In this document: positions 1 through 35,659 of the stretch, piece after piece
Position numbering within the stretch: position 1 is the first letter of the stretch
How the letters are laid out: each line of letters opens with the position of its first letter
Source: an uncultured Gilliamella sp.
GTDB taxonomy: Bacteria; Pseudomonadota; Gammaproteobacteria; Enterobacterales; Orbaceae
Assembly: GCA_945276085.1 (NCBI GenBank)
Contig: CALYPO010000010.1
Location: 1-35,659, forward strand
Length of the DNA stretch: 35,659 bases
Direction of reading: 5' to 3'
The notes under the pieces: model-generated
Seen by the model: the letters and a program-made list of their open reading frames with translations, nothing else
What the model was told of the DNA's origin: nothing
Databases searched by the model: none
Program-made: the position numbers and the translations under genes

Positions 1-26
1 CCGATGCCCGATGCCCGATGCCCGAT
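1..26. repeat. Short tandem repeat, 7-bp unit
   Basis: Three full copies of the heptamer CCGATGC followed by a partial copy (CCGAT) open the window. The array probably continues upstream of position 1. It is much more GC-rich than the DNA that follows. Being a 7-mer, its copy number would shift the frame if it lay in a gene, but no reading frame is visible here. Confidence 0.85.
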
Positions 27-507
27 TAAGACCACATTTTAACATATTTTTACCAATCCTTGTAGTGAATATCTAAATTTTTTCTTTAAAATTCATATGA
101 TTGAGTTTAATTTAATCATCAATTAATTTTGCTCTAAACCTTTAGTACCAATTTATACTAAAGTACTTTTAGCGTAATATATTAGAATAGTTAATTGAGT
201 TTGTAATGAGCTTTTCAGTAAAGAATTGTTAAGTTATCACTCAAATAAAGTGACATTTGTCTTTACACTAGACGTTTAATTTTAATACTATCTTTGATAG
301 ATTCAGAGATAACATAATAAAAAAATTTAAAAAAATGATTTTAAGTTGAAATATAGATAAATTCATTTAGTTTATACCCTTTTGCATAAAAGCAGATTTA
401 CATTACAATTATTAAATTAGATTGTAATATGTTGATGAAAACGTCTTCCTTAATAACCCTATTATAAGGAATGTTACATAATCAACATTATTTAAGAGAT
501 AAAAAGC
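27..507. other. AT-rich intergenic region, no gene seen
   Basis: No open frame with coding character on either strand. It holds a hairpin at 140-163 (listed separately) and, just before the secreted-protein gene, dyads pairing 429-436 (ATGTTGAT) with 481-488 (ATCAACAT) and 448-452 with 465-469. I could not assign a convincing sigma-70 promoter. Confidence 0.6.
140..163 (+). terminator. Possible hairpin terminator of an upstream gene
   Basis: Perfect 8-bp stem CTTTAGTA/TACTAAAG with an 8-nt loop, followed by TACTTTT. The stem is AT-rich and the T tract is short, so the call is weak. It would end transcription of a gene lying left of the window. Confidence 0.3.
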
Positions 508-1608
508 ATGAAAAAAATAATATTACTTTTATTATTGATGGTATCTTCACCGGCATTTAGCACTATCTATGTTTATAAAGGTAATATAGCAGATAAACAA
601 ATGACTTTATATCTAGAGCCGATAAGTCAAGCTTTTTGGGTTTATGATGATGATCCTAAACAGATACAACATAAATTAAACTATGGATGTGAATTAAATA
701 ATTCCTGCTCACAGTTAACTCATCAAACCAATTTAGAACTTTATGATGCACACGATCTCTATATCGATCCTGACAATCAACAAATAAAAGCCAAAAAACA
801 AAGTCATTATTTTATCTTTAATGATATTCACCTAACACAAAATCAAGAAACAACATTGTTAAATCAAACATTAGAGGGTTATTGGTTTAATGGCAGTAAT
901 AATCAACACTATCCGGTAAAACTTTCTCAACAATTAGTGATAGATAAAGACAGTAATACGCAATTTACTAATGTTGAATTATTACAATTAGCGTCAACTG
1001 ATCATCACTATTTTACTGCCGTCTTTTCTAAACAAAAAATGGATAAAATTAAGTTAGTTGGCATTAATGTTTATGCGAAAAATAACCATCAGTTATTACA
1101 AAAAATCAAAAATTTAAACTATAGTGATAATGGTTTTATGAGCATCGACTTACAAGATATCAATTTTGATGGAATACTTGATTTAGCTATTAAAAAATAC
1201 CGTTCAAGGCAAGGTGATAACTTGGATTATTATATTAATGATAAGGGAGCATTTACACCAACCCATTTATGGGGGAGTAATATAGAGTTTAATCCCAAAG
1301 ACAAATCCGCCATAGGTAGCAAAGATTGTTATGACCTGGATGATAAACAACAAAGGGTCCAGACTAAAATAGAAAGTGTTTATCAATACAAAAACTATCA
1401 ATATATTTTTGTAAAAAATCGTTGTCAAATCATTAATATTGACAACAAAACCCAACGAAATTGTTTAGATGCCGAATATAATGCCTGTTTACTAAACCGC
1501 AATAATATTAATCGTGAAAATCCAAATGTAATTGGTGAAGATAATATACTGTACAAGAATATGGCGTGGGATAAAGGTAAATTAATTGATGGAGTGATAG
1601 ATGATTGA
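508..1608 (+). CDS. Secreted protein of unknown function with a VCBS-like calcium motif
   Basis: A 366-residue protein beginning with a clear Sec signal peptide (MKK, then a Leu/Ile-rich core, likely cleaved after SPAFS near residue 18), so exported to the periplasm or beyond. Near residues 215-228 it has D-x-N-F-D-G-x-x-D-L, the pattern of FG-GAP/VCBS-type calcium loops and of XAC2610-like proteins. Six or more cysteines in the mature part, clustered in the last third, suggest disulfides. There is no enzyme signature I recognise. An A-rich stretch with AAGAGAT precedes the ATG as a weak ribosome site. The last 8 bases overlap the start of the DeoR-type regulator, so the two genes are probably co-transcribed and translationally coupled. 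The assignment as secreted is firm; any function is unknown. Confidence 0.85.
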   Translation: MKKIILLLLLMVSSPAFSTIYVYKGNIADKQMTLYLEPISQAFWVYDDDPKQIQHKLNYGCELNNSCSQLTHQTNLELYDAHDLYIDPDNQQIKAKKQSHYFIFNDIHLTQNQETTLLNQTLEGYWFNGSNNQHYPVKLSQQLVIDKDSNTQFTNVELLQLASTDHHYFTAVFSKQKMDKIKLVGINVYAKNNHQLLQKIKNLNYSDNGFMSIDLQDINFDGILDLAIKKYRSRQGDNLDYYINDKGAFTPTHLWGSNIEFNPKDKSAIGSKDCYDLDDKQQRVQTKIESVYQYKNYQYIFVKNRCQIINIDNKTQRNCLDAEYNACLLNRNNINRENPNVIGEDNILYKNMAWDKGKLIDGVIDD

Positions 1609-2362
1609 TTATGATGCTTTTCCTGAGCAACGACAATCTTATATTCAGCAGCTGTTACAAGACAAAGGTCGAGTAGTCAATGCCGATTTAATTAAATTAC
1701 TTGGTGTATCAGAACATACAATTCGCCGCGATTTACAAAAACTTGCACGTAATGGTATCTGCAAACGTGTTTATGGTGGTGCGGTCAGCCAATTAAAACA
1801 ATCTGCAAGCTTTGAAACCAGAATGACACAAAGCGTTAGTGAAAAGTCATCGGTTGCTAAACGATGCGCTCAACTCATCAAAGCCAATTCTTGTATTTTT
1901 ATTGACGCAGGTTCAACCTATTTGACAATGGCAAGTTATATTCCTACAAATATTGAGTTAACTATTGTGACAAATTCCCCCCAAATCGCTTCATTACTTA
2001 GTAGTCGAACTCAGGGAGAGCTTATTTTACTTGGTGGAAAAGTAAATCCACAAACCGGCAGCACCCTGGGTGCAGATACGGTAAATCAGATCCGTAACAT
2101 GGTCTTTGATCAAACATTTATCGGCGTGTGTGGACTTGATCCACAAGCTGGATTAAGTGCTGTTTATTATGAAGATGCTTGTTTTAAAAAAGAGGTAATT
2201 GCCCAAAGTAATGAAGTTGTCGCCGCTGTAATAGCCGATAAAATGTTACAAATAGCTCGTTATAAAGTGGCAAAGTGTGAAGATCTCGATATCATTGTCG
2301 TCAGTCGAGAAACTAAAATTGAAGGTTTTGAGCAGGTTGATTTACAAATAGAGGTCGCCTAA
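1601..2362 (+). CDS. DeoR/GlpR-family transcriptional regulator
   Basis: A 253-residue DeoR-family repressor. The N-terminal winged helix-turn-helix lies at about residues 8-62, with the family pattern V-S-x-x-T-I-R-R-D-L followed by V-Y-G-G-A. The C-terminal sugar-phosphate sensor (DeoRC, ISOCOT fold) spans about 75-235 and shows D-A-G-S-T, T-N-S and L-L-G-G, the usual phosphosugar pocket elements. Such proteins normally repress sugar catabolic operons and are released by a phosphorylated intermediate. No sugar operon is next to it: the left neighbour is the overlapping secreted-protein gene and the right is a convergent HAD phosphatase. Its targets are therefore unknown, although a phosphosugar link with the phosphatase is conceivable. 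Family call firm, specificity not assigned. Confidence 0.9.
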   Translation: MIDYDAFPEQRQSYIQQLLQDKGRVVNADLIKLLGVSEHTIRRDLQKLARNGICKRVYGGAVSQLKQSASFETRMTQSVSEKSSVAKRCAQLIKANSCIFIDAGSTYLTMASYIPTNIELTIVTNSPQIASLLSSRTQGELILLGGKVNPQTGSTLGADTVNQIRNMVFDQTFIGVCGLDPQAGLSAVYYEDACFKKEVIAQSNEVVAAVIADKMLQIARYKVAKCEDLDIIVVSRETKIEGFEQVDLQIEVA

Positions 2363-2399
2363 TAGATTCGCTCTAAGGTCGACCAAATCTCTTTTTTAG

Positions 2400-3203
2400 C
2401 TATTTTGCTTGTAGATTTAATAGCAATTGAATTGTTTTTAGAACAGCACTGTCAGTATTATAGCCCGTTATAAAATTTGCCTTTGCTTTCGTTTCTTCAA
2501 ATGCATTACGCATGGCAAAACTATATTCCGCTTGTTCTAACAATTCAATATCGTTATAACCATCACCGAATGCCATAGTTTCGTGTGTAGTTACATTAAG
2601 CATTTGTTGTAATTTCTTGATAGTTGTACCTTTATGTACATCATAATCGGTAATATCAATCCAATTTGCTTCTGATACAACAATATAGACATTATCCTCA
2701 TAAGGGGTTAAATGCATACGCGTTTGAGGGCATTGACCTGTTTCATCATAGACCGTGATTTTAATAAAATCATCAGAAATTGAACTCAGTTCATCAACTT
2801 CAATAATGGAAGCATAAGAACCACGAACTTTTTGTTTTAATCTTGCTGGTAAATCCGATCGAATCACTGCCCCTTTTGCTGTACAGGCAATGATGACATG
2901 ATCGGTGCTGGCTTGTTCCAATGTTTTGATAATACGTTGTCCTAAATCATTGGCTAAAAAGGAACGATAGACAAATTCTCCATTAAATTTAATCGCTGTA
3001 GCACTGTCGCCAACGATCCAAATATGTTGACTATAATCGCCAAAGAGTTCCTCGACCCGCTCACACTGTTTACCTGTACACGCAACAAAATGGACATTCT
3101 CATTTGCCATTTGCTTATACACTTTAGCAAACAGTTGGCGATCATAATCACCTTGTTCGTTTAAAAAAGTCCCGTCTAAATCACTGATAATTAATTTAAT
3201 CAT
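2400..3203 (-). CDS. Cof-type HAD-IIB family phosphatase
   Basis: A 267-residue haloacid-dehalogenase hydrolase of the Cof/YbjI/YidA type. Motif I is D-L-D-G-T at residues 8-12 (nucleophile and acid/base Asp), motif II includes C-T-G-K near 42, and the late G-D-G-Y-N-D-I-E is motif III/IV binding magnesium. The roughly 100-residue insert between motifs II and III is the C2B cap that sets substrate choice. Relatives dephosphorylate sugar phosphates, pyridoxal phosphate or FMN in the cytoplasm, so the substrate cannot be named here. AAAGGA lies about 9 nt before the ATG. It converges on the DeoR regulator with only 37 bp between, where I see no good terminator apart from a short GGTCGACC palindrome. 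Confidence 0.88.
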   Translation of the reverse strand: MIKLIISDLDGTFLNEQGDYDRQLFAKVYKQMANENVHFVACTGKQCERVEELFGDYSQHIWIVGDSATAIKFNGEFVYRSFLANDLGQRIIKTLEQASTDHVIIACTAKGAVIRSDLPARLKQKVRGSYASIIEVDELSSISDDFIKITVYDETGQCPQTRMHLTPYEDNVYIVVSEANWIDITDYDVHKGTTIKKLQQMLNVTTHETMAFGDGYNDIELLEQAEYSFAMRNAFEETKAKANFITGYNTDSAVLKTIQLLLNLQAK

Positions 3204-3757
3204 ATATTTTTCCTTTCATGCTAATAATAAAGATTTTATCAATATGATTTAGTATGATGCTTTGTGATGGATTTAGCAAGATTAAATAACACTTTTGCTT
3301 TGAGATTTATCAAAACACACTCAAACAAGTCTTTTACAAAATGATTAATAAATTCAAGATTAATTACTAAGATGCTGAGCATTAATAAACAACGAAGAAT
3401 GTCATAAAAGTTAGTGAAAATCCAATTATCACCCGCCATATAAAAAGCATCAACATCGAGCATCAACAACCAATAAAATAGCTAATTATAGAAAAGATCC
3501 TGAATCGATACTTCCCTATTCCGTTAATCAAACCGCGCTTATCAATGCTTGTTTAGGGGTTATTAATCAAACCCCAAAACGGATAATAATAGGCAAAAAA
3601 ATAGTGCTTTAATTGAAAAAAACAGAACAACTGTATATCAATGTCACCCTTTTAACAATCAAAGCATCGATAGGAACAATAATCTATTACCTCTAAATCA
3701 AATACTCGTGGCATTTTGAAAATTAAAATAGCAAAAAATTTTTATATTACTACTTAG
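3204..3757. other. Degenerate intergenic DNA, no intact gene
   Basis: Upstream flank of the HAD gene, then DNA that looks like eroded coding sequence. A frame on the plus strand is open from 3418 to 3609 (64 codons, stop TAA at 3610) and reads plausibly in places (for example LPYSVNQTALINA), but it has no start or ribosome site and is followed by many stops. A 76-codon frame on the minus strand (3239-3469) has no ribosome site or recognisable domain. With the relic immediately downstream, the whole stretch is best read as decaying genes. Confidence 0.5.
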
Positions 3758-3976
3758 AATAAAACCATTTCAGATTCGCTTCATAAGACATTAATTAAAC
3801 CTGCTACACCGTTATTTGATACAGTTTCAAATTTAAAGAAAAGGCAAAAAGTTAAGTTTTCAGGTAATTTTTTTAAAGATAGTGATACTTGTATTGATGA
3901 ATCAAGCATGCGTTTAGAGGATAAATTAAAAGAGCCTGAATATACCCTCAGATTTTTTCAAGTCAGTCCTCTTTAA
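3758..3976 (+). pseudogene. C-terminal relic of a small conserved protein
   Basis: After an in-frame TAG at 3755-3757 a frame of 72 codons runs to TAA at 3974-3976 with no start codon near its beginning. The translation has strong protein character: a segment LFDTVSNLKKRQKVKFSGNF, then a D-x-D-x-C-I-x-E-S-S-M motif and an ending of the form EPEYTLRFFQ. From memory this pattern (hydrophobic core, K-V-x-F-S-G-x-F, Cys-x-x-E-S-S, E-P-E-[FY]) resembles the C-terminal end of small uncharacterised proteobacterial proteins. The N-terminal part is missing or scrambled in the degenerate DNA before it. I treat it as a broken gene, because no start codon or ribosome site is visible. Confidence 0.55.
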
Positions 3977-3980
3977 TTCA

Positions 3981-4077
3981 ATTATTTTCAACAATAATGA
4001 TTAATTGATAAATAAAAAAGCCTGAAAATAATCTCAGGCTTTTTATATGCTCACATTGTATTATTTTCAACAATAAT
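3981..4077. repeat. Pair of 18-bp direct repeats flanking a terminator
   Basis: ATTATTTTCAACAATAAT occurs at 3981-3998 and again, identical, at 4060-4077, 79 bp apart, with the clpB terminator between them. Each copy is itself a dyad (ATTATT/AATAAT). The second copy also contributes to a further hairpin, CAATAATC (4071-4078) with GATTATTG (4085-4092), that overlaps the end of clpB. Confidence 0.8.
4015..4044 (-). terminator. Rho-independent terminator of clpB (bidirectional)
   Basis: Perfect 11-bp stem AAAAAGCCTGA (4015-4025) / TCAGGCTTTTT (4034-4044) with an 8-nt loop. Read on the minus strand it lies about 45 nt after the clpB stop and ends in a T run. The mirrored T run on the plus strand would also stop transcription coming from the relic gene. 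Confidence 0.88.
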
Positions 4078-4086
4078 CAAAATTGA

Positions 4087-6657
4087 TTATTGTTTAGCTT
4101 CAATGTTATCACCCACTAAATCCAAATGAATGGTTTTACCTGGCACAAGTTTACCAGATAGGATTTGTTGTGCTAATGGGTTTTCAATCTCTTGTTGAAT
4201 TGCACGTTTTAATGGTCTTGCACCATAAATTGGGTCAAAACCAACTTTAGCAAGTTGCTCTAACGCTGCATCAGAGATATCCAATTGATAACCGCGTTCA
4301 TCCAAACGTTTTTCCACATTAGCCAATTGAATTCTAGCTATCGCTTTGATATTTTCTTGACCAAGTGGATGGAATACCACTGTTTCATCAATACGATTGA
4401 TAAATTCTGGTCTAAAGTGTTTTGTTACAACAGTCATTACTAATGCTTTCATTTCGTCATAACTTAATTCAACATGACCTTGTATCAAATCTGAACCTAA
4501 GTTAGATGTCATAATAATCACTGTGTTTCGGAAATCAACAGTGCGTCCTTGCCCATCGGTTAAGCGTCCATCATCTAATACTTGTAATAAAATATTAAAG
4601 ACATCCGGATGCGCTTTTTCGACTTCATCCAATAAAATGACAGAATAAGGACGACGTCTTACCGCTTCGGTCAAATAACCGCCCTCTTCATATCCTACAT
4701 ATCCCGGAGGTGCGCCAATTAAACGTGCCACAGAGTGTTTTTCCATAAACTCGGACATATCAATTCTGACCATGGCATCTTCACTATCAAACATAAAGTT
4801 AGCTAATGATTTACAAAGCTCAGTTTTACCTACCCCAGTTGGTCCTAAGAATAAAAAAGATCCAATTGGTTTATTCGGGTCAGAAAGTCCTGCTCGGCTA
4901 CGACGAATTGCATTCGCTACCGCAACAACGGCTTCGTCTTGACCAATCACGCGTTTATGTAGTGCATCTTCCATATGCAGTAATTTATCTTTCTCACTTT
5001 CAAGCATCCTTGAAACAGGAATACCCGTTGATTTAGAAAGCACTTCAGCAATTTCATTATCGGTAACTTTATTACGCAATAACTTCATGGTTTTGCCTTC
5101 TAGCTGTGTTGCCGATGCCAATTTCTTTTCCAGTTCAGGGATCTTGCCGTATTGTAACTCAGACATTTTATTAAGATCACCAGCTCGGCGCGCTTGTTCT
5201 ATTTCAGTACGTGCTTTTTCCAACTCAGCTTTGATTGTCTGAGTACCCGAAACAGCAGCCTTCTCTGACTTCCACTCTTCTTCAAGTGACGCATACTCTT
5301 TTTCTTTCTCAGCAAGTTCATCGTTTAGCATCTCAAGTCGTTTTTTACTTGCATCATCAGACTCTTTCTTAAGCGCTTGTTGCTCAAGTTTAAGCTGAAT
5401 AATACGGCGTTCAAGTCGATCTAATGATTCCGGTTTTGAATCCATTTGCATACGAATACTTGATGCAGCTTCATCAATTAAATCGATCGCTTTATCTGGA
5501 AGCATACGATCGGAAATATAACGATGTGATAATGTAGCTGCTGCCACAATTGCTGGATCTGTAATTTGTACATGGTGATGCAATTCATAACGTTCTTTCA
5601 AACCACGCAATATAGCAATAGTATCTTCAACAGTTGGTTCAGCCACGTAGACTTTTTGGAATCGACGCTCTAAAGCGGGATCTTTTTCAATATATTGACG
5701 ATACTCATCTAAGGTAGTCGCACCAACGCAATGTAATTCACCGCGGGCTAATGCTGGTTTTAACATATTACCTGCATCCATTGCCCCATCGCTTTTACCT
5801 GCACCAACCATGGTATGAATTTCATCAATGAATAAAATGATGCGCCCTTCTTCTTTGGCTAAATCTTTTAAAACGGCTTTTAAACGTTCTTCAAATTCAC
5901 CACGGTATTTCGCACCCGCAATTAATGCGCCCATATCTAAAGACAACACACGTTTATTACGTAAACCTTCAGGTACTTCACGGTTTACAATGCGCTGTGC
6001 AAGTCCTTCGACAATAGCGGTTTTACCCACGCCAGGTTCACCGATTAACACCGGGTTATTTTTAGTACGACGCTGTAATACTTGAATTGTACGACGGATC
6101 TCTTCATCGCGCCCAATCACAGGATCGAGTTTGCCTTGTTCAGCACGCTCGGTTAAATCGATAGTATATTTTTTCAACGCACCGCGTTGATCTTCTGCAC
6201 TGGCATCGTTCACGTTATCACTTCCTCTTATTTGACTGACGGCCTGATTTAATCTGTCTTTTGTAACACCGGATTTTTTAAGAATATCACCTAAACTGCC
6301 TTTTTCTTCTAAAGCAGCTAATATAAACAGTTCTGACGAAATATAACTATCGCCATTTTTTTGCGCTAATTTGTCACAAAGATTTAATACACGAACAAAC
6401 TCTTGTGAAGGCAATACTTCACCACCCACACCTTGTACTTGTGGCAATCGATCAATTGCTTGGGTTAATTCTTGTTGCAAAGCAGCAACATTCGCTCCCG
6501 CTGCTGCCAATAATGGTTTGACACTGCTACCTTCCTGATTAAGCATTGCTGATAACACATGTATCGGCTCTATATATTGATTATCTTTACCTAATGCTAA
6601 TGATTGTGCATCAGCTAAAGCTTGTTGAAACTTGTTAGTGAGTTTATCTAACCTCAT
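4087..6657 (-). CDS. clpB: ATP-dependent disaggregase ClpB
   Basis: Hexameric AAA+ chaperone that, with DnaK, pulls polypeptides out of aggregates in the cytosol. Domains in order: Clp-N repeats (about 1-145), NBD1 with Walker A G-E-P-G-V-G-K-T and Walker B F-I-D-E-I-H (about 160-390), the coiled-coil middle domain (about 400-520), and NBD2 with G-P-T-G-V-G-K-T-E and L-L-D-E-V-E-K (about 550-760), followed by the C-terminal D2-small domain. I place the start at 6657, giving 856 residues against 857 in E. coli. This ATG is preceded by AGGAG, while the in-frame ATG 39 bases further upstream adds 13 residues absent from the family. Downstream is a strong terminator and upstream a sigma-32-like promoter. 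In E. coli it follows pgeF; here queDE lies between. Confidence 0.98.
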
Positions 6658-6724
6658 ATTATTCTCTCCTGAGCAATAAATTTGGTATAAATGCATAAAA
6701 CATTTAAACCATTTGCATGATCAC

Positions 6725-6753
6725 TAAATAAGTGTGGAAGAGTAAATTTCAAG
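6725..6753 (-). promoter_or_regulatory. Putative sigma-32 (heat-shock) promoter of clpB
   Basis: On the minus strand CTTGAAA (6747-6753) is followed after 12 bp by CACTTATTTA (6725-6734). CTTGAAA is the exact heat-shock -35 core. The -10 resembles CCCCATNTA imperfectly, being T-rich where C is usual. It lies 68-96 nt before the clpB start, a normal distance, and clpB is a classic sigma-32 gene, which supports the reading. Confidence 0.55.
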
Positions 6754-7364
6754 AGCTACAAAAAAATTTTTTTATATGATTAAAATCAAAGTAAAAGTTA
6801 AAAATCATGAAATTACTTTCGAATAAAAATAACCTCATTCACCGCCAGTTGCGAGCTAAGAAAACACTAAAAAAATTGAGTAATAAACGTTAATATTATT
6901 CGTTTAGCTGGCTAGATTTGGTCTTAAAATTTGTTGATTAGCTGTACCATTACAGCCGCATCAATTTTCATGAATTATTACTATCATAAAATAATTCAAA
7001 ATGTATAGAAAGGAATAATCATCATTAAGCAAAGCGAGATTAAAATCTATGCGACTTGATACATCTTTGCCAATTAACCAAATAGACAAAACACCACAAT
7101 CGTTCGATACATCAATTATTGATACGACAACATAAAGCTAACCTCAATTCTAAAATAGAATTTTATGTACTGATGTATGAGCGCTTTAATTTTAACCCAA
7201 GTATAATTTAGCGCTATTTTTTATAAAGTTTGACGAGATTTGGCAATTAATTTTAAATTGCCCAACAAAATGTTGGGGCATCTATATTGCTAATATTATT
7301 TAAGTTACTTACCTAATATAAAAAATATAATCATTACCATGTTTATTCAAAATAATGATTTTAA
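6754..7364. other. Long noncoding or decayed region between clpB and queD
   Basis: No credible gene. A 28-codon frame at 7049-7135 (MRLDTSLPIN...) lacks a ribosome site. On the minus strand a 15-codon frame near 6950 reads like an eroded coding fragment. A bulged hairpin TGCCCAACA (7259-7267) / TGTTGGGGCA (7271-7280) is present without a T tract. The stretch is very AT-rich, like the other degenerate gaps in this window. Confidence 0.5.
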
Positions 7365-7393
7365 ATGACAAAACACTAGGAATATTTTATATT
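7365..7393 (+). promoter_or_regulatory. Sigma-70 promoter of the queDE operon
   Basis: ATGACA (7365-7370) and TATATT (7388-7393) are separated by exactly 17 bp; each differs from consensus at one position. Transcription would start near 7400, giving a leader of about 65 nt that contains the complete preQ1 riboswitch, which fits well. Confidence 0.55.
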
Positions 7394-7422
7394 AGCTTCC
7401 CCAATGTTGTTAGATTATCTAA

Positions 7423-7460
7423 CCGTGGTTCGTAACCCATCCCACGAAAAAAAACTAGGA
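7423..7460 (+). promoter_or_regulatory. preQ1-I riboswitch upstream of queD
   Basis: The leader contains the hallmarks of the class I preQ1 aptamer: stem P1 formed by CGTGG (7424-7428) and CCACG (7442-7446), a loop beginning TTCGTAACC, an uninterrupted run of eight A (7447-7454), and the terminal CTAGGA (7455-7460). The pseudoknot would pair loop C residues (7436-7438) with GG at 7458-7459, inside the ribosome site AGGA. Binding of preQ1 should therefore hide the ribosome site and lower translation of queD-queE, a feedback loop from a pathway intermediate. Class I preQ1 aptamers are known upstream of queuosine genes in several gammaproteobacteria and Neisseria. Confidence 0.88.
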
Positions 7461-7466
7461 TTTAAC

Positions 7467-7895
7467 ATGTTTAAAATAGCTAAAGAGTTTCAATTTGATG
7501 CTTGTCATATGTTAGATGGGCATAATAAAAAATGTCACAACCTTCATGGCCATACTTATAAATTATTGGTTGAGATTAGTGGTAACCTTATTGCCGATGG
7601 TTCAAGTGCTGATATGGTGATGGATTACGCAGATCTAAAGGCAACAGTCACGCAACATATTGTTGATCCACTCGATCACGCTTACCTTTATAATCAAAAC
7701 AATGAAAATGAGTGTCGCATCGCGGCTTTATTACACGAAATGAATCGAAAAACTTTTGCTTTTCCTTGTCGGACGACAGCCGAAGCAATGAGTAAATTTA
7801 TTTTTGATTGTTTGTCACAGTACCTACCCGTTTCGATGATTAAATTATGGGAAACACCCACTTCTTATTGTGAATATCATCGGGGCGAAAAATGA
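7467..7895 (+). CDS. queD: 6-carboxytetrahydropterin synthase QueD
   Basis: Cytosolic enzyme converting 7,8-dihydroneopterin triphosphate to 6-carboxy-5,6,7,8-tetrahydropterin, the first committed step of preQ1/queuosine synthesis. The 142-residue protein has the zinc ligands His14, His27 and His29 in the pattern D-A-C-H-M-L ... C-H-N-L-H-G-H, with Cys23 as the catalytic residue, the D-H-A-Y-L-Y segment around 72, and a C-terminal E-T-P-T-S glutamate that anchors the pterin. The start is ATG 7467: it begins the family N-terminus (MFKIAKEF) and sits 6 nt after AGGA. An in-frame ATG at 7404 would translate the riboswitch and adds 21 residues foreign to the family. It overlaps queE by ATGA, so the two are translationally coupled. 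Confidence 0.96.
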   Translation: MFKIAKEFQFDACHMLDGHNKKCHNLHGHTYKLLVEISGNLIADGSSADMVMDYADLKATVTQHIVDPLDHAYLYNQNNENECRIAALLHEMNRKTFAFPCRTTAEAMSKFIFDCLSQYLPVSMIKLWETPTSYCEYHRGEK

Positions 7896-8506
7896 CAGAG
7901 TTTCGCATTGTTGAAATCTTCGAATCTCTACAGGGCGAAGGTTATAATACAGGCATGCCAGCTATTTTTATTCGCTTTGCTGGTTGCAATTTAAATTGCC
8001 AGTGGTGTGATACCAATTTCCGTCAATTTACACGATACACGTTAGCGGACATATTAGCTAAAGTAAAAAGTTACCAAAGTAAAAATATTATTATTACTGG
8101 TGGCGAACCAACAATGGTAAAAGCATTAGCCGAATTGTTAGCACCACTTAAGCAAGCTAATTATTTTATTGCAATTGAAAGTAATGGTTTAGGTAAAGTC
8201 GATTCATTAATCGATTATATTGCCTTAAGCCCGAAGTTCTGTTATCAAACACGCTATCAAAAAATTGTTCAATCCACCGCAGATGAAGTGCGAATTGTGG
8301 CAGAAAACCACCCTGAATTTTTACCTTTTTGCCGCTATATTGAAAAACATATCAAAGCCAAACGTTACTATCTATCACCTTGTGAAAACAATGGTGAATT
8401 TAACATGTTTGAAACCATTGAATTACTCGGCAAAATAAATCAACAGCGTAGCGAAAATAAATGGTTACTTAGTATTCAAACCCATAAATTTGCGAATATC
8501 GAATGA
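7892..8506 (+). CDS. queE: 7-carboxy-7-deazaguanine synthase QueE
   Basis: Radical SAM enzyme that rearranges 6-carboxytetrahydropterin to 7-carboxy-7-deazaguanine, the step after QueD. The [4Fe-4S]-binding cysteines are Cys32, Cys36 and Cys39 (C-N-L-N-C-Q-W-C, pattern C-x3-C-x2-C). The N-terminal S-L-Q-G-E-G motif typical of QueE is at 12-17, and T-G-G-E-P near 70 is the SAM-binding GGE motif. At 204 residues it is close to the short gammaproteobacterial form (E. coli 223). The start ATG is embedded in the queD stop (ATGA). The downstream genes of the route, queC and queF, are not in this window. No obvious terminator follows. Confidence 0.96.
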   Translation: MTEFRIVEIFESLQGEGYNTGMPAIFIRFAGCNLNCQWCDTNFRQFTRYTLADILAKVKSYQSKNIIITGGEPTMVKALAELLAPLKQANYFIAIESNGLGKVDSLIDYIALSPKFCYQTRYQKIVQSTADEVRIVAENHPEFLPFCRYIEKHIKAKRYYLSPCENNGEFNMFETIELLGKINQQRSENKWLLSIQTHKFANIE

Positions 8507-8971
8507 TGAATAAATTATTTTTTTAAATTATTTAACTCAATGAAATAAATGTAGTATTGCTTGAATTTTCAGTATTGATTAAAAACTTTGTTACAAAAGA
8601 TTTCGATAGCATCGAATGCATTTTGCACGCAACGACTAACGACTGAGTCAGCAAGTTTTCTATTAAAACTTTGTCGATTTTTTTATCCAATGTGTGATTT
8701 GCCCTGGCTGTATGTGCTAAAACGGTTGCTGCTAATGAGCACACCTAAACGTCATCCTATAAGGCAAATAATTTACGCTCATCGCCAATCTTGTTTAAAA
8801 AAAGCTAAAAGCAATTGGGCTTTCGGTAATCATAAAAACATCTTCAGATTTGAAATTCTGTTGTAATTGTTATCGTGTTTTTGGCTGAGGATTATCAAAT
8901 TTCATCTATCTAGTTAATACCTTATTATTATAATTTTTCAGAATGTTGCCGCTTTTGAAAAACTGGGATGG
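8507..8971. other. Noncoding or decayed region between queE and pgeF
   Basis: Two overlapping antiparallel frames exist (minus 8532-8744, plus 8588-8866), but neither has a ribosome site or a domain I recognise, and they are mutually exclusive shadows. Other frames on the minus strand give coding-like fragments broken by stops, so this may be a gene remnant. It contains no visible inverted-repeat ends of an insertion sequence. Confidence 0.5.
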
Positions 8972-9745
8972 TTATGGATTTTCAAACCAAATCATCGATG
9001 CCATTCTACCGGTTCTGTTTTCACGACGATAAGAGAAGAATAAATCCTGTTCAGTAAAAGTGCAGAAATTACCACCAAAAATCTTATTTATTCCCATGGC
9101 AGTTAATCTTTGTCTGGCGATTAAATAGAGGTCAGCAAGGTATTTTTGTTCTGTTTGGTTAATCAATGTAAAAGCCTGTTCAGCTTGAGGATCAATTGCT
9201 TCAAATTGTGCTTTCACTTCACCGCCTACTTCGAATTTTTTTGCACTAATAGCCGGTCCCATCCAAGCGAGGATCTGATTTTTAGGACATGAAAACTTTT
9301 TAATAGTTTGTTCTAAAATTCCATTGCAAAGTCCACGCCAACCAGCATGAGCCGCTGCAACTTCATCGCCATTAACCGAGCAAAACAGTACTGGCATACA
9401 ATCAGCTGTCAACACCACGCTTACCTGCTTAGCCTGCCGAGTATACGACGCATCAGCTTCAAATCTATCATTAGCAATCATGCCGATAGCCGGTTGCAAT
9501 TCCACTTCAGTAATATCTAATGCAACTGTACTATGCGTTTGATTTAACCAATAAGGTTCACTGGGAATCTGTTCTGCTTTGATTAATCGCCGACAATTTT
9601 CCGCAACATGATCTAAATCATCACCAGTGCGACTGCCCAAATTTAAACTTTCAAAAGGCGCTAGGCTTACCCCACCCTTTCGAGTGGTGGTAAATGCCCG
9701 TATGTTTTTCGGGGCTGGCCAATAAGGAGAAATCGATTTAATCAT
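8972..9745 (-). CDS. pgeF: Peptidoglycan editing factor PgeF (YfiH, laccase domain)
   Basis: A 257-residue multicopper-oxidase-fold protein of the YfiH family. In E. coli it removes mis-incorporated L-Ser from UDP-MurNAc precursors, and relatives have purine nucleoside or oxidoreductase activity. The active-site metal ligands are His71 (N-Q-T-H-S), Cys116 (T-A-D-C-M-P-V) and His133 (A-H-A-G-W-R-G); the ending R-T-G-R-M-A is also typical. I choose ATG 9745: AGGTGAG lies just upstream and the protein then aligns with the E. coli N-terminus. The alternative GTG at 9754 has its ribosome site too close. It follows rluD by about 10 bp in the same operon, as in E. coli. Confidence 0.95.
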   Translation of the reverse strand: MIKSISPYWPAPKNIRAFTTTRKGGVSLAPFESLNLGSRTGDDLDHVAENCRRLIKAEQIPSEPYWLNQTHSTVALDITEVELQPAIGMIANDRFEADASYTRQAKQVSVVLTADCMPVLFCSVNGDEVAAAHAGWRGLCNGILEQTIKKFSCPKNQILAWMGPAISAKKFEVGGEVKAQFEAIDPQAEQAFTLINQTEQKYLADLYLIARQRLTAMGINKIFGGNFCTFTEQDLFFSYRRENRTGRMASMIWFENP

Positions 9746-9755
9746 GATGCTCACC

Positions 9756-10730
9756 TCACCAATCTAATTCATCTTTATGTTGCTGGGTATCGTCTTGAAG
9801 CGCTAAAATTAACTTTTGCATATCCTCTGGGATAGGTGCATGCCATTCCATCTGCTCCCCAGTAATAGGATGAAATAACCGTAACATAGCAGCATGTAAG
9901 GCTTGTCTATCAAAATCGCGTAAAGTTTGTATAAATGATTCGCTTGCACCTTTTGGTGGTCTTGGTCGTCCACCATATAGAGGATCACCAACTAGTGGAT
10001 GAGCAATATGAGCCATATGCACACGTATTTGGTGTGTGCGTCCCGTCTCGAGTCTTAAACGTAAGCGCGTATGGAGCCGATATTTTTCCATTACCCGATA
10101 GTGAGTAACAGCGGGTTTACCCGTTGGAAATACCGCCATGTGTGTTCGTTTTGTTGGATGACGTGTAATCGGCTCATCAATCGTCCCACCTGCGGTAATA
10201 ATGCCCATGGCAACGGCTTCATATTCCCGCGTAATTTCACGTAATTGCAACGATTCAACTAAATGTGTTTGTGCAATGATTGTTTTGGCAACGACCATTA
10301 AACCGGTGGTATCTTTATCTAAGCGATGGACAATACCGGCGCGCGGAACTCGTGCTATTTCTGGATAATGATAGAGTAATGCATTTAATACGGTACCATT
10401 AGGATTGCCCGCACCAGGATGGACAACTAAATCACGCGGTTTATTAATAACTAAAATATCATCATCTTCATAAACAATATTCAATTTGATATTTTCAGGT
10501 TGATGATATGTTTCTTGCTCAATTTCTGCACTAATGGTAATTTTTTCGCCGCCTAATACTTTTTCTTTAGGCTTATTAACAATAATACCGTTGACTGTCA
10601 CTTTATTATTCACAATCCACTCTTTTATTCTTGAACGTGAATAATCAGGAAAAAGCTCGGATAACGCTTGATCTAAACGCATTCCGAGTTGTGTTTGTTC
10701 TATTTCTGTTGATAATTTTAACTCGAGCAT
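9756..10730 (-). CDS. rluD: 23S rRNA pseudouridine(1911/1915/1917) synthase RluD
   Basis: Modifies three uridines in helix 69 of 23S rRNA, needed for normal 50S maturation and termination. An S4 RNA-binding domain occupies about residues 17-75 and the RluA-type catalytic domain about 85-300. The signature H-R-L-D-K-D-T-T-G-L is at 135-144, with the catalytic Asp at 138. Supporting motifs are I-N-K-P, V-H-P-G and the later H-Q-I-R-V-H-M and G-D-P-L-Y-G-G. The length of 324 residues is normal (E. coli 326). It is divergent from bamD and followed by pgeF, the standard gammaproteobacterial arrangement. A TATAAT hexamer lies in the 93-bp divergent gap in the rluD direction, but without a good -35. 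Confidence 0.96.
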   Translation of the reverse strand: MLELKLSTEIEQTQLGMRLDQALSELFPDYSRSRIKEWIVNNKVTVNGIIVNKPKEKVLGGEKITISAEIEQETYHQPENIKLNIVYEDDDILVINKPRDLVVHPGAGNPNGTVLNALLYHYPEIARVPRAGIVHRLDKDTTGLMVVAKTIIAQTHLVESLQLREITREYEAVAMGIITAGGTIDEPITRHPTKRTHMAVFPTGKPAVTHYRVMEKYRLHTRLRLRLETGRTHQIRVHMAHIAHPLVGDPLYGGRPRPPKGASESFIQTLRDFDRQALHAAMLRLFHPITGEQMEWHAPIPEDMQKLILALQDDTQQHKDELDW

Positions 10731-10823
10731 ATGTAATTTATCTATTTTAAGCTGATATGTTTTAGAGTATTATATACTATTCATAGACTTTAATGTTTAT
10801 TTATATTTTGGATTGAGAACTGA

Positions 10824-11618
10824 ATGAAACTACGTTTACACTCTTTGTTAGCAATTGCTTTAAGTGGCATGTTAATTGGCTGCACAACAACAAAGCCTGA
10901 TGTTGAAAATGTATCAGAATTAGAACTCCACAACAAAGCTCAAACCGAGCTAGAAAGTGGTAACATAAAATCCAGTATCACTATATTAGAGGCAATGGAT
11001 AAAAATTATCCATTTGGTCCTTATTCACAACAAGTGCAACTTGATTTAATTTATGCTTATTATAAATCTGCTAATTTCCCATTAGTTATCGCGTCGGTTG
11101 ACCGATTTTTAAAATTAAACCCGACTCATCCTAATATCGATTGGGTTATTTATATGCGTGGTTTAGCCAATATGGCTCAAGACAACAATATGATCCAAGG
11201 TTGGTTCAATGTTGATCGTTCAGACCGAGATCCTGACTTTGCTACCGCTGCTTTTAAAGATTTTACTTACCTGGTTTCAAGTTTTCCAACCAGTATTTAC
11301 GCCGCTGATGCACAAAAACGTTTGGTATTTTTGAAAAATAGACTGTCAAGATACCAACTTAAAATAGCGGAATATTATACTCAGCGCGGTGCTTATGTTG
11401 CGGTTATTAATCGTGTTAGCCAAATGATTGCGTTATTTCCGGATACGGATTCAACTAAACAAGGTCTACTGTTAATGCGCGATGCCTATAATGAACTAGG
11501 CTTGACTAATGAAACACAAAAAACCGATACGCTTATACAAGCAAATCTTGAAAACATGCCTAAAGAAGAACAGCGCTCATTTTTATCACGCTTAACCAGC
11601 GTATTTAATGGTAACTAA
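10824..11618 (+). CDS. bamD: Outer-membrane assembly lipoprotein BamD
   Basis: Essential lipoprotein of the BAM complex, which inserts beta-barrel proteins into the outer membrane; it contacts BamA and substrate C-terminal signals from the periplasmic side. The N-terminus is a type II signal peptide with lipobox L-I-G-C, so Cys20 is lipidated. TPR repeats follow (about residues 30-250), with L-D-L-I-Y-A-Y-Y, the P-x-H-P-N-I-D-W segment and A-A-D-A-Q-K-R as recognisable family landmarks. The length is 264 residues, slightly longer than E. coli (245). It is a single-gene unit divergent from rluD, and a GC-rich hairpin follows the stop. Confidence 0.96.
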   Translation: MKLRLHSLLAIALSGMLIGCTTTKPDVENVSELELHNKAQTELESGNIKSSITILEAMDKNYPFGPYSQQVQLDLIYAYYKSANFPLVIASVDRFLKLNPTHPNIDWVIYMRGLANMAQDNNMIQGWFNVDRSDRDPDFATAAFKDFTYLVSSFPTSIYAADAQKRLVFLKNRLSRYQLKIAEYYTQRGAYVAVINRVSQMIALFPDTDSTKQGLLLMRDAYNELGLTNETQKTDTLIQANLENMPKEEQRSFLSRLTSVFNGN

Positions 11619-11628
11619 AGCCGTAAGA

Positions 11629-11647
11629 GGCGGGATAATTACCCGCC
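11629..11647 (+). terminator. GC-rich hairpin after bamD
   Basis: Perfect 6-bp stem GGCGGG/CCCGCC with a 7-nt loop, 10 nt after the bamD stop. It stands out in this AT-rich DNA. There is no T tract behind it, so it may act as a Rho-assisted end or a 3' stabilising structure rather than a classic terminator. Confidence 0.5.
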
Positions 11648-11751
11648 CATCACTAAGATTATCAGCCAGCAATTACTCTGTTTGTTAATCTTATTAATGA
11701 GTTGCCTAAATTATCCCCTTTAATAAATCTATTCATACATTCACATATCGT

Positions 11752-11780
11752 TTGTAAAACGTGACAATAACCAATACAAT
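11752..11780 (+). promoter_or_regulatory. Putative sigma-70 promoter of the leuS operon
   Basis: TTGTAA (11752-11757) and TACAAT (11775-11780) with a 17-bp spacer, about 48 bp before the leuS start. The -10 matches five of six consensus bases, the -35 four of six. No T-box or leucine attenuator was found in the short leader. Confidence 0.42.
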
Positions 11781-11827
11781 TAGCAAATTATTTTTATTAG
11801 CAATAATAGATAGGACATTAATTCGTC

Positions 11828-14410
11828 ATGCAAGAACAATATCGCCCCGATGAGATTGAAGCCAAAGTTCAACAACATTGGCAAGAAAATAAAACATTCC
11901 ATGTTACCGAAGATCCCTCAAAAGAAAAGTATTACTGCTTATCAATGTTACCTTACCCATCAGGGCGGTTACACCTTGGTCATGTTCGAAACTATACTAT
12001 CGGTGATACTATTTCACGCTATCAACGTTTAAATGGCAAAAATGTTTTACAACCTATTGGTTGGGATGCTTTCGGTTTACCGGCAGAAGGTGCGGCAGTG
12101 AAAAATAACACTGCACCGGCTAAATGGACCTATGAAAATATTGCTTACATGAAAAAGCAACTACAGTTATTAGGGTTTGGTTATGATTGGGATCGCGAAG
12201 TGACAACCTGCCGTCCTGAATACTACAAATGGGAACAGTGGTTTTTTACTAAACTATTTGAAAAAGGTTTAGTTTATAAAAAAACATCCGCTGTTAACTG
12301 GTGTCCGAACGATCAGACCGTCCTTGCTAATGAACAGGTGGTTGAAGGTTGCTGTTGGCGCTGTAATACCCCCGTTGAACGCAAAGAGATCCCACAATGG
12401 TTTATTAAAATTACTAATTATGCCGAAGAGTTACTTAACGATTTAGATACATTAGAAAACTGGCCAGAACAAGTTAAAACCATGCAACGTAACTGGATTG
12501 GCCGCTCTGAAGGTGTAGAGTTTGATTTTGCGGTTGAAAACTATGCTGATAAGTTACGAGTTTATACTACGCGGCCAGATACATTAATGGGTGTGAGTTT
12601 TGTGTCTGTTGCGGCCGAACACCCACTAGCGCAATTAGCAGCCCAAAATAACACCAAAATTGCTGAATTTATTGCTGAATGCAAAAATACTAAAACTGCC
12701 GAAGCCGATATGGCGACCATGGAAAAGAAAGGCATGGCGACAGGATTTTTTGCTATTCATCCATTAACAGGCGATAAAGTTCCAGTTTGGATTGCTAATT
12801 TTGTTTTAATCGAATATGGAACCGGTGCAGTAATGGCAGTACCTGGCCATGATGAACGCGATTATGAGTTTGCAAGTAAATATAATTTGCCAATTAAACC
12901 GGTAATTTTAGATCAAGATGGCAATGCGCCGGATCTTTCCGAAAATGCGTATACTCAACATGGTATATTGTTTAATTCGGGTGAGTTTAATGGCCTTGAT
13001 TTTGAACAAGCGTTTAATGCTATTGCCGATAAACTCATAGCGTTAGGTATTGGTGAACGTAAAGTTAATTACCGCCTACGTGATTGGGGGGTTTCTCGCC
13101 AACGTTATTGGGGTGCACCAATTCCAATGGTGACACTTGAAGATGGCACCACAATTCCTACACCAGAAGATCAGCTGCCAGTTATTTTACCAGAAAATGT
13201 TGAAATGAACGGTATTACCAGTCCAATTAAAGCCGATCCTAATTGGGCAAAAACCACGGTAAATGGACAACCAGCATTGCGTGAAACGGATACCTTTGAT
13301 ACGTTTATGGAATCATCTTGGTATTATGCTCGTTATACTTGCCCACATTATGACAAAGGCATGTTGGACGAAAAAGCTGCCAATTATTGGTTGCCAGTCG
13401 ATCAATATGTAGGGGGTATTGAACATGCCATTATGCATTTACTTTATTTTAGATTCTTCCATAAGTTAATGCGTGATTTTGGTCTAGTATCATCAGATGA
13501 ACCGGCTAAGCGTTTGCTTTGCCAAGGTATGGTGTTAGCTGATGCGTTTTATTATACCAGCCCAACCAATGAACGTATTTGGGTATCGCCAACTGAGGTC
13601 ACAATCGAACGTGATGAAAAAGGTCGTATTGTGAAAGCGGTAGATAGCAAAGGTAATGAGCTGGTGCATGCCGGTATGACTAAAATGTCTAAATCAAAAA
13701 ATAACGGTATTGATCCGCAAGAAATGGTCGAAAAATATGGCGCCGATACTGTACGTTTGTTTATGATGTTTGCCTCACCGGCTGAGATGACCCTTGAATG
13801 GCAAGAGTCTGGCGTTGAAGGTGCCAATCGCTTTATAAAACGTGTTTGGCGTTTAGTTTATGAACACGCACAAAAAGGCAGTGTGGATAAACTTGACGTT
13901 AATGCTTTAAATGCCGATCAAAAAGCATTAAGACGTGAATTACATAAGACAATTGCTAAGGTCAGTGATGATATTGGTCGTCGTCAAACCTTCAATACTG
14001 CTATCGCTGCGGTAATGGAGTTTATGAATCGTTTGCAAAAAGCACCACAAGAATCAGCACAAGACCATGCGCTTATGGATGAAGCTTTAAATGCGATTGT
14101 TCGTTTACTTTACCCAATGATGCCTCATGCTTGTTTTGTCATGTGGCAAGCTTTAGGTCATAGTGAAACAATTGATAATACAACATGGCCTATAGCTGAA
14201 GAGTCAGCCATGGTCGAAGATGAAAAACTGATTGTTGTGCAAATTAATGGTAAAGTACGTGGTAAGTTTACCGTTCCTGCTGATGCTGATCAAGATTTGG
14301 TATTGGCGCAAGCAAAACAAGAACCGAATATCCAAAAATACTTAGCGGACGTTACTATTCGTAAAGTTATTTATGTACCAGGTAAATTATTAAATCTTGT
14401 TGTTGGTTGA
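11828..14410 (+). CDS. leuS: Leucyl-tRNA synthetase
   Basis: Class I aminoacyl-tRNA synthetase charging tRNA-Leu in the cytosol. It has exactly the E. coli length (860 residues). The Rossmann-fold HIGH motif appears as H-L-G-H at 49-52 and K-M-S-K-S at 619-623. The CP1 editing domain (about 225-415) carries the T-T-R-P-D-T threonine-rich motif that hydrolyses mischarged tRNA. A Cys-rich knuckle (C-x2-D/C spacing around 160-180) and the C-terminal anticodon-binding and tRNA-contact domains are present. It is the first gene of the leuS-lptE-holA-nadD run, with lptE starting 37 bp after its stop. Confidence 0.98.
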
Positions 14411-14447
14411 TACTGTTAAAATTAAAACATGGGTGGTGGTAATACTT

Positions 14448-14942
14448 ATGAAAAAATATATAGCCTTATTTATGCTAATGGCAGTATCACTGACGGGTTG
14501 TGGTTTTCATCTACAAAATGAAACTGAAATACCGGCACGATTTAAAACAATGGCTTATATCAGTTATGATCCTTATGGACAGCTTTCAAGAAATATTAAA
14601 GAGTTATTAAAGGATAATAAAGTTACATTAGCTAACAATGATGTATCACACAATTATCCCTCTTTAAATATTATAAGAGAGTCCATTGATCGTAGTACGA
14701 TATCTATTTACCAAGATGGTAAGGCGGCGGAATATCAATTAGTCTTAAATGTTGACGCTCAAGTTATTGTTGCGAGTGAAAAGGTATACCCAATTAGTGT
14801 TCGTATTTTCCGTACATTTTTTGATAACCCAACAGCAGCACTTGCTAAAACAACCGAGCAAGATTTAATTGAAGATGAAATGTATAAACAAGCCGCTAAG
14901 CAAATTATTCGTAAATTGAAATCGGTTGATGCTGTTAATTAA
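14448..14942 (+). CDS. lptE: LPS-assembly lipoprotein LptE
   Basis: Outer-membrane lipoprotein that plugs the LptD barrel and delivers lipopolysaccharide to the cell surface. Type II signal peptide with lipobox L-T-G-C, lipidated at Cys18, followed by G-F-H-L, the family's standard first mature residues. The start is ATG 14448, giving 164 residues; an in-frame upstream ATG at 14397 overlaps leuS and would bury the signal peptide, so I reject it. The body is poorly conserved, as is usual for LptE, with the expected I-S-I-Y-Q-D-G-K-A-A-E-Y-Q-L strand segment. Gene order (after leuS, before holA) matches E. coli and strengthens the call. Confidence 0.95.
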   Translation: MKKYIALFMLMAVSLTGCGFHLQNETEIPARFKTMAYISYDPYGQLSRNIKELLKDNKVTLANNDVSHNYPSLNIIRESIDRSTISIYQDGKAAEYQLVLNVDAQVIVASEKVYPISVRIFRTFFDNPTAALAKTTEQDLIEDEMYKQAAKQIIRKLKSVDAVN

Positions 14943-14951
14943 CTTTTTGAC

Positions 14952-15956
14952 ATGATTAAAATCAACGCAGACCAAATTACGACAAAATTAGGATCGCCCT
15001 ATTATTTACTATTAGGCAACGATCCTTATTTACAATATTATAGCCAATCGCAGCTAAAAACCGCTTTTAAACAAGCTGGCTTTAATGAACAACTGACATT
15101 TAACATAGATAATCAAACTGATTGGCAGCCTATCTTTGATAGTTGTCATGCAATGAATCTGTTTTCAACCAATACGCTTATTTTTTTAGATTTTGGTGAA
15201 AACACAATCAATGCAGCGGCGAGTTCAAAGCTGAATAGTTTAAGTGAAATACTCAATCCTGATATTGCATTAATTATCAGTTTAACCAAAATTACTAAAA
15301 CTCAAGAAAATGCAGTTTGGTATAAAAAATTATCTGATAACTTAGTCGTCGTCAATTGTACTACGCCTGACACAGCTTTATTACCACAATGGATTAAAAA
15401 TCATCTTCAACAAAAGCAAATAGTGGTTGAACCTGAAGCTATCGATCTTCTTTGTTATTATTACGAAGGAAATTTACTGGCATTAACGCAAATTATTGAA
15501 CAATTAAAGTTATTATATACAAATCAAACAATAACTTATGATCAGGTTGAAAGTAATATTAATGATTCAGCCATATTTACCCCATATCACTGGATTGATG
15601 CAATGGTTGCTCACAAAACAAAGCGAGCAACCCACATTTTACAGCAATTAAAAATGAATGATTTTGAACCATTAATATTACTCCGAATTATTCAACGTGA
15701 GCTGATTTTGATCATCAATCTAAAAAAAGGCTTATCATCAAAACCGTTAAAACAAATTTTTGATGAATATAAAATTTGGCAAAATAAAAGAGCAATGTAT
15801 ACCAATTATTTAAATCGTAATGATATTAAAGATCTATTTTCAACGCTAGCTCTACTTACTGAAATCGAAATCAGCTTGAAACATGATAATCAACTACGAG
15901 TGTGGGATGCGCTATCGGCTTTAACAATGCAATTTATGGGATTAAATAAATGTTAA
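14952..15956 (+). CDS. holA: DNA polymerase III delta subunit HolA
   Basis: The delta subunit of the clamp loader, which opens the beta sliding clamp during replication. 334 residues (E. coli 343) with the family's AAA+-like layout but no ATP-binding motif. The N-terminal Y-L-L-L-G-N-D-P-Y-L opening and the clamp-contact region M-N-L-F-S near residues 70-75 (beta-binding L-F) are visible. The middle contains Y-Y-Y-E-G-N-L-L-A-L-T-Q, typical of delta domain II/III. Ten bases follow the lptE stop and the gene overlaps nadD by 7 bases, so translation is coupled. Sequence conservation of holA is normally low; identity rests on motifs plus fixed gene order. Confidence 0.94.
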   Translation: MIKINADQITTKLGSPYYLLLGNDPYLQYYSQSQLKTAFKQAGFNEQLTFNIDNQTDWQPIFDSCHAMNLFSTNTLIFLDFGENTINAAASSKLNSLSEILNPDIALIISLTKITKTQENAVWYKKLSDNLVVVNCTTPDTALLPQWIKNHLQQKQIVVEPEAIDLLCYYYEGNLLALTQIIEQLKLLYTNQTITYDQVESNINDSAIFTPYHWIDAMVAHKTKRATHILQQLKMNDFEPLILLRIIQRELILIINLKKGLSSKPLKQIFDEYKIWQNKRAMYTNYLNRNDIKDLFSTLALLTEIEISLKHDNQLRVWDALSALTMQFMGLNKC

Positions 15957-16606
15957 CAGCATTGTTCGGCGGCACTTTTGATCCAATTCATTATGGGCAT
16001 ATTTACCCAGCAATTGCGCTCGCAAAAGAGGTTGGCTTAACGAAAATTAGTTTATTACCCAACCATATTCCCCCGCATAAACCGCAACCTGAGGCAACGA
16101 TAGCACAGCGCCTAGCTATGTTAAATTTAGCCATAAGCGATATACCGTTATTTTCAATTGATACCAGAGAATTACTACCACAAAATTTAACCCGACCGTC
16201 CTACACTATCGAAACACTGCAACAGTGGCGTGACCAACATGGTGATCAGTCTGGTCTAGCCTTTATCATGGGACAAGATTCTTTAATAAATTTACCCACC
16301 TGGAAAGATTGGAAAATACTACTTAATTACTGTCATTTACTTATTTGTAGACGTCCAGGTTATACCGAAAAAACGACTGACAATGAACTTCAAGCGTTTA
16401 TCACTCAACATCAAACAACCAATATTGACGATTTGCATGATTTTCCAGCTGGTTACATCTATTTTGCACATACCCCTTTAGAAAATATATCTGCGACAGA
16501 AATTCGACAAAATATTCATAATCAACAAAGTTGTAAAAATTTATTACCCCCCAAAGTATGGCGTTATATTTGTGAGCAAGGGCTTTATAATGGAAAGAAA
16601 AATTAG
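15950..16606 (+). CDS. nadD: Nicotinate-nucleotide adenylyltransferase NadD
   Basis: Transfers AMP from ATP to nicotinate mononucleotide, forming deamido-NAD in NAD biosynthesis. The nucleotidyltransferase signature G-G-T-F-D-P-I-H-Y-G-H is at residues 7-17 (the H-x-G-H core), with the second conserved motif I-S-A-T-E-I-R near residue 180-187. P-P-H-K-P and S-Y-T-I-E-T-L are the usual NadD substrate-pocket segments. 218 residues (E. coli 213). Last gene of the leuS-lptE-holA-nadD run; a weak CGGCA/TGCCG hairpin lies after it. Confidence 0.96.
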   Translation: MLTALFGGTFDPIHYGHIYPAIALAKEVGLTKISLLPNHIPPHKPQPEATIAQRLAMLNLAISDIPLFSIDTRELLPQNLTRPSYTIETLQQWRDQHGDQSGLAFIMGQDSLINLPTWKDWKILLNYCHLLICRRPGYTEKTTDNELQAFITQHQTTNIDDLHDFPAGYIYFAHTPLENISATEIRQNIHNQQSCKNLLPPKVWRYICEQGLYNGKKN

Positions 16607-16633
16607 AAAGGTCTTTACTTCTGTCAGTTTTTT

Positions 16634-16649
16634 CGGCATTATTTTGCCG
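16634..16649 (+). terminator. Weak hairpin after nadD
   Basis: CGGCA (16634-16638) pairs with TGCCG (16645-16649), about 28 bp after the nadD stop, followed by CTGTCTTTAT. The T run is interrupted, so it may be only a partial terminator. Between here and infA an imperfect hairpin (TTATCCCCA/TGGGAATAA, 16762-16786) also occurs. Confidence 0.35.
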
Positions 16650-16829
16650 CTGTCTTTATATATTATAAATTCAGTGATTTTATAGCTTATACTCAATGTC
16701 AATTAATCTATATGCACAAAAGTCGATAACAGCAATTTTGAAAAAGTTTTTAGTTGTCACGTTATCCCCAGATGATATGGGAATAAATGGATGATGATAT
16801 GAGTATATTTAATTTGTATTTATTAATAA

Positions 16830-17057
<228 letters not shown>

Positions 17058-17128
17058 TATCGTTATCATCAGAATTGTTATTTAATCATTATTAAATCTA
17101 AAACGGTTTATTCTCTTTTTTAATAAAA

Positions 17129-17152
17129 TTCCGTCGACTTGTGTCGACGGAA
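17129..17152 (-). terminator. Strong hairpin terminator of lysP
   Basis: Perfect 10-bp stem TTCCGTCGAC/GTCGACGGAA with a 4-nt loop between the convergent infA and lysP genes. On the minus strand it is followed by TTTTATT, so it terminates lysP. On the plus strand it is followed by A residues, although infA transcripts may also end at it. Confidence 0.8.
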
Positions 17153-17179
17153 AAAAGAGCTTTAATACTATTATGCTAA

Positions 17180-18622
17180 TTAATTTACTTGTGAAAAATC
17201 CATTTCTGAATAGTTAACCCATTTGGTCTTTTTCACAATTTTGTAGCCAAAATAGATTACCAAAAATAGTGGTAAACCGACATATGTTGCTATTACGCCA
17301 TTCCAATCAATAGTATCTTGTAAGAATGCTTCATAATTTTGACCTAGTGTAATAATCAAACATAGGACAAAAGCAAATATTGGACCAAATGGAAAACAGC
17401 TTGAACGATAAGGTAACTTATTGATATCTAATCCTTGTGCAATATAACCTTTTCTAAAACGGTAGTGACTAATTGCAATACCAAGCCAAGCTATAAAACC
17501 TGTCATGCCAGACATATTAAGCAACCATAAATAAACTTCTTGATCTTTATACATCGAAGTTAAAAAACATAGCATAGCAATAATTGTTGTTGCGATAAGT
17601 GCAAATCTAGGTACCCCTGATGAAGATAGCCTTGAAAAGATTTTAGGGGCTTTCCCCTCTTTAGCCAATGCATAAAGCATCCGTGTTGAGGCATATAAAC
17701 CGGAATTACCCGCCGATAATACCGATGTTAAAATAACCGCATTCATAATTGCCGCAGCGGATAATAGTCCTGCATGCTGAAAAACTAAGGTAAATGGGCT
17801 GACACTGATGTCGGTTTCTTCATTACGTAATAAATTTGGATCCGTATAAGGAATGATTAAGCTAATGACCAAAATAGCAAAAATATAAAACAGTAAAATT
17901 CGCCAAAAAACTTGCTTCATCGCTTTTGGAATATTTTTTTCTGGATCTTTTGACTCTCCAGCCGCTATGCCGATTAACTCCGTACCTTGGAATGAGAAGC
18001 CAACAACCATCGCAACCCCTATCATCGAGGAAAAACCACCAACGAAAGGAGCATCACCAATAGTCCAATTTTGCCAACCTGCATTTTCACTCCCCTTTAA
18101 AATGCCAACAATCATCAACAAACCAATCACAATAAACACGATAACAGTGACAACTTTAATTAATGAGAACCAAAACTCGGCTTCACCAAATCCTTTTACA
18201 GAAATATAGTTTAAACAAAAGATGATGCTTAAAAACAGCAAGCTCCAAAGCCAACTATAACTACCTGCATCAAACCAATAAGAGATAACAAGCTGAGCAG
18301 CAACTAAATCTACTGCAACAGTAATTGCCCAGTTATACCAATAATTCCATCCAATTGCGAAACCAAAAGCCTCATCAACATAACGAGCGCCATAAGTAGC
18401 AAAGGTCCCTGACACCGGCAAATACGCCGCTAGTTCACCAAGGCTGGTCATTAAAAAGTACACCATAATACCAATGATAGCATACGAAAGTAATGCACCA
18501 CCGGGACCCGCTTGAGCAACCGTTGCGCCTGAAGCAACAAAAAGCCCTGTACCAATTGAACCGCCAATAGCAATCATGGCTAAATGCCGAGATTTTAAGT
18601 CCCGTTTTAATTTATTATTCAT
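17180..18622 (-). CDS. lysP: Lysine-specific permease LysP
   Basis: Inner-membrane amino-acid permease of the APC superfamily with 12 predicted helices, importing lysine by proton symport. In E. coli LysP also senses lysine for the acid-response regulator CadC. It is near-identical in pattern to E. coli LysP over most of its length: G-G-S-I-G-T-G-L-F-V-A-S-G in helix 1 (about 20-32), F-S-F-Q-G-T-E-L-I-G-I-A-A-G-E in helix 6, then S-V-L-S-A-G-N-S-G-L-Y-A-S-T-R-M-L-Y. The length of 480 residues is close to the E. coli 489, with a shorter N-terminal tail. There is no lysine riboswitch in the 218-bp upstream gap. Substrate specificity is inferred from overall similarity. Confidence 0.92.
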   Translation of the reverse strand: MNNKLKRDLKSRHLAMIAIGGSIGTGLFVASGATVAQAGPGGALLSYAIIGIMVYFLMTSLGELAAYLPVSGTFATYGARYVDEAFGFAIGWNYWYNWAITVAVDLVAAQLVISYWFDAGSYSWLWSLLFLSIIFCLNYISVKGFGEAEFWFSLIKVVTVIVFIVIGLLMIVGILKGSENAGWQNWTIGDAPFVGGFSSMIGVAMVVGFSFQGTELIGIAAGESKDPEKNIPKAMKQVFWRILLFYIFAILVISLIIPYTDPNLLRNEETDISVSPFTLVFQHAGLLSAAAIMNAVILTSVLSAGNSGLYASTRMLYALAKEGKAPKIFSRLSSSGVPRFALIATTIIAMLCFLTSMYKDQEVYLWLLNMSGMTGFIAWLGIAISHYRFRKGYIAQGLDINKLPYRSSCFPFGPIFAFVLCLIITLGQNYEAFLQDTIDWNGVIATYVGLPLFLVIYFGYKIVKKTKWVNYSEMDFSQVN

Positions 18623-18840
18623 AACAATATTCTTCTGTTTAAAAAGATTAAAAAAGACAATAAGAAAAATTCAGTTAATAGTGTAATACCGCAATCCTAA
18701 CAACAATTAACTAAAGATTAATCTAATTAATATGGTCATTTATCATTAAATAATGAAATGCGATGAAGTTTATCAAAAAAAAAACGACGCGAGATAAATA
18801 ATTCTAATAATAAAACTCGTTTATTAAATATTAGCAATAG

Positions 18841-19119
18841 TTAAACGCTAGTTAACTGTTCTAATTGAGTTAAATAATTTAAAGCTTGTACACGATTGTT
18901 GCCACACATCTCAATACAAGGCTTTAACCGACCACAAACTTTTGGTCTTGATGACTGTCCAAATAAGTCACATTGAAAATTAGCATTTAAATGAATGCAT
19001 GCAACTCCAGCGGGTTTACCATTTGGCATACCAGGAATCATTGACGAAATTGAAGGCGCAATACAACAAGCACCACAGTTTTTTCGACATTGAAATAAGC
19101 TATCCGTTGTTTTTTTCAT
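18841..19119 (-). CDS. yeiW: Cysteine-cluster protein YeiW (YkgJ/UPF0153 family)
   Basis: A 92-residue soluble protein rich in cysteine, with C-R-K-N-C-G-A-C-C near the N-terminus and further cysteines in C-I-H-L, C-D-L-F, V-C-G-R-L and P-C-I-E-M-C-G. The layout is that of the YkgJ zinc/iron-chelating family. The segment I-A-P-S-I-S-S-M-I-P-G-M-P-N-G-K-P-A matches what I recall of E. coli YeiW, whose gene also lies next to yeiP (efpL). Here it is divergent from efpL across a 104-bp gap. The molecular role is unknown; metal or Fe-S binding is inferred from the cysteine pattern. Confidence 0.85.
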   Translation of the reverse strand: MKKTTDSLFQCRKNCGACCIAPSISSMIPGMPNGKPAGVACIHLNANFQCDLFGQSSRPKVCGRLKPCIEMCGNNRVQALNYLTQLEQLTSV

Positions 19120-19223
19120 AATTTGACATTAATCGGTAAATTTTGTTGGTGACAATAGCAAGATAGCGCTAAAATAGCGAGCTAATTTTCAACTCTATTT
19201 TTAATAATCACGAAGAAGATATT

Positions 19224-19796
19224 ATGGCTAAAGCAAATGAAATAAAACGTGGCGATGCAGTCACTTATAACGGTAAATTATTATTGGTTAAAGATATTGA
19301 TGTTCAAAGCCCTAGTGCACGTGGCGCTAGTACACTTTATAAAATGCGATTTACTGATGTAAAAACTGGCGGTAAAGTCGAAGAACGTTTTAAAGGTGAT
19401 GATATTATCGAAACCATTGAATTAATTCGTCGTCCGGTTAGTTTTTCATATATCGATGGTGATGAGTATGTCTTTATGGATAATGAAGATTACACGCCAT
19501 TTATCTTCAAAAAAGCGCAAATCGAAGAAGAGCTATTATTTATTCCTGAAGGGGGAATGAACGGTATTCAAGTGCTAATGGCTGATGGCGAGGTAGTTGC
19601 ATTAGAGTTACCGCAAACGGTTGATTTAGAAATCATTGAAACTTCACCTAGCATCAAAGGTGCGTCTGCCAGTGCACGCACAAAACCGGCAACCTTATCA
19701 ACTGGCTTAGTTATTCAGGTTCCAGAATACATTGATAACAACGAAAAAGTGAAAATTCATATTGCTGAACGCCGTTATATGAGCCGAGCTGAATAA
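19224..19796 (+). CDS. efpL: Elongation factor P-like protein EfpL (YeiP)
   Basis: Paralogue of EF-P that relieves ribosome stalling at polyproline and related motifs. 190 residues, equal to E. coli YeiP, with three beta-barrel domains (KOW-like 1-65, OB 70-125, C-terminal OB 130-190). The tip loop that reaches the peptidyl-transferase centre reads S-P-S-A-R-G-A-S-T with Arg33, the unmodified-arginine form that distinguishes EfpL from the lysine-bearing EF-P. The C-terminal [13 protein letters not shown] and ending R-R-Y-M-S-R-A fit as well. A GAAGAAG sequence precedes the ATG. ttcA begins only 11-14 bp after the stop, so the pair is probably one operon. Confidence 0.96.
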
Positions 19797-19810
19797 TCTA
19801 TAAAATCGTG

Positions 19811-20707
19811 ATGAATACATATAATCAAAATAAATTACATAAACGGTTACGTCGTCTAACTGGAGAAGCCATTGCCGACTTCAATATGATTGAAGATGGT
19901 GATCGGATTATGGTTTGCTTATCAGGTGGTAAAGATAGCTATACGCTACTCGATATTTTATTAAATTTGAAAATCAGTGCCCCGATCAATTTTGAACTAA
20001 TTGCCGTCAATTTAGATCAAAAACAACCCGGTTTTCCTGAACATGTTTTGCCTCAGTACTTAGAGTCATTAGGTATTGAGTATAAAATTGTTCAAGAAAA
20101 TACTTATGGTATCGTAAAAGAAAAAATTCCTGAAGGCAAAACAACGTGTTCACTTTGTTCTCGTTTGCGTCGTGGTATTTTATACCGCACCGCAACAGAG
20201 CTTGGCGCAACGAAAATTGCGTTAGGTCATCACCGCGATGATATTCTAGAAACGTTATTTTTAAATATGTTTTATGGTGGCAAACTTAAAGCAATGCCAC
20301 CCAAATTGGTTAATGACTCAGGCGAGCATATTATTATTCGACCGCTTGCTTACTGCAAAGAAAAGGATATTGCAAAATATGCAGAAATTAAGCAATTTCC
20401 AATCATTCCATGTAATCTTTGTGGTTCACAACCTAATTTACAACGTCAAGTGATTAAAGAGATGCTAAACGATTGGGATAAAAAGTTTCCTGGTCGTATA
20501 GAAACCATGTTTAGAGCCACGCAAAATATTACGCTTTCACATTTATGTGATACCAACCTTTATGATTTTAAAGGTATCAAAAAAGGGGATATTGATGTCA
20601 ATGGTGGCGACATGGCGTTTGATCGCGAAGATCTCCCCTCAGTAGTTGGATTTGATCCATCTGACCTTGAGGATCAAGACTTAATTCTTTGGAAAGAAGC
20701 AAACTAA
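19811..20707 (+). CDS. ttcA: tRNA 2-thiocytidine(32) synthetase TtcA
   Basis: Iron-sulfur enzyme that thiolates cytidine 32 of certain tRNAs using ATP and a sulfur donor. The PP-loop ATPase motif S-G-G-K-D-S is near residues 38-43. The first two cluster/catalytic cysteines are in [11 protein letters not shown] (about 113 and 116), and a later pair in C-N-L-C-G-S-Q (about 201-204). The G-H-H-R-D-D-I motif is also present. I place the start at ATG 19811; a GTG immediately before it (19808) adds one residue and cannot be excluded. Length 298, a little shorter than E. coli (311) at the C-terminus. A strong terminator follows at 20741. Confidence 0.96.
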
Positions 20708-20740
20708 ATATTACGTCATTATCTACTTTTAAATAACCAT

Positions 20741-20770
20741 TTATCGGCGAATGAGTAAACTCGCCGATAA
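20741..20770 (+). terminator. Terminator of efpL-ttcA
   Basis: Perfect 10-bp stem TTATCGGCGA (20741-20750) / TCGCCGATAA (20761-20770) with a 10-nt loop, followed by TCTTTCCCC. It lies 33 bp after the ttcA stop and separates the housekeeping genes from the accessory operon. Confidence 0.75.
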
Positions 20771-20862
20771 TCTTTCCCCTCATTAATTTTAGAGTTCGAC
20801 ACTCATCATCCCTTACAAATTTTGATCTTCCTCACGAATTAACAAAAAATTAATTAATTTTA

Positions 20863-20891
20863 TTGTGGAATTCAAGTCATTTCAATAAAAT
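20863..20891 (+). promoter_or_regulatory. Sigma-70 promoter of the hydrolase-transporter operon
   Basis: TTGTGG (20863-20868) and TAAAAT (20886-20891) are separated by 17 bp. The -10 differs from consensus at one base. It overlaps the left edge of the palindromic operator (20887-20908), so a bound repressor would cover the -10 and the transcription start. Confidence 0.6.
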
Positions 20892-20908
20892 TGGAACGTT
20901 CCAATTTT
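20887..20908. promoter_or_regulatory. Perfect 22-bp palindromic operator (LacI-type)
   Basis: The core TTGGAACGTTCCAA is flanked by AAAA and TTTT, making a perfect palindrome of 22 bp centred on CG. LacI-family repressors typically bind such even palindromes with a central CG. The only LacI-type regulator in the window is encoded by the convergent gene ending at 23087, so it is the natural candidate. I found no second copy in that regulator's own upstream region. Confidence 0.75.
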
Positions 20909-20971
20909 AAATGCTTTATATCACCAAATAAAATGACAACAATTTGAATCATTGAATTATAGGAGAACAAT

Positions 20972-21799
20972 GTGAAACTACAGTTTTTGGGTACAGCAGC
21001 CTCGGAAGGTATCCCAAATCCTTTTTGTAAATGTGAAATCTGCGAGAAAACCCGCATACAAAAAGGTAAAAATATCAGGAGCCGAAGCTCCGTTATCATT
21101 GATGACATCATGCAAATTGACTTTGCACCCGAATTTAGTTACCAAGTTATGCGAGAAAATATTGATGTAACTAAAATTAAAGATTTGTTATTTACGCATA
21201 CTCATCCAGACCATTTTAATGTCGGTGATCTATTTAGCCGTATGGTAGATTATGGCTTTAACATTGATCACCCGCTTTATATCTACGGCAATGATATCGC
21301 AATAAATGGGTGCTTACATGTGCTACCAGGTTACAGCCCTGAACGCTTTGTGTTTAATTTATTGGTCCCTTATCAGACTATTACCAGCTCTGCTGGCTAT
21401 CATGTGACGCCTTTACTATCGAATCATGCAAAATGGGAATTTTGTTTTATCTACTTAATTGAAAAAGAGGGGAAAACTATTCTTCATGGTCATGATTCTG
21501 GCTATTTTCCTGAACTCACTTGGCAATGGCTCAAAAACAGCGGCAAAAAAATTGATTTAGCGATCTTTGAATGTACCTATGGCTATAAACAAGACGACCG
21601 CACCAATAATCATATGAGCATTGAAACTGTGATCGCCGCACAACAACGCATGATTAGTGAAAATATTTTTCATAATAAAACACAACTAATAACGTCGCAT
21701 CATTCACATAGTAGTGGCTTTATGCACGATGAATTAGTGGAAATATTCAAACCTCATAATATAGAAGTCGCTTATGACGGCTTAATAAAAACAATTTAA
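20972..21799 (+). CDS. PhnP-like metallo-beta-lactamase-fold hydrolase
   Basis: A 275-residue cytoplasmic metallohydrolase. The metal motif T-H-T-H-P-D-H gives His76, His78, Asp80 and His81. A further ligand site is seen in H-G-H-D-S-G, and S-H-H-S-H-S-S-G occurs near the C-terminus. An N-terminal cysteine cluster F-C-K-C-E-I-C (Cys19, 21, 24) resembles the structural zinc site of PhnP, the phosphoribosyl 1,2-cyclic phosphate phosphodiesterase, so a cyclic phosphodiester or related phosphate ester is a plausible substrate. Identity of the substrate is not proven. The start is GTG: AGGAG lies 7 nt before it, and the ATG overlapping it is followed at once by a stop. First gene of a two-gene operon under the palindromic operator; the transporter begins 13 bp after its stop. 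Confidence 0.88.
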   Translation: MKLQFLGTAASEGIPNPFCKCEICEKTRIQKGKNIRSRSSVIIDDIMQIDFAPEFSYQVMRENIDVTKIKDLLFTHTHPDHFNVGDLFSRMVDYGFNIDHPLYIYGNDIAINGCLHVLPGYSPERFVFNLLVPYQTITSSAGYHVTPLLSNHAKWEFCFIYLIEKEGKTILHGHDSGYFPELTWQWLKNSGKKIDLAIFECTYGYKQDDRTNNHMSIETVIAAQQRMISENIFHNKTQLITSHHSHSSGFMHDELVEIFKPHNIEVAYDGLIKTI

Positions 21800-21812
21800 C
21801 ACGGAGTTTTTT

Positions 21813-23039
21813 ATGTTTAAAATACCACGTCTACTGGTAATGATGTTTTTACAATATTTTGTGCAAGGTGCATGGAATATGGTTATTGGGGCAGTCCTCG
21901 CTGCTTATGGATTAAAAGAGATTGTTGGATCAACTTACTCTGTATTAGGTATCGCAACCATCATTTCACCGTTATTTATTGGCATGATTGCGGATAGATT
22001 TATTGCATCACAAAAAGTGATGGGCATATTGCATATTCTCAATGCCGTTGTATTATTCTTGATTCCTAACTTTGTTGAAAACGGCAATATTGCTGGTTTT
22101 TTAATCATGATTTTCATCGTTGGTTTATTATTCTATCCAACAACAGCTTTAGCCAATAGCGTTAGCTTTAGACATATAGATGGTGTACGTTGGTTCCCAA
22201 TTATTCGTGTATTTGGTACTATCGGCTTTATGATTGTAGGGTTGATTCTTGGTTACACAGGTTTTTCTAGTTCTATCAATTCATTTTTACTTGCTTCAGG
22301 TGCATCTGTTGTTTATGGCATTTATTGCTTCACACTACCTAATACACCACCAAGCAGCAAAAATAAAAAATTCTCTTTGCGCGATGCGATGTGTTTAGAT
22401 GCATTATCACTTTTTAAAGATAAATACTTTACTATTTTTATGTTGTCCACTTTTATCTTAATGATAACTAAAACAGCTTATAGTGCTTATTTACCGGTTT
22501 ATCTACCTGTTTTAGGATTAGAACCTGCATCAATGATGCAAATAGCTATCGCCACTGAAGTCTTATTTATGTTCCTTCTATCTTTCTTATTAGGTCGTTT
22601 TGGTTTCAAAAAAATCATTTTATTTGGCGCAATATGCTGGGTTATTCGTAGTTTAATGTTATCGTTAGCCGCCACTGCTGATGGTAGTACGATGTTCTTT
22701 TATATTATTGGCACATTACTTTTACAAGGTGTTTGTTGGGACTTCTTCTTTACCGCTGGTGATATTTATGTAGATAAAAAAGCAGGACCAGAAATCAAAG
22801 CACAAGCGCAAGGCTTACGTTTTATTGTTTCTAACGGCTTTGGCGTATTTATGGCCGCATCAGTTTGTGGATTTATCAACAATCGCGTAGTTACCGAAAA
22901 AACGCTGCCAAATGCTGGGCCACAATGGCAAGAATTTTGGATCTATCCTGCTGTAGTGGCAGCGATTGTTGCGATTGGTTTTTGGTTATTGTTCAAAGAT
23001 AAAGATGTAATAATGGCCCCGAAAGAAAAATCAAAATAA
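21813..23039 (+). CDS. MFS transporter, nucleoside:H+ symporter family (NupG/XapB-like)
   Basis: A 408-residue inner-membrane protein with 12 hydrophobic segments. Family marks of the nucleoside:H+ symporters are visible: Q-G-A-W in helix 1, L-G-I-A-x-I-x-x-P-x-x-x-G-M-I-A-D-R-F between helices 2 and 3, and Y-V-D-K-K-A-G-P-E-I-K-A-Q-A-Q-G-L before helix 11. Members NupG and XapB carry nucleosides, but other members have unknown or sugar-like substrates, so only the family is assigned. CGGAG precedes the ATG. It is the second gene of the operon with the PhnP-like hydrolase and ends at a strong hairpin shared with the convergent regulator. The context suggests it imports what the hydrolase or a downstream enzyme acts on. 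Confidence 0.88.
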   Translation: MFKIPRLLVMMFLQYFVQGAWNMVIGAVLAAYGLKEIVGSTYSVLGIATIISPLFIGMIADRFIASQKVMGILHILNAVVLFLIPNFVENGNIAGFLIMIFIVGLLFYPTTALANSVSFRHIDGVRWFPIIRVFGTIGFMIVGLILGYTGFSSSINSFLLASGASVVYGIYCFTLPNTPPSSKNKKFSLRDAMCLDALSLFKDKYFTIFMLSTFILMITKTAYSAYLPVYLPVLGLEPASMMQIAIATEVLFMFLLSFLLGRFGFKKIILFGAICWVIRSLMLSLAATADGSTMFFYIIGTLLLQGVCWDFFFTAGDIYVDKKAGPEIKAQAQGLRFIVSNGFGVFMAASVCGFINNRVVTEKTLPNAGPQWQEFWIYPAVVAAIVAIGFWLLFKDKDVIMAPKEKSK

Positions 23040-23061
23040 TCTGATTTTAATTATCAAATCA

Positions 23062-23105
23062 AACAATATTGTTAGTGTGTTTATCATTAGCAATATTGTT
23101 TTTTT
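23062..23105 (+). terminator. Strong terminator shared by convergent genes
   Basis: A 16-bp stem (23062-23077 with 23085-23100; the ten outer pairs AACAATATTG/CAATATTGTT are perfect and two inner pairs are G-T) with a 7-nt loop, followed by TTTTTA. It ends the hydrolase-transporter operon. Its right arm overlaps the last codons and stop of the convergent regulator gene. Confidence 0.85.
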
Positions 23106-25249
23106 ATCTCATCATTAATCAAATCAATAACTTGTTTTGAATCGTATTGTTTAGCCATCCACTTTGATAAATAATTACCTATGATGTTTTCAACACACCT
23201 TAAATTCACAGCCTTACCTTTTATACTATTTTCACGTATACCGTTAGCGTACTGCTGCTTAGCCACAGTGAGCCACGGATAGCTATTGATAATGCGTTGA
23301 TTTTGAAAAATAGAGTTTTGTGCCGTTGCCCCACCCAACAACGCAATCTGTTCGCTAATTTCTGGCGAATATAGCCACTCAAAAAAAGATTTTATAGCCG
23401 CATCTTTTTGACTATACTTTGATACGCCTAAAGAACCACCACCAAATAAAGGCTTATTACCCGGCACTTTAGCATACCCCACCAACGGCAAAATGTTACG
23501 ATGATTTATACAACTAAACAAATTCATATAAACAATTAGCATCGCTAACTTGCCTTGTTCAAATAATTTCACTGAATCTTGCCACCAAGTGGCATTAATA
23601 TTTTTGGCTAGTTTAATAAAAGAGTGTAATTGAGTTAACGTTGTAAGTGCTATAGCAGTATCGAGCTGAGGTTGGGGTTGATTAAATAATTTTCCACCCT
23701 GTGCATAATAGCGGACTAAAAATTCGGAAGCGATGAGTTCATCATTACCTGAGGTAAAACAACTACCAAACTCTACTTGTGACTCCCCATTTTGCTGTCG
23801 ATTAAAAAAAGCCGATATTTGATTAAAATCAGCAAAATTTGCCGGTACATCAAGTTGTTGACGAAACTGCTCAAAATAAGCGCGTTTAATTAACGGATCA
23901 TCAAAAAGATCTTTACGATAAAACAGCATTTGTACACTTGGATCGAACGGCAAAGCATAAGCGATATTATTCACATAACTAAAACGGTCTATTATTTCAG
24001 GCGTATAGCGTGTAAAGATATTGGATAAATCAATTTGCAGTTCAGATAGCGGTTTAAATATTGAAGGGGCAAACCAAGGCAAACCCGCCATATCAATCCG
24101 AATAATATCCAGATATTGATGATGTTCTATATGATTAAGTATGTGATAAATCTCATCAAAAGGCTTAACTATTAAATTAACATTAATACCACTTATTTTG
24201 CTAAAGTGAGGTAATAATTTGACTACGGCTTGGGTTGACGGGCTGGGAAGGATTAAAAAATTAACTGTATCACCATCGTTAGTCTTGTCGTGGGGCAATG
24301 AATCAGGAAGTAAGGTAAATCCTTTATTTTCAGGTAAAGTAACTGGCTGGTCCTCAATTAAGTTGGCAATTTGCCGACTTAATATCCCATAATTCATATG
24401 ATATTGATAAAAATGGTTTTCATAAAAAAAACTATGATTTGTTAATGTATAAATGGGTGGGCAAGATTGTAAACTTCCGAAATAATTAGCATTACGAACA
24501 AAATGTGCGCGCTCCATATCCATGGTAATGATGGCATCGTACTCTACTTGCTCATTTGCAAAAAAATTGAATGATAAATTATAGGTACTATTTGAAGGCA
24601 TTGAAGTAATGCAATTTATCTCGACACGATAATTTTGTTGCTTAAAGGTTTGCTCTAACCCTTTTTTAAAAGATTGTGAATGAGTATGTTGATCAGAATT
24701 ACTAAATAAACCAATATGCCGATAATTATTTTTTATCATTTCGCAGGCAATATCATGCCCAGCTTTTTCAAAATCTAATGATATGAATTTCAGCGCAGAT
24801 TTTGGTTTACGGTAAACAAAAATAATTTTTTCTTTATCTACTTTTAGCGTTTGGTAATAACTTTGTGCGCTGTCTAAAGCGCTGACCACAATCACCGCAT
24901 AATCGCGTTTTACAGCAATTTCTTGAATGAGTTGTAATTCAAACTCTTTTGAATCATAGGTTAAATATAAGGTTAATCCATAACCTAATCGATTTAAATA
25001 ACTAAAAAGCCCATCATATAAATCGGCGTACTGTTCAGCGGTAATATTGGGTAACAAGACCGAAATCGTTTTGGTCGTTCCTTGTTTTAAAAATTTTGCT
25101 TGTAAATTTAGTTGATACCCTAATGCTTGAGCGGCTTGCTCAACAAGTTTAATTTTTTTGACACTGACATTACCGCGACCATTTAGTACATTTGACACCG
25201 TACCATGTGATACACCCGCCATCTTAGCGATATCTTTAATCGTTGCCAT
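23087..25249 (-). CDS. LacI-family regulator fused to an ABC-type solute-binding domain
   Basis: A 720-residue three-part protein. Residues 1-55 are a LacI helix-turn-helix plus hinge (T-I-K-D-I-A-K-M-A-G-V-S, T-V-S-N-V-L-N-G). Residues about 60-305 form a LacI/ribose-binding type sensor domain (I-S-V-L-L-P-N, then G-x-x-S-L-D-F... and Y-R-H-I-G-L-F). After a linker at about 308-327, residues 328-715 look like a full type 1 extracellular solute-binding protein of sugar ABC transporters: D-I-I-R-I-D, A-Y-A-L-P-F-D-P-S-V-Q-M-L-F-Y-R-K-D-L-F, G-G-S-L-G-V, and a C-terminal helical lobe. There is no signal peptide, so it is cytoplasmic; the second binding domain is presumably a ligand sensor, not a transporter part. 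GGAG lies 10 nt before the ATG. It converges on the hydrolase-transporter operon and probably binds its operator. Confidence 0.92.
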   Translation of the reverse strand: MATIKDIAKMAGVSHGTVSNVLNGRGNVSVKKIKLVEQAAQALGYQLNLQAKFLKQGTTKTISVLLPNITAEQYADLYDGLFSYLNRLGYGLTLYLTYDSKEFELQLIQEIAVKRDYAVIVVSALDSAQSYYQTLKVDKEKIIFVYRKPKSALKFISLDFEKAGHDIACEMIKNNYRHIGLFSNSDQHTHSQSFKKGLEQTFKQQNYRVEINCITSMPSNSTYNLSFNFFANEQVEYDAIITMDMERAHFVRNANYFGSLQSCPPIYTLTNHSFFYENHFYQYHMNYGILSRQIANLIEDQPVTLPENKGFTLLPDSLPHDKTNDGDTVNFLILPSPSTQAVVKLLPHFSKISGINVNLIVKPFDEIYHILNHIEHHQYLDIIRIDMAGLPWFAPSIFKPLSELQIDLSNIFTRYTPEIIDRFSYVNNIAYALPFDPSVQMLFYRKDLFDDPLIKRAYFEQFRQQLDVPANFADFNQISAFFNRQQNGESQVEFGSCFTSGNDELIASEFLVRYYAQGGKLFNQPQPQLDTAIALTTLTQLHSFIKLAKNINATWWQDSVKLFEQGKLAMLIVYMNLFSCINHRNILPLVGYAKVPGNKPLFGGGSLGVSKYSQKDAAIKSFFEWLYSPEISEQIALLGGATAQNSIFQNQRIINSYPWLTVAKQQYANGIRENSIKGKAVNLRCVENIIGNYLSKWMAKQYDSKQVIDLINDEIKKQYC

Positions 25250-25483
25250 TGATATTAAACTCCATAAATAACCGGTAATAACCCACTCAACTTAACTAAC
25301 TATATGGTAACGTGTTGATATTAAAATCTTATTTGAACCTTAGATCATCACTCTATTTAATATAAGTTTGTTGAACCTTTATCAAACTTGCAAATGAAGC
25401 CTAACTAGTAGGTTAGTTTTAATAAGATATCGAGCATCATTGTTTTTTGATATCAAACTCGCTTATTAACCAATATTAAACAT
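25250..25483. other. Intergenic region between glnE and the LacI-type regulator
   Basis: 234 bp downstream of glnE and upstream of the regulator. It contains short dyads (CTAAC/GTTAG near 25401-25416; paired GATATC hexamers about 20 bp apart near 25427-25455) but no clear terminator with a T tract. On the minus strand a TATAGT hexamer precedes the regulator without a good -35. No copy of the TTGGAACGTTCCAA operator is present. Confidence 0.5.
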
Positions 25484-28315
25484 TCAATTTAACCATTTAT
25501 TCCAGCTCTGTTTTACTATTGCTCTTTCCTGTGTAAAACAAGAATTATCAACCGTACCGGGTAAAACTTGTAAGGCTAAACGATGAATTTCGTTACGCAT
25601 GTCGATATAAGCTTTTGTCAATTGCTGCGCTTGCTCATTATCCATAATTTGATATTTTGCAGCCAACTCTAAAATACGCACATTATCACTCCATTGCGTC
25701 ATTTTAGGTTGTTGATGAGCATAGTTAAGTACCAAAAACTGAGACAAAAATTCAATATCGCCAATTCCACCTTCATCAATTTTTAAATTAAATAAGTCTG
25801 ATTGTGTGGAGCCTAAATGGCTTCTCATCTTTTCGCGCATCTCTCTTACTTCAGTTTTTAATCGATTTTCATCTCGAGGTTGGCTTAATATACTATGACG
25901 AATCTGATTAAAGCGATCAATGAGTGCGGATTCGCCATAAACAGCTCTTGCTCGAACCAAAGCTTGGTGTTCCCATGTCCATGCTTCATTCATCTGATAA
26001 TCTTCAAATGAATCTAAACTGCACGCTAATAGTCCAGCATCACCTTGTGGTCGCAAGCGGACATCAACTTCATAAAGAATACCAAAGCTGGTTCGTACAT
26101 TAAATAGGTGAATTATTCGTTGTACTAGTCGTAAGTAAAATTGACGACTATCGATCTGCTTATCGCCATTGGTCATGCTATGAACGGGGCAATCATGTAA
26201 AAAAACTAAATCCAAATCTGAGCCATAACCCAGTTCCCATCCACCTAATTTACCATAAGCAATCACAACTAACCCTTTTTGATTATCCACTAAATGTTCA
26301 GGTTTACCATAACGACCCACCATCTGATTCCAGGCCATTTGAACAACAAAATCAAGGAGCGATTCTGCAACATAGGTTAAATGATCGCTGACTTTCATGG
26401 TCGATAATACATGCTCAACATCAGCCGCCGCGATATGCAGCAGTTGCATCTGTTTAAACTGCCGTAGTGCTTCAAGTTGTTGTTCTTCATCATCCGATAA
26501 AATACGTAATAGGTATTGGTAGAGCTGATTTTTATACTCTTGTGGCGCAAGTGTTTGATACAATGAATTAATATCAATTAGTTCATCAAGCAAAATTGGA
26601 TAATGTGCAAGCTGATCGCTAATCATAGGCGATGCACTGCATAATCGAATTAATTGTTTTAATGCTGTTGGATATTCTAATAACAGTTCTAAATAGGTGG
26701 TACGGCTTACAATATTTACCAATAATGGCAAAATACGTGATAATACCATCAAGCTATGACTATCATTACAGCAAGCATCAAGTAAACGTGGCATGAGTTG
26801 ATCGAGTATTTCCCGTCCACGTACGCCGATAGTACGTTTACCAATATCATTACGGAATTGTAAAAGTAATTGGTAGAGCTGATTAGCTTTCTCATCTGAA
26901 TAATCAGGTAATAGTGCTTGCACATCACTCAATTGCAAATCAGGCACCCATAATTCATCAAATTGGTCATTATAAGGTTTAGTTTTAGTTGAGGATTCAT
27001 TGTCATCCTCACCAATTAATTCATTAAATATTTGACGATTCGCCTGCATTCGAACAAATAATTCCGTTTCAAATTCTTGCCAAGTGCCAAACCCCATAGA
27101 CAATGATAACCGAGCTTTATTTAATTCATCGTCGGGAAGTGTTTGTGTTTGTTCATCATTGATTGCTTGCAACACATTTTCACAACGACGTAAAAATAGG
27201 TAGTTTTCACGTAAAATTGAGACTTCCTGATAATTCAATAACTGTTCATGTTCAATGACTTGTAGTGCGGTTAACAGTGAGCGAGTCTGTAATCCAACAA
27301 CTCGCCCACCACGAATAAGTTGAAAAACTTGTACAATAAATTCAATTTCACGAATGCCACCTGCACCCAATTTGATATTATTTTTTAAACCTCGACGACG
27401 AACCTCGCGTTCAATCATACTTTTCATGTTGCGCAATGATTGTAATACACTAAAATCAATATAACGACGATAAACAAATGGCTTGAGAAGTTGATATAGT
27501 TCAACAGTATAATGATCTTGTTGATTACCCAGCACTTTTGCTTTCACCATCGCATAACGTTCCCAATCACGACCTTGTTCTTGATAATAGTCTTCCATCG
27601 ACGAAAAACTCAAAACAAGCGGACCACCATCACCTAAAGGACGTAAGCGCATATCAACTCGGTAGACAAAACCATCTTCGGTAACTTGATCTAACGCTCT
27701 AATTAAACGTTGTCCCAAACGCGTAAAAAACACAGCATTATCTAATTCGCGACGACCGCCTTGTGTTTGTCCATGTTCAGGATAAGTAAAAATAAGGTCA
27801 ATATCAGATGAAAAATTAAGTTCTCCCCCTCCTAATTTTCCCATGCCCAGGATAAGTAAAGGTTGCGCTTGTCCTTGCAAATTACACGGCGTACCCCACT
27901 CTTTACAACTCAGTTCATAAAGCCAATCTCGCGCAGTGATGATAATCACCTCTGCCAAGTGAGTAAGTTGCAATAAAATTTGCTCATCGCTACTGGTTTG
28001 CGTTAATTGTGACCATTCAAGCCTCACTAAGATATAACGCCTAAATAATCTTAACGCTTTCATGAGCGTCAATTCATCAGATACCGACGCTAACTTTTGA
28101 TTTAACCATTGTTGATAGTTACGTCTTTCATCAGTCTGAGGGGGATTGTTAACAATGTCTGTCAACCATTCTGGAAACCGATAAAAAGCATCAACGATAA
28201 AATCACTTTGAACCAAAATATCTAAATTAACGTGAACATCATTAGGATCACATTGAGTCAATTGTGAGATAATTTTCTGTTTTTTATCATTAAGGAGTGA
28301 AGTTAATTCTGACAT
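25484..28315 (-). CDS. glnE: Bifunctional glutamine synthetase adenylyltransferase/adenylyl-removing enzyme
   Basis: Controls nitrogen assimilation by adding AMP to, or phosphorolysing it from, glutamine synthetase, in response to PII and glutamine. Two nucleotidyltransferase domains are visible. The N-terminal adenylyl-removing domain has [16 protein letters not shown] at 159-174; the C-terminal adenylylating domain has [16 protein letters not shown] at about 688-703, each with the catalytic G-S/S-S-D-x-D. The linker helices carry R-L-R-P-L-G-D-G-G and R-L-R-P-Q-G-D-A-G. 943 residues (E. coli 946), so intact. Only a weak GAG precedes the ATG. It follows a membrane-protein gene by 9 bp, with ygiF before that. 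Confidence 0.97.
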
Positions 28316-28324
28316 ATTATTAGC

Positions 28325-29305
28325 TCATATAAAATTTGGTTGATTGATAAGTTGACGCTGTTTAAAAAACAGTTTTACCGATACCCGAGTGACAAAACAA
28401 CCTAACACGCACAAGATCAAAAGAAATAGGTACCACAAACCTATTTCTATGGTGTCTGATAGATATTCATTTGCGATTAATCCCATCAATTGGATTAATC
28501 CAAACATCAATGCTAACGTTAAACAACAAAGAATCAAAAAAGCCCATAAAGAACTCAAGATCAGTTTTTTTATTTCTAAATGGTTTTTTACAGCCGTAAA
28601 ACCGTTACGTAAAGCAAAATAACCTAATGTATTTACTACAATTAGAAAAGTAAACAATATGCCAGTTCTAACCAAATTAGCAAACAAAGACGTATAAAAA
28701 ACGTTCTGCAGGTGAAAAAAACTAAATAACAAAGTTAAAAAATACCAATTAAATAGCACGATATACAATGATAAATGTAAATTTTTGTTTTGCTGCCTGG
28801 TTAGGCAATAATGGGTATAAATAAGGTATTTTTTAAATAATTTCATGCCTAAATAATACATCATTGCTATCACAACATAGCCAATTATCATCAATACGAT
28901 AACCAAAATCCATGAGGTTAATATAGATGGTTTTGATGATGAACTTTGATTTAAGAGAGGAACAACATATTGATTTAGATAGTATTGACTAACCAGCGTT
29001 ATCAATGTGATGACAATTGAAATAATGAAAATAAAACTGACATTACGCCAATGGATTTGATAAATAGCTTGTCGAGATAAAAGCAGCGTTGAGATAATAA
29101 AAATAAATAATAAATTGGGTAATTGAATTAAGAAATGCGTTAAAAGCACATTACCCACTACCCAATAAAACGATCTTTGCCCAATGGTTGGTGAAAAAAA
29201 CAGGCTAATGTCAAAAAAACAAGAATAACCTGTTAGCAAAATAACGTTAATTAGCAGAAAAAATAATATCGTCAATAAAGGTAATTTAAAAAAATTAACG
29301 GGCAT
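28325..29305 (-). CDS. Uncharacterised multi-pass membrane protein
   Basis: A 326-residue, very hydrophobic protein that I do not recognise. About eight membrane helices are predicted by eye, near residues 6-27, 45-75, 86-108, 128-155, 178-198, 208-230, 245-272 and 283-308, with basic loops (for example K-x-x-K-K-Y and V-K-L-F-F-K-Q-R at the end) suggesting the inside face. No enzyme or transporter motif stands out. It lies 9 bp before glnE and 39 bp after ygiF, in one presumed transcript; in E. coli ygiF and glnE are direct neighbours, so this gene is an addition to that pair. GGA lies about 9 nt before the ATG. Low complexity rich in Leu, Ile and Phe makes a homology guess unreliable. Confidence 0.75.
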   Translation of the reverse strand: MPVNFFKLPLLTILFFLLINVILLTGYSCFFDISLFFSPTIGQRSFYWVVGNVLLTHFLIQLPNLLFIFIISTLLLSRQAIYQIHWRNVSFIFIISIVITLITLVSQYYLNQYVVPLLNQSSSSKPSILTSWILVIVLMIIGYVVIAMMYYLGMKLFKKYLIYTHYCLTRQQNKNLHLSLYIVLFNWYFLTLLFSFFHLQNVFYTSLFANLVRTGILFTFLIVVNTLGYFALRNGFTAVKNHLEIKKLILSSLWAFLILCCLTLALMFGLIQLMGLIANEYLSDTIEIGLWYLFLLILCVLGCFVTRVSVKLFFKQRQLINQPNFI

Positions 29306-29344
29306 TTAATGTTCCATAATGATTTAAAACATATTGCTAAAACA

Positions 29345-30283
29345 CTACCGGTTATTTTGAGCTAATAACATTAACTTCAATTTAGTATTTACCTCACTAT
29401 AAGCAAAATCGCTTACTGATTTAATCGATTGTAACGCATGCTGCCATTGATTGAATTCAGGTTCAATGAAAACACCCTTTTCTAATAAAGCTTGTTGAAC
29501 TTGTTGTAATGTGTGTTGATAAAAGTTGAGATCGTTATTAGCTAAGGCATACTCTTCATTTTGTTGCCAGAATTTTAAAATATCAGGTAAGCTTTGTTGA
29601 CAACTTAAATTAATTTCACTGTGGTTAATTGGTTGATTTTTTAATAATCGATAACCTCTTGCTGCTTTGCTTTGCGAAAAAAGGTGCAAATCAAACCGAG
29701 CTAATTCAATAGCAAAATTAATCAAATCTTGCTTATTACCCTGTTTTATCTCTAATTCAACTTCTTGGATGGGTAATTTTGTTCCATTCGACTCGATTTC
29801 ACCTTGGTCTAAAGCTACTTCTATTTCGCTATTAGCAAATAAAATTAACCAAGCTTGGCGTTTAAAATTGGTGCTAAATAAAGGTTTAAGATGATTTTGT
29901 AGTTGGTTAATATCGCAATCTTTTGGTAGTGCAGCTTTAGGCAAAGCCGTTATATCAAGGTGTGGGCTGGGTAAATCAATATTGTATTCAGCGCGTTGAT
30001 GCAAACCCGCTATTGATTGAGAATCACGCTTAAGAGTCATTTCACAATGTTGATTTGAACCTTGTTCGCTTACTCTGACTCTTAATCCACAGCCATTATT
30101 ACGCAAATAATAGTCTGGAGTATCATAATAAGTGTTTAATAAGATTAATTGTGAAATTCTTGGCTGCGTTTGCCCACTATCTATATACTCAGCAGCATCA
30201 CAATTAACCCACTGGTTTAAAAACAACGTTAGGTCAGCAATTTGGCGATTAGTTATTTCAAACTTCAATTCGATTTCGTTCAT
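29345..30283 (-). CDS. ygiF: CYTH-domain inorganic triphosphatase YgiF, short CHAD tail
   Basis: Cytosolic tunnel-fold enzyme hydrolysing inorganic triphosphate. The diagnostic E-x-E-x-K motif is at the extreme N-terminus (Glu3, Glu5, Lys7 of MNEIELK). Basic and acidic tunnel residues follow: Y-Y-D-T near 52, R-V-R, L-K-R, E-V-A-L-D-Q-G-E and E-V-E-L-E-I-K. The CYTH part covers about residues 1-200. In E. coli a CHAD domain follows, for a total of 433 residues; here the protein ends at 312, so the CHAD region is only about 90-100 residues and looks truncated, although the stop is clean. It heads the ygiF-membrane protein-glnE run, the E. coli neighbourhood with one insertion. Confidence 0.88.
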   Translation of the reverse strand: MNEIELKFEITNRQIADLTLFLNQWVNCDAAEYIDSGQTQPRISQLILLNTYYDTPDYYLRNNGCGLRVRVSEQGSNQHCEMTLKRDSQSIAGLHQRAEYNIDLPSPHLDITALPKAALPKDCDINQLQNHLKPLFSTNFKRQAWLILFANSEIEVALDQGEIESNGTKLPIQEVELEIKQGNKQDLINFAIELARFDLHLFSQSKAARGYRLLKNQPINHSEINLSCQQSLPDILKFWQQNEEYALANNDLNFYQHTLQQVQQALLEKGVFIEPEFNQWQHALQSIKSVSDFAYSEVNTKLKLMLLAQNNR

Positions 30284-30344
30284 TAATCTATAGTCTATAA
30301 TGATAATTTACACATATCATATACCGATTTAACTCAGAAATATA

Positions 30345-30359
30345 GGCACTCAAGGTGCC
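30345..30359 (-). terminator. Weak hairpin at the end of the ABC transporter operon
   Basis: GGCAC/GTGCC stem with a 5-nt loop that overlaps the stop codon of the second ABC gene; on the minus strand it is followed by TATATTT. It is short, with a mixed A/T tail, so only a possible terminator. Confidence 0.35.
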
Positions 30360-32083
30360 AACGAAAAGGTTTGTTTTTGTAGCTTATAAAGCTTAGCAAA
30401 CAGTTGATTGTTATTCATTAATTGTTGATAACTACCTTGCTCGACAAGAGTACCTTTATCTAATACTATTATCTGATCTGCCGAAATGACGGTTTTTAAA
30501 CGATGCGCAATCACAATTACCGTGCGATCTTTCACCAGTTCAGCAATAGCTTGCTGAATATAAACTTCATTTTCGGGATCAAGTGAAGCTGTTGCTTCAT
30601 CAAGTAACACAATCGGCGCATTTTTTAATAAAGCTCTTGCTATTGAAATACGTTGTCTTTCACCACCAGAAAGCTTACTCCCATTTTCACCAATTAAAGT
30701 ATTCCAACCATTCGGTAAGCGTGCAACTAACTCATCACAACGCGCTTTTTTTGCAGCTTGCATCACTTCTTCATCTGTCGCATTATGGCGACCAATACGG
30801 ATATTATTTAAAATGGTATCATCAAATAACACAACATTTTGAAAAACAAACGACATATAACGCATCAAGGTTTCTGGATCGATGTCTTTGATATCATATC
30901 CACTAATGCTAATTGTGCCACTATCGACATCCCAAAAACGCGCAATTAATTGTAATAACGTACTTTTACCACTGCCAGATGGACCGACTAATGCTGTCAT
31001 TTTTCCTGAGGGTATAACGCAACTTAAATCGTGAATAACGGTTTTTTGATGATAGGAAAAATTAATATGATTAATATCAATTGTGAAATCATTTAAAACG
31101 ACATCATCACGACCTTCCATAACTGATTCTTTATTAAGACTCTTCATACGCTCAATCGAAACCAACATATGAAACAGTTCAGGTAACAGCGTTAATACCG
31201 AAATTAAAGGACTGTAAATTCGAGAACTAATGATCACAAATGCTAAAAAAGTAATGGGCGCTAAGCTACCTGAAACCATTAATTTTACCCCCACTAATAC
31301 CACTACCCCCAGCCCTACCTGTAACATCATGATAGATAACGTAACAAATATACCGCCAATGCCTTCGAATTTAATCGATGCCCACATCATATTCTTTAAT
31401 GCTTTATCCAGTTGTTGAAATTTTTCTCCACTGCGTCCAAAACCTTTAATAATTTTAATACCATCAAGATACTCTTGTACTTCATTCGACACAGCTAATT
31501 TTGATTCGATATGCTTATGGCTTAGTTTTTTTTCAATCAACTTACCGATAATCACAATCAACAATGATAATGGTAATGTACACAATATGGCTCCAGCCAT
31601 TCGCCAGTCATAAAAAGCAAGTAAACTACAGGTAATTATGCTACTACACGAATAACCAATTAGTTGGGGGATAACGTGACTTAACATACTTTCAATCGTT
31701 GAGCAGTCACCCATGATATTGGTCGTCAATTCAGATAAATCCTTACGATTAAAAAAGCTTAGGGGCAGTTTTCGAATTTTTTCTGCGACTTCAATTCGAG
31801 TATTAGCGGCTTGTCCAAAAGCACTCGCGTAAGTTTTTTTATATTCTCGTTGATAACAATATAAAAATAACAAAGCGGCTAAAACGCCAAAGGCAACCAT
31901 TATCCATAAATCATCTTTATTAATAGGCACATTATTGATTAATGGGTTTATCAGTAACACCATAACTTGCAATAAAATAATAAAAGGGAGCATTAATGTC
32001 AGATTAGAAATAGTGCAAGCAATCGTAGCTTGAATTAGATTTTTATTTCCCACATCTGATAGCATCAGTAAACGTTTAAACAT
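30350..32083 (-). CDS. ABC transporter permease/ATPase, YbtQ-like half
   Basis: Exporter-fold half-transporter: six membrane helices (about residues 15-310) fused to an ATPase. Walker A G-P-S-G-S-G-K-S-T, signature L-S-G-G-E-R-Q-R, Walker B I-V-L-L-D-E-A-T-A-S-L-D and the switch histidine in I-A-H-R are intact. It pairs with the upstream gene and resembles YbtQ/IrtB, which import or handle ferric siderophores despite their exporter fold. I choose ATG 32083 (577 residues): GAGGTG lies just before it and the ATG overlaps the partner's stop. An in-frame ATG at 32101 would add six residues. The Fur box before the partner gene implies iron control. Siderophore role is inferred; export of a peptide or another metallophore is an alternative. 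Confidence 0.85.
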   Translation of the reverse strand: MFKRLLMLSDVGNKNLIQATIACTISNLTLMLPFIILLQVMVLLINPLINNVPINKDDLWIMVAFGVLAALLFLYCYQREYKKTYASAFGQAANTRIEVAEKIRKLPLSFFNRKDLSELTTNIMGDCSTIESMLSHVIPQLIGYSCSSIITCSLLAFYDWRMAGAILCTLPLSLLIVIIGKLIEKKLSHKHIESKLAVSNEVQEYLDGIKIIKGFGRSGEKFQQLDKALKNMMWASIKFEGIGGIFVTLSIMMLQVGLGVVVLVGVKLMVSGSLAPITFLAFVIISSRIYSPLISVLTLLPELFHMLVSIERMKSLNKESVMEGRDDVVLNDFTIDINHINFSYHQKTVIHDLSCVIPSGKMTALVGPSGSGKSTLLQLIARFWDVDSGTISISGYDIKDIDPETLMRYMSFVFQNVVLFDDTILNNIRIGRHNATDEEVMQAAKKARCDELVARLPNGWNTLIGENGSKLSGGERQRISIARALLKNAPIVLLDEATASLDPENEVYIQQAIAELVKDRTVIVIAHRLKTVISADQIIVLDKGTLVEQGSYQQLMNNNQLFAKLYKLQKQTFSLAP

Positions 32084-33956
32084 CTCGCACCTCATTAACA
32101 TGATTTATTTGCCTATCATTTGCTTCAACTGCCTGATTACTTTGTGGCATATCCCAATCTAATGTTTTTTGATAGTACTGCCACATCTTGTAATAGGTTG
32201 CGTGATTGTCAATTAGTGTTTGGTGCGCACCTTTTTCAACAATATGACCTTTATCTAAAACAATTATTTGGTCAGCATCTTTAATGGTAGAGAGCCGATG
32301 CGCAATCATAATGACTGTTTTATCTTTCATTAACGCTTTTAATGCTAGTTGAATCTTATATTCATTTTCAGGATCGGCAAATGCCGTCGCTTCATCCAAG
32401 ATCAAAATAGGCGAATTTTTTAATAATGCTCTTGCAATAGCCAAACGTTGCATTTCACCCCCCGATAGATGTAAGCCTTGTGTACCAATAACAGAATTAT
32501 AGCCATCCGGTAGCTTTTCAATAAAATCATGACATTGTGCCGCTTTCGCAGCAGCAATCACTTCATCAAGTGATGCATGAGGTTTGCCGATTCTGATATT
32601 GTCTAAAATGCGTTGTTTAAATAAAAAAACATCCTGAAAAACAAAACTGACTAACGATAACAAGTAATCACTGTTCATCTGCTTTAAATCAACACCACCA
32701 ATAGTGATATGCCCACTGGTAGGATCAAAAAATCGTGGTATCAGTAAAGAAATGGTACTTTTACCACTGCCAGATAAACCAACTAAAGCTGTTGTTTGAC
32801 CTTGTTTTGCAGTGAATGTGATATGGCTTATTGCGTTATTATTGACAGATTGGTCATCAATTTGATTGTTAGAGTAAGAAAAATTCACATCATTAAAACA
32901 TATATCATAATGATCTGTTTTTAAACCTATTTTAGGCTCAGGCAACAAAGGTATATTCAATACCGCATCCATAGTTTGCACACTAGTTGCTGAATTTTGA
33001 AAATTCCTAGTAACATAAAGTAATTTAAAGAACGGTGCTGGTAACCCTAAAGAAAAAATCAAATAAAAAATAGCAGACAGTATAAAATGAGCGTAATTAT
33101 CAGTATGCCCTAATAATAAAATAATGATTGGAATAATAAAAAGGTAAATATTATTTAATATCAATAAGAAAAAAGCCATGTGATATTTGAAACAATAGAT
33201 AAATTTTAAGCAATATAACTGGTAAGCTTTAATTGACTGATAAAAGCGTTTAAATGAAAAAAAGGTTTGATTGAAGGCTTTAACAACAGTAATACCACGA
33301 ATATATTCGACAGATGCATTACTCATTTCAATTAATCTTTTTTGAAACTCTTGTTGATGATGTTTAACATCTTGACGTTTATAACCACTGATTAACACAA
33401 TATAGGCAAGCATTATAGGGAATAACGTCGCTAAACCTAATCGCCAATCAAAGACAGCTAAAATAATGAAAATCATAACAGGGGAAGCAAACGCCCCAAC
33501 CATGTCGGGTAGTTGGTGAGCGATAAATTGTTCAATTTTTTCGATATCATCATCAACAATCTTACGTAATTCTCCACTCGAATGCGTGTAAAAAAAACCT
33601 AATGGTAATAGGGATAAGTATCTTACAAAATTATATTTTAAATGATAGAGAGTTTTGAAAGCCGCATAATGTGAAAAACATAATCCCAAAAAGTTCAATA
33701 AAATGGATACCGCTGCTGAAATAAAAGCTAACCAACCATAATTGATAATTAAATCATTATTTAACGCCGCACCACTACTGATACTCATTACTATTTCATA
33801 AATAATAAAATAAATGGCGATAAATGGGATAAAAGAAACGGCTACACTAACAATTGAAAATAGACAAGCGAAAGTCATTAAAACCTTATAATTAAATGCT
33901 AACTCCCAAAGTCTTGAACTTGCAGTTTTATTACTGGACTTCATAAAATTAACCAA
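32076..33956 (-). CDS. ABC transporter permease/ATPase, YbtP-like half
   Basis: First gene of the heterodimeric ABC pair. An N-terminal six-helix exporter-type membrane domain (about 25-320) is followed by an ATPase with G-L-S-G-S-G-K-S-T, L-S-G-G-E-M-Q-R and I-L-I-L-D-E-A-T-A-F-A-D-P-E-N-E. The A-T-A-F-A-D-P-E-N-E form of the Walker B/D-loop is typical of YbtP/IrtA siderophore importers. The coordinates use a TTG codon at 33956 (626 residues); ATG 33944 (622 residues) is equally possible, as neither has a strong ribosome site. A Fur box lies 10 bp before the TTG. The gene overlaps the YbtQ-like partner by 8 bases. No siderophore synthesis or TonB receptor gene is in the window. Confidence 0.85.
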   Translation of the reverse strand: MVNFMKSSNKTASSRLWELAFNYKVLMTFACLFSIVSVAVSFIPFIAIYFIIYEIVMSISSGAALNNDLIINYGWLAFISAAVSILLNFLGLCFSHYAAFKTLYHLKYNFVRYLSLLPLGFFYTHSSGELRKIVDDDIEKIEQFIAHQLPDMVGAFASPVMIFIILAVFDWRLGLATLFPIMLAYIVLISGYKRQDVKHHQQEFQKRLIEMSNASVEYIRGITVVKAFNQTFFSFKRFYQSIKAYQLYCLKFIYCFKYHMAFFLLILNNIYLFIIPIIILLLGHTDNYAHFILSAIFYLIFSLGLPAPFFKLLYVTRNFQNSATSVQTMDAVLNIPLLPEPKIGLKTDHYDICFNDVNFSYSNNQIDDQSVNNNAISHITFTAKQGQTTALVGLSGSGKSTISLLIPRFFDPTSGHITIGGVDLKQMNSDYLLSLVSFVFQDVFLFKQRILDNIRIGKPHASLDEVIAAAKAAQCHDFIEKLPDGYNSVIGTQGLHLSGGEMQRLAIARALLKNSPILILDEATAFADPENEYKIQLALKALMKDKTVIMIAHRLSTIKDADQIIVLDKGHIVEKGAHQTLIDNHATYYKMWQYYQKTLDWDMPQSNQAVEANDRQINHVNEVRDV

Positions 33957-33965
33957 CTTTCATTT

Positions 33966-33984
33966 AATAATAATAATCATTATC
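33966..33984. promoter_or_regulatory. Fur box before the YbtP/YbtQ-like operon
   Basis: AATAATAATAATCATTATC matches 17 of 19 positions of the Fur consensus GATAATGATAATCATTATC. It lies directly upstream of the first ABC gene, where a repressor would block transcription. Fur with Fe(II) would be expected to repress this operon when iron is plentiful. Confidence 0.75.
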
Positions 33985-34082
33985 AATTATAAAAAATAAA
34001 ATAACAATATTTTTTGTGCGTTTAGCTATTTAAAAATAACTATTACACCTGTAGATTAATTTTTGTAAAGTACATCATGAGA

Positions 34083-34108
34083 TCTTGCTTACAGAGGTGC
34101 AAGCAAGA
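34083..34108 (-). terminator. Hairpin downstream of sspB
   Basis: Perfect 8-bp stem TCTTGCTT/AAGCAAGA with a 10-nt loop, about 60 nt after the sspB stop and before the Fur-controlled operon. No T tract follows on the minus strand, so termination is uncertain. Confidence 0.35.
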
Positions 34109-34166
34109 CATTAGTAGGGTTTATAACGCAGTCACTAAGCAAGTAAGAACAATTATGAAAGGTTAA

Positions 34167-34577
34167 TTATTTTACAACTCTAAATGGATTAGTGGTTTTT
34201 TTATTGGTTGATTCAGGTTGTGTGTCACTATTTTTGGTCTGAGCATGATATTGAGGTTCATCTTCAAATCCCATCCCTACCCCATTTTCACGTGCATAAA
34301 TAGCTTCAATAGCGGCCATTGGCACAACAATGTGTTGAGGAACACCAGAAAATCTAGCATTAAATTCAATTTGTTCATTAGACGCAAAATATTGACCAAC
34401 TGAATGTGGCGCAATATTTAAGACTATCTGATTATTTTGGACAAATTCTTGAGGAACAATCACACCATAAATTGAAGTATTAACAACAATATATGGCGTT
34501 AGTTCATTATCAATAATCCAATCATAAAAAGCCCTAAATAAATAAGGGCGCCTTGGTGTCATTTGTTCAAGATCCAT
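34167..34577 (-). CDS. sspB: ClpXP protease specificity-enhancing factor SspB
   Basis: Dimeric adaptor that binds the ssrA tag of stalled-ribosome products and delivers them to ClpXP. The substrate-binding Sm-like domain covers about residues 1-108, with P-R-R-P-Y-L-F-R-A-F-Y-D-W, I-V-L-N-I-A-P-H-S-V-G and A-I-Y-A-R-E-N-G as family landmarks. The flexible tail ends N-P-F-R-V-V-K, keeping the R-V-V-K core of the ClpX-binding (XB) peptide. The tail between is about 20 residues, much shorter than in E. coli (136 against 165 residues overall). Its gene follows sspA by 46 bp, the normal sspAB operon. Confidence 0.96.
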   Translation of the reverse strand: MDLEQMTPRRPYLFRAFYDWIIDNELTPYIVVNTSIYGVIVPQEFVQNNQIVLNIAPHSVGQYFASNEQIEFNARFSGVPQHIVVPMAAIEAIYARENGVGMGFEDEPQYHAQTKNSDTQPESTNKKTTNPFRVVK

Positions 34578-34623
34578 AAAAACTACCTATTTCAACAGTT
34601 TTATCAACGAGATAAAAATTTAC

Positions 34624-35256
34624 TTAAGATCTTATCTTTTTTTCTTCTTCAGTTAATGAGTTAACAAAAGCTGGACGTTCAAAAATACGTGCCATATAAG
34701 CTAGATAATTCTTCTCAGCTACTTTTGGCAATTCAATACCAATCATTGGTAAACGCCATAGTAATGGGGCAAAATAACAATCACATAATGTGAAATCATC
34801 ACTCATAAAATACGGTTTTTCTTTGAACATAACCGAAATGGAAACCAAATCATCAAGCAAATTTTTACGCGCAGTTTTTGCAGCTTGGCTATTAGGATCG
34901 GCAATGATGGTTTCATAAGCGCTATACCACTCTTTTTTAATGCGGTACATGGTTAAACGAGAATTTGCACGAACAATCGGATAAACAGGCATTAAAGGTG
35001 GATGAGGGAAGCGTTCATCAAGATATTCTAACGCAATATGAGGTTCATATAATGTTAGATCGCGATCAATCAAAGTTGGAATTGTACCATAGGGATTAAG
35101 ATCTAGAAGCTCTTGAGGTAAATTATCTGCCGTTACAAACTCAATTTCAGCAGTTACCCCTTTTTCTGCCAGCACAAAACGAATTTGATGGCCGTAAATA
35201 TCTGTTGTATCACAAAATAATGTCATTACAGAACGTTTATTAACAGCAACAACCAT
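34624..35256 (-). CDS. sspA: Stringent starvation protein A
   Basis: RNA-polymerase-associated protein with a glutathione-S-transferase fold but no GST activity, acting in stress and stationary phase. The N-terminal thioredoxin-like domain (about 8-85) begins N-K-R-S-V-M-T-L-F and includes A-E-K-G-V and P-T-L-I-D-R. The surface patch F-P-H-P-P-L-M-P-V-Y-P, needed for polymerase binding in E. coli, is intact. The C-terminal helical domain carries L-A/C-D-C-Y-F-A-P-L-L-W-R-L-P. I start at ATG 35256 (210 residues) because GGAG sits 7-8 nt before it; the in-frame GTG two codons upstream is an alternative. It lies downstream of rpsI, as in E. coli. Confidence 0.96.
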   Translation of the reverse strand: MVVAVNKRSVMTLFCDTTDIYGHQIRFVLAEKGVTAEIEFVTADNLPQELLDLNPYGTIPTLIDRDLTLYEPHIALEYLDERFPHPPLMPVYPIVRANSRLTMYRIKKEWYSAYETIIADPNSQAAKTARKNLLDDLVSISVMFKEKPYFMSDDFTLCDCYFAPLLWRLPMIGIELPKVAEKNYLAYMARIFERPAFVNSLTEEEKKIRS

Positions 35257-35262
35257 GTTCAC

Positions 35263-35546
35263 TCCAAATATGCAAAATTAAAAAAAGTTTAGAATTTAAC
35301 TATTCTAGCAAATTGGATAACAAATTTGTTAAAAAAAATTAATTTTCTTGTTATCTTTCTCTAAACAACAGCAATTTGACAAAAGTTTAAGAATAAATAT
35401 ACATCTTAAAACAAAGGCTTGAATTTAATTAACGTAATAAACTAAAATAAAAACAATAAATTAATAAAATTAATGTTTTTTATCAATTAACAAAATTACA
35501 TTTACCCGTCAGGCTATGAATTAGCATCTAATTAGAATCCAAATAA
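35263..35546. other. Intergenic region between rpsI and sspA
   Basis: About 280 bp of very AT-rich DNA without a gene on either strand. It contains a 14-bp perfect palindrome TAACAAATTTGTTA (35318-35331) and a plus-strand promoter-like sequence (listed separately). A separate minus-strand promoter for sspAB was not evident to me. Confidence 0.5.
35376..35403 (+). promoter_or_regulatory. Orphan promoter-like sequence on the plus strand
   Basis: A perfect TTGACA (35376-35381) and TATACA (35398-35403) with a 16-bp spacer, pointing away from sspA towards the rpsI terminator. There is no open reading frame downstream, so it is either chance in AT-rich DNA or the start of a small RNA of about 160 nt ending at 35572. 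Confidence 0.35.
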
Positions 35547-35572
35547 AAAAACCCAGTCGAAACTGGGTTTTT
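35547..35572 (-). terminator. Terminator of rpsI (bidirectional)
   Basis: Perfect 11-bp stem AAAAACCCAGT (35547-35557) / ACTGGGTTTTT (35562-35572) with a CGAA loop, about 35 nt after the rpsI stop on the minus strand and followed there by a T run. It would also stop plus-strand transcripts. Confidence 0.88.
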
Positions 35573-35606
35573 GCAAACAATTTTGTAACCTTTGTACAAA
35601 AAATAA

Positions 35607-35659
35607 TTAACGTTTGCTGAATTGTGGACGACGACGTGCTTTGCGTAGACCCACTTTTT
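35607..35659 (-). CDS. rpsI: 30S ribosomal protein S9, C-terminal end (partial)
   Basis: The last 16 full codons of rpsI are in the window; the gene continues to the right. The frame ends K-V-G-L-R-K-A-R-R-R-P-Q-F-S-K-R followed by TAA, which is the invariant C-terminus of S9, whose final residues reach the P-site tRNA anticodon in the 30S subunit. A terminator follows, and sspA-sspB lie beyond on the same strand, the usual rplM-rpsI-sspAB neighbourhood. Partial only because of the window edge. Confidence 0.95.
   Translation of the reverse strand, partial: KVGLRKARRRPQFSKR

Follow-up and report, generated by a model that had tools for sequence, protein, structure and literature searches.

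A LacI-family regulator carrying a fused ABC-type solute-binding domain, and its predicted operator

LacI allostery, a textbook example, is widely employed as a component in synthetic biology. In LacI and PurR, effectors are contacted by an arginine of the core domain. The AraC-type regulator Btr carries a siderophore-binding domain. In a survey of LacI regulons (PMC4052901) the family is described, within the portion of the article considered, as the combination of a helix-turn-helix (HTH) with one effector domain; the same portion reports that the LacI-type effector domain also occurs with HTHs of the GntR type, and the words 'fusion' or 'SBP' have no occurrence in its main text. Engineered chimeric regulators carrying foreign binding domains are described in the part of PMC6079105 considered. 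Searches of the open-licence PMC literature gave, among the papers listed, no title or abstract beginning which describes a family of fusions between LacI and solute-binding proteins (SBP). The locus reported here lies in a window of 35,659 nucleotides, i.e. the whole stretch of DNA analysed, and encodes such a fusion.

The fusion protein and its distribution

The gene and its domains, as defined by profile and structure comparisons, are the following:

23087..25249, minus strand: LacI-SBP fusion regulator gene, 720 aa (single open frame; Pfam and structure matches)
25112..25249, minus strand: LacI-type helix-turn-helix, residues 1-46 (PF00356, E 1.4e-13; 20/46 columns invariant in 21 sequences)
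24314..25075, minus strand: LacI-type core, residues 59-312 (CcpA/LacI/PurR fold match; Peripla_BP_1 below cut-off; conserved signature lost)
23090..24265, minus strand: fused ABC solute-binding domain (SBP_bac_1), residues 329-720 (PF01547, E 1.3e-13; profile and fold matches)

The regulator is encoded on the minus strand by a single uninterrupted frame of 720 codons, starting with ATG. Pfam located the LacI HTH (PF00356) at residues 3-46, with 50.8 bits against a cut-off of 27, SBP_bac_1 (PF01547) at residues 340-630, with 52.1 bits against a cut-off of 26, and SBP_bac_8 at residues 399-635 (E 3e-10, above cut-off). The core was matched by Peripla_BP_1 (PF00532) at residues 60-216 only, with 17.1 bits, under the curated cut-off of 22.2, and the matches to LacI-type models of NCBIfam, all under cut-off, fell inside residues 1-251.

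An AlphaFold2 model of the whole chain reached a mean pLDDT of 86.0 and a pTM of 0.74, and its best PDB matches were sugar-type binding proteins: 6dtq (MalE3, E 1.6e-20), 5iai and 7ofy (SmoF). The SBP domain also gave profile matches to 5iai, 1eu8 and SmoF. Residues 1-327, modelled separately (pLDDT 86.5), resembled CcpA, LacI and PurR over nearly their full length, the match to 3oqo covering 331 alignment columns for a target of 333 residues (E 2.2e-17); the core is thus complete and, judged by the models, so are the HTH and the SBP part. Neither a signal peptide nor a lipobox was found when the N-terminus was read from the sequence, since the chain begins with the HTH itself.

These data confirm, by frame, Pfam and models, what the first-pass annotation had read from the letters, namely a 720-codon frame joining a LacI HTH, a LacI-type core and a full-length SBP, without a signal peptide. 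Its further proposals, namely that the protein is cytoplasmic and that a LacI regulator has captured a binding protein of the ABC type, find support in the profiles, in the models and in the wide conservation. The C-terminal part, tested as a solute-binding fold, proved to be one by Pfam, profile and PDB fold matches; neither is it a separate gene joined by misassembly, the same frame being found in relatives from many other genomes.

The source genome (67% complete, 126 contigs) contains a single copy of the fusion; six other matches are frames of ordinary LacI size. Nearly full-length fusions, free of internal stops, are encoded by 12 of 35 genomes of the same genus and by 20 of 44 genomes of the family, distributed over all of its 5 genera. 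Wider samples yielded the fusion in 18 of 394 genomes of the order, 15 of them within the family, and in 2 of 398 genomes of the phylum, one being the source genome itself. An assembly artefact or the readthrough of two genes was considered and rejected, on the basis of full-length, stop-free relatives in many genomes.

In a plasmid collection 50 records matched the fusion at E < 1e-60, 48 from Escherichia and 2, both chromosome-sized, from Proteus; identity was 40-42% over at least 99% of the length for the 40 records listed. The window gene, compared as DNA with E. coli genomes, gave no match; the E. coli homologue, found at the protein level and then counted by using its own DNA, is present in 46 of 5426 complete genomes, in 44 places on plasmids and in 2 on chromosomes. 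One chromosomal copy, in strain C10 (NZ_CP010132.1, 2829065-2831236), shares 96.7% identity with the plasmid-borne form.

A scan of named genomes detected at least 512 loci encoding some relative. Among the best 80, 20 feature an open frame of 686-753 aa, counted from the start of the match, and 58 end at 314-357 aa, corresponding, by length alone, to ordinary LacI proteins; one is cut by the end of its contig and one, of 664 aa, is a double-sensor protein of a different type. The latter, from a Hespellia MAG (L053:2326-4317), is a LacI protein in which Peripla_BP_3 is accompanied by a second domain, Peripla_BP_4, of another class than the fused SBP. The scan revealed the fusion in further Enterobacterales (Klebsiella, Serratia and Providencia), in Pasteurellaceae (Haemophilus parainfluenzae) and in Bacillota (e.g. 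Paenibacillus doosanensis, Romboutsia, Oscillibacter, Erysipelothrix, Clostridium clostridioforme and Hungatella). A single quick tree, which carried long-branch warnings, places the Bacillota group apart from a group composed of Gammaproteobacteria and P. doosanensis.

Separate SBP genes are also found near fusions, and only two of them (at L036 and L048) resemble the fused domain, with 23% identity. In a locus from Spirochaetia (L062:8001-10461) a separate lacI gene adjoins a separate SBP gene, whose product is 22% identical to the fused domain; this arrangement is a plausible picture of the state preceding the fusion.

The neighbouring operon and a predicted operator

In the window the regulator gene is part of a small cassette, whose remaining elements are listed below:

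20708..25483, no strand: 4.8-kb cassette flanked by ttcA and glnE and comprising operator, MBL, MFS and regulator (absent in 18 of the 20 regulator-less genomes of the genus that were evaluated)
20890..20905, no strand: predicted operator upstream of MBL, ATTGGAACGTTCCAAT, perfectly palindromic over its 16 bases and centred on CG (exact site in 20/44 family genomes)
20972..21799, plus strand: first predicted target gene, encoding a PhnP-related hydrolase of the MBL fold (Lactamase_B_2 by Pfam; 3g1p)
21813..23039, plus strand: second predicted target gene, encoding an MFS permease (Nuc_H_symport family; PF03825, E 3.8e-75)

Both genes point towards the regulator. The MBL protein contains the motifs THTHPDH and CxCxxC, as read from the sequence, and matches the PhnP structure 3g1p with E 4.2e-12; its score against the NCBIfam PhnP equivalog is 71.2 bits, under the cut-off of 272.25. 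The permease similarly remains below the cut-off of the NCBIfam nucleoside permease.

Within the family, regulator, MBL and MFS genes are present in one and the same set of 20 genomes out of 44. For comparison, the ttcA neighbourhoods of 20 of the 24 regulator-less genomes were evaluated, leaving out G019, G024, G031 and G041: in 18 of them the gap between ttcA and glnE measures 64-602 bases and contains no part of the cassette detectable by tblastn, and in the other two (L155 and L156) glnE was not found near ttcA, so that 18 rather than 20 neighbourhoods were judged.

Outside the family the MBL and MFS genes accompany the regulator together with a MgtC/SapB gene, in divergent orientation in E. 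coli, Klebsiella, Serratia, Providencia, Proteus and P. doosanensis, and in convergent orientation in H. parainfluenzae, in two related genomes and in the family genome G043. In the Gammaproteobacteria examined outside the family, and in G043, the module includes the MgtC/SapB gene (e.g. L019:4852-5562; L129:9672-10388); no such gene adjoins the module of the window. The P. doosanensis module (L031:1173-6303) is of the Gammaproteobacterial type, encodes a MBL protein 64% identical to that of the window and has a GC content of 0.50, against 0.56 around it; it may represent either a transfer or a contamination.

A scan for palindromes in the 300 bases preceding the MBL and regulator genes yielded ATTGGAACGTTCCAAT, before MBL, in the window and near-identical sites in relatives. 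When searched in the 44 genomes of the family, which are related and therefore not independent, the pattern ATTGRAACGTTYCAAT has exactly one exact match in each of the 20 genomes carrying the regulator (20/20) and none in the other 24. All 20 exact sites start 59-86 bases ahead of the predicted MBL start. In four genomes of one sister genus (G037-G040) regulator and operon are separated by about 36, 25 and 67 kb and by 1.2 Mb, and the operator remains by the operon; this points to a regulator acting in trans rather than to mere synteny. Within the family exact matches alone are informative, because the 9 sites found with one mismatch are no more common than the 13 places which fit a backward control pattern with no more than one mismatch; similarly, at up to 3 mismatches the window contains 2 sites for 1.5 expected.

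The pattern derived from the family was also used for searches outside it. Sites with at most 2 mismatches were found in all 11 loci of the Gammaproteobacteria and P. doosanensis group, where either the MBL or the regulator upstream region was picked for each locus, and in 5 of 14 loci of Bacillota, Clostridia included, the expectation from shuffled sequences being 0.02 in both cases. The other 9 Bacillota loci show no site at this threshold in the 300 bases before the regulator, and four of them (L040, L041, L043 and L047) none within 4 mismatches.

No site was found before the regulator itself in the window at up to 4 mismatches, so that autoregulation is not predicted there and was rejected. 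Inspection by eye of the regions before MBL revealed CRP-like sequences (TTTGA-N6-TCAC or TGTGACAGCTATCACA) upstream of the operator in L019, L044, L045, L133 and L034; these suggest a catabolite control.

On the whole, the regulator appears to control a single small operon for import and hydrolysis, formed by the MBL and MFS genes and found alongside it in many bacteria.

Location of the sensing function

Conservation and signature residues were evaluated on an alignment of 21 fusion sequences, drawn from both phyla. Invariant columns are 20/46 in the HTH, 2/254 in the core and 22/392 in the SBP part. Mean pairwise column identity is 0.73 for the HTH, 0.27 and 0.20 for the two halves of the core and 0.34 for the SBP part, with values of 0.08 for the 16-residue linker and 0.27 for the last 40 residues. 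The core is therefore the least conserved of the three domains and the HTH the most conserved.

The core was compared with that of 21 ordinary LacI proteins, i.e. five paralogues from the source genome and 16 others, a further paralogue (L003) having been left out by the frame filter. The effector arginine is present in 19 of the 21 controls and in none of the 21 fusions, where it is replaced by Phe, Leu or Ile; the corresponding residue in the window regulator is Phe194. Asp and Gly of the D..A.G motif occur in 19 and 21 of the controls and in one fusion each. The alignment is a distant one and in several fusions an Asp sits one residue off the usual place, so that the figures for Asp call for more caution than those for Arg.

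Ratios of dN/dS, obtained from four computable close pairs (a fifth was saturated), range between 0.08 and 0.21 for the core and between 0.06 and 0.24 for the SBP part. By this measure both parts are maintained under purifying selection and, the core values being about as low as those of the SBP part, the core may still bind something.

The first-pass annotation had suggested that the protein integrates two metabolites, core and SBP domain each binding a ligand of its own. Such an arrangement would agree with the complete fold of both domains, with the purifying selection acting on both, and with the sub-threshold Peripla_BP_4 matches found in the core of three fusion proteins (L035, L042 and L048) when eight from other loci were scanned. 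The suggestion is nevertheless not supported by the signature data, nor by the paucity of invariant core columns, and is considered unlikely: the arginine typical of ordinary LacI proteins is missing in every fusion, the D..A.G motif is disturbed, and the core, besides being the least conserved domain, lacks whole stretches, visible as alignment gaps, in the H. parainfluenzae copy and in two related ones. A relocation of the sensor fits better than two inputs. From the lost core signature, the pattern of conservation and the maintenance of both parts it was concluded that the core is kept as a scaffold, the SBP domain being the likely sensor.

Some indications about the ligand come from the neighbourhoods and from the binding domain itself. 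Several Bacillota fusions have ABC importers as neighbours, of the 2-aminoethylphosphonate or Ugp type and in every case scoring under the equivalog cut-offs; these loci also contain GDPD-type or MBL-type hydrolases and sometimes MgtC. GDPD and MBL are two unrelated hydrolase folds, often acting on phosphodiesters. GDPD or MBL genes were counted in 10 of 15 Bacillota fusion loci and in none of the other five, against 0 of 57 ordinary LacI loci, a count biased by the profiles, since 8 of the 10 positives had supplied the proteins used to build them; the out-of-sample positives are L038 and L042, both MBL by Pfam. The neighbourhood clusters were based on a longest-frame rule, which can choose a spurious frame where the G+C content is high: in L042 a frame of 1077 aa, initially taken as a lead, was withdrawn, having no Pfam match and lying opposite a real MBL frame. 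A dinucleotide-binding SBP (7c0v) is found at rank 36 among the fold matches of the regulator. Based on the GDPD/MBL neighbours and on this match, the leading guess, a tentative one, is that the ligand may be a phosphodiester, or a derivative or product of one. Within the SBP part of the fusions, Asp386 and Gly605 are invariant. The former aligns with the residue of 1eu8 (TMBP) which is taken to be the sugar-binding Asp70, and the latter with what is presumably the stacking Trp295 of the same protein; this alignment suggests a ligand unlike an alpha-glycoside.

A different role for the SBP domain would be that of an oligomerisation or docking module, tying the regulator to a transporter or to another protein, rather than that of a ligand sensor. 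Regulators known for sequestration, such as MalT and Mlc, can be likened to this model, and several Bacillota fusions do adjoin ABC transporters endowed with their own SBP. SBPs, however, dock on the outer face of importers, out of reach for a protein devoid of a signal peptide; moreover, Pfam revealed no ABC permease in the seven genes of the window that were scanned, from 17180 to 28315, the annotated genes around the E. coli copy include none, and the invariant Asp386 aligns with the sugar-binding Asp of 1eu8. A docking function is accordingly regarded as quite improbable.

The chance that the protein is an exported SBP with an accidental N-terminal HTH, as implied by the public name 'extracellular solute-binding protein' given in all 15 E. 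coli rows listed out of 46 (one record among those listed elsewhere reads hypothetical protein), is negligible, since the HTH is the most conserved domain, a signal peptide is lacking and a matching operator accompanies the regulator in 20 of 20 family genomes.

It is thus considered probable that the protein is a LacI-family factor in which sensing has moved from the core to the captured C-terminal SBP, and which controls the MBL-MFS operon via ATTGRAACGTTYCAAT. The HTH would bind the operator ahead of the genes for the PhnP-like hydrolase and the MFS permease, as predicted from strict co-occurrence and conservation. The core would serve as a dimerization and allosteric scaffold, a role suggested by the retained fold, the purifying selection and the loss of the effector signature. 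The SBP domain would close on a small cytoplasmic ligand, changing the affinity of the dimer for DNA; such a ligand might well be the compound taken up by the permease and cleaved by the hydrolase, perhaps a phosphodiester or its product. The regulator is most likely a repressor, an activator being possible.

For the fusions of Pseudomonadota and Bacillota as a whole, it seems moderately likely that they form a family which captured a SBP and lost its own pocket, where a closing movement of the MalE type is relayed to DNA via a ligand-blind core; they would then represent a natural replacement of the sensor obtained by addition and not by swapping.

Comparison with described regulators

If this reading is true, a natural family shows how new sensors arise and how a LacI core can come under the control of a second binding domain, the latter being a goal of biosensor designers. 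A gene of E. coli, known by the name of an extracellular protein, gains a predicted operator and a predicted target operon, and because both are predicted the function of the fusion is directly testable.

The fusion shares with LacI, PurR, CcpA and Cra/FruR the HTH, a complete core fold, a predicted palindromic operator with central CG and a local operon as predicted target. It differs from LacI/GalR repressors by about 390 additional residues, corresponding to a second binding protein, and by the loss of the effector arginine of the core in 21 out of 21 fusions. DNA binding and target logic are those of an ordinary LacI protein, while the arrangement of the sensor is not ordinary.

The SBP part resembles the ABC sugar-type SBPs (MalE3, 6dtq; SmoF, 7ofy; TMBP, 1eu8; 7c0v) in its two-lobe fold and in a profile match extending over nearly the full domain, and is distinguished from them by the absence of a signal peptide and by its union with a DNA-binding regulator. 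With respect to TMBP, a further difference is the invariant Gly605 at the position of the stacking Trp295. Partner ABC permeases, found beside several Bacillota fusions, are not among the seven window genes scanned.

Btr is likewise a cytoplasmic HTH protein sensing by means of a binding protein of the importer type. The binding protein is however the sole sensor of Btr, whereas the fusion adds a SBP to the complete LacI core, which belongs to another class. The engineered chimeras, as described in the part of PMC6079105 considered, similarly obtain a new sensor by joining a binding domain to a DNA-binding protein; in contrast to them, the LacI-SBP fusion is natural, and occurs in two phyla.
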